A stretch of 50,130 nucleotides of DNA from a virus: positions 1-50,130 of the IMG/VR virus record IMGVR_UViG_3300045789_000719. One strand, given 5' to 3'. Below the pieces are notes generated by a model, which was not told the DNA's origin, searched no databases, and worked only from the letters and a program-made list of their open reading frames with translations. How positions within the stretch are numbered: position 1 is the stretch's first letter; each line of letters starts with the position of its first letter. The position numbers and the translations under genes are program-made. Of the stretch, positions 1 through 50,130 are shown in pieces.

Positions 1-1
1 T

Positions 2-379
2 CTCTTCAAAATCTACAACTCACCTCCCGACCAGCCTGTTTTCAGCTGGGACACCCTGAAGGCCTTCAGCAGTGTGCAATTGGCCGTTCACATTATTACG
101 TATGTCCCTCATTCTGCGATACAGGAGTTCATAGCGCGAGGGGTCGGCCAAGGATCGCTTCAGCGGTTTATGCCAGAAGCGCATTTTATGAAACCGATTA
201 TAATCACCAGTCTGCTTTTTGGAATTTTACACCTGCATCTTTCGATTAAAGCTGCGGTCTTCACCTTCTTGGTAAGCCTGTTATTCGGATATTTGTATTA
301 CCGGCATAAGACCCTCGTCGGCGTTTTTGCCCTCCATGTGGTTCTAGGGGTTTCCGCAACCGCTTTGGGTTTGATCTAG
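2..379 (+). CDS. CPBP-family intramembrane metalloprotease, 3' part
   Basis: The reading frame is open from base 2, so the gene begins outside the window and only about the last 125 residues are visible. They show the CPBP (CAAX protease/bacteriocin-processing, Abi) pattern: a Q-E-F-I-A-R segment in place of the usual E-E-x-x-x-R, then F-G-x-L-H in a membrane helix, then a final hydrophobic helix with a conserved H. These Glu and His residues bind the catalytic zinc in the family. The protein would sit in the inner membrane; its substrate cannot be told. An internal GTG at 74 is an unlikely start because homology-like sequence extends upstream of it. The next gene starts 8 bases downstream and may be co-transcribed. 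Confidence 0.72.
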   Translation, partial: LFKIYNSPPDQPVFSWDTLKAFSSVQLAVHIITYVPHSAIQEFIARGVGQGSLQRFMPEAHFMKPIIITSLLFGILHLHLSIKAAVFTFLVSLLFGYLYYRHKTLVGVFALHVVLGVSATALGLI

Positions 380-387
380 GAGGCATC

Positions 388-1212
388 ATGGATTGGTTAT
401 TTAAGCTGGTGATGTTTTACGTCGCCCTGACAATCCTTGCGATTGCCACCCTCTATCTGACGGCCTTGCCCAGTAGTCCGGACGCAACAGGCTTTTCCCA
501 ACTGACAATAGCCCATCGGGGCGATGGAATAAATTTTCCAGAAAACTCACTACCGGCGATCACAGGGGCAAAAAAGCTGAATGCCAATGCAGTCGAAGTT
601 GACGTAATGATGTCCTCTGATGGCGTTCTGGTCGCGATGCATGATCCCACACTTGACCGCACCACGAATGGAAATGGCCTTGTTGCCGATCATACATTCG
701 CTGAACTTTCCAAGCTACGCCTCAAGGGGCAATCAGACGCCTCCATTCCGTCTCTCGAAGAAGTCATTCAATTGATCCAGGAACTCGATTTAAAGCTGGA
801 AATCGAAATGAAGACTGAAATTGAAAGAAAATATGAGGCATCCGTCAAGGTTGCGCAGCTCTTTGAGAAATACAAACTGGAAAAACAAGCTTTTGTTTCT
901 TCGTTTGATCCCCGTTTCTTATATTATCTGCGTTCCGAAAACCCAAAGATCGTGACCGCTTTAGCCATTAAACGCCATCCGCCCTATCACAAGTTCATCG
1001 AATTCATCATTCGCCGTGACAGTTTCGTCGACTATTTAGGAGCTGGTATTATCGAGCCGTCAGTCGATATTGCGGATAGCGCTTTTATTGAAAAATGGCT
1101 GGCAAAAGGAAAGGCGATCAATGTATGGACGGTGAATTCACAGAGGGAAAAAGCCTTCTTCAAAAACCAGCCCATCACGATCACTACAGATTGCCCCGGC
1201 AGCTATTGCTAG
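388..1212 (+). CDS. Glycerophosphodiester phosphodiesterase, membrane-anchored
   Basis: The 274-residue product should hydrolyse glycerophosphodiesters to glycerol-3-phosphate and an alcohol. Residues 4-27 form one hydrophobic helix, a signal anchor that would place the enzyme on the periplasmic side. The GDPD TIM-barrel follows with all landmark residues: H43-R44-G45, P51-E52-N53, E70 and D72 (E-V-D-V, metal ligands), and H85-D86-P87. A late W-T-V-N motif near residue 247 is also typical. Length and order match the UgpQ/GlpQ-like family. The ATG is preceded by GGAGG at 379-383 (ctaGGAGGcatc), a strong ribosome site. It follows the CPBP gene by 8 bases. Confidence 0.92.
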   Translation: MDWLFKLVMFYVALTILAIATLYLTALPSSPDATGFSQLTIAHRGDGINFPENSLPAITGAKKLNANAVEVDVMMSSDGVLVAMHDPTLDRTTNGNGLVADHTFAELSKLRLKGQSDASIPSLEEVIQLIQELDLKLEIEMKTEIERKYEASVKVAQLFEKYKLEKQAFVSSFDPRFLYYLRSENPKIVTALAIKRHPPYHKFIEFIIRRDSFVDYLGAGIIEPSVDIADSAFIEKWLAKGKAINVWTVNSQREKAFFKNQPITITTDCPGSYC

Positions 1213-1516
1213 AATACGTGGGCTGACTGAGTAGAAAAGGTGGAAGGCTCAAACAAGGAAAAGGCAACGCTTTATTGCACCTGCTACACGGAGAAAGCGT
1301 TACGGCTTACGACATGCGAGCAACGCTGAAATTATCAATATTCACCTGATAAATATCCACAAACAGCGTTATTGCTCTGCGGGTATAAAGTGATCAATTT
1401 TGAATAGAGGCGTTTTTCGCGAGTGAGGGAGGAAGAGTAACCGCTCCCGTCCTCATTGGTGTCACGGTCTAAGTCTTCCCCTTAAGCGAGATATCGCTGC
1501 ATGGGCTGACCGACCA
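1213..1516. other. Intergenic spacer between convergent genes
   Basis: This 304-base spacer separates the plus-strand phosphodiesterase gene from the minus-strand response regulator gene. I see no convincing reading frame, tRNA or strong terminator hairpin with a T-run; only weak inverted sequence around 1420-1475. Confidence 0.5.
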
Positions 1517-2251
1517 TCAGGAAGAAGGTTCAAACATATATCCAATGCCCCGAATTGTCTTAAGCACCTGAGGCTTATCAGGTATTGGCTCAATTTTTCG
1601 GCGGAGGCGCGACACCCGAATATCAACACTCCGATCAAATGGGTCCCATCCGCGATCATGGGCCTGTTCCAAAATCTGATCCCGGTTAAGAACCCTTTTT
1701 GGGTTTTCAGCAAACACTTTCAGCAAACTGAATTCCATGGCCGTTATCGGAACCTCTGTTTCATTTTCATCAAAAAGTTTTGCGCCACTAATATCCAGCG
1801 TACAGCGGCCAAAACTGATACGACCAGCAACCTCCTGTGTCGCCGAGAGACTTTCCTGAGGTTGGTTTTTTTCCTTGCGGCGCAGCACCGCCTTCAAGCG
1901 GGCCTCCAACTCGCGCAGATCAACAGGTTTACTCAGATAATCGTCAGCGCCCATTTCCAGACCGATGATCCGGTCGACGACATCCCCGGCCGCAGTCAAC
2001 ATCACGACAAAAATATCTTTTTCATCCCGCAACGTCCGAAGAACTGACAATCCATCTTCACCGGGCATATTAATATCCAGCAGGATTAAGTCGATTTGCG
2101 TCTCAGACAATGTGTCGCGAAGCGATTGAGCGTCGCTTGCTTCAAACACTTCAAAACCCCTTTTTTCAAGATACTCCTTGAGCATCTCCCGTACATCCAC
2201 CTCGTCATCACAGACAAGGATTTTGGATTTATCCCTGTTCATTCGCTTCAA
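1517..2251 (-). CDS. OmpR-family response regulator
   Basis: A 244-residue two-domain regulator. The receiver domain (about residues 10-125) has the acidic pair D15-D16, phospho-acceptor D59 (L-L-D-I-N-M-P), T86 and K108 (Y-L-S-K-P). The C-terminal winged-helix domain (about 148-240) ends with the usual R-x-R-G-x-G-Y segment. Phosphorylation should switch DNA binding. The start lies 23 bases inside the end of the kinase gene (2229-5207, same strand), so the pair is translationally coupled and almost certainly a cognate system. An 83-codon frame across 1462-1713 is a shadow. Confidence 0.95.
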   Translation of the reverse strand: MKRMNRDKSKILVCDDEVDVREMLKEYLEKRGFEVFEASDAQSLRDTLSETQIDLILLDINMPGEDGLSVLRTLRDEKDIFVVMLTAAGDVVDRIIGLEMGADDYLSKPVDLRELEARLKAVLRRKEKNQPQESLSATQEVAGRISFGRCTLDISGAKLFDENETEVPITAMEFSLLKVFAENPKRVLNRDQILEQAHDRGWDPFDRSVDIRVSRLRRKIEPIPDKPQVLKTIRGIGYMFEPSS

Positions 2252-5207
2252 CCTCCAACATACTGGAAACCAGCCTTCTCAGTTCAACAGGCCCGACCGG
2301 TTTCTCAAGATAGGGACGCCCGGAATTCTCCAGAAATCGTTCCGCTTCCTTACTCAACGTATCGCCAGTAATAAATCCGATTTTACGAACAACCTCTGGC
2401 CGTTCTTTTTTTGTTGCTTCAAACAAGCCTTTTCCGTCGAGGCCCGGCATATTTAAATCACTCAGCACCAAAGCATATTCTTCTTGGCGCAAACACTCTA
2501 ACGCTTCGACACCGTTAAAGGCCGCGTGTACTTCAAAGCCATCTCGCTCGAGCATTTCTTTCAAAAGATCCGCCACGTCCCGTTCATCATCGACCACCAG
2601 AACGCGTTGATTTAATGACGCGGTCTCGGTTGGCTCGGGATCCACTAAATCTGGTTCTTCAATCCTTTTTACCGGCAGGCGAACAACAAATTTAGTGCCC
2701 TCTCCCAAAACCGAGTCAACGAAAATACGCCCGCCATGTGACTCCATGATACGATGGCAAATCGCAAGACCAATCCCCGTTCCCTGCCCGACTTCTTTTG
2801 TTGTGAAAAATGGCTCAAAAATTCGGGCGCGGAGTTTCTCCTGAATTCCGGGACCATTATCGGCGACAATGACGAAAACGTCTTTTCGTTTCGCATCATA
2901 CCCGGAAGAAATAGAAATCGTGCCGCCGTCATTGGCGCTCAAAGCTTGTTCGGCGTTTATGATCAAATTTACGATGACTTGCGTAATCTGATCAATATCA
3001 GCAAGGACAACAGGCAGTCCGTCTTGTAAGTTTACTTTTATCTGCACCTTACCCTGAGTCACGGAATAATTGGTTACGTCTACCGCTGTCTCGACGACAA
3101 GGTTCATATCAACCTTCTGCATATCGGCTGGTTTTTGACGGGCCATCGCAAGAAAAGTTTTTATGATTTTAGCGCATCGTTGAGCCGCTGTACTGATCGT
3201 CGCTACGCGCCGGCTGCTTGCAGTATCCGATAACTCTTCCTGCAACATCAGAGCATGACCGACAATAATAGAGAGCGGGTTATTCAGTTCATGGGCAACC
3301 CCTGCCAGAAGTTCGCCCAGAGCGGACATTTTTTCACTCTGAAATAAAATATCTCTCTGTGTTGAAAGCTCCTGCTCTAATGCCAGTTCATCGGTGAGGT
3401 CCCGAATATTAGAAACAATCACTTCCTCACCCTTGAAATCAATAACCCGGCATGAAACTGAGGCCCCGAATGCCTCCCCAGCTGCATTCTTCATTTGAAA
3501 GCGATGGTTTTTGAGTTGTCTGGATTTCAACAATTTAAGGCGATATTTCTCCAATGCCTCCAGATCTAAAAATGCTTCAGGGGAATAACTGATATTTCCA
3601 AGTAATGCGGTTGTTTCCGGACTTTTAAATAGCAGTTTTCCATCTGATACCCGCGACATCAATATCGGAACAGGGCACGCCTCTAAAACACGCCTTAGAA
3701 TCTCGTCTGCTGCCCGTTGCTCTTCTTCCATCTGTTTTTGAAGGGATACATCAAGCCGGGTAATGACAAATCCTCCCTCAGAGGTAGGGCTGTTTGACGT
3801 TGAGTACCAGGCACCATCTTCTTCTTTGATTTCCCATCGTCCCCGGGCGGGAATACCCTCTTTGCGCAGGCGAATGGTATCGCGATATTCCTGCAAATTC
3901 GGATCTTCCGGGCGAACGGGGCTTCGGGTCAAAATTTCATCATAGTGAACGCCTGGTACAATGATGTCGCTAAACGCATGATTTGATTTTAGATACAGCT
4001 CATTACAGGTAACCAGTCGCTGGTCCTTATCAAACAGGGCAAACCCCTCGTCAAGGCTCTGTACAGCATCCGTCAATCGCTCTGCTGCCCGCGAAATCTC
4101 TGCCTGTGCTTCAACAAGATCCGATAAATCAACCGTACTTGAAACGATCACATCATCGCCGCGATATTCAATCAGCCTTGCGGATACTGACGCCGGAAAA
4201 CTTGTGCCGTCTTCAGCAACGCAATCCACCCTAAAATCCTCAATCGCACCAAACGGCAACAAGTCAGTCAAAAAATCAGCATGACTTGCCGCTTCCATGA
4301 AATGTTCCCGCGTTGATTTGGTCATACCAAACATGTCGCGCGCTGCAGGAGACCGGTAGATGATCCCACCGTCATCAATACGCGACATAAGAATACTGGC
4401 CGGACAGGCTTCAAGCACTTTGTTCACAAGCTCATCCGCTTCGCCTTTTAAGACTTCTGCTTCCTTCAGGCTTGTTATATCTGTCCGGGTCACCACAAAA
4501 CCGCCCAGTTTGGTCGCATGTACAGAAACCGAAAAAACCTTGCCATCGGTATGTTTAAGTTCAAATGCCTGAATGAATTCTTCGGCATTATTCAGTCGAG
4601 CGCTGACCCATTCCGTTTCCCTTCCAACGGCGTCAGCATAAATACCCCGCCGCGCTGACTCGCGCATGAGTATTTCCCAATTGATGCCAGGTTCAAGTAA
4701 ATCAGAGACCCCAGCATTCATTTCACGATATTGACTATTGCACATGACCAAATTACCCTCTTCATCGTAAAGGGCAAAGCCTTCAGACAGGGCCTCAATC
4801 GCATCCGCGAGAACCCGTCTCCCATGATTGAGTTGCTGATGTTGATCGTTAAAATCTGTGGCGATAAAACTGATACTTTCCTCAGAAGACACGGCCGCGG
4901 ACAACAGCTTCCAATTTTCGTCAACCGTCATAATTTGAATTGGGGGTGTATTGGGAAGTGACCAGCGCTTAATGAATTGCGATATTTCAGAGTCAGTAGC
5001 TTCGAATTTCAGTTGATCTGCATACGATACCTGATCAAGAAAAGCGCTCAACAGAAGATCCTGTGTGGCGAGGGACCCGTCATTGCTAACCAGATCCTCA
5101 AAATCGCCACTACAAAAAAGGAGCCGCCCGTCCCTATCGAAAGTCGCCATCGACGTTGCGGGGCGCGCCATTTGTTCTATGACTGGCTTCATCTTCTTTT
5201 TACTCAT
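2229..5207 (-). CDS. Multi-PAS hybrid sensor histidine kinase
   Basis: A 992-residue cytoplasmic kinase with no obvious membrane segment. The N-terminal half holds about five PAS-type modules (roughly residues 15-115, 130-250, 260-360, 375-490, 505-600). HisKA follows with phospho-acceptor H639 in G-V-A-H-E-L-N-N-P, then the HATPase domain with N-box (N-L-I-I-N-A-E), D-N-G-P-G and G-T-G-I-G-L. A C-terminal receiver carries D917 in L-S-D-L-N-M-P-G. It should sense a soluble signal and pass phosphate to its own receiver and to the downstream OmpR-type regulator. PAS modules 2-3 and 4-5 resemble each other pairwise, suggesting an internal duplication. Confidence 0.94.
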   Translation of the reverse strand: MSKKKMKPVIEQMARPATSMATFDRDGRLLFCSGDFEDLVSNDGSLATQDLLLSAFLDQVSYADQLKFEATDSEISQFIKRWSLPNTPPIQIMTVDENWKLLSAAVSSEESISFIATDFNDQHQQLNHGRRVLADAIEALSEGFALYDEEGNLVMCNSQYREMNAGVSDLLEPGINWEILMRESARRGIYADAVGRETEWVSARLNNAEEFIQAFELKHTDGKVFSVSVHATKLGGFVVTRTDITSLKEAEVLKGEADELVNKVLEACPASILMSRIDDGGIIYRSPAARDMFGMTKSTREHFMEAASHADFLTDLLPFGAIEDFRVDCVAEDGTSFPASVSARLIEYRGDDVIVSSTVDLSDLVEAQAEISRAAERLTDAVQSLDEGFALFDKDQRLVTCNELYLKSNHAFSDIIVPGVHYDEILTRSPVRPEDPNLQEYRDTIRLRKEGIPARGRWEIKEEDGAWYSTSNSPTSEGGFVITRLDVSLQKQMEEEQRAADEILRRVLEACPVPILMSRVSDGKLLFKSPETTALLGNISYSPEAFLDLEALEKYRLKLLKSRQLKNHRFQMKNAAGEAFGASVSCRVIDFKGEEVIVSNIRDLTDELALEQELSTQRDILFQSEKMSALGELLAGVAHELNNPLSIIVGHALMLQEELSDTASSRRVATISTAAQRCAKIIKTFLAMARQKPADMQKVDMNLVVETAVDVTNYSVTQGKVQIKVNLQDGLPVVLADIDQITQVIVNLIINAEQALSANDGGTISISSGYDAKRKDVFVIVADNGPGIQEKLRARIFEPFFTTKEVGQGTGIGLAICHRIMESHGGRIFVDSVLGEGTKFVVRLPVKRIEEPDLVDPEPTETASLNQRVLVVDDERDVADLLKEMLERDGFEVHAAFNGVEALECLRQEEYALVLSDLNMPGLDGKGLFEATKKERPEVVRKIGFITGDTLSKEAERFLENSGRPYLEKPVGPVELRRLVSSMLEVEANEQG

Positions 5208-5460
5208 GCTTCAGAAGTAGCACTGAAGTGTTTCAATCAGTTATCTAAATTAGCTTTGATTGTTTCAATTGTTTCAGCATTTTCAGGGCCGGTGCACCCT
5301 GTGCAGCGATATTCTCCAACTTTTTCAACAAAAAAACCACTTTTATATGATTTTTACCTCATAAACAATTGAAGCAATTCTCCTACCTTGCGGAAAAACT
5401 TCTGAAACGTCTGGTCTCTAAATCTCTTACCAACAGCAAAGCGCATGGCGGAGAAATTTG
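5208..5460. promoter_or_regulatory. Divergent intergenic region with TTGTTTCA repeats
   Basis: This spacer must hold the promoters of the kinase-regulator operon (minus) and the hydrolase gene (plus). The 9-mer ATTGTTTCA is tandemly repeated at 5259-5276, and another TGTTTCAA lies at 5229-5236. Closely spaced direct repeats are what OmpR-type regulators often bind, so autoregulation is possible; this is inference only. Confidence 0.35.
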
Positions 5461-6282
5461 ATGAGACCAATTTTACATGAACACACACCAGTTGTTGCCC
5501 TACACAGTTCAGCGTCTTGTGGCGGCCAATGGAAAGAGTTGGTCAGTGCGCTTGAACAGCGTTACCAAATCTATACGCCAGATCTTCCAGGCTACGGTCC
5601 TGAAGTCGCGCCCGCAAACGAAGTTGGCATCATGGGCGACGCACGGGGCATCATTCAACTAATTCAGGGATTGGACGAGCCGGTTCATTTAATCGGCCAT
5701 TCATACGGTGGCGCCGTTGCCTTGAAAGTCGCGACAATGATCCCATCACTCGTTAAAAGCCTGACACTTTTCGAGCCAGTGATGGTCTCCCTGTTAAAAG
5801 ACCGTGGCATTCGCGAGACTGAAAGCTTCAATCACTTTCAGTATCTCGCCTCAGAATTGGCCGGTGCCATCAATACCGGCAAACCCGAACAGGGAATGGC
5901 AGCATTCATCGATTTCTGGAATGGCGAAGGTTTCTGGTCCACCCTCCCTGAAAAACACAAAACGCATTTCATAAAACTCGCGACATCCGTATTCGCGAAT
6001 TTTGAAAAAGCATTTAACGAGACTTTGACAGTTCAGGATCTGGAATACCTCCATATACCAACCCTGCTGATGAGCGGCATGGAGTCACCTGCTGTCACTC
6101 AGTCAATATGCGAGCTCCTGTCCCGCAGCATTCCGCAATCCCGGTACGCAATGTTACCAGGCTTGGGCCATATGGCTCCGGTTACAGCTGCAGAATGGGT
6201 AAATCCTCGGATCGAACATCATCTCGCAGAAATCGAATACCAGCAGGCAACTGGCGTCCGTGAACTGCGCTGGGCCGCATGA
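5461..6282 (+). CDS. Alpha/beta hydrolase
   Basis: A roughly 273-residue alpha/beta-hydrolase-fold protein. It has the oxyanion strand V-V-A-L-H-S-S-A near the N-terminus, a D-L-P-G-Y-G turn, the nucleophile elbow G-H-S-Y-G-G at about residue 80, and the catalytic histidine in G-L-G-H-M-A-P near residue 240. Substrate cannot be predicted; esterase, lipase or lactonase activity are all possible. I prefer ATG at 5461 over TTG at 5458 because GGAGAAATTTG immediately precedes it. There is no signal peptide, so it is likely cytoplasmic. It precedes the haemoglobin gene by 77 bases on the same strand. Confidence 0.85.
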   Translation: MRPILHEHTPVVALHSSASCGGQWKELVSALEQRYQIYTPDLPGYGPEVAPANEVGIMGDARGIIQLIQGLDEPVHLIGHSYGGAVALKVATMIPSLVKSLTLFEPVMVSLLKDRGIRETESFNHFQYLASELAGAINTGKPEQGMAAFIDFWNGEGFWSTLPEKHKTHFIKLATSVFANFEKAFNETLTVQDLEYLHIPTLLMSGMESPAVTQSICELLSRSIPQSRYAMLPGLGHMAPVTAAEWVNPRIEHHLAEIEYQQATGVRELRWAA

Positions 6283-6359
6283 GGCCAATATCACGGCATT
6301 CGGACCGGACGAAATCATTGTCCATGCAAACAACATCTTTATGAGTTTGGAGAAAGAAC

Positions 6360-6962
6360 ATGTTTTATAACCTTAATCACTCAGAAAGCTGGAACACCGA
6401 TTACTTTGAAAAGCGAGATATGGATTCCGGTTTCCGGGCACAGCGGCATGCTCGCGCCCGGCGAACCGAGGAACAAATCTACAAAACCTTTAGACAATAT
6501 CAGCACCACACATCCAAAAAGTTTGTGTGGTCGTTTCTATCGTTTTTGTCTAATATTCTATTAATGCTGAGAAAATTGGCAAAATCTGGGGAAGTAAAAC
6601 ACATGTCTGGGCAAACACTTTTCGAAAAATACGGTGGTTTTTCGGCCATCAGTAAAATCGTTTTAAGATTTTATGATGTTCTATTGGATAACGATGACGT
6701 TGGACCATTCTTCGATGATGTAGATATACCTAAACTGGTTGACCATCAGACCAAATTCATTGCCTCCATTTTAGGGGGCCCCTCTTCCTATACTGATGTC
6801 CAATTGGAAAAACTACATAGCCACTTAACCATTAGTGACGCCCACTATACGACTGTAGAAACCATTTTGTCGGACACACTGAGAGAATTCGGGTTTGACG
6901 AAGCCGATAACGCCGAAGTCATGAAAGCCCTTGAAACAAAACGTCACCTGATTGTTGGATAA
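6360..6962 (+). CDS. Group 1-like truncated haemoglobin with N-terminal extension
   Basis: Residues 82-200 form a complete truncated haemoglobin: L-F-x-K-Y-G-G-F near the start, F-Y at the B10 region, F-F-D-D-V-D, the L-G-G-P-S-S-Y turn, and the proximal haem histidine in K-L-H-S-H-L. It should bind O2, NO or related ligands. Ahead of it lie 81 unusual residues, rich in Arg/His and ending in a hydrophobic helix (F-V-W-S-F-L-S-F-L-S-N-I-L-L). Two starts are credible: ATG at 6360 with GGAGAAAG just upstream, and ATG at 6603 with GGGGAAG upstream, giving the canonical 119-residue globin. The cyclase gene starts 5 bases downstream, so the two are surely co-expressed. Confidence 0.85.
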   Translation: MFYNLNHSESWNTDYFEKRDMDSGFRAQRHARARRTEEQIYKTFRQYQHHTSKKFVWSFLSFLSNILLMLRKLAKSGEVKHMSGQTLFEKYGGFSAISKIVLRFYDVLLDNDDVGPFFDDVDIPKLVDHQTKFIASILGGPSSYTDVQLEKLHSHLTISDAHYTTVETILSDTLREFGFDEADNAEVMKALETKRHLIVG

Positions 6963-6967
6963 GGGCC

Positions 6968-8011
6968 ATGTCTATTGAAGCCATAAACGAACAGCTGCTC
7001 CGCGCCATCGGGGTGGGAGTAGCTCTTCTCGACGCGAAAACCCACGAATTTCGCTTTATGAACGATACATTTGTTGACTGGTTTTCGCCGCAGCCTGAGC
7101 AAAATACGCTCGGACTACTCCTTCCCGATTTTAATACCGCAGAACTTGCTCAGAAATTAAGGGAAGAGAAAAGATTTACAGCGGAAGTCAGTCACAAACG
7201 CAAACGCCGCATGATGGTGTTCGCGATTGATTTGACCCTTGCAAACGAAGATGGCAACGATCTGATTGTTGCGGTCTGCCAGAATATCTCCCGTATTCGT
7301 GAACTTGAATCCATGATCGACAGTTATTCTCTCATGGTCGAACGAAATACCCGCGAGATCAAACGGGAAAAAGAACAGGTTGAAAAGCTTCTTCTCAACA
7401 TGATGCCCCGCTCTGTCTATGAAGAATTCAAAACCTTCGGTGTTGTCACACCCAAGTTATATGATCCTGTATCCGTTCTGATGCTCGATTTTGTGGGCTT
7501 CACCGAGATGGCAGCATCCGCAGATCCCAGTGTGACGGTCAGCGAGCTGAATGACATCTACAGCGCATTTGATCGAATTGGCGAACAATTTGGATGTGAG
7601 CGGATCAAGACAATCGGTGATGCCTATATTACGGTATCCGGTCTTCCCGATCCAACACCGGACCATGCAAAAGCGGTTGCCAACACGGCCATTCGATTTA
7701 TCCGATATCTGGAACGGCGCAATCAGGGGCACCCCAACCAATGGCGGTGTCGCATCGGTATTGCCAGTGGTCAGGTCGTCGGATCTGTGGTTGGCATTCA
7801 GAAATACGTTTATGACATTTTCGGACCCGCCGTGAACCTGGCATCTCGCTTACAGGAATGCTCCGAACCGATGGAGATAACAACCAACGCGGACGTCTAT
7901 GATTTTCTGAAAGATCAATTCATGCTCGACGGAGGAAAAGCAGAAAAAATCCGAGGCTTCGGCGATCAGGTAACCTACAAAATTCGCGATAGTAAAAAAA
8001 ACGTCCTGTAA
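6968..8011 (+). CDS. PAS-class III nucleotide cyclase (predicted adenylate cyclase)
   Basis: A 347-residue soluble cyclase: PAS-like domain (about 8-105), helical linker (about 115-145, S-helix-like before M-M-P), then a class III cyclase domain (about 160-340). Metal-binding D174 (L-M-L-D-F-V-G-F-T) and D218 (T-I-G-D-A-Y) are present, as are transition-state N290 and R294. The purine-selecting positions read K214 and D283, the combination known for adenylate rather than guanylate cyclases, so cAMP is the predicted product. The gene is tightly coupled to the globin gene, suggesting haem-ligand or redox control of cAMP synthesis through the PAS domain; that link is inference. Confidence 0.92.
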   Translation: MSIEAINEQLLRAIGVGVALLDAKTHEFRFMNDTFVDWFSPQPEQNTLGLLLPDFNTAELAQKLREEKRFTAEVSHKRKRRMMVFAIDLTLANEDGNDLIVAVCQNISRIRELESMIDSYSLMVERNTREIKREKEQVEKLLLNMMPRSVYEEFKTFGVVTPKLYDPVSVLMLDFVGFTEMAASADPSVTVSELNDIYSAFDRIGEQFGCERIKTIGDAYITVSGLPDPTPDHAKAVANTAIRFIRYLERRNQGHPNQWRCRIGIASGQVVGSVVGIQKYVYDIFGPAVNLASRLQECSEPMEITTNADVYDFLKDQFMLDGGKAEKIRGFGDQVTYKIRDSKKNVL

Positions 8012-8038
8012 GGAACAACTCAAGCGCCCGTTAAATAA

Positions 8039-8215
8039 GGGGGAGGCAAAAAAGAGCTAAAAGATGAATGGGAGCTTCGCACCATTATAGATCTTGAGAA
8101 CAGCATTGCGGATGCCTTCTCCGATGCCATTGAGAAGAACCGCTATCTGGACGGCTTTCAATCAGATGCACATGTCACCCGTGAAATACGAAGAACAGTA
8201 CAATTTGATGAATAA
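8039..8215 (+). pseudogene. Possible 3' remnant of a gene
   Basis: The frame 8039-8215 is open and reads like protein (acidic, helical, with E-N-S-I-A-D-A-F-S-D-A-I-E-K), ending in TAA. It has no in-frame ATG, GTG or TTG after the upstream stop at 8036, so it cannot be an intact gene by normal rules. It may be the decayed tail of a gene or a tiny gene with a rare start. I do not recognise the sequence. Confidence 0.3.
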
Positions 8216-8249
8216 AGGTGTCTAACAAACTAGGGGCTATTCACAACGT

Positions 8250-9017
8250 TCAACCGCATCGGTCGAGCGGCAGGTGGTATTTTTTATACAGTTCTTGGAA
8301 TCTGATATTATTTTTCATTTCCGAGAATGCTACTTTCACCTTATTTTCTAATATGCCGCCGCCCACATGGGTTGCTGGACCAACTAATAGGAGGGGAGCT
8401 TGATCTATCAGTATCGGCTCATCTAAGGTCTTTATCAGCTCAACCGCTTTTGAGTTATTGGTGTTTTCAAGTTCGTGTTTTATCATACCGTAAGCTCCAG
8501 AGAGAATTGCAATTCCATCCAATCGCCCCTTCAGGAACATTTCCATCAACCCTCTATGATCTCCAACCTCTAACACCCTAAATTCCGGATACTTGCGTTT
8601 TAAAAGTATAGACAGTATCCCTCTTACAGCACCTATCTGTGAACCTTCACCAATTTCCTCACCCTTTTTTTGCAATAGAAAGCTTTCAACACAAGGGCCT
8701 TCAGCTAAAATTCGTGTTCTCCCAACAACCGCTCGCCCTCCAAGTGCCAAAGCATACTTAAATCTGCCCTTTTCTAGTGCGCGTACTAGTCGGCGGGCGG
8801 GTAATGCAACAGGATTCAGTTCTACCCCAGATTCCACCGCCAAAGTTTCTACAAACTCAATCATAAAGCCATCCCGTTGCCCCTTATCGTTAATAAATGT
8901 GTAGGGATATGACTCAACGACCACAAACTTTTCTTTGCTATTTACTGTAAACGTTAGTAATGAAGCAGACAAAAAGATCGTTAAGAAAAAAAAACGCAGG
9001 CATGAGAGTTTAATCAT
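8250..9017 (-). CDS. Periplasmic solute-binding protein (SBP_bac_3-like)
   Basis: A 255-residue secreted protein with a clear signal peptide: K and R near the N-terminus, then a hydrophobic core F-F-F-L-T-I-F-L-S-A-S-L-L-T-F. The mature part follows the family 3 (amino-acid binding) pattern, with an early Y-P-Y-T-F-I-N-D segment followed by G-F-M-I-E-F-V-E near the N-terminus and a late segment (M-K-N-N-I-R-F-Q-E-L-Y-K-K-Y) that matches the usual last helix. No permease or ATPase gene is adjacent, so it may serve a distant ABC transporter or act as a lone sensor-type binding protein. The ligand is unknown. Confidence 0.78.
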   Translation of the reverse strand: MIKLSCLRFFFLTIFLSASLLTFTVNSKEKFVVVESYPYTFINDKGQRDGFMIEFVETLAVESGVELNPVALPARRLVRALEKGRFKYALALGGRAVVGRTRILAEGPCVESFLLQKKGEEIGEGSQIGAVRGILSILLKRKYPEFRVLEVGDHRGLMEMFLKGRLDGIAILSGAYGMIKHELENTNNSKAVELIKTLDEPILIDQAPLLLVGPATHVGGGILENKVKVAFSEMKNNIRFQELYKKYHLPLDRCG

Positions 9018-9179
9018 ATAACTTTCCCCACCTAAAGCTGATTAGATGATCCTCTAATTGATAGAAAATGAACAAATTATTCTTTTAATGTTCTCCAACC
9101 AAACCATTTAGGTTAGTTCATGTGTAATATATAAACAAAAAAAGAACATTTAGTTAGACTTTTATCTGTCCCAGCCAGA

Positions 9180-9605
9180 TCAGAGATATGCCCCCAGCAT
9201 TTCGCGGTCTGCTTTTAGGTTAAACGATTTCTTCACAACGAGTTCGAACTGATCCAATTCTGGAACTGACAGATCACCTGTCACCAGTATCTTTCTTATC
9301 TCTGATGGCACTGCATTAGCCACCTCATCTCCCGCATAACCTGGAAGGCGATAATCAATAAAAAAGGCATCTGAAGTTTCGTTATTACAGGCTTCAACCG
9401 AAATCTCAGGATCTGTGAATGTTTCAACGCTGATATATACTGGCGCATAAAACTCACTAAAAATCTGACAGAGAGCGGCCTCGTCATCCAAATAAAATAC
9501 TCTCAATTTAATTGTGGCCTCAGTGTGTTTTGCAAAAGACAATTTAAAACAAGTTCTGGCAGACTTAGCATTCACCTCAATTGTCGCATAATAATCGTCC
9601 TCCAT
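9180..9605 (-). CDS. Single-domain response regulator (receiver only)
   Basis: A 141-residue protein made of one receiver domain after about 33 N-terminal residues of unclear role. The acidic pair D40-D41, phospho-acceptor D84 (F-F-I-D-Y-R-L-P-G), T109 and K125 are all in place, so phosphorylation should be possible. There is no output domain; such proteins usually act by protein contact or as phosphate sinks. The part after K125 is short, so the last helix is reduced. No kinase gene is adjacent. Confidence 0.75.
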   Translation of the reverse strand: MEDDYYATIEVNAKSARTCFKLSFAKHTEATIKLRVFYLDDEAALCQIFSEFYAPVYISVETFTDPEISVEACNNETSDAFFIDYRLPGYAGDEVANAVPSEIRKILVTGDLSVPELDQFELVVKKSFNLKADREMLGAYL

Positions 9606-9650
9606 TTATAATCTACACGGAAAACAATCTGTGAAAATGACTCAGTTTAT

Positions 9651-9757
9651 GGGGGGCCGGGCAACGTTGTTAGGATTTAGCTTTGCTGTCCTTGAGGCTG
9701 TTTCGCGATGCGAAGCATTGCAGGCCCGGCGGGTGAACCTACTTTATTCGTAGGTTC
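9651..9757. other. Structured intergenic element, possible small RNA
   Basis: Bases 9656-9662 (GCCGGGC) pair with 9724-9730 (GCCCGGC) and enclose a small TTCGC/GCGAA hairpin; a perfect 8-bp hairpin GAACCTAC/GTAGGTTC follows at 9735-9757, and a terminator-like hairpin comes 30 bases later. The layout fits a short structured RNA on either strand or a leader of the receiver gene. I could not match it to a known RNA family. Confidence 0.3.
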
Positions 9758-9781
9758 AAACACATACTCAGGATTCAAAAC

Positions 9782-9818
9782 GCAAAAACGCCGCTAAGCG
9801 ATTAACTCAGCGGCGTTT
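9782..9818 (-). terminator. Rho-independent terminator (possibly bidirectional)
   Basis: A 10-bp stem AAACGCCGCT/AGCGGCGTTT with a 13-base loop. On the minus strand it runs into TTTTTGCGTTTTG, a usable T-tract. On the plus strand the tract is weaker (TTTAGATTT). The minus-strand transcript it would end is unidentified; the prophage insertion lies 94 bases away and may have cut that unit. Confidence 0.6.
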
Positions 9819-9907
9819 AGATTTGGTTTTGTGGTTAGGATTTTGCTCGGGACTATGCCCCTCTCTGCACCTTCGCAGCTACCTCTGCTTGTTGTGAACC
9901 TTGCCTT

Positions 9908-9912
9908 CAAGC
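9908..9912. repeat. Target-site duplication, left copy
   Basis: CAAGC abuts the left prophage terminus; the identical 5-mer abuts the right terminus at 49872-49876. Mu-type transposition duplicates 5 bp of target. Confidence 0.92.
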
Positions 9913-9934
9913 TGTAACACGACACATAGGATTA
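9913..9934 (+). repeat. Left terminal inverted repeat with transposase site L1
   Basis: The first 22 bases match the last 22 bases of the element (reverse strand) at 16 positions. The site core CACATAGGATT (9923-9933) corresponds to CACATGGTTTT at the right end and lies at the same distance from the terminus (10 bases). Confidence 0.85.
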
Positions 9935-10475
9935 ACCTGAGAATGAACCGGGATATGATGGGATAAAACCGGATATAGTGGGATACAATCCCCAAAACGG
10001 CCCAGAAAACCAACGTTTTTCGATCTTCCAGCCAGTGCCTTTACCACCACTTTAAACCGCATTTGAAAAATCGTCGCCGCGACACTTAGAAGGTTCTGCG
10101 ACACATGGTTTTGATTTCTTTAGGTCGGACCGGCATTGATCTGCCTCTTTTTTATTTAAAGCCGCCTTCTTATCTAAAACGGCTAACAGAATCTTACTAT
10201 ACACGCAACGCGACTTACAGCTCATTGACAACCCCTACACACATGACTTTAATCGCGCTGCCAGCGCACTGGTGGCGGGACGAGACGAGTGTACATAGTT
10301 CAGTGATTGGCCGTATGGAGCCGATTAAAGCGCAGGTGGTTGTGGTAAGCTGCCTGCACCCGTCACCCGATTAAACAGGCAACAAGAACACACTAATAAA
10401 CTAAACAACCTAAACGCAAGTAAAAATTATTACCAAATTTTATTTTTTTAGCTTATTTGCCCGATTTCTGAAATT
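9935..10475. other. Non-coding left end of the prophage
   Basis: No gene is credible here; the short frames lack ribosome sites and recognisable content. The region contains an imperfect 19-20 bp direct repeat at about 9947-9986 (two copies of a CGGGATAT..TGGGATA pattern), transposase sites L2 and L3, and AT-rich DNA near 10400-10450 next to the repressor stop. Mu likewise has an untranslated left attachment region. Confidence 0.6.
10083..10112 (+). promoter_or_regulatory. Transposase-binding-like sites L2 and L3
   Basis: CGACACTTAGAAGG (core 10083-10093) and CGACACATGGTTTT (core 10102-10112) match the terminal sites; the second is identical in its 11-base core to right-end site R1. They lie 170 and 189 bases from the terminus, comparable to the internal L2/L3 sites of Mu. 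Confidence 0.7.
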
Positions 10476-10970
10476 TCATAATGAATTCAAATAACTATCC
10501 AGTAACTCCTCATCGTAAGATCCATCAACCTGAAGCCCTGGCACTTTGACGGATAGCTTGTATAAGAAGTAGCAGGCCCGAGCTTTTGCCTCTGGTTCCA
10601 GTGTCTTCTCTTCTGCTTTTAACCAGGCTTCAACCGCCTCAATAGAGCCTCTGAAAGCATCCTCATGAAGCGGAACAACCTCTTCTTTCTCTCCAGAAAT
10701 CATAGGCTTATGGCTTTCCCGACCATATGCCAGCCAATCAAGCGAGTATTTTGAATGCCTCAACAAGTTAACCATGATGGGAAATGTAGGGATGGAGCGC
10801 CCTTTGATATATTTTATCAGTTGCCCAACAGAAACACCCGCCGCTTTCGCAGCCTCATCACGACTGCCGAATGACCGCGCAATAATATCTAATCGCTCGC
10901 GAAATTCTTCGTCGAAAGTGGGAAGTTGGCTTCCCACTTCTTTTTCTTCTTCCCACTTCTCATAAGTCAT
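10476..10970 (-). CDS. Phage repressor, XRE-type HTH
   Basis: A 164-residue DNA-binding protein transcribed leftward, away from the early operon, as the c repressor of Mu is. Residues about 27-62 form a helix-turn-helix (S-R-D-E-A-A-K-A-A-G-V-S-V-G-Q-L-I-K-Y-I-K-G-R), followed by S-I-P-T-F-P and a W-L-A-Y-G segment common in phage repressors. The C-terminal half (about 95-164) is helical and probably oligomerises; no LexA-type peptidase motif is visible, so RecA-triggered self-cleavage is not predicted. Its 5' coding end contains copies of the candidate operator AAGTGGGAAG. Confidence 0.85.
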   Translation of the reverse strand: MTYEKWEEEKEVGSQLPTFDEEFRERLDIIARSFGSRDEAAKAAGVSVGQLIKYIKGRSIPTFPIMVNLLRHSKYSLDWLAYGRESHKPMISGEKEEVVPLHEDAFRGSIEAVEAWLKAEEKTLEPEAKARACYFLYKLSVKVPGLQVDGSYDEELLDSYLNSL

Positions 10971-11028
10971 TGATATTACACCATCTAATCATTTGCAGTC
11001 ACAAGTAACCATAAAATTAAGTGGGAAG
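10916..11028. promoter_or_regulatory. Operator cluster: four AAGTGGGAAG decamers
   Basis: The decamer occurs at 10916-10925 (+), 10930-10939 (-), 10949-10958 (-) and 11019-11028 (+), all perfect. The first two form a 10-bp-arm palindrome with a 4-base spacer. Three copies lie within the repressor's first codons and one in the divergent control region. This is the place and arrangement expected for the lysis-lysogeny operators. Confidence 0.6.
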
Positions 11029-11042
11029 TGTCATTTTTACTC

Positions 11043-11086
11043 TGGACAATGATCGCATAGTGCATTTATTATCATAAACATGATAA
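11043..11086 (+). promoter_or_regulatory. Early promoter with overlapping dyad operator
   Basis: TGGACA (11043-11048) and TATTAT (11067-11072) with 18-base spacing form a plausible sigma-70 promoter reading into the Ner-like gene. The perfect dyad TTATCAT-aaac-ATGATAA (11069-11086) overlaps the -10 box, so a dimeric regulator bound there would block it. Ner is the natural candidate. Confidence 0.5.
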
Positions 11087-11106
11087 AAAATAATACTATG
11101 TGATAT

Positions 11107-11409
11107 ATGCCTAGACGTAAAACCAACATACACCCGGAAGATCTGAAAGCACTGGTTAGAAAGACCGGTCTTTCTGTATCTGATGTGGCGCGCGGAGCTG
11201 GACTACATCCATCTACTGCATTGCATGCACTGCGCCGCCCTCAGCCTACAGGAAACCAGGCTCTGGCTAACCACCTTGGAATGAGGCTGTCTGATCTTTG
11301 GCCGGAATGGTTCAAAGAGGACGGCAGCCGCATCAAGGCGCGTTCAAATCACCCTAAACTTAACCGTAACAAAACCATGTGTCACCGTCAAAAGAGACTG
11401 GCGGCATGA
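11107..11409 (+). CDS. ner: Ner-like transcriptional regulator
   Basis: A 100-residue protein whose first 70 residues match the Ner/Nlp winged family: H-P-E-D-L-K-A-L-V-R-K-T-G, a helix-turn-helix S-V-S-D-V-A-R-G-A-G-L-H-P-S-T-A-L-H-A-L, then N-H-L-G-M-R-L-S-D-L-W-P-E-W. In Mu, Ner represses the early promoter and the repressor promoter after infection. Here it is the first gene rightward of the divergent control region, as expected. The basic C-terminal tail (about 78-100) is longer than in Mu Ner. A strong terminator follows 62 bases after the stop. Confidence 0.9.
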   Translation: MPRRKTNIHPEDLKALVRKTGLSVSDVARGAGLHPSTALHALRRPQPTGNQALANHLGMRLSDLWPEWFKEDGSRIKARSNHPKLNRNKTMCHRQKRLAA

Positions 11410-11470
11410 ACGGTCAAATCTTAACACTTTCTGCCCGTCACCTTCCTATGAAAATGGGTAGAAACCGTTT

Positions 11471-11512
11471 GGCGGGGTGCTCAACCTCCCAGTCACCCCG
11501 CCTTTCTTTTTT
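11471..11512 (+). terminator. Rho-independent terminator after the Ner-like gene
   Basis: Perfect 9-bp stem GGCGGGGTG/CACCCCGCC (11471-11479, 11494-11502) followed by TTTCTTTTTT. It would separate the Ner message from the transposition genes unless readthrough or a second promoter is used. Confidence 0.85.
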
Positions 11513-11532
11513 CATAAACAGTGTTCCCACCT

Positions 11533-11588
11533 GGCGGCACCCCCCCGCCGTCAGGACCGCCGCGGCTTTTCCCCACAGAGGCCGCGGC
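11533..11588 (+). other. GC-rich hairpins ahead of the ParB-like gene
   Basis: GGCGG/CCGCC (11533-11549) and GCCGCGG/CCGCGGC (11559-11565, 11582-11588) are two further stem-loops without T-tracts, 35 bases before the next start codon. They could be a structured leader; nothing coding is convincing in 11410-11622. Confidence 0.4.
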
Positions 11589-11622
11589 ACCCCATTACTG
11601 AAGTTGTCCGAGGTTTGAGAAA

Positions 11623-12426
11623 ATGAAAATCCAATCAATACCACTTGATCAGATAAAAATAGCCGATCGCATTCGGGCGACCGACGATGACTATGTGAAG
11701 CTACTTGCGCTTTCTATTGATGATAGAGGTCTCATCCAGCCTATCACAGTGGGCGAAAAGTGCAGTGACGGCCTCTACCCTCTACAATCAGGAATGCACC
11801 GAGTAGAGGCATTTAAGCTTCTCGGTATATCTAAGATCGCGGCCATCGTGGCTCCGGTTAAAGATGATCTCGAAAACAAGCTGATCGAAATCGATGAAAA
11901 CCTCATGCGCCACGAGCTTACAGCACTAGATCGAGGAGAGTTTTTAAAGCAGCGCCAAGAGATTTATGAGCTTCTTTATCCAGACACAAAAGCAGGTGTT
12001 GCTGGTGGTTTAGCCAAGAACGGTGTGCAACGGACAAACTTGTCCTTTGCAGAAAATGCAGCCGAAAGACTTGGGGTCTCAGAGAGATCTATCCGGCGCT
12101 CAATTCAAAGAGCAAAGCACTTATCACAAGAAGTTAAAGATCTAGTTTCCGGCACCAAGCTTGCCAACAACGGAAGCGAATTAGATGCACTTGCAGGGCT
12201 GGAGCCAACCGAACAGTCTGCCGTTATCGACATTTTACTGAGTGACGAGCCAAAAGCTAAATCAGTATCCAAAGCCATACCAATTATTCGCGGTGAAGAT
12301 CTGGAAACAGAAGAAGTCGACCCGGTTGTAAAGGCAACCGAGGATCTGAAACTCAAATTCGCACGCGCCCCGGAAGAAGCTCAATCAGCCTTCATTGAAT
12401 ATCTGAAAGAACTGGAGCTGATATAA
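11623..12426 (+). CDS. ParB-like nuclease-domain protein
   Basis: A 267-residue protein with an N-terminal ParB/Srx-fold domain: I-P-L-D-Q-I near residue 6, D-D-R-G-L-I-Q-P-I, and the signature Q-S-G-M-H-R-V-E-A. This is followed by N-L-M-R-H-E-L-T-A-L-D-R-G and a helix-turn-helix (A-E-R-L-G-V-S-E-R-S-I-R-R-S) near residues 145-165. ParB-like genes occur at the front of the transposition operon in several Mu-like phages; the precise job is not known to me, perhaps DNA bridging or target handling. The last base is shared with the next start codon (ATAATGG), so translation is coupled. Confidence 0.85.
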   Translation: MKIQSIPLDQIKIADRIRATDDDYVKLLALSIDDRGLIQPITVGEKCSDGLYPLQSGMHRVEAFKLLGISKIAAIVAPVKDDLENKLIEIDENLMRHELTALDRGEFLKQRQEIYELLYPDTKAGVAGGLAKNGVQRTNLSFAENAAERLGVSERSIRRSIQRAKHLSQEVKDLVSGTKLANNGSELDALAGLEPTEQSAVIDILLSDEPKAKSVSKAIPIIRGEDLETEEVDPVVKATEDLKLKFARAPEEAQSAFIEYLKELELI

Positions 12427-12890
12427 TGGCGAAAGTTCGGGGGGATACCACAACGTTTGATCTTTTGGCCTGGCAGCCAAAAGAGCCAGAAAAGCGCTTT
12501 GACGAGGATCAGATCAAGGCTCATAGCCTCTCTGCCAAAGTCGCTAGAGCTATTTCCGTTTCCTTGGAAGAGTGCCAATATGAGCGCGCGGAAGTAGCGG
12601 CTCGGATGGGTCAATATTTAGGTGGCGAAGTCAGCTTGAATATGCTCAACGGCTATGCGAGCCAAGCCCGTGAAGATCACAATATTTCAGCAGTTCGATT
12701 TATGGCGCTTGTATACGCAACGCAAGACTGGCGGCTCCTTCAGGTGCTCTCCGATCCCTTCCCCGTTTCCATTGTTGACAACCGTTACATCGATGTCATC
12801 CGAATGGCCCAAATTCGTGAAAAACGGGAAGCTATGGAGAAGGAGGAAAAAGCCCTCAAATTGAAAGCCAGAAATGAGGGTCTACTATGA
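12426..12890 (+). CDS. Mu-like early protein of unknown function
   Basis: A 154-residue soluble protein between the ParB-like and transposase genes, overlapping both (1 and 4 bases). A helical segment near 45-85 (A-E-V-A-A-R-M-G-Q-Y-L-G-G-E-V-S-L-N-M-L) resembles a helix-turn-helix, and the C-terminus is charged and probably coiled. Proteins of similar size are found directly before the A transposase in other Mu-like phages; I know no demonstrated function. Confidence 0.7.
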   Translation: MAKVRGDTTTFDLLAWQPKEPEKRFDEDQIKAHSLSAKVARAISVSLEECQYERAEVAARMGQYLGGEVSLNMLNGYASQAREDHNISAVRFMALVYATQDWRLLQVLSDPFPVSIVDNRYIDVIRMAQIREKREAMEKEEKALKLKARNEGLL

Positions 12891-15082
12891 AAAAACTCTG
12901 GTTTACAGCCGCAGAAATTGCGGAACTTAAACTGCATGGGCTACCGTCCAGCAAGCGCGCCATCAATGATTTAGCGGGCCGTTCAGGGTGGAATGAAACG
13001 CTGAAATGTCGTGAACGCGTCGCCCGTGGCGGCGGAAAAGAATACCATATCACTCTGCTACCGCAGGAAGCCCAAAACGCGATTGCCCTTCGTGCGCTGA
13101 AGAATGACAGTCTTGTTCTGGAAGCGCCAAAGGTGGCAGTTCAGGAGCCAGTGAAGGCAACCACAAAGAGAGGCGGCCTCCGCCGAGACGCTAAACTCAC
13201 CATTTTAATGGTATGGGACGCCTTTAAGGCTGACAGCAAAGACCCGATCGACGTGGTCCAGTTCAGCTTTTGCACTTTGTACAAAAGCCGCAAAATTAAA
13301 TCGGTCCCCGAATGGGTCTATGAAGAGGTCGAGAGCTTTTCAGTTAGCACCCTTAAAAACTGGCTTAAAGCCCGTTCAAAAGGCTCCGTCAATTCACTCG
13401 CTGGCAACTATGGCAACCGGAAAGGCACAAGCCTCCTGGAGACAGCCTATGACGGCAAGGTGGTTAAGCTGGTGATAAGTCTCATGATCAACCAGCCGCA
13501 CCTCACCTCCGGCCATATCCGCGACCTGATCCGGGCAGAGTTTACCGAGCCGTGGGAAGTGGAAATCAAAGGCGTGAAGGCCTTAAAGGAAATTCCCAAT
13601 ATCCGCTCAATCCAGCGTTTCATGAAGACCTGGAAGAACGAAAATGGCGAAGTCTTTACCCGTATCTCCGATCCGGATAAGTGGAAAAACAAATACATGG
13701 TAGCCCCCGGAAAAGCGAACGCCTGGGTAACGGCTCCCAACCAGCTTTGGGAAATCGACGCTTCGCCGGTGGACGCTCTTTGCGTTGACGGCCGCTACAA
13801 TCTTTATTGTGTGATCGATATCTATACCCGCCGTATGAAGATCCTGGTTAGCAAGACGCCAACCACAGCCGCAGCTCTGCTACTTATCCGCAAGGCCATT
13901 ATGGACTGGGGCGTCCCTGACATTATCCGCACGGATAACGGTTCTGATTTTGTTAGCCACGCCTTTGTCCGCGCCCTTGTTCACCTCGGCATCAAACAGG
14001 ACATCGCCGCGCCGTTTACGCCAGAGCACAAAGGTACTGTTGAGCGCGCCATTGGAACTTTCCAACGCGGTTGCATGCCGCTAATGCCCGGCTTTATCGG
14101 CCATGACGTTACTGACCGGAAGAAGATTGAAGCGCGCAAGAGTTTTGCCCAACGCTTGGGGGAAAAGGAGCATGCTGCTTTTACAGTGGAGCTCACACAT
14201 TTAGAGGTGCAGGATTATGCTGACCAGTGGGTAGAAAACAAATATCACCACAACCCACACGGCGGCCTGAACGGTGATACCCCCTACAACATGGCCACGG
14301 TGTGGACCGGTCCCGTCAAGCGCATCGAGAACGAGCAGAGCCTCCATATCATGCTGGCTCAGATCCCCGGCAAAGAGGGAAACCGTGTTGTCACCAAAAA
14401 AGGTATCTCGCTCGACGGGATCACTTACTGGCACCATGACATGCAAGTCGGCCAACGCCTCCACGTTAGATATGACCCTGAAGACATGGGCCGCGTCCAT
14501 TGCTTCAGTGAAGATCATGAAGACTTCCTCTTTTCCGCGATTAATACGGAATATGAAGGGCTGAACCGCGAGGCAATGGCGGAGATGGCCAAGCGCACAC
14601 AGCGCGAACGCCTTAAACAGCAGACCGCCGATATCCGCCGCGATGTGAAGAAATTCAAGCCACGTGACGCAGCAGACGCCTACATGAAGCAAGCCCAAGA
14701 AGACGCCATGAACGCGTCCAACTTGGTTTCCTTCCCGCGCAAAGATGACACTTATTCCACCCCGGCACTAGATGCGGCCTCAGACGCAGCGTTCCAACCG
14801 ACGTTGGATATGCCTAAAGCCCCGCAAAACATGGCGGAGCTATACGAGGAAGCCTTAATCAATAAGGAAAAACTGGAAAGCCGGAAAGAGATGATCCGGC
14901 CTGTTGATAAACCCGCGGAGCGTTACGCCAGGGCGAGAAAACTACAAAACGAAATTCAGGCCGGTCTCGACATCGATGAGGCCGACCGGAAGTGGCTCGA
15001 AGGGTATCTGGACACATCAGAATACCGAGCTCGGGCAAAGATGGAAGAGCACTACGGAGAAGGTGTCTTTCAAATGAAATAG
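12887..15082 (+). CDS. MuA-type DDE transposase
   Basis: A 731-residue transposase that should cut and join the phage ends during integration and replicative transposition. The N-terminus (about 1-60) is the Mu DNA-binding winged helix (W-F-T-A-A-E-I-A-E-L). The catalytic core has D291 (W-E-I-D-A-S-P-V-D), D350 (R-T-D-N-G-S-D-F) and E386 (G-T-V-E-R-A-I-G-T-F); the last two are 35 residues apart between them, the classical DD(35)E spacing. A Mu C-terminal beta-barrel follows (about 485-550), and the charged tail would contact the B ATPase and ClpX-like factors. The ATGA overlap couples it to the previous gene. Confidence 0.97.
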   Translation: MKKLWFTAAEIAELKLHGLPSSKRAINDLAGRSGWNETLKCRERVARGGGKEYHITLLPQEAQNAIALRALKNDSLVLEAPKVAVQEPVKATTKRGGLRRDAKLTILMVWDAFKADSKDPIDVVQFSFCTLYKSRKIKSVPEWVYEEVESFSVSTLKNWLKARSKGSVNSLAGNYGNRKGTSLLETAYDGKVVKLVISLMINQPHLTSGHIRDLIRAEFTEPWEVEIKGVKALKEIPNIRSIQRFMKTWKNENGEVFTRISDPDKWKNKYMVAPGKANAWVTAPNQLWEIDASPVDALCVDGRYNLYCVIDIYTRRMKILVSKTPTTAAALLLIRKAIMDWGVPDIIRTDNGSDFVSHAFVRALVHLGIKQDIAAPFTPEHKGTVERAIGTFQRGCMPLMPGFIGHDVTDRKKIEARKSFAQRLGEKEHAAFTVELTHLEVQDYADQWVENKYHHNPHGGLNGDTPYNMATVWTGPVKRIENEQSLHIMLAQIPGKEGNRVVTKKGISLDGITYWHHDMQVGQRLHVRYDPEDMGRVHCFSEDHEDFLFSAINTEYEGLNREAMAEMAKRTQRERLKQQTADIRRDVKKFKPRDAADAYMKQAQEDAMNASNLVSFPRKDDTYSTPALDAASDAAFQPTLDMPKAPQNMAELYEEALINKEKLESRKEMIRPVDKPAERYARARKLQNEIQAGLDIDEADRKWLEGYLDTSEYRARAKMEEHYGEGVFQMK

Positions 15083-15107
15083 GCAGGCTAGCTGCAACTA
15101 ACCTGCC
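15082..15107 (+). other. Hairpin between the A and B transposition genes
   Basis: A stem GGCAGGCTAG/CTAACCTGCC with one mismatch starts at the last base of the transposase stop codon. There is no T-tract, so it may tune mRNA stability or partial termination between the two genes. Confidence 0.45.
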
Positions 15108-15150
15108 CAATAAGTAAACCGTCAAACAATAGTGAGGTTGTTTTAATATT

Positions 15151-15873
15151 ATGACAGAGATTGCAACAATTGCACCCCTAAAAAATGTGGTGGCATTCAG
15201 TGAACTGGTTGAGGATATCACCTCAAGACCCAAACATCTGCCGGGGATCGGCGTTTTCAATGGTCCTTCAGGCTTTGGAAAAACCTTCTCGGCTCAGTAC
15301 GCGGCCAACACGCACAGGGCCTATTATGTAGAGGTCGGAGCCTTCTGGTCAGTCGGTCGTTTTTGTGACGCTATACTCTCAGAAACAGGCGTAGTAGTCG
15401 GTCGCACAATCGCAGACAAGATTGAAGTGATCATTGAGCGTCTCGCCATGTCATCCCGTCCCCTGATCATCGACGAATTTGATCATATGGCGACAGATCG
15501 CAAGGTTGAACTTGTCCGAGATATTCACGACAAATCAGATGCATCGATCTTGCTCATTGGCGAAGAACGTCTTCCAGAAAAACTTCGTAAATGGGAACGG
15601 TTCCATAACCGGATCATGCGTTGGGTACCAGCGGAACCGGCAACTCTTGGTGATGCCGCGGCATTGGCAAAACTCTATTGCCCGGGCATCGAAATTTCAC
15701 AAGAAGTTTTGCAAGATATTGCTCGCGTTAGCCAACTTCGCGTCCGCCGTATCTGCACCAACTTGGAGCAAGTTCGGCAAAGCGCCAAGCGAGAAGGCCT
15801 GACGACATTCAGCCCTGAAAATCGGGAGTTCAACTGGTTCACTGGCGAAGCGCCCATGGCGAGGAAATTCTAA
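15151..15873 (+). CDS. MuB-type AAA ATPase, transposition activator
   Basis: A 240-residue AAA+ ATPase with Walker A G38-P-S-G-F-G-K-T45 and Walker B L105-I-I-D-E-F-D111. The C-terminal part (about 190-225) contains a helix-turn-helix-like R-V-S-Q-L-R-V-R-R-I-C. In Mu, the B protein coats target DNA, delivers it to the transposase and gives target immunity. Size, position just after A, and relation to the TnsC/IstB-like family fit that role. It is shorter than Mu B (312 residues), lacking much of the N-terminal HTH domain. Its last base overlaps the next start. Confidence 0.93.
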   Translation: MTEIATIAPLKNVVAFSELVEDITSRPKHLPGIGVFNGPSGFGKTFSAQYAANTHRAYYVEVGAFWSVGRFCDAILSETGVVVGRTIADKIEVIIERLAMSSRPLIIDEFDHMATDRKVELVRDIHDKSDASILLIGEERLPEKLRKWERFHNRIMRWVPAEPATLGDAAALAKLYCPGIEISQEVLQDIARVSQLRVRRICTNLEQVRQSAKREGLTTFSPENREFNWFTGEAPMARKF

Positions 15874-16466
15874 TGCCTCAAAAACCTTTGGATAAAAGAG
15901 ACCCCCGCCGATCCCGCGACAATATGTGGAAAGCTATGATGGAGCTCGGCACCTTCTCCGTGAAGGATATTAGCTACAAAACGATGCTTCACACGGGAAC
16001 AATTTCCGCCTATCTGATTGGGCTGGAAGCGGCCGGTTATGTCACGGTAGAGCGTGAGCAGATCCGCCCGAACCAGACGAAAAACACTTACACGATCGTT
16101 AAGCGCCAACTTGAAACGCCGCGTGTAAAAAAAGACGGCTCTGAGATTTCTCTAGGTCGAGGAACAGAGAACATGTGGCGATCCATGCGGATGATTGGAA
16201 CCTTTAGTCCCGCTGATCTCGCAGCCGCGGCGAGTACATCAGACGCAGAGATTAAACTGACAACCGCGAAAGATTATATCAAACACCTTCTTAGAGCTGG
16301 ATATTTGGCGATCGTTTCAGAGTCTTCACCCGGCACTCAAGCGAATTACCGGATTATTAAGAGCAAGATTTCTGGTCCCTTCCCGCCACAGATCCAACGC
16401 GTAAAACAGGTTTACGACCCGAACCTTCAGAAGGTTGTCTGGCCAGCTGTGGAGGAACTGTCTTGA
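15873..16466 (+). CDS. Early protein with two winged-helix-like repeats
   Basis: A 197-residue protein with an internal repeat: N-M-W-K-A-M-M-E-L-G-T-F-S-V-K-D-I near residue 17 and N-M-W-R-S-M-R-M-I-G-T-F-S-P-A-D-L near residue 99, each followed by a helix and a basic strand ending Y-T-I-V-K or Y-R-I-I-K. This is the look of tandem winged helices, so DNA binding is likely. I do not recognise a characterised family. Position right after the B ATPase, with one-base overlap, puts it in the transposition operon. Confidence 0.72.
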   Translation: MPQKPLDKRDPRRSRDNMWKAMMELGTFSVKDISYKTMLHTGTISAYLIGLEAAGYVTVEREQIRPNQTKNTYTIVKRQLETPRVKKDGSEISLGRGTENMWRSMRMIGTFSPADLAAAASTSDAEIKLTTAKDYIKHLLRAGYLAIVSESSPGTQANYRIIKSKISGPFPPQIQRVKQVYDPNLQKVVWPAVEELS

Positions 16467-16831
16467 ACGCAATTTCTCACATTCAAAAAGCCGCCAAGGC
16501 CTGGAAAAATGCTTGCCCTGACTGGATCTTGGTTCTCGCTGAAAAATGCGAGGCGAGTAGCCAGAACAAGGTGGCTAAGGAGATCGGCTATAGCGCCGCG
16601 GTTGTCTCAACCGTTCTTTCGGCGACATATAAGGGCGATCTAATCACTGTTGAAAAGGCCGTTAGAGGGGCCTTCATGGCTGAGACTGTTTACTGCCCTG
16701 TGCTTGGAGAAATGGCTTCAAACGCATGCCTAGAACATCAAAACCGCCCTTTTGCTTCATCAAATTCTTTGCGGGTCCGCCTTTACAAGGCTTGCCGCAG
16801 CGGCTGCACATACAGCCGGATCGGAGGTTAA
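16463..16831 (+). CDS. Small HTH protein of the early operon
   Basis: A 122-residue protein starting at TTG (16463) in a 4-base overlap with the previous stop. Residues 30-62 form a helix-turn-helix of phage type (S-Q-N-K-V-A-K-E-I-G-Y-S-A-A-V-V-S-T-V-L). The second half has several cysteines (C-P-V-L-G..., A-C-L-E-H, A-C-R-S-G-C) that may bind zinc. Function unknown; early regulatory DNA binding is the best guess. Confidence 0.65.
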   Translation: MNAISHIQKAAKAWKNACPDWILVLAEKCEASSQNKVAKEIGYSAAVVSTVLSATYKGDLITVEKAVRGAFMAETVYCPVLGEMASNACLEHQNRPFASSNSLRVRLYKACRSGCTYSRIGG

Positions 16832-16835
16832 AAAA

Positions 16836-17096
16836 ATGCTTTCACAAGATATTAAAAATCTATCCAATTACATGCAAACTTTACGTTTGCTCGCTGCTGA
16901 AAAAGAAGTTTCAGTGACTTTCAGTGATCAAGCACTCGAGCAATTCAATTTGACCTTGGAAAAATTCGCAGATGATGCAGCCGCGATGGAAAAAACAATT
17001 GTTCCTGGTCACCAACGCAATCCTGAATTTACAGGCAACGTGGTTCGGCTCACTCCCACTCGTACAAAGGAGAGTGACCATGATCTGGTTAGCTAA
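16836..17096 (+). CDS. Small early protein, unknown function
   Basis: An 86-residue acidic, helical protein. I chose ATG at 16836 because GGAGG lies 9 bases upstream; a longer frame from 16752 overlaps the previous gene and has no such site. No motif or family is recognised. Its end overlaps the next small gene by 17 bases. Confidence 0.6.
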   Translation: MLSQDIKNLSNYMQTLRLLAAEKEVSVTFSDQALEQFNLTLEKFADDAAAMEKTIVPGHQRNPEFTGNVVRLTPTRTKESDHDLVS

Positions 17097-17232
17097 CCAC
17101 CCCATAGCATTCGCCACCCTTTGTTTTTCAACCGGAGCCTTTGGTCGTGAAATACTGGCAATCTTTTTCGAGATATTGAACGGCTTGTTTTTTAGCCTGG
17201 CCGTTTTCTCCGAGATCATGAGGGGTTTCTGA
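17080..17232 (+). CDS. Small membrane protein, unknown function
   Basis: A 50-residue product with a good ribosome site (AAAGGAG 7 bases before ATG 17080). Two hydrophobic stretches (I-A-F-A-T-L-C-F and L-A-I-F-F-E-I-L-N-G-L-F-F-S-L-A-V-F) suggest membrane insertion. It starts inside the previous gene and ends one base before the next start region, so it is tightly packed in the operon. Confidence 0.5.
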   Translation: MIWLANHPIAFATLCFSTGAFGREILAIFFEILNGLFFSLAVFSEIMRGF

Positions 17233-17233
17233 A

Positions 17234-17572
17234 ATGCCACATCTCAAATTCGAAGAAAAAGCCAAGGTTCAGGTGATGAAAATGATTGTCTCATGCGAAT
17301 TCAAACTTGGAGTTCATGAACTGGAAGGGCCGGAACGGTCACGGCGTGTCTCTTGGCCTCGGGCTGTTGCCATGCAGATCCTCTACAAAGATGGTGATAT
17401 CTCACTAGAAAAAATCGGTCACGCATTTGGAGGCCGTGATCATTCAACTGTGGCCAATGCTGTAACTCGCGCAGACGACTATTGCGCTGATGATCTAGAA
17501 ATGTTCCTCCGACGCAGAACTATTCGAGACCGGTTCAAACACATTACAGAAAACAGAAAGGAAGTTGCATGA
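17234..17572 (+). CDS. Stand-alone DnaA domain IV-like DNA-binding protein
   Basis: A 112-residue protein that matches only the C-terminal DNA-binding domain of the replication initiator DnaA: R-R-V-S-W-P-R-A-V-A-M-Q-I-L-Y, then I-S-L-E-K-I-G-H-A-F-G-G-R-D-H-S-T-V-A-N-A near residues 55-75. The G-G-R-D-H-S-T-V segment is the DnaA-box recognition signature. There is no ATPase domain, so it cannot act as an initiator alone. It might bind host DnaA boxes during phage replication or regulate phage genes. It overlaps DUF3164 by 4 bases. Confidence 0.85.
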   Translation: MPHLKFEEKAKVQVMKMIVSCEFKLGVHELEGPERSRRVSWPRAVAMQILYKDGDISLEKIGHAFGGRDHSTVANAVTRADDYCADDLEMFLRRRTIRDRFKHITENRKEVA

Positions 17573-18216
17573 TAAAAAATAATATAGTCGTTGCTGAACT
17601 TGTAGAACATGAGATCCCTACTGGGTATATGAGAGATGGCCAAGGCCGCCTCTGGCCCGAAGATCGGGTGAAGGAGTCTGACAAATTAGTGGATCAGACT
17701 GTCTCCAAGATCATCGACTACGCAGAAGGGTTATCTGCCCAAATCGGCCGGTTTAAGGCGCATACTTTTGACGACATCAACACAACTCAGGATCTCCTAC
17801 GGGAATCTTACGGCGTCAAAAAAGGCGGTAAAAAAGGCAACCTCACATACACGTCTTTTGATGGGCTGAAACAGGTCCGCATCCAGAACCAGGATCACAT
17901 GGAGTTTGGTCCTGAATTGCAAATTGCAAAAGAGCTGATCGACGAATGTATCACAGACTGGGCGGACGGTGCAAAATCTGAGATCCGCGCTCTGGTAAAT
18001 CACGCCTTCAATGTGGAGAAGCCGGGTAAAGTGAACCGCGAAGCGCTGTTTTCCCTCCGCCGAATCCAGATCGAGGATGCCCGCTGGAAACGCGCAGTCC
18101 AGGCTATCAATGACAGCATTCAGATTACCGGCAGTGCAACCTATGTCCGCATCTACACACGTCAGACAACAGAAGACAAGTGGCAGCCAATCACCATTGA
18201 TCTGGCGGCGGCTTAA
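17569..18216 (+). CDS. DUF3164 family phage protein
   Basis: A 215-residue cytoplasmic protein of the DUF3164 family, widespread in the early regions of Mu-like phages. The family look is seen in Y-M-R-D-G-Q-G-R-L-W-P near the start, D-L-L-R-E-S-Y-G-V-K-K-G-G-K-K-G-N in the middle, and Y-V-R-I-Y-T-R at the end. No biochemical function is established to my knowledge. ATGA overlap with the previous gene. Confidence 0.85.
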   Translation: MIKNNIVVAELVEHEIPTGYMRDGQGRLWPEDRVKESDKLVDQTVSKIIDYAEGLSAQIGRFKAHTFDDINTTQDLLRESYGVKKGGKKGNLTYTSFDGLKQVRIQNQDHMEFGPELQIAKELIDECITDWADGAKSEIRALVNHAFNVEKPGKVNREALFSLRRIQIEDARWKRAVQAINDSIQITGSATYVRIYTRQTTEDKWQPITIDLAAA

Positions 18217-18231
18217 AAATAGGAGACACAC

Positions 18232-18768
18232 ATGAAAACGGTATCCGCACAATTCAGAGAGATGCAGCAAGTAATGAGTAACACGAAAGCTTGGGAGCAT
18301 TACAAAACTGACCAAGAAATGTTTGGTGTGTCTGATCGTTGGCGGATACCGACGATTGATGATCAGTATGAGAACGGTGATTGTGAAGATTTCTCTATGT
18401 TATTTGCCTACCAATTGATAAGCAAAAACTCGTGGAGCAACAAGAAAGTTCTACTTGCACTTTGCCAGTTGAAAAACGGACAGGACCACATGGTCGCTCT
18501 TGCCTCCACGCCTAATGGTCATTTTGTTCTGGATTGCCGGATGCGTTTCCCGCTCCCGCCACGTAGTCACAAACTGAGAATAAAGCGGTGGTATGCTGCA
18601 TCACCACTTTTCTTGATCGACTGGCGTGTACTCATTGTTCCAGGCGGACCTCTACCAACAGTCACAAAAAATGGCCACCCTAATAGTGAATTTTTAATTT
18701 CTGGTCGCCCACTCCGCGCGCACACAAAGCACGTTGCATGGCTCACTGAATACCTGGAAAAGAAATGA
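18232..18768 (+). CDS. Transglutaminase-like cysteine peptidase (BTLCP type)
   Basis: A 178-residue protein with the bacterial transglutaminase-like cysteine proteinase pattern: W-R-I-P-T-I-D near residue 37, catalytic cysteine in N-G-D-C-E-D-F-S near residue 50, histidine in D-H-M-V-A-L-A near residue 87, and aspartate in F-V-L-D-C-R near residue 101. The triad order and spacing agree with the family. No signal peptide is seen, so it would act inside the host cell. Chromosomal members are usually linked to type I secretion/LapG-like functions; an early-operon phage copy is unusual. It overlaps GemA by 4 bases. Confidence 0.75.
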   Translation: MKTVSAQFREMQQVMSNTKAWEHYKTDQEMFGVSDRWRIPTIDDQYENGDCEDFSMLFAYQLISKNSWSNKKVLLALCQLKNGQDHMVALASTPNGHFVLDCRMRFPLPPRSHKLRIKRWYAASPLFLIDWRVLIVPGGPLPTVTKNGHPNSEFLISGRPLRAHTKHVAWLTEYLEKK

Positions 18769-19235
18769 CTGTAGAGCCTTCCGTTCAAAGATCTACAGTA
18801 CAACACGAAAGTGCATATACAATGAGCAGAAAATCACTTTTAGCCAAAATCCATATCGCTAAAAAAGAACTTGGCCTAGATGATGAAACCTACAGGGATA
18901 CCTTGGAAGGGATCACGGGCAAGCGGAGTGCATCGAAGCTTTCAGACAAGCAATTGGCTACCGTTCTAGATGTATTCAAAAAGCATGGTTTTAAGCCTAA
19001 GAAGATTGACCGTTTTCAGAGCATTGATGATCCGCAGGCGCGTAAAGCCATTGCCCTTTGGAAAAATCTTTACAGGGAAGGACCGGTCAATGATGGATCC
19101 CCGGAGGCGTTGTATAAATTTGCACAGCGTTTGACCTGTGTAGATCGCGTTGAATGGATGATGCCCGGCGACTGGTCCACAGTGATCGAAGCTCTAAAAG
19201 ATTGGTGTCTCCGAGAAGGAATTGATTTCGCATGA
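18765..19235 (+). CDS. gemA: GemA / Mu gp16-like regulatory protein
   Basis: A 156-residue protein of the GemA (DUF1018) family: K-I-H-I-A-K-K-E-L-G-L-D-D-E-T-Y-R-D-T-L followed by G-K-R-S-A-S-K-L-S-D-K-Q-L, the typical N-terminal signature. In Mu, GemA alters host gene expression and DNA topology. The start at 18765 is in the usual ATGA overlap; a later ATG at 18822 would remove a non-conserved 19-residue leader and is an alternative. Confidence 0.88.
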   Translation: MTVEPSVQRSTVQHESAYTMSRKSLLAKIHIAKKELGLDDETYRDTLEGITGKRSASKLSDKQLATVLDVFKKHGFKPKKIDRFQSIDDPQARKAIALWKNLYREGPVNDGSPEALYKFAQRLTCVDRVEWMMPGDWSTVIEALKDWCLREGIDFA

Positions 19236-19450
19236 GCAAATTAAATTCAATTGATGCATTGGCCCTGGTCAGATCATCCCCGGCTTTAAGCTTGTTCCAT
19301 TTCTTTTGGGAAGGCCAGGGCTTCAAACTGAAAAGTCCCGTAACGCCAAAAATCAACTGTCACGGCGATACAAGCGTGCGTCTGGTTTGGCGCAACCGAA
19401 AAGCAGATGCGTCTACCACAATCATTCAATCCGTGAAATTTAAGGATTAG
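19232..19450 (+). CDS. Small early protein, unknown function
   Basis: A 72-residue basic protein with ATGA overlap to gemA and 3 bases before the Mor-like gene. No motif is recognised. Position and overlap support it being translated. Confidence 0.55.
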   Translation: MSKLNSIDALALVRSSPALSLFHFFWEGQGFKLKSPVTPKINCHGDTSVRLVWRNRKADASTTIIQSVKFKD

Positions 19451-19453
19451 GCC

Positions 19454-19822
19454 ATGATACCAGAAAGCCTTCAGGAAATTGCAGACATCGTTGGATCCGC
19501 AAACGCCATCAAACTCTCTAGGGATTTTGGTGGAACAGAGGAATATATCCCTAAGGATCCAAAACCGGATCATCCGATATCAAAATGTATTGGGCTAGAT
19601 GCAGCTACCAATCTGGCTAAATGGGCGGGTGGTTCACGCCTGGAGATACCGCGCGCCGTTGGCTATCAGAGAGGCAAGCTCTACACTGAAATCAAAGAGG
19701 CTGTCGGCGGTGGTCTTTCGAAAAAAAAAGCCGCAAGAAGATTTGAATTTACCACTCGGTGGGTCCGTAAGATTTGTAATCAGAAGAACAATGAAGATCC
19801 CAATCAAGGAAATTTATTCTAG
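19454..19822 (+). CDS. mor: Mor-type middle/late transcription activator
   Basis: A 122-residue protein of the Mor/C family. It shows the N-terminal dimerisation part (I-A-D-I-V-G-S-A-N-A-I-K-L-S-R-D-F-G-G-T-E-E-Y-I-P-K), the middle G-G-S-R-L-E-I-P, and a C-terminal helix-turn-helix (G-L-S-K-K-K-A-A-R-R-F-E-F-T-T-R-W-V-R-K-I). In Mu, Mor switches on the middle promoter by contacting RNA polymerase. Here only one such gene is present, so it probably activates lysis and structural transcription directly. A terminator and a promoter-like region follow. Confidence 0.9.
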   Translation: MIPESLQEIADIVGSANAIKLSRDFGGTEEYIPKDPKPDHPISKCIGLDAATNLAKWAGGSRLEIPRAVGYQRGKLYTEIKEAVGGGLSKKKAARRFEFTTRWVRKICNQKNNEDPNQGNLF

Positions 19823-19890
19823 CCACGGCAATGGTTTTTAAGCCTTCTAAACAATAATACCGCTTGATAAATTCCAAAAAAGCTATATGT

Positions 19891-19911
19891 AACTCCTGCA
19901 ATTGGAGTTTT
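19891..19911 (+). terminator. Terminator-like hairpin after the early operon
   Basis: AACTCC/GGAGTT with a 7-base loop followed by a short TTT. Modest strength, but it stands 68 bases after the Mor stop, where early transcription should end. Confidence 0.5.
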
Positions 19912-20008
19912 CCACTCTAAGTACTCGCTGTCACACTACGGTCGTTTAGGTCGTCTATTATGTGAAAAACTATATATATTTTTTTAATAGATTATAAATC
20001 TCATTGAG

Positions 20009-20044
20009 CGAAAATTGACTTTGTCAGAGATTTTCGTTTATCTT
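20009..20044 (+). promoter_or_regulatory. Candidate promoter for the block after Mor
   Basis: TTGACT (20015-20020) and TATCTT (20039-20044) give an 18-base spacing, and a 7-bp inverted repeat CGAAAAT/ATTTTCG (20009-20015, 20030-20036) frames the spacer. The 244-base gap 19823-20066 is AT-rich and otherwise empty. A Mor-binding site here is likely but not identified. Confidence 0.45.
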
Positions 20045-20066
20045 CCTGTTTGCGGGGTGTTAAATC

Positions 20067-20333
20067 ATGTCAAGAATTAACAAATCTAAAAACTATTCTT
20101 TAGTGAAAAAAACAAAAGGCAAAAGCCAAGCGTTTATTTCAGGCTTTCTAATGGGAGTTGGCGCTTTTGGAATGCTTTCAGGTAGTCAAGCCGTTGAGAT
20201 CCGTCGAACTGCAGTCGGTGACCTAAGAAGCGACATGCGCGCGATCGGATCAGACATGCGTAAAGGGGTACGTAAAGTTGAAGAAGGAAACGGACGGGCG
20301 ATCTTTAGAGGGAAGCGAGAAAAACTCGCTTGA
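20067..20333 (+). CDS. Small membrane-associated protein, unknown function
   Basis: An 88-residue protein with a basic N-terminus (K-K-T-K-G-K), one hydrophobic helix (F-I-S-G-F-L-M-G-V-G-A-F-G-M-L) and a repeat-like charged tail (D-L-R-S-D-M-R-A-I-G-S-D-M-R-K-G). It is the first gene after the Mor-like activator, where holins often sit, but a single helix and charged tail do not prove that. GCGGGG upstream of ATG 20067 is a usable ribosome site. Confidence 0.5.
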   Translation: MSRINKSKNYSLVKKTKGKSQAFISGFLMGVGAFGMLSGSQAVEIRRTAVGDLRSDMRAIGSDMRKGVRKVEEGNGRAIFRGKREKLA

Positions 20334-20832
20334 AAATGATGCAATGACCGAAAGCATCCCCGATGAAAAGCTAAAAGAACTCGTAGCAGAATCAGTCAAG
20401 CAAGCTGGACTTAATAAAAAACTAAATAGAGAAGATATCCAGCGATTAGCCACGAAAACCCGTCAACAAATCGTATCAATTGAGTTGTCTCAAACTACAA
20501 TTAGTAGCCGCAGTGGCCCGCTACCTTCACCAGAAGAGTTTGAGGGATATGAATTAGTTCAACCTGGTGCAGCAGATCGCATTATTCAACTGACTGAAAA
20601 AGAACAATCTCATAGACATGGGATTGAAGAAAAACAACAATCTCAAGACTTCACATTCTCTATGTTAGGTTTGGTTTTTGGGTGGCTATCGTTCATCGCT
20701 CTAGTTGGTGGGGCAATGTATGGTGGCTACATCGGCAGTAAATGGCTAACTATAAGCTGCCTATCCCTTGCTGCATTTGGAGCGATAAGCCAATTCGTTA
20801 GAGCAGCCATCAAAAAAAAGGAAGCAAGTTAA
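20278..20832 (+). CDS. DUF2335 family membrane protein
   Basis: A protein of up to 184 residues with the DUF2335 signature P-S-P-E-E-F-E-G-Y-E-L-V-Q-P-G-A-A-D-R-I followed by E-K-E-Q-S-H-R-H, and two C-terminal membrane helices (about 133-175). The start is uncertain: TTG 20278 has AAAGGGG upstream and overlaps the preceding gene, whereas ATG 20344 avoids the overlap but lacks a clear ribosome site. Function unknown; a holin-like role next to the endolysin gene is possible. Confidence 0.75.
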   Translation: MKKETDGRSLEGSEKNSLENDAMTESIPDEKLKELVAESVKQAGLNKKLNREDIQRLATKTRQQIVSIELSQTTISSRSGPLPSPEEFEGYELVQPGAADRIIQLTEKEQSHRHGIEEKQQSQDFTFSMLGLVFGWLSFIALVGGAMYGGYIGSKWLTISCLSLAAFGAISQFVRAAIKKKEAS

Positions 20833-20840
20833 AGGACTAA

Positions 20841-20863
20841 CCGGAACTAATTCCGGGCATTTT
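20841..20863 (+). terminator. Repeated phage terminator, copy 1
   Basis: CCGGAA-ctaa-TTCCGG followed by GCATTTT. The same hairpin with the same tail recurs at 28112-28135, after the Mu F-like gene. Confidence 0.65.
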
Positions 20864-20872
20864 CCCCCATAG

Positions 20873-20922
20873 AAAGCCCCTACTTTATAGGCCTATTTAA
20901 CGGCCTGTAAAAGGGGCTTTTT
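20873..20922 (+). terminator. Long terminator hairpin before the endolysin gene
   Basis: AAAGCCCCT (20873-20881) pairs with AGGGGCTTT (20912-20920), with an inner AGGCC/GGCCT stem, and ends in TTTTT. The endolysin start codon lies 3 bases downstream, so the hairpin may also limit or time lysis gene translation. Confidence 0.75.
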
Positions 20923-20924
20923 CT

Positions 20925-21509
20925 ATGAGATCCATAGAGGGCGATTTTGCCCATACAATTGACCGCGCTGTTTTGTATGTGATGCAAAACGAAGGTGGCT
21001 TTTCTGACCACTCTGCCGATCCCGGCGGGGCTACAAATTTTGGCATCTCCATTCGTTACGCAAAAACTGTTGGCGACATCGATGGCGACGGCTTTGATGA
21101 ATTTGATTTTGATCTAGACGGTAAAGTCACCGCAGATGACATCAAAGAAATGCCGCGAGACGAAGCGGAAAATCATTATGGCTACCTATTCCACAAATGG
21201 CGGATTGACGATATCAACGAACCGGCTGTGGCCATTAAGATTTATGACCTTCATTTTCCGATGGGGCCCGCCGGGGCTGGCAAGGTCGTTCAACGGGCGT
21301 TGCGCGCTTGCGGTCACCAGGTCGTTGAAGACGGCGTCATCGGCTCCAAAACAATCAAGGCCGTCAATTCCGTTCCTTCCCAATACATGCTGATCGCTTT
21401 GATGAGTGAAGCTGCTGGTTACTTCAGATCCTTGCATTCAAAAGAATTTGAAGCCGGGTGGCTCAATCGCGCCTATCAACTTCCACATATGGAGATCCAA
21501 AGTGCTTAA
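20925..21509 (+). CDS. GH108 endolysin with EF-hand-like insert
   Basis: A 194-residue glycoside hydrolase family 108 (zliS-type) muramidase. The catalytic glutamate is E23 in Q-N-E-G-G-F-S-D-H, followed by D-P-G-G-A-T-N-F-G-I-S. A C-terminal peptidoglycan-binding-like segment (about 120-190) is usual. Between them, residues about 49-72 hold two adjacent Ca-loop-like sequences (D-I-D-G-D-G-F-D-E-F-D-F and D-L-D-G-K-V-T-A-D-D-I), as in EF-hands or dockerins. There is no signal peptide, so release needs a holin. It starts the lysis block. Confidence 0.92.
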   Translation: MRSIEGDFAHTIDRAVLYVMQNEGGFSDHSADPGGATNFGISIRYAKTVGDIDGDGFDEFDFDLDGKVTADDIKEMPRDEAENHYGYLFHKWRIDDINEPAVAIKIYDLHFPMGPAGAGKVVQRALRACGHQVVEDGVIGSKTIKAVNSVPSQYMLIALMSEAAGYFRSLHSKEFEAGWLNRAYQLPHMEIQSA

Positions 21510-21876
21510 AAAATTCCTCACATTGTGCTTAATCCTTCCTCTACTTGCCGCCTGTGCAGGTGCCATCCCCGGCAATCAGCAGGGATATGCCGGCATCAAC
21601 CGGGCCGAGATCGAATTTGATGAGGCGGGAAAACCCGAGTACGCGCTGATTGTTGGCGGCAAGGAAAATGACAGCGTTTCTCTCAACGTAAAAACGCCCG
21701 ACGGGCTTGAGGTTCAATACACCGCGAGCGGATCCAAAGCCTTTGATGGTCAAGCCGTGAGGGGCGCTGTTGAACAGGCCATCTCCGGCGATGTGAGAGA
21801 CGCTGCGCCTGGCATTATTGAAAACGTGATGGACGCCCTTAAAGGCGTATGGGGGCCGCTGAATGTCGCTCCCTAG
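21502..21876 (+). CDS. Small phage lipoprotein (possible spanin-type)
   Basis: A 124-residue lipoprotein starting at GTG 21502 (GGAGATCCAAA just before), overlapping the endolysin gene by 8 bases. The signal peptide L-K-K-F-L-T-L-C-L-I-L-P-L-L-A-A-C ends in a lipobox with the lipidated cysteine at residue 17. The mature part is beta-rich and soluble. Its place directly after the endolysin suggests a job in outer-membrane disruption, but it does not look like a typical o-spanin (no proline-rich stretch). Confidence 0.8.
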   Translation: MLKKFLTLCLILPLLAACAGAIPGNQQGYAGINRAEIEFDEAGKPEYALIVGGKENDSVSLNVKTPDGLEVQYTASGSKAFDGQAVRGAVEQAISGDVRDAAPGIIENVMDALKGVWGPLNVAP

Positions 21877-22675
21877 CGCCTTGGAAAATGGGAGCATTGA
21901 GCTGGATATATCTGCCGCGCGATTTCTAGCTCAAGCTTCCCAATTCTCTTACAAACCGCCTCACATAGCGCAGCAACTGTATTTTATACTCGGCGCAAAA
22001 CGTGTGTGCTCAATTGAGCGCCTCAACCATTTTGCATACGCGGTGTGTTTTCCAAAGTTTATAGTCATCGCCTTCCGCGGTACAGAAAAGGATTATGAAG
22101 ATATCCTCACTGATCTGGATTTCGAGCTTGTTCGATATCTGGATCAAAAAGACAGCTATGTGCATAAAGGCTTTTACAAAGCGGCAAAGCTGTTAAATGC
22201 CGAGATCGGAAACTTGGTCAAACAGGAAGATTGGTGCAATCGCCCCATCTATTTTACCGGTCATTCCCTCGGCGGTGCTCTCGCTCAATTATGCGCACTT
22301 AAATCAGAGGATTACTATTATCAGATCCCGGCTGTCTACTCCTACGGAGCGCCACGGATTGGCAACCAGAACATGGCTGACTTAATCAGCTATCAAATAA
22401 TCCACTTCCGATTTGTGAACGGTGCCGACATCGTGCCGGCCTTGCCGCTTTACAGTATGGGCTACCAGCATGCTCAAACGCATGAAGTCTATTTCTCCCG
22501 ACATGGTGAGTTATGGAAGGATCCAAACTGGTTTAAGCGCTCCTATGACCAACTTATGGACAGCGCCCGTGGCTTTGTGTTGGACGGCTTCAAAATCAAA
22601 TTGCCCGTTAGACGTTTCACGCGTCATCGAATTTCTGAATATCGCGATCGCATAAAGGCTGCATTAAATGGCTGA
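21863..22675 (+). CDS. Class 3 lipase in the lysis block
   Basis: A 270-residue alpha/beta hydrolase of the Lipase_3 family: oxyanion motif A-F-R-G-T near residue 75, nucleophile S135 in T-G-H-S-L-G-G-A-L-A, Y-G-A-P-R-I-G-N near 160, catalytic aspartate in N-G-A-D-I-V-P near 193 and a candidate histidine in R-H-R-I-S-E-Y-R near the C-terminus. No signal peptide is visible. It overlaps the lipoprotein gene by 14 bases and the zinc-finger gene by 8, so it belongs to the lysis transcript. It may attack membrane lipids during lysis. Confidence 0.9.
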   Translation: MSLPSALENGSIELDISAARFLAQASQFSYKPPHIAQQLYFILGAKRVCSIERLNHFAYAVCFPKFIVIAFRGTEKDYEDILTDLDFELVRYLDQKDSYVHKGFYKAAKLLNAEIGNLVKQEDWCNRPIYFTGHSLGGALAQLCALKSEDYYYQIPAVYSYGAPRIGNQNMADLISYQIIHFRFVNGADIVPALPLYSMGYQHAQTHEVYFSRHGELWKDPNWFKRSYDQLMDSARGFVLDGFKIKLPVRRFTRHRISEYRDRIKAALNG

Positions 22676-22865
22676 TCAAGTAGATATCGCCTCGGAAGTA
22701 GAAGAGCTTGAGCGCAGCCTTCGAATAGCCGCGGCTACTCATAAATCCGCCGAACCAAGCCCTGAGTTCTGCGAATGCGGAAGAGCAATTCCTCTCGCCC
22801 GCCGTGAACTCCTTCCAGGCGTTCAAAACTGTGTCATTTGTCAGGAAGAGTTGGAAAGACGTTAG
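22668..22865 (+). CDS. TraR/DksA-type zinc-finger protein
   Basis: A 65-residue protein with the TraR/DksA C4 pattern: F-C-E-C-G-R-A-I-P-L-A-R-R then N-C-V-I-C-Q. The first cysteine pair is C-x-C rather than C-x-x-C, a small departure. The family binds the secondary channel of RNA polymerase and mimics DksA/ppGpp effects; many Mu-like phages have one at this place. Overlaps the lipase gene by 8 bases. Confidence 0.88.
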   Translation: MADQVDIASEVEELERSLRIAAATHKSAEPSPEFCECGRAIPLARRELLPGVQNCVICQEELERR

Positions 22866-22867
22866 CG

Positions 22868-23215
22868 ATGGAAGTGAATTGGCAGATGCTTGCAGTGTTA
22901 TCGATGCTGTTTCTGGCATGGAACGGTTTTCTTGTATGGATCATCAAGTACCTGGTTGATCGCGCTGTAAAGGGCGGTGACCGGCGCATGGGATCACTAG
23001 AAAACTCAGTGGATAGTTTGTCGGGCGACCTAGAGCGCGAAGCAGACAAGCGACGCGAGCTTGAAAAAGAATATCGGAAACACATTGCAGATCTTCCGCT
23101 TCTATACGTCCAGCGTGAGGACTGGATCCGTTTAGGGAGCATAATTGAAGGCAAGATGGACACGCTTAACAATAAATTTGACGCTCTGAAGGACTACATC
23201 AATGCACGAAATTGA
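22868..23215 (+). CDS. DUF2730-like membrane coiled-coil protein
   Basis: A 115-residue protein with one N-terminal membrane helix (M-L-A-V-L-S-M-L-F-L-A-W-N-G-F-L-V-W-I-I) and a charged coiled coil (about 40-110). This is the Mu gp25/DUF2730 layout at its usual position. Role unknown; possibly an i-spanin-like or holin-associated protein. ATG 22868 is preferred to 22838 because the upstream residues are not membrane-like. Confidence 0.75.
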   Translation: MEVNWQMLAVLSMLFLAWNGFLVWIIKYLVDRAVKGGDRRMGSLENSVDSLSGDLEREADKRRELEKEYRKHIADLPLLYVQREDWIRLGSIIEGKMDTLNNKFDALKDYINARN

Positions 23216-23513
23216 TCTGGATAAATCACACCGCGAGGAAATTCGTTGGAGGATAATGAGAACTCTAGATGCCGGGCGTCCTGTACCCGTTTCTGAAACG
23301 GTTATCTTCCGCGTTTTATCGGACAGTTCACTTCCCGTTACAGCACAAGGTTTGAGGCGGGAACTTGATTACCTTGAGGAAAAAGCTTTGGTTAAGCTCA
23401 CGCAGCGCACCACGCCAACATGGGCCGCTGAGTTGTCCGGGCACGGCATTGATGTCGTCGAATATGCTACAGAAGCACCTACTGGCATCAATCGCCCAAA
23501 CAAGTGGTGGTGA
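23202..23513 (+). CDS. Mu gp26-like winged-helix protein
   Basis: A 103-residue protein with the pattern of Mu gp26 relatives: P-V-S-E-T-V-I-F-R-V-L, L-R-R-E-L-D-Y-L-E-E-K-A-L-V, W-A-A-E-L-S-G-H-G-I-D-V-V-E-Y and a G-I-N-R-P end. It is probably a winged helix. It overlaps the previous gene by 14 bases. Confidence 0.85.
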   Translation: MHEIDLDKSHREEIRWRIMRTLDAGRPVPVSETVIFRVLSDSSLPVTAQGLRRELDYLEEKALVKLTQRTTPTWAAELSGHGIDVVEYATEAPTGINRPNKWW

Positions 23514-23514
23514 T

Positions 23515-24033
23515 ATGGCCCCTCGTTCTTCAATCTATGACATAAAACCCGATGACAAAGAGGAACTGGACCGCCGCCTGGTAAAAGGAGGCTTCAGCGG
23601 TTACTCCGAGCTTGCCGAATGGTTGCAGGCGCTTGGCTATGACATTTCCAAATCTTCGGTCCACCGGTACGGGAAAAACTTTGAAGAGCGAGTTGGCGCT
23701 CTCAAAATGGTGACAGAACAGTGTAAGGCAATCGTAGAAGAAAGCCCGGATGATCAAGGTCTTGTCAACGAGGCTCTAATCCGTCTCACGCAAGAGCGAG
23801 TTTTCAACTTGATGCTGGAGCTGGAAGTTGCTTTCACCGCTAAAGACCTCGCATCGATCACCAGGGCCGTGGCCAACCTCTCACGGGCAAGCGTTTCTCA
23901 GAAACGTCTTATGTCAGAATACAGATCGAAGGTCGCAGATAAAGCCTCAGAGGCGGCGCTACAACGCGGCCTATCCAAAGACGATGCGAACTTCCTGCGA
24001 GCGGAAATCTTGGGGGTTAAAGTTGAAGACTAA
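23515..24033 (+). CDS. DUF3486 protein, small terminase candidate
   Basis: A 172-residue DUF3486 (Mu gp27-like) protein beginning at ATG 23515, directly after the previous stop. The N-terminal part has a helix-turn-helix (G-Y-S-E-L-A-E-W-L-Q-A-L-G-Y-D-I-S-K-S-S-V-H-R-Y as split motifs) and the rest is helical. Position just before the large terminase supports a role as the small, DNA-recognising terminase subunit; direct proof for the family is not known to me. Confidence 0.85.
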   Translation: MAPRSSIYDIKPDDKEELDRRLVKGGFSGYSELAEWLQALGYDISKSSVHRYGKNFEERVGALKMVTEQCKAIVEESPDDQGLVNEALIRLTQERVFNLMLELEVAFTAKDLASITRAVANLSRASVSQKRLMSEYRSKVADKASEAALQRGLSKDDANFLRAEILGVKVED

Positions 24034-25660
24034 CCCGGAGCTACAGCAGGCAGCACTAACCGAAGCAGAAAAGGAAAATTGCCTTCAGCTAGTTGAGGAT
24101 ATTCAGCAAGAGAGAACAAGTGACCTTTCCCAGGTAAAAGAAATCCCTCATGTTCTTCTGCCGTATCAGGCTGCGTGGCATGAGGATAAGACCAAGATCC
24201 GGATCGCTGAAAAATCTCGCCGTATTGGTTTCTCATGGGGTTCCTTGGCGTCGGAGGCCGTCCTGGAATCCTCGATGACAAAAGACAATGGCGGCATGAA
24301 CCAATTTTACATGGGTTATAACCTAAGAATGGCCGCCGAGTTTATTGGTGATTGTGCTTTCTTTGCCCGTGCATTCGGCCACGCCGTCTCTTCCATAGAC
24401 GTTTCAAAGCAGGTTCTTCTGATTGAAGACGAGCGGCGGGATATCGTGACCTATAAGATCACTTTCACCAGTGGTCACAGAATTGAGGCTCTCTCTTCTA
24501 ACCCTCACAACTGGCGCGGTCAGCAAGGGCATGCGCGCATTGATGAAGCGGCATTCCACCCGCAACTTGAAGAACTGATCAAAGGTGCGCTCGCCTTTCT
24601 AATGTGGGGTGGTCGCCTCTCGATCGTGTCTACTCACAACGGCGAGGACAACACCTTTAACGCCCTTATCAAGGACGTAGAAGCCGGCAAATTGAAAGGT
24701 TGGTCTCACCATAAATACACCTTTGATGACGCTTTAAAGGCCGGCTTTTATAAACGGGTCTGTTTGATCCAGGGCAAGGAATGGAGCCAAGAAGCCGAAG
24801 ATCAATACCGAGAGGAAACTTTTAATCAGTACCCGGCTCAGGAAGATGCCAACGAAGAGTTGATGTGTATAGCGAAGCGGGGCACCGGCGCGTTTTTCAG
24901 CCGTATGTTGATTGAGAATTGCTGGCAGGACGGTATCCTAACTCTGCGCTTTGCAAAGCCCGCGGAGTTCGTTCTGGATCCAGACAGGGAAAAAGTCACG
25001 GATGATTGGTTAAAGGACGTGCTGAAGCCGGTCATCGATAACATGCCTGGACAAAGGACTGTTTATGGCCAGGACTTTGGCCGTGATGGTGACTTGTCTG
25101 TGATCTGGATCCTCCAACAGGAAGCTGATCTTCTTTGGCGGACGGCGTTCCTTCTTGAGTTAAGGACCATCCCCTTTGATATTCAAAGGCAAATCACCAG
25201 CTATATTTTAACAAATATTCCGCTCTTTTTTCACGCCAAATTTGACGCGCGAGGCAACGGCCAATCCCATGCCGAAGCCGCTCTTCAGGACCACTATGGA
25301 AAAGTTGAGTGTGTTAAAGCCACCGCTGCCTGGTATGAAACTTGGTTTCCAAAATATCGTGCGGCCTATGAGGACAAGAATATCATAGTCCCAAAATCAG
25401 AAGACATTGTGGCTGACCATCGATCTATCCAGTTGGTGAACGGTCGCCCGACAGTTTCAGATAAGAGGTTTAAAGGCGAGGATGGCAAGTTCCGACACGC
25501 CGACAGCGCGATTGCAGGCCTACTCGCTTGGGCGGCTACTTGCGAAGAAGGCGAGCCCGCGGCGGGAGCAAATGCAGAAAAAGACGAAAATGTTTACAAG
25601 CCTAAAGCCATGGCAGATCGATTGCTCAATCGGTTAAAGAGAGAAAGGTTGTTCGGATGA
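24023..25660 (+). CDS. Terminase large subunit (Mu gp28-like)
   Basis: A 545-residue packaging motor. I set the start at TTG 24023 (GGGGTTAAAG upstream, 11-base overlap with DUF3486) since upstream residues in this frame are shadow sequence. The ATPase half has an adenine/Walker A-like S-R-R-I-G-F-S-W-G near residue 65 and Walker B A-R-I-D-E-A-A-F near 170; the nuclease half has Y-G-Q-D-F-G-R-D-G-D near 350 and a late D in H-A-D-S-A-I-A-G. It should pack DNA by headful, as in Mu. Confidence 0.92.
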   Translation: MKTNPELQQAALTEAEKENCLQLVEDIQQERTSDLSQVKEIPHVLLPYQAAWHEDKTKIRIAEKSRRIGFSWGSLASEAVLESSMTKDNGGMNQFYMGYNLRMAAEFIGDCAFFARAFGHAVSSIDVSKQVLLIEDERRDIVTYKITFTSGHRIEALSSNPHNWRGQQGHARIDEAAFHPQLEELIKGALAFLMWGGRLSIVSTHNGEDNTFNALIKDVEAGKLKGWSHHKYTFDDALKAGFYKRVCLIQGKEWSQEAEDQYREETFNQYPAQEDANEELMCIAKRGTGAFFSRMLIENCWQDGILTLRFAKPAEFVLDPDREKVTDDWLKDVLKPVIDNMPGQRTVYGQDFGRDGDLSVIWILQQEADLLWRTAFLLELRTIPFDIQRQITSYILTNIPLFFHAKFDARGNGQSHAEAALQDHYGKVECVKATAAWYETWFPKYRAAYEDKNIIVPKSEDIVADHRSIQLVNGRPTVSDKRFKGEDGKFRHADSAIAGLLAWAATCEEGEPAAGANAEKDENVYKPKAMADRLLNRLKRERLFG

Positions 25661-27078
25661 ACTTCTGGAGCAAACTATTCAAAAAGAATGAAGAAGATTT
25701 CACTGAAGCAGCCGGCTCGAATGTAGATATGGATGAGGACCAATGGCGTCGCCTCTCGGGTGATAGCAGCCGAGACTTATCCCCGATATCTCAGAAACGC
25801 ATTCGGGAGACGGCCTATTACCTTTGGCGCACGAACCTGTTAGCCAACCGCATGATTGAGCTCCCTGTCGCCTATATATTGGCAGAGGGGGTGTCGCTCA
25901 CTGTCGAAAATGAAGACGCTCAGAATTGGCTTAATGCGTTCTGGAACGATCCTATCAACCTGATGGATATTCGCCTGGTTGAAAAAGTCAGGGAGCTGGC
26001 GTTGTATGGCGAACAATGCTGGCCGGCCTTTGCAAATGATATAAACGGACACGTCCGTCTGGGTTATCTGGATCCGGAGTTGATTGAAACAGTTGTGAAG
26101 GATCCGGATAACTCCACTCAGCCAATAGGCGTTATTACCAAGAAGAACAAGAAAGGCATTGCCCGGCGCTTCAAGGTGATTATCAACGGGCCTGAAAACT
26201 GCTTCTCGCCAAGAACACAAGAAATCAGAGATAGCTTTGAAGACGGGGAGTGTTTTTATTTCTGCGTCAATAAAGTTTCGAACGCCAGCCGCGGCTCCTC
26301 TGACCTTCTGGCCGCTGCCGATTGGGTTGATGGGTATGATCAATTCTTATTTGGAGAACTTGAGCGTTCCAATTTTGCTCGTGCATTTATTTGGGATATT
26401 GAAATGGTCGGCGCAACTCAGAAAGAAGTAGAAGACAGGGCCAAAAATTTTCAGGCACCGGCTCCCGGCTCAGCTCGTGTCCATAATGAGAGAGAAAAAT
26501 GGAGAACTGTTTCACCAACTTTGAATTCTACGGATACAGAAGTCACGGGTCGCATGTTCCGCAATCACGCTCTGGGTGGCTCCACGATCCCGGAGCATTG
26601 GTTTGGTGGCGGTGGGGACGTGAACCGCGCAACCGCGTCTGAAATGGGTGACCCAACTGTTAAGATATTCTCCATGCGTCAGCAGATGATCAAATACATG
26701 CTGGAAGAAGTCGGTAAATATGTCATCTCCAGAAGGCTGGATCCATCTGGGGCTAGTAGTTTTGATCCGGAGGATCCTGATCCAGAATTACTGCCTCAGG
26801 CCAACTTCCCAGAAATGACAGCCAAGGACACGACAAGCTACGCGGCGGCTCTTCCCCAAGTCGTCATGGCCGTGGGTGCCGCTGTCGATCGTGGATTTAT
26901 TACTAAAGCAACCGCTGTCCAGATTATTGAAACTGTATCTGGTCGCCTTGGCGTAACGTTTGACGCGAAGGAAGAGCTGGACGCTGTTCTAAAAGAAATG
27001 ACCGATAAACAGCACGAGGATACTTACTCTGCCAGCCCGGAGGATCTAGAGAATGGATCAGGACAAGAAGCGCAGTAA
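25657..27078 (+). CDS. Portal protein
   Basis: A 473-residue phage portal, overlapping the terminase stop (ATGA). Features are an early R-I-R-E-T-A-Y-Y-L-W-R-T-N-L-L-A-N-R-M-I segment in parts, the L-A-L-Y-G-E-Q-C-W region, G-Y-D-Q-F-L-F-G-E-L-E-R helix and the G-G-S-T-I-P-E-H-W-F-G clip region. It forms the dodecameric DNA channel at one capsid vertex. It does not read as a close copy of the Mu gp29 (DUF935) type, which suggests a head module of different ancestry. Confidence 0.85.
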   Translation: MNFWSKLFKKNEEDFTEAAGSNVDMDEDQWRRLSGDSSRDLSPISQKRIRETAYYLWRTNLLANRMIELPVAYILAEGVSLTVENEDAQNWLNAFWNDPINLMDIRLVEKVRELALYGEQCWPAFANDINGHVRLGYLDPELIETVVKDPDNSTQPIGVITKKNKKGIARRFKVIINGPENCFSPRTQEIRDSFEDGECFYFCVNKVSNASRGSSDLLAAADWVDGYDQFLFGELERSNFARAFIWDIEMVGATQKEVEDRAKNFQAPAPGSARVHNEREKWRTVSPTLNSTDTEVTGRMFRNHALGGSTIPEHWFGGGGDVNRATASEMGDPTVKIFSMRQQMIKYMLEEVGKYVISRRLDPSGASSFDPEDPDPELLPQANFPEMTAKDTTSYAAALPQVVMAVGAAVDRGFITKATAVQIIETVSGRLGVTFDAKEELDAVLKEMTDKQHEDTYSASPEDLENGSGQEAQ

Positions 27079-27949
27079 GGCCTTCGGCAAAGAAGTTAGG
27101 AAAGAGAAAAAACGCAAGGGTCAGATACAGAAAGAGGCCGACACCCGTGCCAGGGAAGTGCTGCATCTCGCTATGGCCCGTATCCGCGAGACTTTGGCTG
27201 ACAGCCCCAGTGAATGGGATCTCTTTTATCTTTCCCAGGTCGAAAGAAACATTAAAGCCCATTTAAACGAGGCAACAGATAGCCTGGGGCAATTGGCGAC
27301 GTCTGAAACCAACCGAGCCTGGGCGGCCGGGCAGGACCTTATCGACAACCCTCTGTCGGCTAGCGGCGTCCAGATCAAGTCGGTCCTGCCTGAGATGGAC
27401 AAGAAGCAATTAAATGCTATTCGCTCTTTCATGACAAACCGGCTTCGTACTGTCACTGAAGAGCTCGCGACGAAAATCAGTAATGAGCTCGGCCTGGTCG
27501 TGGTCGGCGCTCAAAGTTCAAATCAGGCAAAGCAGACCATCGCGGGGAAGGTTGGTAAGAACGGCCACCGCCGCGCTCAGACCATTGTGAGAACAGAAAT
27601 CGGGCGGGTTTATTCTGTGGCCACTCAGTCACGCCAGGAACAGGCAAAGGAATATTTGCCAGGGTTAAAAAAGCAATGGCGTAGATCCGGAAAAATTCAT
27701 TCTCGTGTGAGCCATGATTTGGCCGATGGTCAAATTGTTGGCGTGAATGAACCCTTTGTCGTGGGCGGGGTGAAACTCATGTACCCACGGGATCCGGCGG
27801 GGCCACCAGAAGAGACAATCAACTGTGGCTGTGACAGTCTTCCATACATGGACCACTGGAAAGTTAAGCAGCCAGGGCGGCAACCTTTTTCAGAAGGAGA
27901 GATCCTTTTCAACAATCTGAAAAGAGATATCAACCTTGGCCGATTGTGA
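27053..27949 (+). CDS. Mu F-like / SPP1 gp7-type head morphogenesis protein
   Basis: A 298-residue minor head protein. The C-terminal Mu F domain is clear: R-T-E-I-G-R-V-Y-S, K-K-Q-W-R-R-S-G, S-H-D-L-A-D-G-Q, P-F-V-V-G-G-V-K-L-M-Y-P-R-D-P and T-I-N-C-G-C. The cysteine motif reads N-C-G-C instead of the common N-C-R-C. It overlaps the portal gene by 26 bases, and such proteins usually enter the procapsid near the portal. A 260-base structured spacer follows. Confidence 0.9.
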   Translation: MDQDKKRSKAFGKEVRKEKKRKGQIQKEADTRAREVLHLAMARIRETLADSPSEWDLFYLSQVERNIKAHLNEATDSLGQLATSETNRAWAAGQDLIDNPLSASGVQIKSVLPEMDKKQLNAIRSFMTNRLRTVTEELATKISNELGLVVVGAQSSNQAKQTIAGKVGKNGHRRAQTIVRTEIGRVYSVATQSRQEQAKEYLPGLKKQWRRSGKIHSRVSHDLADGQIVGVNEPFVVGGVKLMYPRDPAGPPEETINCGCDSLPYMDHWKVKQPGRQPFSEGEILFNNLKRDINLGRL

Positions 27950-28209
27950 CGGAAGTCCTCATAAGCCCCAGAAACGGTCTTGGCGAATTTTATCGCCCGG
28001 ACACACACAAAACGGGCCAAGGGCTTTTCTGGCCCATTTAATACCCGTTTAACGGCGATCTTATGGATGATTTAAAAGGGGAAAAGTCTGGTTCTGCGGT
28101 TCAGACCACTACCCGGAACTAATTCCGGGCATTTTAGCGTTCTTTCTTCAGTCATAGTCACTCAAGCAATTCATTAGGGCAACCCAGAATTTTTTGAGGA
28201 CTGAATTAA
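27950..28209 (+). other. Structured non-coding spacer in the head region
   Basis: No gene fits here. AAACGGG (28010) can pair with CCCGTTT (28044), or its GGGCCA with TGGCCC (28030), two competing folds; GTCTG/CAGAC (28086-28106) follows; then the repeated terminator. The DNA upstream of the next gene (28140-28200) may hold a promoter, but I see no clear boxes. Confidence 0.5.
28112..28135 (+). terminator. Repeated phage terminator, copy 2
   Basis: CCCGGAA-ctaa-TTCCGGG followed by CATTTT, identical to the copy at 20841 apart from one extra base pair at the stem base. It would end or reduce transcription before the capsid genes. Confidence 0.65.
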
Positions 28210-28467
28210 ATGCCAGACACCGAAGGAAAAGCCACTCCAGCAACATCCGGGGGAAACTCAAAGCAATCCTCTGCCACCAACAAAACAGAAACTGAGCTCA
28301 CAGTGGCAGCCGTAGTGAAGGCAGCGAAAGCCACCCAGATCAAAGTGCTGGTTGAGCCAAAGACCAAACGGCCTGTCTCGGCGGAGACGGTTCAAGCTTT
28401 CTCCAAAGTTGAAGGCGGCATCTCTCTCGTGACCACTGACGGTCAACGTCACCTGATCGAAGACTGA
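28210..28467 (+). CDS. Small protein before the capsid gene
   Basis: An 85-residue protein with a low-complexity Ser/Thr/Lys N-terminal third and an ordered C-terminal part (V-K-A-A-K-A-T-Q-I-K-V-L-V-E-P). GAGGACTGAATTAA precedes the ATG. It ends one base before the capsid polyprotein gene. I do not recognise it; a head accessory or decoration protein is possible from position. Confidence 0.6.
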   Translation: MPDTEGKATPATSGGNSKQSSATNKTETELTVAAVVKAAKATQIKVLVEPKTKRPVSAETVQAFSKVEGGISLVTTDGQRHLIED

Positions 28468-28468
28468 T

Positions 28469-30730
28469 ATGTTCAAGAAGATCTCCAAAACAGGCATAAT
28501 TGGTGAGAGCGCTCTGCGCGAAGCCTTTGACGGCGACCTGAGGCAGTTGGGGGATCTGCTTCAGGGCGCTATCAAGAAAGCTCTGGAGTTGACCGGCGAC
28601 GACGACTGGTGGCCGTACATGCGTGGCCTCTTTCCTGGATTTGTGGTGGTTGAGGCAAAGGACGGAAAGCTTCTGCGATATGGTTACAGCGTAGACGGCA
28701 CGGACGTCATTTTGCAAACCCCTCAAGAGGTCGTTCAAGAATTCGTGGCCGTGGCTTCTGAAGCTGGCGCTAAGCCCTTCATGGAGGCCGACGCGTCAAT
28801 GCCGGGCGTCTTCCTTCTCCGTGTCATCAAGGCGGGCCTTTCCGGCAACCGCAATTACTATTCAAACGCTGTCTTGCGGGAAGCAACCCCACTTTTCGAT
28901 GGCGTTCGGGTACTTGTTAAATCTGATGAAGAACACCTTGCCGGCAAAGGCAAGGACGTTCGCAACCTGATCGGTCGGCTGTCGGATCCAGCTTTCATTG
29001 AAGGCATTGGTGTCGATCAGGGTGAAATTCGGGCAACACTCACAATGATTGAGCCTGAAGGCGATATGACCGTGAAGCTTCGGGAGGCTTGCTCTCGGGG
29101 TTTGACAGACCTTTTTGGGTTTTCCATCGACGCATCTGGCAAAGCAACACGCGGTCGTGTTGGTGGCCAGACAGCCCGGATCGCTCAATCCCTTTCCACC
29201 ATTAAATCTGTTGATCTAATCGTCGAGCCTGGTGCTGGCGGCGGGATCATCGACCTCGTTGAAGCTCAAGGAGACGACAACATGTTGCGCGAGCAATTGA
29301 TTAAACTGATTGAGGCCAAGCGGCCTGACCTACTTACAAACGTTGATCTGGAAACGGTTTCTGATGACCGCCTTGAAGATATTTTCTCGGAAGCAATCCA
29401 AGAGCCAGAACAAGAAGCGGAACCTGAACAGGAGCCTGCTGCAGAACCTCAGGCTGATTTCTCTGAAGCGCTTCAGACTGTGGAAGCCAAGTTTTATCTG
29501 CGTGAAGCACTCGGCAATAGCCGGCTGCCTGAAGCTGCTAAGAAAAAAATCAAGTCTGACTTTGGCCAGCGGACTTCCTTCACTGAAGCTCAAGTGGATG
29601 ACGCCATCAAAGCCGAAACGGAGTACCTGGCGCAATTTACTTCCTCTGGAACCGTTCAGGGGCTTGGAGGCGGTTCAATGGTTGAAATGATTGAAAGTCA
29701 GGGTGAAAAATACGAGAAGATGCTGGACGCTTTCTTTGATCCGGCAGATAGCTCAGTCCGTTCATTCAAAGAGTGTTACGTGGCTATGACCGGTGACAAG
29801 CTGGTGACAGGCCGGATTGATAAGTGCCACGAGGCAACTATGCGAGAAGCCTTGGGCTCTTCCAGCTTCACAGCGGTACTCGGCGACGGCATGAACCGCA
29901 AGATGGTTCGTGAGTACAACGATCAATCTCAGTATGACGTTTGGCGCAAAATTGCCGAAGTTGGCAAGGTTGACGATTTCCGCACTCAGGAACGGACACG
30001 CTTCGGCGGTTATGGCGATCTACCAACCGTAGCAGAAAGCGGGGCATATACCGCCCTAACGTCACCGACCGATGAAAAAGCGGAGTATGCTGTCACCAAG
30101 CGTGGTGGCACTGAAAAAATCACGCTTGAGATGATCAAAAACGATGACGTCGGTTCTATCCGTCGCATCCCTAGTAAAATGGCCCGAGCCGCCAAGCGCA
30201 CACTTTCCAAGTTTGCCTTGGACTTCATGCGCACCAACCCTGTGATCTATGACGGCGTCAATCTCTTCCACGCTACTCATGGCAACTTGGGAAGTGCAGC
30301 TCTGGCCTCTGCTTCTCTAGCCGCGGCTCGCCTGGCAATGCTTAAACAGCCAGAAAAAGACAGCGACGAGCCGATGAGCATTGGACCTCAAACCCTTTGG
30401 GTGGCTGCCGATCTGGAAGAAGACGCCGTGGATATGTTCCGCCGCAACACTGAAAATGACAAAACCTTCCAGCAGAGCCTCTCCCTTGAGGTCGTGCCGG
30501 TCTGGTATTGGACTGACGTTAACGACTGGGTGGTATCCGCAAATCTTGCAGACATTCCAATGATCGAAATTGGGTTCCTGGACGGCAATGAAGAACCTGA
30601 AATGTTCATCCAGGACAACCCGCTTGTGGGCTCCATGTTCACCAACGACGAGGTCACCTACAAGATCCGGCACATTTACGGTGGCAACGTCATGGATTAT
30701 CGCGGCCTCTACAAATCGGTCGTCGCATAA
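28469..30730 (+). CDS. Prohead protease-major capsid polyprotein
   Basis: A 753-residue fusion. Residues about 100-235 look like a phage prohead serine protease: G-N-R-N-Y-Y-S-N-A-V-L, H156 in D-E-E-H-L, and S219 in L-F-G-F-S-I-D. A Glu/Pro-rich linker (about 320-340) and helical scaffold-like region lead to the capsid part (about 410-753), with F-G-G-Y-G-D-L-P, E-M-I-K-N-D-D-V-G, F-H-A-T-H-G-N-L-G and the end motif I-R-H-I-Y-G-G. Mu uses separate protease/scaffold and capsid genes. The capsid part must be released by cleavage, with the rest acting as scaffold. Confidence 0.85.
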   Translation: MFKKISKTGIIGESALREAFDGDLRQLGDLLQGAIKKALELTGDDDWWPYMRGLFPGFVVVEAKDGKLLRYGYSVDGTDVILQTPQEVVQEFVAVASEAGAKPFMEADASMPGVFLLRVIKAGLSGNRNYYSNAVLREATPLFDGVRVLVKSDEEHLAGKGKDVRNLIGRLSDPAFIEGIGVDQGEIRATLTMIEPEGDMTVKLREACSRGLTDLFGFSIDASGKATRGRVGGQTARIAQSLSTIKSVDLIVEPGAGGGIIDLVEAQGDDNMLREQLIKLIEAKRPDLLTNVDLETVSDDRLEDIFSEAIQEPEQEAEPEQEPAAEPQADFSEALQTVEAKFYLREALGNSRLPEAAKKKIKSDFGQRTSFTEAQVDDAIKAETEYLAQFTSSGTVQGLGGGSMVEMIESQGEKYEKMLDAFFDPADSSVRSFKECYVAMTGDKLVTGRIDKCHEATMREALGSSSFTAVLGDGMNRKMVREYNDQSQYDVWRKIAEVGKVDDFRTQERTRFGGYGDLPTVAESGAYTALTSPTDEKAEYAVTKRGGTEKITLEMIKNDDVGSIRRIPSKMARAAKRTLSKFALDFMRTNPVIYDGVNLFHATHGNLGSAALASASLAAARLAMLKQPEKDSDEPMSIGPQTLWVAADLEEDAVDMFRRNTENDKTFQQSLSLEVVPVWYWTDVNDWVVSANLADIPMIEIGFLDGNEEPEMFIQDNPLVGSMFTNDEVTYKIRHIYGGNVMDYRGLYKSVVA

Positions 30731-30755
30731 GAATACCTGCAGCAGCAGCCTGAGC

Positions 30756-30836
30756 GGTAAGGAGACGGGCAAGAATTCCTTACCAAGGCACAACAAGAAG
30801 CCCCTTGAAGGATTTACGCCCAGATCCTTCAGGGGC
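30756..30836 (+). other. Two stem-loops after the capsid gene
   Basis: GGTAAGGA/TCCTTACC (30756-30763, 30777-30784) and GCCCCTTGAAGGAT/ATCCTTCAGGGGC (30800-30836, one bulge). There is no T-tract. Such hairpins behind a capsid gene can protect the abundant capsid mRNA or reduce downstream transcription. Confidence 0.5.
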
Positions 30837-30856
30837 ACCTAGATCAGGAAGACACA

Positions 30857-31525
30857 GTGCAAATCGATAATTTCAGAAACATGCTCAACGATATGGTTCG
30901 CGATGATGGGGAAACCCTCTCTGGCGACGATATGGACGTGGCGCTGAAGATCGGACTGCTCAAGTATTCCAAGGATCGCCCGTATGTTCACCAGGAACAA
31001 ACCCTGGCGCCCGGCGGGGCTTATGTGCCCCTCCCAGGTAACTGGGCTGAGACCTTTAGCGAAATCGTTGCCATGAAAACGGTCGATGGAGAAGAGTTAA
31101 AGATTTGTGACGGCTGGTCTCTAGTCGAAACAATCAACGGCCCAAAAATCAAAGTTATCCCCGATGCAACAGCCGGAGAGAGCCTCTATTTTGATTTCAC
31201 CTTGCCACACACACTCGACCATCAAGGCACAACTGTCCCTGAAGTTGATATGGTTGCTGTCTGTCATTGGTCAGCCGCTTACTTACTGGATCAATTGGCC
31301 GCCCAATATGCCGGCCATCAATCGCCTATGGTGGACGCTGACGCGATCAACTGGCAGTCGAAAAGCCAGGACTACGCAAGCCGTGCCAAATCACACCGCG
31401 CCCATTATCACGACTATTTGGGCATCAAACAGGGCAAGATCACCGCCTCTAGTGCAACTACTGAAGTTGATATGAGAGACAGCCGTGGTCGTGCACGGCT
31501 TACACATAAAGAGAGGTTCCGGTAA
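30857..31525 (+). CDS. Putative head-tail adaptor protein
   Basis: A 222-residue protein starting at GTG 30857 (CAGGAAGAC upstream). The N-terminal helices and the following beta-rich region with G-A-Y-V-P-L-P-G-N-W resemble phage adaptor/head-completion proteins found after the capsid gene. Family membership is not certain. One-base overlap with the next gene. Confidence 0.6.
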   Translation: MQIDNFRNMLNDMVRDDGETLSGDDMDVALKIGLLKYSKDRPYVHQEQTLAPGGAYVPLPGNWAETFSEIVAMKTVDGEELKICDGWSLVETINGPKIKVIPDATAGESLYFDFTLPHTLDHQGTTVPEVDMVAVCHWSAAYLLDQLAAQYAGHQSPMVDADAINWQSKSQDYASRAKSHRAHYHDYLGIKQGKITASSATTEVDMRDSRGRARLTHKERFR

Positions 31526-32040
31526 TGGCTGAACCTCTCTTGAATATCAGGCTAAAAGCGCCGCCGGGTCTTAAGCGTGGGGTCGAACACGCGCCGACAA
31601 AGTTTGAAAAAACAATTCATGCCTTCCTTTGGGAAGCAGACCTTCTGCTAGAGCGTGAAGTAAAAGAGCGCACGCCAGTCGGTATCGGAGCCGGGGGTGG
31701 CCTTCGAGGATCGATAACAGGTCAAGAGCCCCGGTCATTAGGCGACAGCGTCATTGGCGTGGTCAGCTCGTCTATGCTTCACGCCGTCCCCGTGGAGCTT
31801 GGAACAAAGCCTCACATGCCCCCCGTCCAGCCCCTCATCGAATGGGCGGCTCACAAATTTAACCTAGGCCCGGATGAGGCAGAGCGAGCAGGTTTCCTAA
31901 TTGCCCGGAAAATTGCGGCAAAAGGAACCAAGGGAGCTTTCATGTTTAAGCAGGCAATGGAAGCCAACGAAGATCAGTTAACCGATCGCCTTGGAGAATA
32001 TCTCGAAGGCTTTCTTCAAGAAGTCGGAGGTCGGGCATGA
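31525..32040 (+). CDS. HK97 gp10-like neck/tail-completion protein
   Basis: A 171-residue protein with the gp10-like pattern: L-E-R-E-V-K-E-R-T-P-V-G near residue 44, G-G-L-R-G-S-I-T, then Y/H-A-V-P-V-E-L-G-T-K-P-H-M-P-P. The family helps join head and tail. ATGA overlap with the next gene. Confidence 0.8.
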   Translation: MAEPLLNIRLKAPPGLKRGVEHAPTKFEKTIHAFLWEADLLLEREVKERTPVGIGAGGGLRGSITGQEPRSLGDSVIGVVSSSMLHAVPVELGTKPHMPPVQPLIEWAAHKFNLGPDEAERAGFLIARKIAAKGTKGAFMFKQAMEANEDQLTDRLGEYLEGFLQEVGGRA

Positions 32041-32609
32041 GTACTAAAGTGATCCGCCACGCAATTCTCGACAAACTGAGTAGCCTTGAAGATATCGGTA
32101 AAACCCATAACCGTCAGCGCTACAGCAACCGTCAGAGCGATTTCAATGACATGTATTTGGAAGGTCAAAAGCTGAAAGGTTGGACCATTTCACGCGTATC
32201 CACTCGGGAAAAGCCTTTCGATACTCACACGAATATTGCCACCCACACATGGAAGATCCGAGGATATCTTGCTCTTGAAGATGAAATTGAGAGCGAACTG
32301 ATCTTTGACGATCTGATTGAACTGATCCGCGATGAATTCAGATCTGACGACACACTCGGCAACGTTGTCAGCTCCACTTATGTTGGTGAACAGGCCGCGC
32401 TCCAATTGGATGACGTCGGCCCTGCCACTTTCGCTGGTGTTCTCTGCCATGCGGCAACCATGACGCTGTTCACAGAAGTGGAAGTGGACAGATATCCCCA
32501 AACAACAAGTGAGCTGCATGACTTCGAGACAGCCCACATGGATTACGACCTGCCAGAACCTGATGGCAATCCTGAAACTTCAGACACTCTTACCTTGGAG
32601 ATCTCTTAA
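32037..32609 (+). CDS. Putative tail terminator protein
   Basis: A 190-residue protein. Its alpha/beta make-up, the I-R-H-A-I-L-D-K-L start and its location between the gp10-like gene and the sheath gene suggest a tail-terminator or Mu gp37-like role. I recognise no exact family. Confidence 0.55.
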   Translation: MSTKVIRHAILDKLSSLEDIGKTHNRQRYSNRQSDFNDMYLEGQKLKGWTISRVSTREKPFDTHTNIATHTWKIRGYLALEDEIESELIFDDLIELIRDEFRSDDTLGNVVSSTYVGEQAALQLDDVGPATFAGVLCHAATMTLFTEVEVDRYPQTTSELHDFETAHMDYDLPEPDGNPETSDTLTLEIS

Positions 32610-32611
32610 CA

Positions 32612-32794
32612 ATGCAAAAGAAGCTTGTGATACCTGCCCCGGGTGCCCGTGTTCTTGATCCAGCGATGGATCCGCCCGCACCCCTGCCAGCCGTAGGGAA
32701 AATGGTTCCCTGGGACACCTATTGGAGACGCCGCGTTCGGCAAGGCGACGCTCTGCTAGGCGAAGAAACTAAAGCCAAAAAATCGAAGGGTTAA
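32612..32794 (+). CDS. DUF2635 (Mu gp38-like) protein
   Basis: A 60-residue protein matching DUF2635: V-I-P-A-P-G-A-R-V-L-D-P near the start, L-P-A-V-G-K-M-V-P, then W-R-R-R-V-R-Q-G-D-A. It always sits just before the sheath gene in Mu-like tails. Function is not established. Confidence 0.85.
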   Translation: MQKKLVIPAPGARVLDPAMDPPAPLPAVGKMVPWDTYWRRRVRQGDALLGEETKAKKSKG

Positions 32795-32799
32795 TCAAT

Positions 32800-34311
32800 A
32801 TGTCATCTACAACTTATGCAGATACGCCCGTGCTGGCTTCCATCAGTTTCGATGAAATTCCACATACCAAGCGCACCCCCGGTGTGCATATGGAATTTAA
32901 TTCTGAGAATGCGCAGCAAGGGGCTACCATTCAACCCTTTACCAACTTGGTTGCGGCTCAACGTAAAAGCATTGGCCTCATGCCCGCGTTGCAGCCGGTT
33001 CGCTACACAAGACCTGAACAGGTCGCCGTTGCTTTCGGCGAAGGCTCAATGATCCATGAAATGGCTAAAACCCATTTCAAAGGTAACCCGATCACAGAGA
33101 CGTGGTTTATAGCCTTGGACGATGACCCCGCGGGGCAGCAAGCCAGCGGTGCTTTCAAGTTTGGAGGAGCTCTGGCCAAGGCTGGCACCTTGTTCCCGAT
33201 GATTGGGGATGAACGGATCAAGGTTGGCGTGGACGCCGATGACACTTTGGCAGACATCGCCGCGAAAGTCGTCACGGCCGTCAACGCACAGTCGGCGACA
33301 ATGGTCACAGCCGCAGTGGACGGCGTAGATGACACCAAAGTCAACCTTACTGCGGTACACAAAGGGGAAGTCTTTAACTCCCTTGAGCTTTCTATCAACT
33401 ATTTTGATGGTGAAGAACTACCTGAAGGCCTGACCGTTGAAATTACGCCAATGTCGGGCGGTACCGCTAACCCGGATTTGGTGGATATCTGGACTATCCT
33501 TGGTGAACAACAGTTTAATGTGATTGCGCAGCCTTACACAGATGCGGCAAATCTGACAGCGTTAGAAGCCGAACTGGACAGCCGGTTTAACGCCATGCGC
33601 GCAAACGAAGGCGTGTGCTGTACGGCTGCAAATATGAACCATTCAGCCCTTGGCGCTTTGGGGGATAGCCGGAATAACAAGCATATTTCAATTATGGCTT
33701 GTTACAAAAGCCCGTCTCCAACCTTTAAATGGGCCGCAGCCGTTGCCGCGATGACAAGCCTCCATGGCAATATCGATCCGGCCCGGCCGTTCCAAACTCT
33801 AGCTCTATACGGGATCCTGCCGGCACCTATTGAATATCGCTTCATTGATGCCGAAAACAACCTCCTGCTTTTCGATGGCATCTCCACTCATACCGTCGAT
33901 AGCGGAGGGCTGTGCCGTATTCAGCGATTGATTACCACCTACAAGACTTCACCAGCCGGCGCGACTGACACGGCTTATCTTGACGTCAACACATTGCTGA
34001 CCTTGTCCTATATCCGGTTTGATTTCCGAAACTACATCGCGCGGAAATACCCCCGTCACAAGCTGGCATCGGATGGCAATAATTTCGGTCGAGGTCAAGC
34101 CGTTATGACCCCAAAACTTGGGCGCAGTGAGGCAATTGCCCGTTTCCGTGTATGGGAACGCAACGGCCTTGTTGAAGGTATTTCCCAGTTCGAGCGAGAT
34201 CTGATCTGCGTGGTCAACCCGGATAATCCAAACAGGCTTGATTGGCGCATCGCGCCTAACTTGGTGAACCAGTTCCGCATCGGCGCATCACAATGCGCTT
34301 TCATCCTCTAA
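32800..34311 (+). CDS. Contractile tail sheath protein (Mu L-like)
   Basis: A 503-residue sheath subunit. The N-terminal S-I-S-F-D-E-I-P-H-T-K-R-T-P-G-V and the conserved C-terminal domain (about 380-500, with L-S-Y-I-R-F-D-F-R-N, H-K-L-A-S-D-G and the D-L-I-C-V-V-N-P-D-N-P-N-R-L-D segment) fit the Mu L family. It makes the contractile sleeve around the tube, so the phage is a myovirus. Confidence 0.95.
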   Translation: MSSTTYADTPVLASISFDEIPHTKRTPGVHMEFNSENAQQGATIQPFTNLVAAQRKSIGLMPALQPVRYTRPEQVAVAFGEGSMIHEMAKTHFKGNPITETWFIALDDDPAGQQASGAFKFGGALAKAGTLFPMIGDERIKVGVDADDTLADIAAKVVTAVNAQSATMVTAAVDGVDDTKVNLTAVHKGEVFNSLELSINYFDGEELPEGLTVEITPMSGGTANPDLVDIWTILGEQQFNVIAQPYTDAANLTALEAELDSRFNAMRANEGVCCTAANMNHSALGALGDSRNNKHISIMACYKSPSPTFKWAAAVAAMTSLHGNIDPARPFQTLALYGILPAPIEYRFIDAENNLLLFDGISTHTVDSGGLCRIQRLITTYKTSPAGATDTAYLDVNTLLTLSYIRFDFRNYIARKYPRHKLASDGNNFGRGQAVMTPKLGRSEAIARFRVWERNGLVEGISQFERDLICVVNPDNPNRLDWRIAPNLVNQFRIGASQCAFIL

Positions 34312-34331
34312 GCGCTTAAGGACGATAACTA

Positions 34332-34718
34332 ATGTCATCTAAGAAAAACCGCATCGCAGGTGAGATCTACGTCAAAGTCGACGGCGCTATGCTGTCGGCT
34401 AAAGGTAGCTTCACCTATAACCTGGGCAAGGCCAAAAGAGAGACGATCTACGGCTCTCATAATAAGCCACTCGGCTACAAGGAATTACCCAACGGACCCA
34501 AAATTGAGGGAGCTCTAACCGATACGGCTGATTTCGATTTGGAAGCTTTTCTAGAGCTTGACGACGTGACGGTCACTCTGGAACTTGCCAACGGTAAAGT
34601 CATCGTATTAAGCGACGGCTGGTATGCCGGGGAGGGCGACATCAACACTGAAGAAGGTGAAGTCCCTGTCCTCTTTAATGGTCTTGATTGTAAGGAAGAT
34701 AAAAATGGATCCAATTAA
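34332..34718 (+). CDS. Tail tube protein (Mu M-like)
   Basis: A 128-residue inner-tube subunit: R-I-A-G-E-I-Y-V-K-V-D-G start, G-Y-K-E-L-P-N-G-P-K-I-E-G, and L-S-D-G-W-Y-A-G-E-G-D-I-N-T-E-E-G. It follows the sheath gene as in Mu and overlaps the chaperone gene by 14 bases. Confidence 0.93.
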   Translation: MSSKKNRIAGEIYVKVDGAMLSAKGSFTYNLGKAKRETIYGSHNKPLGYKELPNGPKIEGALTDTADFDLEAFLELDDVTVTLELANGKVIVLSDGWYAGEGDINTEEGEVPVLFNGLDCKEDKNGSN

Positions 34719-34986
34719 ACTCAGTAAACCAATTGAGGCACATGGAGAAAAGATCATTGAGCTTAATCTTCAAGCGCCCACTCTTGGGGCTTTGGACGGC
34801 ATCAAGCTTAAGGTTAGCGGCTCTGGTACCGTTGAACTAGATCTTGGCGATGTGGCGCGTCTGGTGTCCGGGATGGCAAATATCCCTCCGTCCAGTGCCA
34901 AACAAATCAGCGTCGTTGATGCTGCTAAATTGGTGCCGGCGATACAGGGTTTTTTGTCGGGCTTCCTGGAAACTGGGAAGACCTAA
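34705..34986 (+). CDS. Tail assembly chaperone, short form (Mu gp41-like)
   Basis: A 93-residue protein with ATG at 34705 (TAAGGAAGAT upstream). It is a Mu gp41/P2 E-like tail chaperone: L-S-K-P-I-E-A-H-G-E-K-I start and L-D-L-G-D-V-A-R-L-V-S-G-M-A-N-I-P-P-S. These proteins bind and prepare the tape-measure protein. A T-run before its end allows a -1 frameshift into a longer form. Confidence 0.85.
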   Translation: MDPIKLSKPIEAHGEKIIELNLQAPTLGALDGIKLKVSGSGTVELDLGDVARLVSGMANIPPSSAKQISVVDAAKLVPAIQGFLSGFLETGKT

Positions 34987-35108
34987 GGGCGGAAGTCGCG
35001 TACACGTTTAAATTCCCCCTTAGTGAACTCAATGCACTGACAATCCACGAACTCCTGAAGTGGCATAAACAGGCCGCTCGAATACTGTCACTGGTCCATG
35101 GAACATGA
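34705..35108 (+). CDS. Tail assembly chaperone, -1 frameshift long form
   Basis: At T-TTT-TTG (34950-34956), in register X-XXY-YYZ with the short-form frame, a -1 slip continues in an otherwise startless frame to TGA 35106-35108. The added C-terminal sequence includes N-W-E-D-L-R-A-E-V-A-Y-T-F, L-S-E-L-N-A-L-T-I-H-E-L-L-K-W-H and K-Q-A-A-R-I-L, which matches the P2 E'/Mu gp42-type extension (tail-measure recruiting domain). The stop overlaps the tape-measure start (ATGA). Two chaperone forms in fixed ratio are the rule in long-tailed phages. Confidence 0.88.
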
Positions 35109-36874
35109 GCACTAAAAACAAACTTGAACTGATTATTGAAGCTGTCGACCGCTTCACCACGCCTTTCCGTAAAATGGGCAAAAGCCTGAAACAGTTTTAC
35201 GAGAAAAGCGGGCTGCAGCAGGTCGGTAAATCACTGAAAGGTGCCGCATCCAGCCTGAAAGATTTCGGGCTGGAAGCCCTTAAGTTTGGCGGTCTTATTG
35301 GAGCTGCAACCGGTGGCTTGTTTGCATTGGCGAAGGCAACGTCTACTTTTGGAGACGGCGTTGCTAAGACGGCAGAGCGGCTCGGCATTGGGGTCGTCTG
35401 GTTGCAAAAATATAGGTATGCCGCGAGCTTGGCCGATATCAGCCAGCAAACATTCGATATGGCGATGCAGCGTTTTACCCGGCGGGCCGCAGAAGCCGCT
35501 GCGGGCACGGGCGTAGCGAAAGACGCCCTTAGCTTCTTGAATGTTGAACTGCGTGACGGGCAGGATAAGCTAAAATCATCAGAACAGCTTCTTGCAGAAG
35601 TCGCCGATGGCATGCAGGAAGTTGAAGATCCTGCGATGCGGGTGCGCATTGCTTTTGCGCTCTTCGATAGTGAAGGCGTAAAAATGATCAACATGCTGAA
35701 AAATGGTTCTAAGGCCATGAAAGAGCAAGCCGATGAAGCTGACAAGCTAGGCATCCTAACCGAGGATCAGATCAAGGCTTCAGAAGAATTTAACGACGAA
35801 CTGGAACGGCTCTGGCGTGCTCTCAAGTTTACCGCTTATTCTATCGGCGCTGAACTTATCCCCGTGATGTCAGACTTTGTGAAAAGCCTTCAGGAGCTAG
35901 TGATTGAGTTTAAGCCTCATATTATTGACGCTTTTAAATCCGCCCTAAAATACTTGAGAGATGACCTGCCAAAGACCGTTGCCGGCTTCTTTGCCCTCAC
36001 CTCACCAATCATTAGCATGGTGGGTTGGCTGGACTTTGCGATCTCCAACACGATCGGATGGCAAAGGGCTATTATGATCCTAGCCGGAATTATTGGAGGA
36101 TCACTCATCAAGAGCCTGTTTATTGCTGTGTTAAGTCTTGGTGTTTTTATCAAATCAATTATTCTGGCCACATGGCGGTTGGGGCTGATGGCCATCAATG
36201 GCATTAAGGCGGCAATCGGGGGCCTAATTTCACTTGCACCAGCTTTTATAACCGCTGCGACAGCAGCGGGCACATTTGCTGCCGCCATTCTGGTGAACCC
36301 AATCACCTGGATCGTCATGGGAATTGTGGCCTTGGTGGCTGCAGTCTGGTACTTAGTTAAAAATTGGGATGGCGTCAAAGCGCGCCTTCTTAGCATTTGG
36401 GCCGGCATAACTGAAGCTTTCGAAAACGGCTTTTTAAACGGTATTTATCACCTGCTTAGAAACTTCACTCCACTTGGTTTGATAGCTGGCGGAATCAATG
36501 ACCTGATCAAATACCTAACCAACATGGATCTGGGTGAAATCGGGGCCAAATGGATCGGCGGCCTGATTGACGGTATAAAGGGCGAGTGGGCAAAACTAAC
36601 GGCCTGGCTCTCGGAAGCCGTGGAAGGGCTGATCAATATGATGCCCGATTGGGTAAAAGATCGCATTGGGATTAATACCTCTGTCAACGCGCTCGTACCC
36701 GGCGCTAACATCGTGCCTTCCGCACTGCCACAAAACGCCAATAACAACTTTTCTGGGCAAGTGAAGGTTTCTTTCGAGAACACGCCTCCGGGTACACGTA
36801 TTCAGGACGTCAGGTCGTCCAATTCTCAAGTTGCTCTCGATGTAGACGCCGGCTATGCGATTGGTGGGGTTTGA
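35105..36874 (+). CDS. Tape-measure protein
   Basis: A 589-residue protein that sets tail length and is ejected with the DNA. It has a helical N-terminus typical of tape measures (K-L-E-L-I-I-E-A-V-D-R-F-T-T-P-F-R-K-M), a G/A-rich region near 60-80 and several hydrophobic segments between about 310 and 430 suited to membrane passage. At 589 residues a rather short tail is predicted. Position after the chaperone frameshift gene confirms the call. Confidence 0.93.
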   Translation: MSTKNKLELIIEAVDRFTTPFRKMGKSLKQFYEKSGLQQVGKSLKGAASSLKDFGLEALKFGGLIGAATGGLFALAKATSTFGDGVAKTAERLGIGVVWLQKYRYAASLADISQQTFDMAMQRFTRRAAEAAAGTGVAKDALSFLNVELRDGQDKLKSSEQLLAEVADGMQEVEDPAMRVRIAFALFDSEGVKMINMLKNGSKAMKEQADEADKLGILTEDQIKASEEFNDELERLWRALKFTAYSIGAELIPVMSDFVKSLQELVIEFKPHIIDAFKSALKYLRDDLPKTVAGFFALTSPIISMVGWLDFAISNTIGWQRAIMILAGIIGGSLIKSLFIAVLSLGVFIKSIILATWRLGLMAINGIKAAIGGLISLAPAFITAATAAGTFAAAILVNPITWIVMGIVALVAAVWYLVKNWDGVKARLLSIWAGITEAFENGFLNGIYHLLRNFTPLGLIAGGINDLIKYLTNMDLGEIGAKWIGGLIDGIKGEWAKLTAWLSEAVEGLINMMPDWVKDRIGINTSVNALVPGANIVPSALPQNANNNFSGQVKVSFENTPPGTRIQDVRSSNSQVALDVDAGYAIGGV

Positions 36875-37068
36875 TGGGCTATTCTAAGCGGCGCTTTTTA
36901 GCTGAGATTGTCATCTCCATTTTCATCAGAATGGCGAAGGCAACGAACAAGACAACAGCAACCTCAATGCTAGGCTGGAATATCCAGAATACCAGAGCGT
37001 TCCAGGTGATCAGTGTGCCAACATACACGAATATGCTTTTTAAGTTCCATTCCATGGAGGTTATGTAA
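36874..37068 (+). CDS. Possible small protein between tape measure and circularisation genes
   Basis: A 64-codon frame from ATG 36874 (in the TGATG overlap with the tape-measure stop; GGTGGGG upstream) to TAA 37068. It fills an otherwise empty gap in a gapless operon. The product is basic with one weak hydrophobic segment and no known motif. The opposite strand codes for a more protein-like two-helix membrane sequence over the same bases but lacks a ribosome site. Confidence 0.35.
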   Translation: MGYSKRRFLAEIVISIFIRMAKATNKTTATSMLGWNIQNTRAFQVISVPTYTNMLFKFHSMEVM

Positions 37069-37070
37069 GC

Positions 37071-38273
37071 ATGAATGACTGGAAAAACAAGCTTTTGCCG
37101 GCTTCCTTCAGGAACGCACCCTTCCACATCGAGGCCCATTCTGTCTCTGGTGGGCGAAATGGCGTGCATCACAGCTTTACAAAGAAGGATGAGGTTATCT
37201 CCGAGGATTTGAGTAAAAAGGCCCGTGAATTTAGCTTTAATGCCTTTGTGCTTGGTGCCGATTATTTTGCCGATCGAGACCGTTTAATCTCAGCTTTGGA
37301 AGAACCTGGTCTTGGAACATTGGTCCATCCGTACCTTGGGAGTGTGACAGTCGCGATTGATTACAGCGCCGGCTATCGTATGTCTGAGAGCTCTTCAGAA
37401 GGTCGGGTTGCCCGTTTCCAATTAAACTTTGTCCGTTCAGATGAAACGCAGTTTCCCAAAGTCGTTAAAAACACAGACACCTCGGTTTCTGAAGCAGTAG
37501 ATCTGACACGCATTGAAGCGGCAGTAGCATTCGAAGATCTAGTGATGTTAGACCGTTCGCCAGAATTTGTTCGAGACGCCATGAGACAAGACTTGGCAGA
37601 TCTTACAGATACTCTTCAGGAAAGCGCTTCAATTAGGTGGGCTGCAGATAACGCTGATTTTCAAGAGCGTTTAAATTTGGTTTCCGAGTATGCCACCGCG
37701 ATTACTCTCGGGGCCACTGCAATTCAGCAGGCGGTGACAGCAGCCCTTAGTTCGCCAATAATCCCCAGCAATGCGATTGGTGTGCTCGAAGAAATTGCCC
37801 GTGGCGCTTCAATTACCCGAGCGGTCGCCAACTCTGCAGGACCGATGGCCACCCCGTGGCGCAAGCGACAGGCCACCAATCACAGCGCTTTTAAATCCCT
37901 TGTTAGCCGCAATTCAACGGCTTCCCTAGTTCAGGCTGTCAGTGCTGAAAAATTCGATAGTTTTGAAGATGCGATCGGCGCGATGAATAACACTCTCGGC
38001 CATCTCGACCGGGAGATTGGAAGGAGTAGATCCGCCCGTCTTAGCGGTGCTTTAGAAGGCATGCGTTCAGAATTTGTTTTCCATATGCAGGACACCTCTG
38101 CGGATTTAGCCAGAAAGATTTCAATCTTCAATCCAGTGACCAAACCGTCCCTCGTAATGGCATATGAGATCTACGAGGATCTAGGACGTGCTTCAGAGAT
38201 TACGAAACGAAACAAGATCACTCATCCAAACCGTGTTCCTGGCGGTGAAATGGTGGAGGCTCTCAATGTCTGA
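37071..38273 (+). CDS. DNA circularisation protein N-like (Mu gp43)
   Basis: A 400-residue Mu N-family protein: W-K-N-K-L-L-P-A-S-F-R-N-A-P-F start, E-S-H/S-S-V-S-G-G-R-N-G region, G-A-D-Y-F-A-D-R-D-R-L and G-T-L-V-H-P-Y-L-G. In phage Mu it is a tail/baseplate protein; the DNA-circularising label comes from injected copies protecting the phage genome. GGAGG lies upstream. Confidence 0.9.
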   Translation: MNDWKNKLLPASFRNAPFHIEAHSVSGGRNGVHHSFTKKDEVISEDLSKKAREFSFNAFVLGADYFADRDRLISALEEPGLGTLVHPYLGSVTVAIDYSAGYRMSESSSEGRVARFQLNFVRSDETQFPKVVKNTDTSVSEAVDLTRIEAAVAFEDLVMLDRSPEFVRDAMRQDLADLTDTLQESASIRWAADNADFQERLNLVSEYATAITLGATAIQQAVTAALSSPIIPSNAIGVLEEIARGASITRAVANSAGPMATPWRKRQATNHSAFKSLVSRNSTASLVQAVSAEKFDSFEDAIGAMNNTLGHLDREIGRSRSARLSGALEGMRSEFVFHMQDTSADLARKISIFNPVTKPSLVMAYEIYEDLGRASEITKRNKITHPNRVPGGEMVEALNV

Positions 38274-39303
38274 GCTTTCGCTAAAACTCGGCTCGCAAGA
38301 GTTCTTCGGATGGCAAGAAATCAACTTAAAAACCGGAATGCGCCAACTATCAGGTACTTTTAACCTGAAAGTCTCCGATAAATGGCCAGGGGATATCCCC
38401 GCACGCCAAATCAAAAAAGGGGCGAAGGTTCAAGCCCGGATTGACGGCGAAACCGTAATGACCGGTTGGGTGGAAGGTGTCCCCAAGGCACACGATCCAA
38501 GAAGCCATAGTATTACGATCAAAGGGAGAGACGTTACAGCGGACCTGATCGACTGCAGCGCCGGCACCCATAAAAACGAGTTTAAAGATCAATCACTGAC
38601 ACAGATATCGAAAGCTCTATGTGAGCCATACAATATCCCTGTCCGCGCTGAAACAGACGTCGGGGAAAAGTTCCCTTCAGAGTCGGTTCAGATCGGCGAA
38701 ACTGTCCATGATATGATTAAGCGCTTATGCCGCCAGAGAGGCGTCATGGCCATCACTGACGGCAAAGGTGGCCTTGTTCTCACAAGAGCAGGCCGGGTGC
38801 ATTCTGGCGCGCAGTTAATCCTTGGCGAAAACATTCTAAGCGGATCTTCAACAGAAGACACAAAGGATCGGTATTCGGAATACATTGTGAAAGGTCAGCA
38901 ACGAAGCACTTTCTATATTTCTCCGGAACAAGCTGCGGGACCAAAGGCGATAGTCAAAGATCCAGCCGTGACGCGGTTTCGACCTCTCATTTTGATCGCG
39001 GAAGCCCAAAGCGACGACGGTCGCCTTGTTAAGCGCGCGAAGTTTGAACGCAATACCCGCGCGGGGGCGTCCACCTCGGCCACGATCAAAACTAATGGCT
39101 GGCAAACAAGCGCAGGAAAGGCCTGGCGTCCTAATACATTGGTAACCGTCCGCGATGAGCTGTTGGACCTAAACGGTGATTATTTAATCACGGACACGAA
39201 CTTCCAAAAGGGCGAGGAAGGCACAACAACTGAGCTCACGATTGCGCCGCCAGAGACCTTTGAGCTTATTGATTTTCCAAAGGAGCCAGAATGGGGTTTT
39301 TAG
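38266..39303 (+). CDS. Baseplate hub protein (Mu P/gp44-like)
   Basis: A 345-residue hub protein with start ATG 38266 (GGTGGAGG upstream, 8-base overlap). It shows L-K-L-G-S-Q-E-F-F-G-W-Q-E-I, G-W-V-E-G-V, I-K-G-R-D-V-T-A-D-L-I-D-C-S and R-W/R-P-N-T-L-V-T-V-R-D motifs of the gpD/gp27-like hub family. It forms the central baseplate ring beneath the tube. Confidence 0.92.
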   Translation: MSELSLKLGSQEFFGWQEINLKTGMRQLSGTFNLKVSDKWPGDIPARQIKKGAKVQARIDGETVMTGWVEGVPKAHDPRSHSITIKGRDVTADLIDCSAGTHKNEFKDQSLTQISKALCEPYNIPVRAETDVGEKFPSESVQIGETVHDMIKRLCRQRGVMAITDGKGGLVLTRAGRVHSGAQLILGENILSGSSTEDTKDRYSEYIVKGQQRSTFYISPEQAAGPKAIVKDPAVTRFRPLILIAEAQSDDGRLVKRAKFERNTRAGASTSATIKTNGWQTSAGKAWRPNTLVTVRDELLDLNGDYLITDTNFQKGEEGTTTELTIAPPETFELIDFPKEPEWGF

Positions 39304-39776
39304 ATCTTCGCGGCTTCTACAAGTTAATGGAGCCCTACGCGCGGCGCATCCTTTTGATGATCACACGGGGTGTGTTTCTTTCCACCTATCAGAAAGGGGG
39401 ACGGACCTATGCCAAAGCGCGGTCACTGGATGGCGAGATTTTAGAAGACATAGAAGTCTTCCAACAATATGGCTTTGCCTCTCGCCCCAAAAGCGGCGCA
39501 GACGGCATATTAGGATCGATCACCGGCGACCGTTCACATACAGCATTTCTAGGGTCTGAGGATAAGCGCTATCAGCCAGAACACGAAAACGGGGAAAGCA
39601 TCACTTATACCTGGTTAGATAAGACCAGCGGTGGCCACCGGATCCACCTGAAGAATGATCGGTCCATTCAGATGCAATGCGCTGAGCTCCGCATCGTTGC
39701 CGGCGCGAGCACGTTCATTCTGAATAGCGACGGAGCGAAATTCATTACGCCTTCAGGGGAGTTTGAAATCATATGA
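39291..39776 (+). CDS. Baseplate assembly protein V / spike (Mu gp45-like)
   Basis: A 161-residue protein of the Mu gp45 family: R-R-I-L-L-M-I-T-R-G-V near the start, D-I-E-V-F-Q-Q-Y-G-F-A-S-R-P, and H-R-I-H-L-K-N-D-R-S-I in the C-terminal beta part. It is the membrane-piercing spike below the hub. The C-terminal beta-helix is short; a PAAR protein encoded next would cap it. Confidence 0.92.
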   Translation: MGFLDLRGFYKLMEPYARRILLMITRGVFLSTYQKGGRTYAKARSLDGEILEDIEVFQQYGFASRPKSGADGILGSITGDRSHTAFLGSEDKRYQPEHENGESITYTWLDKTSGGHRIHLKNDRSIQMQCAELRIVAGASTFILNSDGAKFITPSGEFEII

Positions 39777-40045
39777 GCAATTATGGTATTGCCCGGAAAT
39801 CCTTAGACAGTGCTGGCGGTGCTCAATTGGCCGGTGGGCAGGATTTTGTTTTCATCAATGGCATTCCTGTTGTCCTATTGGGCGACCCAGTCACACCTCA
39901 CGGTGACGGCCCCCACGCCGGGCCTGTCATGGTAGAGGCCTCTTCCTTCGTATTCATCAACGGCATTCCAGTATGCCGTGAAGGCAACGCGGCCTCATGT
40001 GGCCATACCACAAGTGGCTCTGATTTTGTGAGGGTGACCGGATGA
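39773..40045 (+). CDS. PAAR-repeat spike tip protein
   Basis: A 90-residue PAAR-like protein: G-D-P-V-T-P-H-G-D-G-P-H, S-F-V-F-I-N-G-I-P-V-C-R-E-G-N and S-C-G-H-T-T-S-G-S-D-F-V. Histidines and a cysteine of these motifs would bind the metal at the needle point, as in T4-like and type VI spikes. Mu itself has no separate PAAR gene. ATGA overlaps on both sides. Confidence 0.9.
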   Translation: MSNYGIARKSLDSAGGAQLAGGQDFVFINGIPVVLLGDPVTPHGDGPHAGPVMVEASSFVFINGIPVCREGNAASCGHTTSGSDFVRVTG

Positions 40046-40512
40046 GCGATTTCAAAACCGTCCAAAATGAAACCTTCTTCAAAGGCGACTTAGCTTTTAA
40101 GGACGGTGACCTCTTGCTCGATGACGGGCTGGAAACGATGGTCTATATCTGCCTTTTCTCATACGCCAGAGCCAACGAAGACGATGAATTGCCGATCGGA
40201 GAAACTGATCGCCGCGGTTGGTGGGGAGAAATGCTCAATGACGAACCGGTCGGCAGTTTCGGTTCTAAATTGTGGTTGCTGGAGCGAGAGAAAGTTCTCT
40301 CTCAAGCTTTAATTAAAGCAGAACGTTACGCCTCGACATCACTTAAAATCCTAGTTGACAAAAAGATTGCATCCGCCGTTGAAGTGCGAGCCTTCGAAGC
40401 CATGCCTCGGATTGAAGGCCGCGGCTCAATACTGGGGCTTGAGTCAAAAATTTATCGCCCGTCCCTTCCTGCCGTTTCTTATCAATATCAAGTCCTCTGG
40501 GGGAATATCTGA
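40042..40512 (+). CDS. Mu gp46-like baseplate protein
   Basis: A 156-residue GP46-family protein (T4 gp25-like wedge component): D-L-L-L-D-D-G-L-E-T-M-V near residue 28, R-R-G-W-W-G-E motif, S-K-L-W-L-L-E-R and a V-S-Y-Q-Y-Q-V-L-W end. One-base overlap with the gp47-like gene. Confidence 0.92.
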   Translation: MSDFKTVQNETFFKGDLAFKDGDLLLDDGLETMVYICLFSYARANEDDELPIGETDRRGWWGEMLNDEPVGSFGSKLWLLEREKVLSQALIKAERYASTSLKILVDKKIASAVEVRAFEAMPRIEGRGSILGLESKIYRPSLPAVSYQYQVLWGNI

Positions 40513-41570
40513 TGCCATTTCCAAGACCAACTCTAGAAGAGCTTGACGCCAGAACCGCCAGTAATGTGGCTTCACGTCTGGGAGACCAGGCGAGACCGAG
40601 CGTCAGATCAAACGTCCTTGCTCTCACCCGTGCCCAGGCCGCCCTGGTAAACGGCCTTTATGAGTACATTGAATGGGTTGCGAAGCAAACGCTTCCAGAT
40701 ACGGCAGATGATGAGGAAGCAATATTCAGGCACGGTTCGATCCGAGGGCTCCAATTGAAGCCGGCCACTAAAGCCCAAGGTTACGTTGTGCTGACCGGCA
40801 CAGATGGTGCGGTTGCACATGAAGGGACCTATCTTCAAGCACCTGACGGCCGCCAGTACGTCCTGAAAGAAGAGGTGACGATTTCAGGCGGCACTGCAAC
40901 TGCTTTGGCGGAAGCGGTTGAGAGAGGAAACGCCGGCAATATAACCTCAGGAGAATTATCTCTAGTGTCTCCTGAAGCGAACATTGACAGTGCCGTACAG
41001 TTATCTGCTGAAGGTCTCACCGGCGGCGTCAATGAGGAGCGCCTAAAAGAGCTTAAAGCCCGTGTTTTAAAACTTTGGAGGCAGCCCATTCAAGGCGGGG
41101 CTCGCCATGACTATGAGCAATGGGCGCGGGAGATCCCCGGCGTCACCCGCGTTTGGGTAACACAGGAACTCGGAGAGGGCACAGTAACAGTTCGCTATGT
41201 TCTGGATAACGAGGCCGATATTTTCCCAACAGATACGCACTTGCAGACAGTACAAAACCACCTCGAAACGAAGAAGCCCGTCACAGCTCATGTGTTCGCA
41301 GCATCGCCGGTCAAGCTGCCCCACGATTTTACTGTTCAATTATCCCCAAATACAGAGGCGGTGAGACTAGCCGTCACGGCAGAGATCAATGACCTTCTGT
41401 CCCGGGAAGCGGAGCCAGGTAAAACTATTCTTCTCTCGAAAATTAGGGAAGCTGTGTCTATCGCAGTTGGGGAACACGACCATATTTTGACTTCTCCGAC
41501 GGCCAATTTGCCACATGGAAAAGGTGAAATGGCAGTGCCCGGCTTGATTACCTTCATGGAGATCAGCTAA
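40512..41570 (+). CDS. Baseplate J-like protein (Mu gp47)
   Basis: A 352-residue baseplate J family protein: F-P-R-P-T-L-E-E-L start, a beta region with G-T-Y-L-Q-A-P-D-G-R-Q-Y, the R-H-D-Y-E-Q-W-A-R-E-I-P-G-V-T-R-V-W-V core, and G-E-M-A-V-P-G at the end. It makes the wedge arms of the baseplate. Confidence 0.95.
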   Translation: MPFPRPTLEELDARTASNVASRLGDQARPSVRSNVLALTRAQAALVNGLYEYIEWVAKQTLPDTADDEEAIFRHGSIRGLQLKPATKAQGYVVLTGTDGAVAHEGTYLQAPDGRQYVLKEEVTISGGTATALAEAVERGNAGNITSGELSLVSPEANIDSAVQLSAEGLTGGVNEERLKELKARVLKLWRQPIQGGARHDYEQWAREIPGVTRVWVTQELGEGTVTVRYVLDNEADIFPTDTHLQTVQNHLETKKPVTAHVFAASPVKLPHDFTVQLSPNTEAVRLAVTAEINDLLSREAEPGKTILLSKIREAVSIAVGEHDHILTSPTANLPHGKGEMAVPGLITFMEIS

Positions 41571-42181
41571 TGGCCACCCCTGATAACATCGCAGTACAAC
41601 GCAACACCTTGGCCTCTTTCCTGCCAAAAGGAGGCGCGTGGCCACGAGAGATAGACAGCTTCTTGATGAAGCTTGTTGAAGGCCTCGGTGTCGAATTCGC
41701 CGACGTGGAAGAGCAGGTGAAGCTCCTGATTGAGGAAGCAGATCCATACACAACCCTGTATACACTCGCAGATTGGGAACGCGCTCTCGGTTTGCCCGAT
41801 GAATGCTCAAATTTAGCAACCACAATTCAGGAAAGGCGGTTGGCGGTCGTCGCCAAATACCTCAATGAGGGGGGGCAATCTAAGGCGTACTTCCAAGCGC
41901 TTGCCCAAGCCTATGGTTACACAGTCACGATTGAAGAATTCCGTCCGTTTGTTTGCGGGTTTGGCCAGTGCGGCGTCACTCCCTTGATGGGCGGCGCTGA
42001 AGTTCGGTTCTACTGGCGAGTAAAAGTCACGGGCCCCCGCGCGACATATTTCCGCGTTGGCGTGTCCCAAGTGGGCACCGATCCACTATTAAAAATTTCA
42101 CGCGCCGAAGATCTAGAGTGCATTTACAACAAACTAAAACCGGCGCACACCATTCTAATTTTTGCTTATGAAGGGGCTTAA
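41570..42181 (+). CDS. Mu gp48-like (DUF2313) baseplate/fibre-connection protein
   Basis: A 203-residue DUF2313 (YmfQ-like) protein: L-P-K-G-G-A-W-P-R start, D-W-E-R-A-L-G-L-P-D-E-C, R-R-L-A-V-V-A-K-Y and a late C-I-Y-N-K-L-K-P-A-H-T. It links wedges to the tail fibres in Mu-like tails. Confidence 0.92.
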   Translation: MATPDNIAVQRNTLASFLPKGGAWPREIDSFLMKLVEGLGVEFADVEEQVKLLIEEADPYTTLYTLADWERALGLPDECSNLATTIQERRLAVVAKYLNEGGQSKAYFQALAQAYGYTVTIEEFRPFVCGFGQCGVTPLMGGAEVRFYWRVKVTGPRATYFRVGVSQVGTDPLLKISRAEDLECIYNKLKPAHTILIFAYEGA

Positions 42182-42184
42182 CCT

Positions 42185-42901
42185 ATGCAATATCATCCGC
42201 CCATAAATTCACTCGACCCCGATGCTACATACGTGGATGGTAGTCTTCAGACGGGCACTGAAGGTTCCATCCCACCGGCCAAAGCAATAGAGGATCCGCA
42301 GCGCTCAATTGTGAACGTCATCGAAGCTGCGGGATTGACCCCGGCCGATGATATCACCTTGCTTGAACAGGCTATCGCTGCCCTAATTGCCAATCAGGTC
42401 GTCGTACAGCCTGAATTTGTGGGTCAAGTAGCGTATTTTTCCAGTAGCACGGCGCCAAGCGGCTGGTTCAAGGCCAACGGCGCGGCCGTAAGCCGAACCA
42501 CCTACGCTGATCTGTTTTCTGCGATCGGTACAGCGTTTGGCGCAGGCGACGGCTCAACCACTTTTCAATTGCCGGATCTCCGCGGTGAATTTTTGCGCGC
42601 CCTCGATGACGGCCGCGGGTTGGACGCAGGCCGGACGTTTGGATCAACGCAAAAAGGTACGCTTGTTGGCGGCGATTGGGACGGTGTTGGTTCACAAACA
42701 CTCGGTGCCGTTTCCACCACAAACCCTCATGTCGGGCGGACCCATGTCGGCGCGGATGACATCGATCCAGCCGACTATCCAAACATGTCTCTTTCTGTTG
42801 GTGTGAACCCTGTTGCCGTTCAAAACCCAACCAGCAATACAAACCAGTTTGGCTCAACTCGGCCCCGCAACATCGCTCTTTTGGCTTGTATAAAATACTG
42901 A
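42185..42901 (+). CDS. Tail-collar-domain fibre protein
   Basis: A 238-residue protein. The phage tail collar domain is clear at about 80-140: G-Q-V-A-Y-F-S-S-S-T-A-P-S-G-W-F-K-A-N-G, then T-Y-A-D-L-F-S-A-I-G-T-A-F-G and F-Q-L-P-D-L-R-G-E-F. The end R-P-R-N-I-A-L-L-A-C-I-K-Y is the typical receptor-binding tip terminus. It is short, so it may be a compact fibre or a tip protein. Confidence 0.88.
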   Translation: MQYHPPINSLDPDATYVDGSLQTGTEGSIPPAKAIEDPQRSIVNVIEAAGLTPADDITLLEQAIAALIANQVVVQPEFVGQVAYFSSSTAPSGWFKANGAAVSRTTYADLFSAIGTAFGAGDGSTTFQLPDLRGEFLRALDDGRGLDAGRTFGSTQKGTLVGGDWDGVGSQTLGAVSTTNPHVGRTHVGADDIDPADYPNMSLSVGVNPVAVQNPTSNTNQFGSTRPRNIALLACIKY

Positions 42902-42912
42902 GGACCTATCAC

Positions 42913-43593
42913 ATGAAAATTTACAATTATGATCAAGTTAGTGGCGAGTTTTTGGGCGAAGAAGATGCAGACAAAAACCCATTGGAAGATGGTGAATTTC
43001 TAATCCCAGCTAACGCAACGGAGACCGCGCCGCCTGTCACACTCTCAAATCAAATCGCTGTTTATGTGAATGGCGTATGGACTGTTGAAAATGACTACCG
43101 AGGTACTGAATATTTCGCGCAGAACGGTGACAATTTCATAATCGACAGCATCGGGGCTGCCGTACCACCCGGCCACGCCACGACCCCTCCACCAAGCAAA
43201 AGTATGGTTTGGGACGGTGATGGCTGGCAATTTGACATTGAGGCTTTGCGCGAGCAAAAGTTGGCAGAATTGACGGAGGCCAGCAAACAAGCCCTTGCGC
43301 CGCTGGTTGCCGGGTATTCAGAAGAAGAACAACAGTCCTGGCGTAAACAAGAAGACGAGGCTAAAGCCTGGATCGCTGATAACACAGCGGCAACCCCTTT
43401 TCTTGATCTTTATTTGGCAAATACAGGTTTAACCAAAGCTGACGCAATTGCCAAAATCCTGAACAAGGTCACCGCATTAGAAGCTGCCAGCGCACCCATA
43501 ATCGGATGGATAGTCGCAAAGCGGGCCGCAATCAAAGATGAAACGGCAACTGCCTCAGAAATTCACGCAATCGATCTGACCATCACTTTGTGA
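42913..43593 (+). CDS. Tail fibre assembly-like protein
   Basis: A 226-residue protein with start ATG 42913 (GAGGACC upstream). The N-terminal part (Y-D-Q-V-S-G-E-F-L-G-E) and the middle W-D-G-D-G-W followed by I-E-A-L-R-E-Q-K-L-A-E-L form the DUF4376/fibre-assembly pattern. The C-terminal half is helical (W-R-K-Q-E-D-E-A-K-A-W). It is likely a fibre chaperone or a fibre subunit. Confidence 0.72.
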   Translation: MKIYNYDQVSGEFLGEEDADKNPLEDGEFLIPANATETAPPVTLSNQIAVYVNGVWTVENDYRGTEYFAQNGDNFIIDSIGAAVPPGHATTPPPSKSMVWDGDGWQFDIEALREQKLAELTEASKQALAPLVAGYSEEEQQSWRKQEDEAKAWIADNTAATPFLDLYLANTGLTKADAIAKILNKVTALEAASAPIIGWIVAKRAAIKDETATASEIHAIDLTITL

Positions 43594-43618
43594 GATCATT
43601 TGAAGGGGTTTAAGCCAC

Positions 43619-43936
43619 ATGGGTGTAGCTCGCAAAGAAATATCAGTTGTCTCCGGTTACACGTTTGACCGCAGATACCGTGCGGAAGAAGGTATGGATA
43701 TTGCCGGTTGGGACTTTCGTTTTATTCTGTATGGCTCGGCCGGAGAAGTCCAGCGGTTCATAGTTGGAGACGGGATCTCGATTGATGTGCCGGATCGGTC
43801 GTGGCGCATCACTTTTCCGATTAATCTGAATTCAGGGTCCTACCATTTCAGTCATGATTTTATGACTACAGTTAGCTACTGGAAACAATTAATCGTCGGT
43901 GAGTTTAAAGTAGAGGCACAAGGAGTTCTGAGGTGA
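43619..43936 (+). CDS. Fibre-region protein, unknown function
   Basis: A 105-residue beta-rich protein in the fibre block, with no recognised family. It overlaps the next gene by 4 bases (GTGA), and D-I-A-G-W-D-F-R-F-I-L-Y resembles short phage baseplate/receptor-binding domains of the BppU kind, without certainty. Confidence 0.5.
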   Translation: MGVARKEISVVSGYTFDRRYRAEEGMDIAGWDFRFILYGSAGEVQRFIVGDGISIDVPDRSWRITFPINLNSGSYHFSHDFMTTVSYWKQLIVGEFKVEAQGVLR

Positions 43937-44214
43937 TCAAAATTTATGAGACAGATTACACGGTCGCCGATGTTACAGAGCAGGTAACTGAGATGGTAAT
44001 CACCGAGATCTTGGAGCAAGGTCCGGCAGGCCCGCCTGGTGATGCTCTCGCCAACATCATCGATGATGCTGCGCCTCAACCTGACAAAGCCTATTCAGGC
44101 CAGAAAACTGAGGCGCGTCTCACAGAAGAAAACACAAACATGGACAACAAGCTCGGCAATACAGATGCTGATCTTGTTGTCCATTTCAGAAACGCTTTGA
44201 GCCAAGGAGTTTAG
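43933..44214 (+). CDS. Short collagen-like fibre protein
   Basis: A 93-residue protein beginning at GTG 43933. Residues 30-37 hold a tiny collagen-like stretch (G-P-A-G-P-P-G-D), common in phage fibres as a trimer-forming connector. The C-terminus N-T-D-A-D-L-V-V-H-F-R-N-A-L recurs, slightly changed, at the end of the next protein. Confidence 0.6.
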   Translation: MIKIYETDYTVADVTEQVTEMVITEILEQGPAGPPGDALANIIDDAAPQPDKAYSGQKTEARLTEENTNMDNKLGNTDADLVVHFRNALSQGV

Positions 44215-44217
44215 AAC

Positions 44218-44712
44218 ATGGCTACGTTAGAACAACGCGTGAAAGACGCTCTGACCGATGTTTCGACAGAGCTGAACCTAGCTGCCAGCAAAAGAGGTGA
44301 TTTAACCAGCCTCACAACAGCGGCAAAGACCAATTTGGTGGTTGCTATCAATGAGGTGAATTCGGCTATCGCCGCGGCTTCTGGCATTAACGACGCTCAA
44401 ACAGGAACAGGGACAACCTGGTCCTCTCAGAAAATCGTTGACGAAGTTCTTGCCGCGAAAAACGAAATCCTTGGAGGAGCGTCAGCGGCGTTTGACACAT
44501 TGCTGGAAATTCAAACGGCAATTGAGAGTAATGACGGTGAGATCGGCAGTCTGCTGACGGCCATCAATGAGCGCGTATCTGTCAACGCTGCGCAGGGCCT
44601 CACAGCGCCTCAAAAGCAAAATGCGCGCGACAATATTGATGTCTATTCGAAGGCTGAAATCGGAAATCCTGACGCTGATCTGGTCGCGCACTTTCAGTCC
44701 GGGTTGGCGTGA
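44218..44712 (+). CDS. Tail fibre-like protein
   Basis: A 164-residue Ala/Thr-rich helical protein. I-N-E-V-N-S-A-I-A-A-A and F-D-T-L-L-E-I-Q-T-A-I-E are typical of phage fibre shaft repeats (the T-L-x-E-I motif is frequent). It ends in N-P-D-A-D-L-V-A-H-F-Q-S-G-L, a near copy of the preceding protein's end, so the tail ends of both genes derive from a duplication. Confidence 0.65.
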   Translation: MATLEQRVKDALTDVSTELNLAASKRGDLTSLTTAAKTNLVVAINEVNSAIAAASGINDAQTGTGTTWSSQKIVDEVLAAKNEILGGASAAFDTLLEIQTAIESNDGEIGSLLTAINERVSVNAAQGLTAPQKQNARDNIDVYSKAEIGNPDADLVAHFQSGLA

Positions 44713-44718
44713 TAACTC

Positions 44719-45093
44719 ATGAGCCTTGAAACGCGAATTAAATTTGTGATGGACACAATTAAGAGTAAATTCAATAGCCTTTTAAGTGTGAACGACTTGG
44801 GCAATCAGTCCGGTGTTGTGGTCGTGGATTATAACAGTGGTTCAGTGCAACAACTAAACTCGACAGCGGCGATTACTGATTTATCAATTACGAATTGGCC
44901 TGCATCAGGCAGCAAGGGCCAGTTGATCCTTTTCATAACCATGTCAAGTGATCTGCCTATAACGTTCACCGGCGTTACCGCTTGGGCTTCTGGGCCTGCT
45001 CCGACCTTAAAAACAGGCTTGAATGAACTGGTTTTTACAACGATTGATGGCGGAGTAAAAGTAATCGGCCACTCGGTAGCAACTGGAGTTTAA
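44719..45093 (+). CDS. Fibre-region protein, unknown function
   Basis: A 124-residue beta-rich protein: S-S-D-L-P-I-T-F-T-G-V-T-A-W and L-N-E-L-V-F-T-T-I-D-G-G-V suggest a small jelly-roll-like or fibre-tip domain. No family is recognised. One base separates its stop from the next start region. Confidence 0.5.
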   Translation: MSLETRIKFVMDTIKSKFNSLLSVNDLGNQSGVVVVDYNSGSVQQLNSTAAITDLSITNWPASGSKGQLILFITMSSDLPITFTGVTAWASGPAPTLKTGLNELVFTTIDGGVKVIGHSVATGV

Positions 45094-45094
45094 T

Positions 45095-45424
45095 ATGACA
45101 GATCAAGAAAAACAAAACTTCATGACTAACGTTGCGCTGCCCATGCTCGCCTCATATGCGCAATTTGCTATACAGATTGAAGGTTTTTTAAATCAGTATG
45201 AAGCGTCGATGGGTGATCAGTCGCTACCACCAGAAGATAATTTTGGGCTGCCTTCCGGAGAGTCACCTTTCCCGATCGACGACACTGTTATTTTTACACA
45301 TAACGGGTTTGCCATCACGGGCGAAAATTTATTTCAGGCATTTAAAATGCTGGACGGTGTTGAGCTTCACAAATTCGCTAATATCGTCCAATTCGTTGAC
45401 GACTTCATCGCGGCAAATTCCTGA
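45095..45424 (+). CDS. Fibre-region protein, unknown function
   Basis: A 109-residue acidic protein with helical ends and a middle loop rich in Pro and Asp. It shares one base with the first tailspike-like gene, so translation is coupled. It could be a chaperone or connector for the spike; no family recognised. Confidence 0.5.
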   Translation: MTDQEKQNFMTNVALPMLASYAQFAIQIEGFLNQYEASMGDQSLPPEDNFGLPSGESPFPIDDTVIFTHNGFAITGENLFQAFKMLDGVELHKFANIVQFVDDFIAANS

Positions 45425-46488
45425 TGGCATTTGAAACGCGCTTCGCAAATTTTGACCTGACAACGGGTTTGGGTGATGGCAGCAGCGAAGCAGACGCATG
45501 GCAAGACTGGCCCACGCTTATGACAGGTGTGAACTCACTTTTATCCTCCGGCAATCATGTTCGTGTGGGTATCAAGCGCACATCAGCTAGAAACGTTTAC
45601 GCATCGGAAATTAACTGGTCAATAAGTACGGGTGAGGACAAATATCTGACGCTTGAAGGTTACGATACTGTGCTTGGTGACGGCGGTATTTATGAAGTTG
45701 AATTTGCTATAAACAAGCGTTGTAAATTTTTAGGCTCTGGCATTGAAGTAAAAAATATTCACATTCATGGAAACCATTCCGACTTCATATTTGTCCTAAA
45801 CACGGGCGGCTCAGTCGCCTATAATTGCGGCGCCTTCAACAGTAATTATGGTGGTTTTTATGTTCGGGACTCGACAATAACGAATTGCATGACCATCACA
45901 TCGGGCCCGGCTGTAAAATTGTATCGCGGTCAGGCTTTTCAATGCAAGTTTCAAAGAACGACCGCTGGCATAGGCGTAATTATATCAAATGACTATCGGG
46001 CCAGCCAACTCTTGAATAGCGAGATATGGCAAAACCCTGCAAGTACATCGGCGTCATCAATCGCCGTCCATATCGATGGAGCGACCACAACAGGGTCAAG
46101 CGTTCTCGCAACATTTAATACCATCGTCGGATTTAATACAGGAGTAAAACTCTCATCGCCAAGGCAAGATGGGGGTTCTGTCTTCCTGTTCACGGGCAAC
46201 GTCTTTGCGAATTGTGACGTCGGCATTCAGAATGACCGAACAGGCTTCGAGTCTCTTTCGGTCAAATCAATCATGAACGGGTTTTATAACTGCTCAACCA
46301 ATATTGTATCTGCAAATTCCTTGCATGAGCATGAGATCAATGTTGCGTCGGATCCTTTCTTGGCTGCCGGCAGCGGAGATTTTTCATTGAATGATATAAT
46401 TGACGGTGGATTGCGCTTAAAAGGCAAATACCCGCATTCTACCGGCGTTCACGGCGAGATACTTAATCTTGGAGCGTACCAAGGATGA
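45424..46488 (+). CDS. Beta-helix tailspike-like protein 1
   Basis: A 354-residue protein whose middle part (about 95-300) has the short repeating strands of a right-handed parallel beta-helix (I-H-I-H-G-N-H, V-A-Y-N-C-G-A-F, A-F-Q-C-K-F, L-L-N-S-E-I-W). Starts with G-L-G-D-G-S-S-E-A-D-A and ends with a conserved S-G-D-F-S-L-N-D ... G-G-L-R-L-K-G ... L-G-A-Y-Q module, both shared with the next protein. Such spikes bind or cut surface polysaccharide. Catalytic residues cannot be set by eye. Confidence 0.75.
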   Translation: MAFETRFANFDLTTGLGDGSSEADAWQDWPTLMTGVNSLLSSGNHVRVGIKRTSARNVYASEINWSISTGEDKYLTLEGYDTVLGDGGIYEVEFAINKRCKFLGSGIEVKNIHIHGNHSDFIFVLNTGGSVAYNCGAFNSNYGGFYVRDSTITNCMTITSGPAVKLYRGQAFQCKFQRTTAGIGVIISNDYRASQLLNSEIWQNPASTSASSIAVHIDGATTTGSSVLATFNTIVGFNTGVKLSSPRQDGGSVFLFTGNVFANCDVGIQNDRTGFESLSVKSIMNGFYNCSTNIVSANSLHEHEINVASDPFLAAGSGDFSLNDIIDGGLRLKGKYPHSTGVHGEILNLGAYQG

Positions 46489-48245
46489 CAGTTTATTACG
46501 TGAATAAGGATATTTTTGGAGGTACGGGTGATGGGTCTAGTGAGGCTAATGCGTCTGCCACAGTCACCTCTGCTTGGATGGCGCACGGCAACGCAATTTA
46601 TATTAAGGATGCGACCACGCGCCTAACTATACCCTCTATTGCTATACCCACGGCCCCGACAGATGGTCAAAAGCCATTTAAAATGGAGGGCTACACGGAT
46701 GTTCCTGGGGATCTTGGCTTAGCAAAAATAACCGTTTCCCCACACATCTCATTAACATCATCAACCGAGTCTCATATCTTTTTCAGCTCGTTGGACATTG
46801 CTTGCAATATTGGATACTCGGGCGCAATTTTTAGTACATACGGCGGTTGTTACTTTTTCAATTGTAAGATTGTCAACGAGAGTACAGAGGCAAGCAACAC
46901 ATCCTCATTCAGCCTTTCGTCATCCGGAACAAGCGGCGCCATGGGTTGTTATATCGAAAACCGCGCATTCAATGCGCCAGCCGCTGATGTACGCGGTTTT
47001 GTTGCTGGGTGCCATTTTCACTCAAAAAATTACGGTCGCGCATTCCTTGCTGACACAGCCTATCGAACCCATATCAACATGTTCAATATCGCCACGACGG
47101 ATGCGGTAAATAAACAGATTGGCTTCGATTTTCTGTCAGGTGGGACCACCTACTCGACTGTAATCGCCTACAATACAGCTATCGACTTCGGCACAGCCTT
47201 TCGCATAAACGATCTTCCGACCTACAACTACTCATCTCAAATCACGATGCATGGCAACTTGGCGAGTAAGCCAAACGTCGCAATCCTGAATAAAGATTTC
47301 GACGGATACGAAGCTGGTCTTGATACTTACAGGATTGCCGCCTTTGAGGCCGGGCCGACCCAGCCCATTGTCAACTTGGCAGGGACGACCTCATTCAAGG
47401 TGCAGTCAGTAACCGACACAAAAAAATTCATCTTTTCGGTAGCAATCGACACAACCAAAGAAAACCATCGTGGCAGCATTCTTGCGGGTGGCTGGGGTCG
47501 CTTTCATTTTTTACTGGGCGGCTGGGATCGAATAACACTTTCATTCCGAGGCAAGACAGCGGGCGAGCTGATGTCTTACTCAACATCAGACTCCGAGTTT
47601 GATCAGAATTTTGGGATGCAAGTCTTCACCGCAGCCGGAGATATGAATACGGGCGATGTTGTTCTGTATCGCGGTAGCGAGTTGATCCACCATGAAACCG
47701 GTATAGTCGATGACTTGATCGATTTTTCCGGGGAGATCACGGTCGGCTTCACCCAGAATAACGGAAATGAGTTTGAGGGTGATATGGCCTTCGCTTATTT
47801 CGACAACGACCACTCGCTTAATCTGACCGGCGGTACGCTGCCGCAGTCAGTTCTGGATTATTTTATTGACGCTCAAGAAAAGCCGACAGACCTATCAACA
47901 GCCCCGAGCGCCCATGTAAAGCTTTCCGGCAACGCAGCCGCTTGGGCCACAAATAACGGAACAGGACCAGACCCAATTATCGGTGGGTCGATCACGGACG
48001 TTACCAAAGACAGCGGCTCTTTCATCATAAGAAAGGATATTGGGCCTGTAGAGTCGACGCATATTGATATCGATCCCTTCACAGATGCGGCGAACGGTGA
48101 CTATTCGCTTAATAATACGGCGGGCGGTGGGCTTGAGCTTAAAAATACTCTGCCGTTTGGCTTAGTTTATGGAGCTGTCCAGTCGCCGCGCGTAGGGTCA
48201 GTAAATGGCCTCTTGTCATCAACAGCCATACTTTTAATGATCTAG
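46485..48245 (+). CDS. Beta-helix tailspike-like protein 2 with lectin-like insert
   Basis: A 586-residue relative of the preceding protein: same start (G-T-G-D-G-S-S-E-A-N-A) and end module (N-G-D-Y-S-L-N-N ... G-G-L-E-L-K-N). The beta-helix spans about 60-290; residues about 295-460 are a separate beta-sandwich-like region (I-T-L-S-F-R-G-K, F-A-Y-F-D-N-D) resembling LamG/concanavalin-type carbohydrate-binding folds. ATGA overlap with protein 1. The pair may recognise two glycans or form one hetero-spike. Confidence 0.72.
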   Translation: MTVYYVNKDIFGGTGDGSSEANASATVTSAWMAHGNAIYIKDATTRLTIPSIAIPTAPTDGQKPFKMEGYTDVPGDLGLAKITVSPHISLTSSTESHIFFSSLDIACNIGYSGAIFSTYGGCYFFNCKIVNESTEASNTSSFSLSSSGTSGAMGCYIENRAFNAPAADVRGFVAGCHFHSKNYGRAFLADTAYRTHINMFNIATTDAVNKQIGFDFLSGGTTYSTVIAYNTAIDFGTAFRINDLPTYNYSSQITMHGNLASKPNVAILNKDFDGYEAGLDTYRIAAFEAGPTQPIVNLAGTTSFKVQSVTDTKKFIFSVAIDTTKENHRGSILAGGWGRFHFLLGGWDRITLSFRGKTAGELMSYSTSDSEFDQNFGMQVFTAAGDMNTGDVVLYRGSELIHHETGIVDDLIDFSGEITVGFTQNNGNEFEGDMAFAYFDNDHSLNLTGGTLPQSVLDYFIDAQEKPTDLSTAPSAHVKLSGNAAAWATNNGTGPDPIIGGSITDVTKDSGSFIIRKDIGPVESTHIDIDPFTDAANGDYSLNNTAGGGLELKNTLPFGLVYGAVQSPRVGSVNGLLSSTAILLMI

Positions 48246-48254
48246 GAGGATAGG

Positions 48255-48590
48255 ATGGATCAATGCCCGTATTGCGGACAGTCGGAGCCTGTTGATCCGG
48301 TTGAAGATCTTTATACACTAGATGAAAACTCTAGGACTTTGCGTGTGGGTGGCCAAAAGCGACGATTTTCACCGAAGCGGTGGAAGATAGTAAAGAAGTT
48401 GGCAGCAGCCAGTCCGGACTTTGTTAATAAAGACGCGCTCATGACCTTACTTTACAGCGATTGCGCAGATCCGCCTTTTGATACAATTATTGCAAATCAT
48501 ATATGTCACATCCGCAACCGTCTGGAAGGTACCGATATGAAAATCGAAAATCATTGGGGTGGAGACTGGCGACTAATAAAGAAAGATTGA
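48255..48590 (+). CDS. Zinc-ribbon/winged-helix regulator
   Basis: A 111-residue protein. It begins with a C-P-Y-C-G knuckle (only one cysteine pair is visible) and continues with an OmpR-type winged helix: R-R-F-S-P-K-R-W-K-I-V-K-K-L, V-N-K-D-A-L-M-T-L-L-Y, I-I-A-N-H-I-C-H-I-R-N-R-L, and a final W-G-G-D-W-R-L. There is no receiver domain. Placed after the spikes and before com, it could control the right-end module. AGGAGGAT precedes the ATG. Confidence 0.8.
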   Translation: MDQCPYCGQSEPVDPVEDLYTLDENSRTLRVGGQKRRFSPKRWKIVKKLAAASPDFVNKDALMTLLYSDCADPPFDTIIANHICHIRNRLEGTDMKIENHWGGDWRLIKKD

Positions 48591-48596
48591 AAGACG

Positions 48597-48695
48597 CCCG
48601 CTTGCGGGGGTTCTGCCATGCGACTGGCAGAAACCGGGATGAACCTACCCATCCCACGACAACCGCCGCCCCGCACCCATGGCCATGGGCGGGGC
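48597..48695 (+). promoter_or_regulatory. Hairpin-rich leader upstream of com
   Basis: Three stem-loops in 125 bases: CCCGC/GCGGG (48597-48608), TTCTGCCA/TGGCAGAA (48611-48632) and a long GC hairpin with GCCCCG/CGGGGC plus the palindrome CCCATGG-CCATGGG (48668-48695). None has a T-tract. They may insulate or regulate the com-methyltransferase message. Confidence 0.5.
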
Positions 48696-48716
48696 AAATG
48701 TAGATTGAAGTGAGTA

Positions 48717-48863
48717 ATGGAGTCTAGCAACAAAAAAGAACTCCGGTGTCCAAAATGCCGGAAACTCCTTGCAAAAGGGGAAATATTAGAACTAGAAATC
48801 AAGTGTCCTCGTTGTAGGACTATATCTATTTTGAGGATCAAGCAGGCCAAACTAGCAGCCTAA
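48717..48863 (+). CDS. com: Com-like zinc-finger translational regulator
   Basis: A 48-residue protein with two C-P-x-C knuckles (L-R-C-P-K-C-R-K-L-L-A-K-G and I-K-C-P-R-C-R-T) separated by E-L-E, the pattern of Mu Com. In Mu, Com binds the mom mRNA and opens its ribosome site so that the DNA-modifying protein is made late. Here the next gene encodes a cytosine methyltransferase, so Com probably controls that. ATG 48717 has a weak GTGAG upstream. Confidence 0.85.
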   Translation: MESSNKKELRCPKCRKLLAKGEILELEIKCPRCRTISILRIKQAKLAA

Positions 48864-48926
48864 CCCGAATCCCTTTACATAGAACGCCAAGAGCGTCCTG
48901 GACCGCACAAGCGAAAAAGGAAAACA

Positions 48927-49790
48927 ATGTGGCTTTACATACCCAAAACGGCCTCGCACTCTGCGCAGGTGTCGGAGGTCTCGAGCTCGGCCTCCACATC
49001 GCAGAACCCAACTATCGAACTGTTTGTTACGTCGAGCAAGAAACTCATGCAGCGGCCACAATCGTGGCCAGGATGGAAGACAAGGCCTTGGATCAAGCTC
49101 CTATCTGGTCCGACCTTAAAACCTTCGACCCTGAACCTTGGATTGGAAAAGTATCTATCCTCTCTGCCGGTTATCCCTGTCAACCATTCAGTGTCCTTGG
49201 AAAACGAAAAGGAACAGATGATCCAAGACACCTCTGGCCATATATCGCCAAAATTACCGAAAAGATCCGTCCAGAATGGCTTTTCCTTGAAAACGTCCAG
49301 GGGCATCTTGATATCGGATTTAATGAAGTCATCCGAAGCCTTCAAGAGCTGGACTTTGCAGTTGAAGCGGGAGTGTTCACAGCGTTTGAAGTTGGCGCGA
49401 GCCACGAGAGACGGCGATTATTCATTGTGGCCCACTCCAACCGCTGCGGCGAGCGGCAATCTTCCCGTTCTTCACTGGGGGAAGAAAGGTCTCACAATGA
49501 AAAAGCCGGAAACCTTCAGGCACAGCATAAACACTGCAGCTCAGTCGTGGACGTTAATGAGATCAATAAATCCGGAACTGAAGATCTCTTCGCACCTTCT
49601 CCCGGTGATCTTAAAGCCTGGCAAGAGCTCCTCAGAAGAAACCCTGATTATGAACCCGGTGTTTGGCGAAATGCTAATGGGATGGCCGAAGGGATGGACA
49701 GATCCAAATCAGTCGGTAACGGAGTTTGCAGTTTGGCTGCAGCGTATGCGTGGAGAACTCTTAAAGCTCGATTTAAAGACACTTAACTGA
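48927..49790 (+). CDS. Overlapping 287-codon frame inside the methyltransferase gene
   Basis: This frame starts at ATG 48927 (AAAAGGAAAACA upstream), 2 bases before the methyltransferase start, and ends 4 bases after its stop, without interruption. Its product is basic and includes R-L-K-L-A-R-A-T, S-L-W-P-T-P-T-A-A-A-S-G, M-N-P-V-F-G-E-M-L-M-G-W-P-K-G-W-T and W-L-Q-R-M-R-G-E-L. I recall W-P-T-P-T and L-M-G-W-P-x-G-W-T as motifs of phage proteins found with DNA methylases, from memory only. It may be a real overprinted gene or a by-product of the first frame's codon pattern. Confidence 0.45.
   Translation: MWLYIPKTASHSAQVSEVSSSASTSQNPTIELFVTSSKKLMQRPQSWPGWKTRPWIKLLSGPTLKPSTLNLGLEKYLSSLPVIPVNHSVSLENEKEQMIQDTSGHISPKLPKRSVQNGFSLKTSRGILISDLMKSSEAFKSWTLQLKRECSQRLKLARATRDGDYSLWPTPTAAASGNLPVLHWGKKGLTMKKPETFRHSINTAAQSWTLMRSINPELKISSHLLPVILKPGKSSSEETLIMNPVFGEMLMGWPKGWTDPNQSVTEFAVWLQRMRGELLKLDLKTLN
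48929..49786 (+). CDS. C5 cytosine-specific DNA methyltransferase
   Basis: A 285-residue enzyme that should methylate cytosine in phage (and host) DNA, protecting against restriction. GTG 48929 start. Motif I is L-C-A-G-V-G-G-L-E-L-G; the catalytic cysteine is C84 in G-Y-P-C-Q-P-F-S; E121-N-V is motif VI; E-R-R-R-L-F is motif VIII; the C-terminal S-V-G-N-G-V-C-S-L-A-A-A-Y-A is motif X. The target-recognition part (about 175-225) is short. It stands where Mu has mom. The same bases are open in a second frame (next entry). Confidence 0.93.
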   Translation: MALHTQNGLALCAGVGGLELGLHIAEPNYRTVCYVEQETHAAATIVARMEDKALDQAPIWSDLKTFDPEPWIGKVSILSAGYPCQPFSVLGKRKGTDDPRHLWPYIAKITEKIRPEWLFLENVQGHLDIGFNEVIRSLQELDFAVEAGVFTAFEVGASHERRRLFIVAHSNRCGERQSSRSSLGEERSHNEKAGNLQAQHKHCSSVVDVNEINKSGTEDLFAPSPGDLKAWQELLRRNPDYEPGVWRNANGMAEGMDRSKSVGNGVCSLAAAYAWRTLKARFKDT

Positions 49791-49793
49791 GCT

Positions 49794-49849
49794 TTAAAAC
49801 ATGTACTTCAGGTAGCGGTTGTATGGGTAAAACCAAGTGTCGCTACCTG
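49794..49849 (-). promoter_or_regulatory. Transposase-binding-like sites R2 and R3 with 9-bp inverted repeat
   Basis: On the minus strand, CGACACTTGGTTTT (core 49829-49839) lies exactly 22 bases inside R1; a weaker TACATGTTTTA (49794-49804) may be R3. A perfect repeat CAGGTAGCG/CGCTACCTG (49809-49817, 49841-49849) brackets R2. Confidence 0.7.
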
Positions 49850-49871
49850 TAAAACCATGTGGCGCGCTACA
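49850..49871 (-). repeat. Right terminal inverted repeat with transposase site R1
   Basis: Read inward on the minus strand it begins TGTAGCGCGCCACATGG; core CACATGGTTTT is at 49851-49861. It matches the left end (16 of 22 bases) and ends at base 49871, next to CAAGC. Confidence 0.85.
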
Positions 49872-49876
49872 CAAGC
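49872..49876. repeat. Target-site duplication, right copy
   Basis: CAAGC, the same 5-mer as at 9908-9912. Host DNA resumes here. Confidence 0.92.
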
Positions 49877-49927
49877 ACTTGCTTCCGCCCTGCTTCCGCA
49901 CTTCATATATTCGTTAGAGTTGTTAAC

Positions 49928-49964
49928 ATAAAAAACGCCGTAACCTGTTGAGATTACGACGTTT
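49928..49964 (-). terminator. Terminator of the tRNA-fMet gene
   Basis: AAACG-c-CGTAA pairs with TTACG-a-CGTTT (49933-49964); on the minus strand the stem is followed by a T-run (A-run at 49929-49935). It begins 4 bases past the tRNA 3' end. Confidence 0.85.
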
Positions 49965-49968
49965 AATT

Positions 49969-50045
<77 letters not shown>

Positions 50046-50065
50046 GTTGTCTTGGTTGTTATAGC

Positions 50066-50092
50066 AAAAAACACCCTATTGGGTGTTTTTTT
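50066..50092. terminator. Bidirectional terminator hairpin
   Basis: AAAAAACACCC-tatt-GGGTGTTTTTT is a perfect stem with T-runs on both strands. It insulates the tRNA gene from whatever lies to the right. Confidence 0.85.
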
Positions 50093-50130
50093 CTTTGACG
50101 TTGTGAGAGGTTTATATCTGTCTTTCGCAG

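Follow-up and report, generated by a model that had tools for sequence, protein, structure and literature searches.

In the two-polypeptide C5 methyltransferases M.EcoHK31I and M.EaeI, the β-subunit is encoded in another reading frame that overlaps the gene for the α-subunit. M.EcoHK31I is a naturally split enzyme (PMC3439449), in which the larger chain contains motifs I-VIII and X together with the predicted target-recognition domain (TRD), and the smaller chain contains motif IX (PMC3404938). M.AquI is split in the variable region after motif VIII, and its smaller chain consists of the distal variable region and motifs IX-X (PMC3404938). The methylase genes of actinobacteriophages can also contain a hidden HNH endonuclease of the ShiLan type, which is a mobile element inserted in the third frame (PMC11855218). 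Beyond the papers on split enzymes and the ShiLan type, no work on overlapping methylase frames was found in the literature searched, which lay largely outside the subscription journals.

Here, we analyzed a 0.86-kb gene in a viral record from IMG/VR (IMGVR_UViG_3300045789_000719, positions 1 to 50,130; this whole stretch of 50,130 nucleotides is called the window). Its two co-extensive frames very probably code for the two subunits of a single C5-cytosine methyltransferase. The α-subunit (frame B) would supply AdoMet binding and catalysis through motifs I-VIII and X, and the β-subunit (frame A, the +1 frame) would supply the target-recognition region and motif IX. Compared by published description, the gene resembles M.EcoHK31I in that frame B contains motifs I-VIII and X and frame A contains motif IX. 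It differs from M.EcoHK31I in that the TRD-like region is located in the frame of the small chain, where the stretch between motifs VIII and IX evolves in frame A; its homologue in single-chain enzymes is their in-frame variable region. It is also a phage gene, with full-length co-extension, twin starts, Com and a phage-wide distribution. The split of M.AquI has counterparts in gp81/gp80 of Mycobacterium phage Melvin and in three loci of the family (L098, L100 and L124), whereas the window keeps motif X on the catalytic chain and its two genes are co-extensive. The single-chain enzymes of the Gordonia phages Jabberwocky (gp4) and Rabbitrun (gp78) have a homologous catalytic domain and TRD-IX segment, but are encoded wholly in one frame. 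As in the ShiLan type, a phage methylase gene would yield a further product from another frame, but frame A appears to be part of the methylase itself and not a mobile insertion. Finally, a Com gene directly 5' of a DNA-modification gene is also found in the com-mom operon of Mu, from which the window differs in that a C5 methyltransferase replaces Mom and the target is dual-coded. The two-subunit principle is thus known, while the full-length co-extension, the twin starts, the B-A-B mosaic and the wide distribution in phages look new.

The two reading frames of the window

The sequence-only reading had described two co-extensive open frames of about 286 codons, which was confirmed, with 2 nt between the starts and 4 nt between the stops (Table 1). 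It had also ascribed all C5 motifs to frame B, which did not hold. The PF00145 match covers residues 10-193 of frame B, equivalent to positions 5-182 of the 324 in the Pfam profile, or motif I to just past motif VIII, and HhaI structures in the PDB match frame B no further than residue 171. These matches end near motif VIII and thus place motifs I-VIII in frame B, which contains the catalytic PCQ and ENV of a C5-cytosine DNA methyltransferase. In the relatives, the PF00145 match of frame B ends at about position 160-169 of 324. Motif X (SVGNGV) was recognized in frame B both by eye and in the alignment. The TRD and motif IX, sought through the PF00145 and HhaI matches, were not found in frame B of the window; they do not share a polypeptide with the catalytic motifs, and the homologous segment is located in frame A. 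The PHROG family phrog_1008, which is matched by frame A, carries the label "DNA methyltransferase".

Table 1. Positions of the features in and near the dual-coded gene, and of the loci with checked annotation (columns: feature, position, strand, support)
com, Mu-like Com zinc-ribbon protein, 48 aa	48717..48863	+	PF10122 2.7e-12; phrog_6417 "translational regulator" 1.4e-15
AAAAAGGA, candidate ribosome-binding site common to both starts	48914..48921	+	sequence; spacing
ATGTG twin start, the ATG of frame A 2 nt before the GTG of frame B	48927..48931	+	sequence; starts of relatives
Frame A, putative β-subunit, +1 frame; ATG, 287 aa	48927..49790	+	phrog_1008 7.1e-13; phrog_27243 2.3e-11; family statistics
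Frame B, putative α-subunit with the catalytic domain of a C5 methyltransferase (motifs I-VIII and X); GTG, 285 aa	48929..49786	+	PF00145 3.9e-33 (residues 10-193); phrog_363 1.2e-54
Motifs I to VIII, frame B residues 9-172; PCQ 49175-49183, ENV 49289-49297	48953..49444	+	frame-B evolution in relatives
WPTPT and variable TRD-like region, frame A residues 165-237	49419..49637	+	frame-A evolution at this region in relatives
Motif IX-like LIMNPVFGEMLMGWPKGWT, frame A residues 240-258	49644..49700	+	profile comparisons
Motif X KSVGNGVCSLAAAYAWRTL, frame B	49709..49765	+	alignment; frame-B evolution in relatives
Annotation-checked loci (Alfacinha1, phPA-G, Toothless, K1H)	L002 3001-4134; L367 842-1570; L043; L044		

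Stop codons and selection in the two frames

Taken alone, the open frame A of the window is weak evidence for coding: it has no stops, and synonymous shuffles predict 2.0 (p = 0.085). The family set consisted of 200 distinct homologous loci, most of which were collected through the methyltransferase frame B only, and the expected number of stops was obtained by permuting synonymous codons within each gene. Over these loci, the +1 frame contained 29 stops versus 486 expected, while the +2 frame contained 1905 versus 2053 expected. The deficit was present in both halves of the gene, with 14 stops versus about 380 expected in the N-terminal half, and most low-GC loci were significant singly (typically 0 stops seen and 4-11 expected, p about 0.005). 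Single-chain C5 methyltransferases served as the negative control: 15 of them, encoded in the same bacterial genomes, had 157 stops in the +1 frame versus 155 expected, whereas 15 family members beside them had one versus 15 expected. At four loci (L050, L052, L071 and L110), frame B contains at least seven stops between motifs VIII and X and frame A is open for 474-549 codons, which shows that the openness of frame A is not merely a consequence of frame B.

These controlled statistics argue strongly that frame A is a gene and that dual coding from one stretch of DNA, as the sequence-only reading had proposed, is real in the family. That reading had taken homologous loci with a second frame riddled with stops to speak against its proposal, and the second frames are not riddled. 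Phages and prophages with the arrangement number well over a hundred. It is hardly credible that frame A is an untranslated by-product, left open by the composition or codon choice of the methyltransferase family. A by-product would agree with the two stops expected in the window and with the few expected in the high-GC relatives, but it is at odds with the deficit in the family, where the +2 frame and the single-chain methyltransferases behave as expected, and with the loci at which frame A is open and frame B is not. Nor does it agree with a codon-position signature that flips to frame A, or with the homology of frame A to an in-frame domain, both of which are described below.

With frame A at +1, its wobble bases coincide with position 1 of the frame B codons, and the variation at positions 1 and 3 of frame B was compared in 87 disjoint pairs. 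Over motifs I-VIII, position 3 of frame B varied more than position 1 in all 87 pairs. The order was reversed in the stretch between motifs VIII and IX, where position 1 varied more than position 3 in 66 pairs versus 21 (p=1.4e-6), and at motif IX (45:14), while position 3 was again the more variable at motif X (66:10). In 58 genes of equal length, sharp frame switches were located at codons ~161 and ~341; after motif VIII, ~140-180 codons evolve in frame A, followed by motif X in frame B. The amino acids of frame A were more alike than expected from the synonymous freedom of frame B, 2.2-2.3-fold at motif IX and 1.5-1.7-fold at residues ~46-81 and 130-153. The analysis of synonymous constraint in each frame, which the sequence-only reading had called for, detected selection on frame A in the VIII-IX stretch and at motif IX. 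The N-terminal half of the β-subunit and the linker of the α-subunit would be dictated mainly by the other frame, and be kept open but freer to vary. The nearest relatives of the window gene are ~57% identical or less, and its variable region aligns poorly; the comparisons are carried by the relatives, and the claim for the window therefore rests on its membership of the family.

The passage of selection from frame B to frame A right after motif VIII would also be expected from a programmed +1 frameshift, by which frame B would be read to motif VIII and the ribosome would then shift into frame A, giving one fused chain of motifs I-VIII, TRD and motif IX. At L098, L100 and L124, where motif X is in frame A as well, one such shift would give a complete enzyme, but most loci have motif X in frame B and would require a second, backward shift. 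A frameshift needs the second frame solely 3' of the shift, yet stops are also avoided in the N-terminal half of frame A, and the frameshift fits worse because an open N-terminal half would be pointless. Moreover, frame A has its own start codon beside that of frame B, and in a second class of 36 partially overlapping loci the frame A ORF opens internally at codons 24-74, most often 51, far 5' of the switch. We consider a frameshift unlikely, and two separately initiated subunits the better reading.

Homology and variants of frame A

In the Gordonia phages Jabberwocky and Rabbitrun, one chain contains motifs I-VIII, a variable segment that in Jabberwocky includes PTP repeats, an L-x-x-x-F-x-E-W-M-M-like stretch and motif X. 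In Mycobacterium phage Melvin, a gene of its own, gp80, encodes the TRD-IX segment; it follows gp81 in the +1 frame, and its product is 45% identical to the single-chain Jabberwocky gp4 (4e-33). The profile of frame A aligned with the in-frame TRD-IX segment over 118 columns (hhalign, 96.7%, E 4.5e-10), and more weakly with the classical motif IX of ordinary single-chain C5 methyltransferases (P 0.026). The alignment to the Gordonia and Melvin segment points strongly to frame A as the TRD-motif IX half; judged from these profiles, the homology to what single-chain phage C5 methyltransferases have in frame falls in its C-terminal half. The single-chain genes contain +1 stops at 7 versus 8.8 expected (Jabberwocky gp4) and 5 versus 4.9 expected (Rabbitrun gp78).

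The homology agrees with the methylase partner envisaged by the sequence-only reading, and leaves its alternative of an unrelated, anti-restriction protein without support. Two of the motifs that it linked to methylase-associated phage proteins, WPTPTA and LMGWPKGWT, fall in the TRD-IX segment. An unrelated accessory protein, such as an anti-restriction factor or a regulator overprinted on the methylase, is in our judgment very improbable. A Pfam search with frame A matched no family and a PDB sequence search detected no relative of known function, as might be expected of such a protein, but frame A is homologous to the TRD-IX segment of both single-chain and split phage methylases, and neither the TRD nor motif IX was found in frame B by the PF00145 and HhaI matches. 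The sole PDB sequence match of the frame A profile, the MS2 coat protein (E 0.005), covers a short stretch and was dismissed as chance. The AlphaFold model of frame A alone was poor (pLDDT 60.5, pTM 0.28), and a Foldseek search with it gave no fold match. A search with the frame A motif alone gave 120 loci, of which 109 had the methylase N-terminal domain in frame A-1 and two in the third frame, while nine run off the contig end; a homologue of frame A that stands alone was found at none of the 120, nor was a single-chain version bearing the exact frame A motif in IMG/VR. The series from single chain to split, to overlapped split with motif X in frame A (L098, L100, L124), and to the interleaved gene of the window suggests an evolutionary route, which may have run in either direction.

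Several loci depart from the common arrangement. The methylase is in three pieces at L050, L052, L071 and L110, where frame B stops after motif VIII, frame A is intact and motif X is in a separate short frame-B segment. At L098, L100 (L262), L124 and L243, the presence of motif X in frame A corresponds to an AquI-like split with extensive overlap. L024 contains an insertion between motifs IX and X (about 2130-2560), which by eye has an HNH-like, Cys/His-rich product in frame A and an open frame B, and resembles the ShiLan element (PMC11855218). At L028, the dual-coded gene is interrupted by a transposase-like ORF (about 2970-4200; IS110-like by eye). The deposited annotations also vary: for Acidovorax phage Alfacinha1 and Pseudomonas phage phPA-G, frame A is annotated and the catalytic frame omitted, and for Paenibacillus phage Toothless and E. 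coli phage K1H, both nested frames are annotated as methyltransferases.

Translation, neighbouring genes and significance

At 115 of the 116 loci with a MWLY-type start of frame A, a frame B start codon is located at most 8 nt away, with the pattern ATGnATG in 85; the twin starts are usually 4 nt apart in the relatives and 2 nt apart in the window. The twin starts, with ATGTG behind AAAAAGGA in the window, favour alternative initiation at one ribosome-binding site, from which both chains would be produced and then assemble into the active enzyme. For the partially overlapping class, the AAT of the ENV motif was considered as an internal start of the β-subunit, but the codon is AAT in 19 loci versus AAC in 17, which is not compelling. 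A hairpin that hides the twin start, as in Mu mom, was also rejected, as positions 48850-48975 fold no better than shuffles (z 0.70).

The window contains a Mu-like transposable myophage with a Mu transposase, a gpT-like capsid protein and a contractile tail sheath. The com gene adjoins the dual-coded methylase on its 5' side in this Mu-like prophage, and Com is a possible translational regulator of the α/β pair. Across the Mu-like clade, a Com-like zinc-ribbon ORF is located just 5' of the methylase in the window and ~22 related loci (L049, L135, L140, L144 and others), and at several of these loci the com frame continues across the starts of frames A and B, so that all three frames look open there. 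A tRNA-Met gene is located past the methylase gene at 49969-50045. An ORF of 111 aa at 48255-48590 has a CxxC start and a C-terminal domain that resembles the DNA-binding domains of CtrA/OmpR response regulators, and a class 3 lipase-like gene (PF01764, 1.9e-27) is located within the phage region at 21863-22675.

Taken over the family, these genes probably represent a widespread class of phage enzymes with two co-extensive subunit frames, twin starts and B-A-B purifying selection, which would rank among the longest conserved genes of dsDNA phages that code twice on the same strand; in some lineages the gene is in three pieces, with a separate ORF for motif X. In restricting hosts, the modification would shield the DNA of the phage. 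Same-strand dual coding that is both long and conserved is rare among DNA phages, and in this case a function can be assigned to both products. This would explain phage ORFs labelled "hypothetical" or "DNA methyltransferase", such as the matches of phrog_1008 and phrog_27243, as the recognition halves of methylases; half of such an enzyme is lost when a pipeline annotates only one frame. The locus also offers a direct test of how a ribosome divides its initiation between two starts that lie 2-4 nt from each other, and of the way in which a single chain could evolve into an interleaved enzyme.
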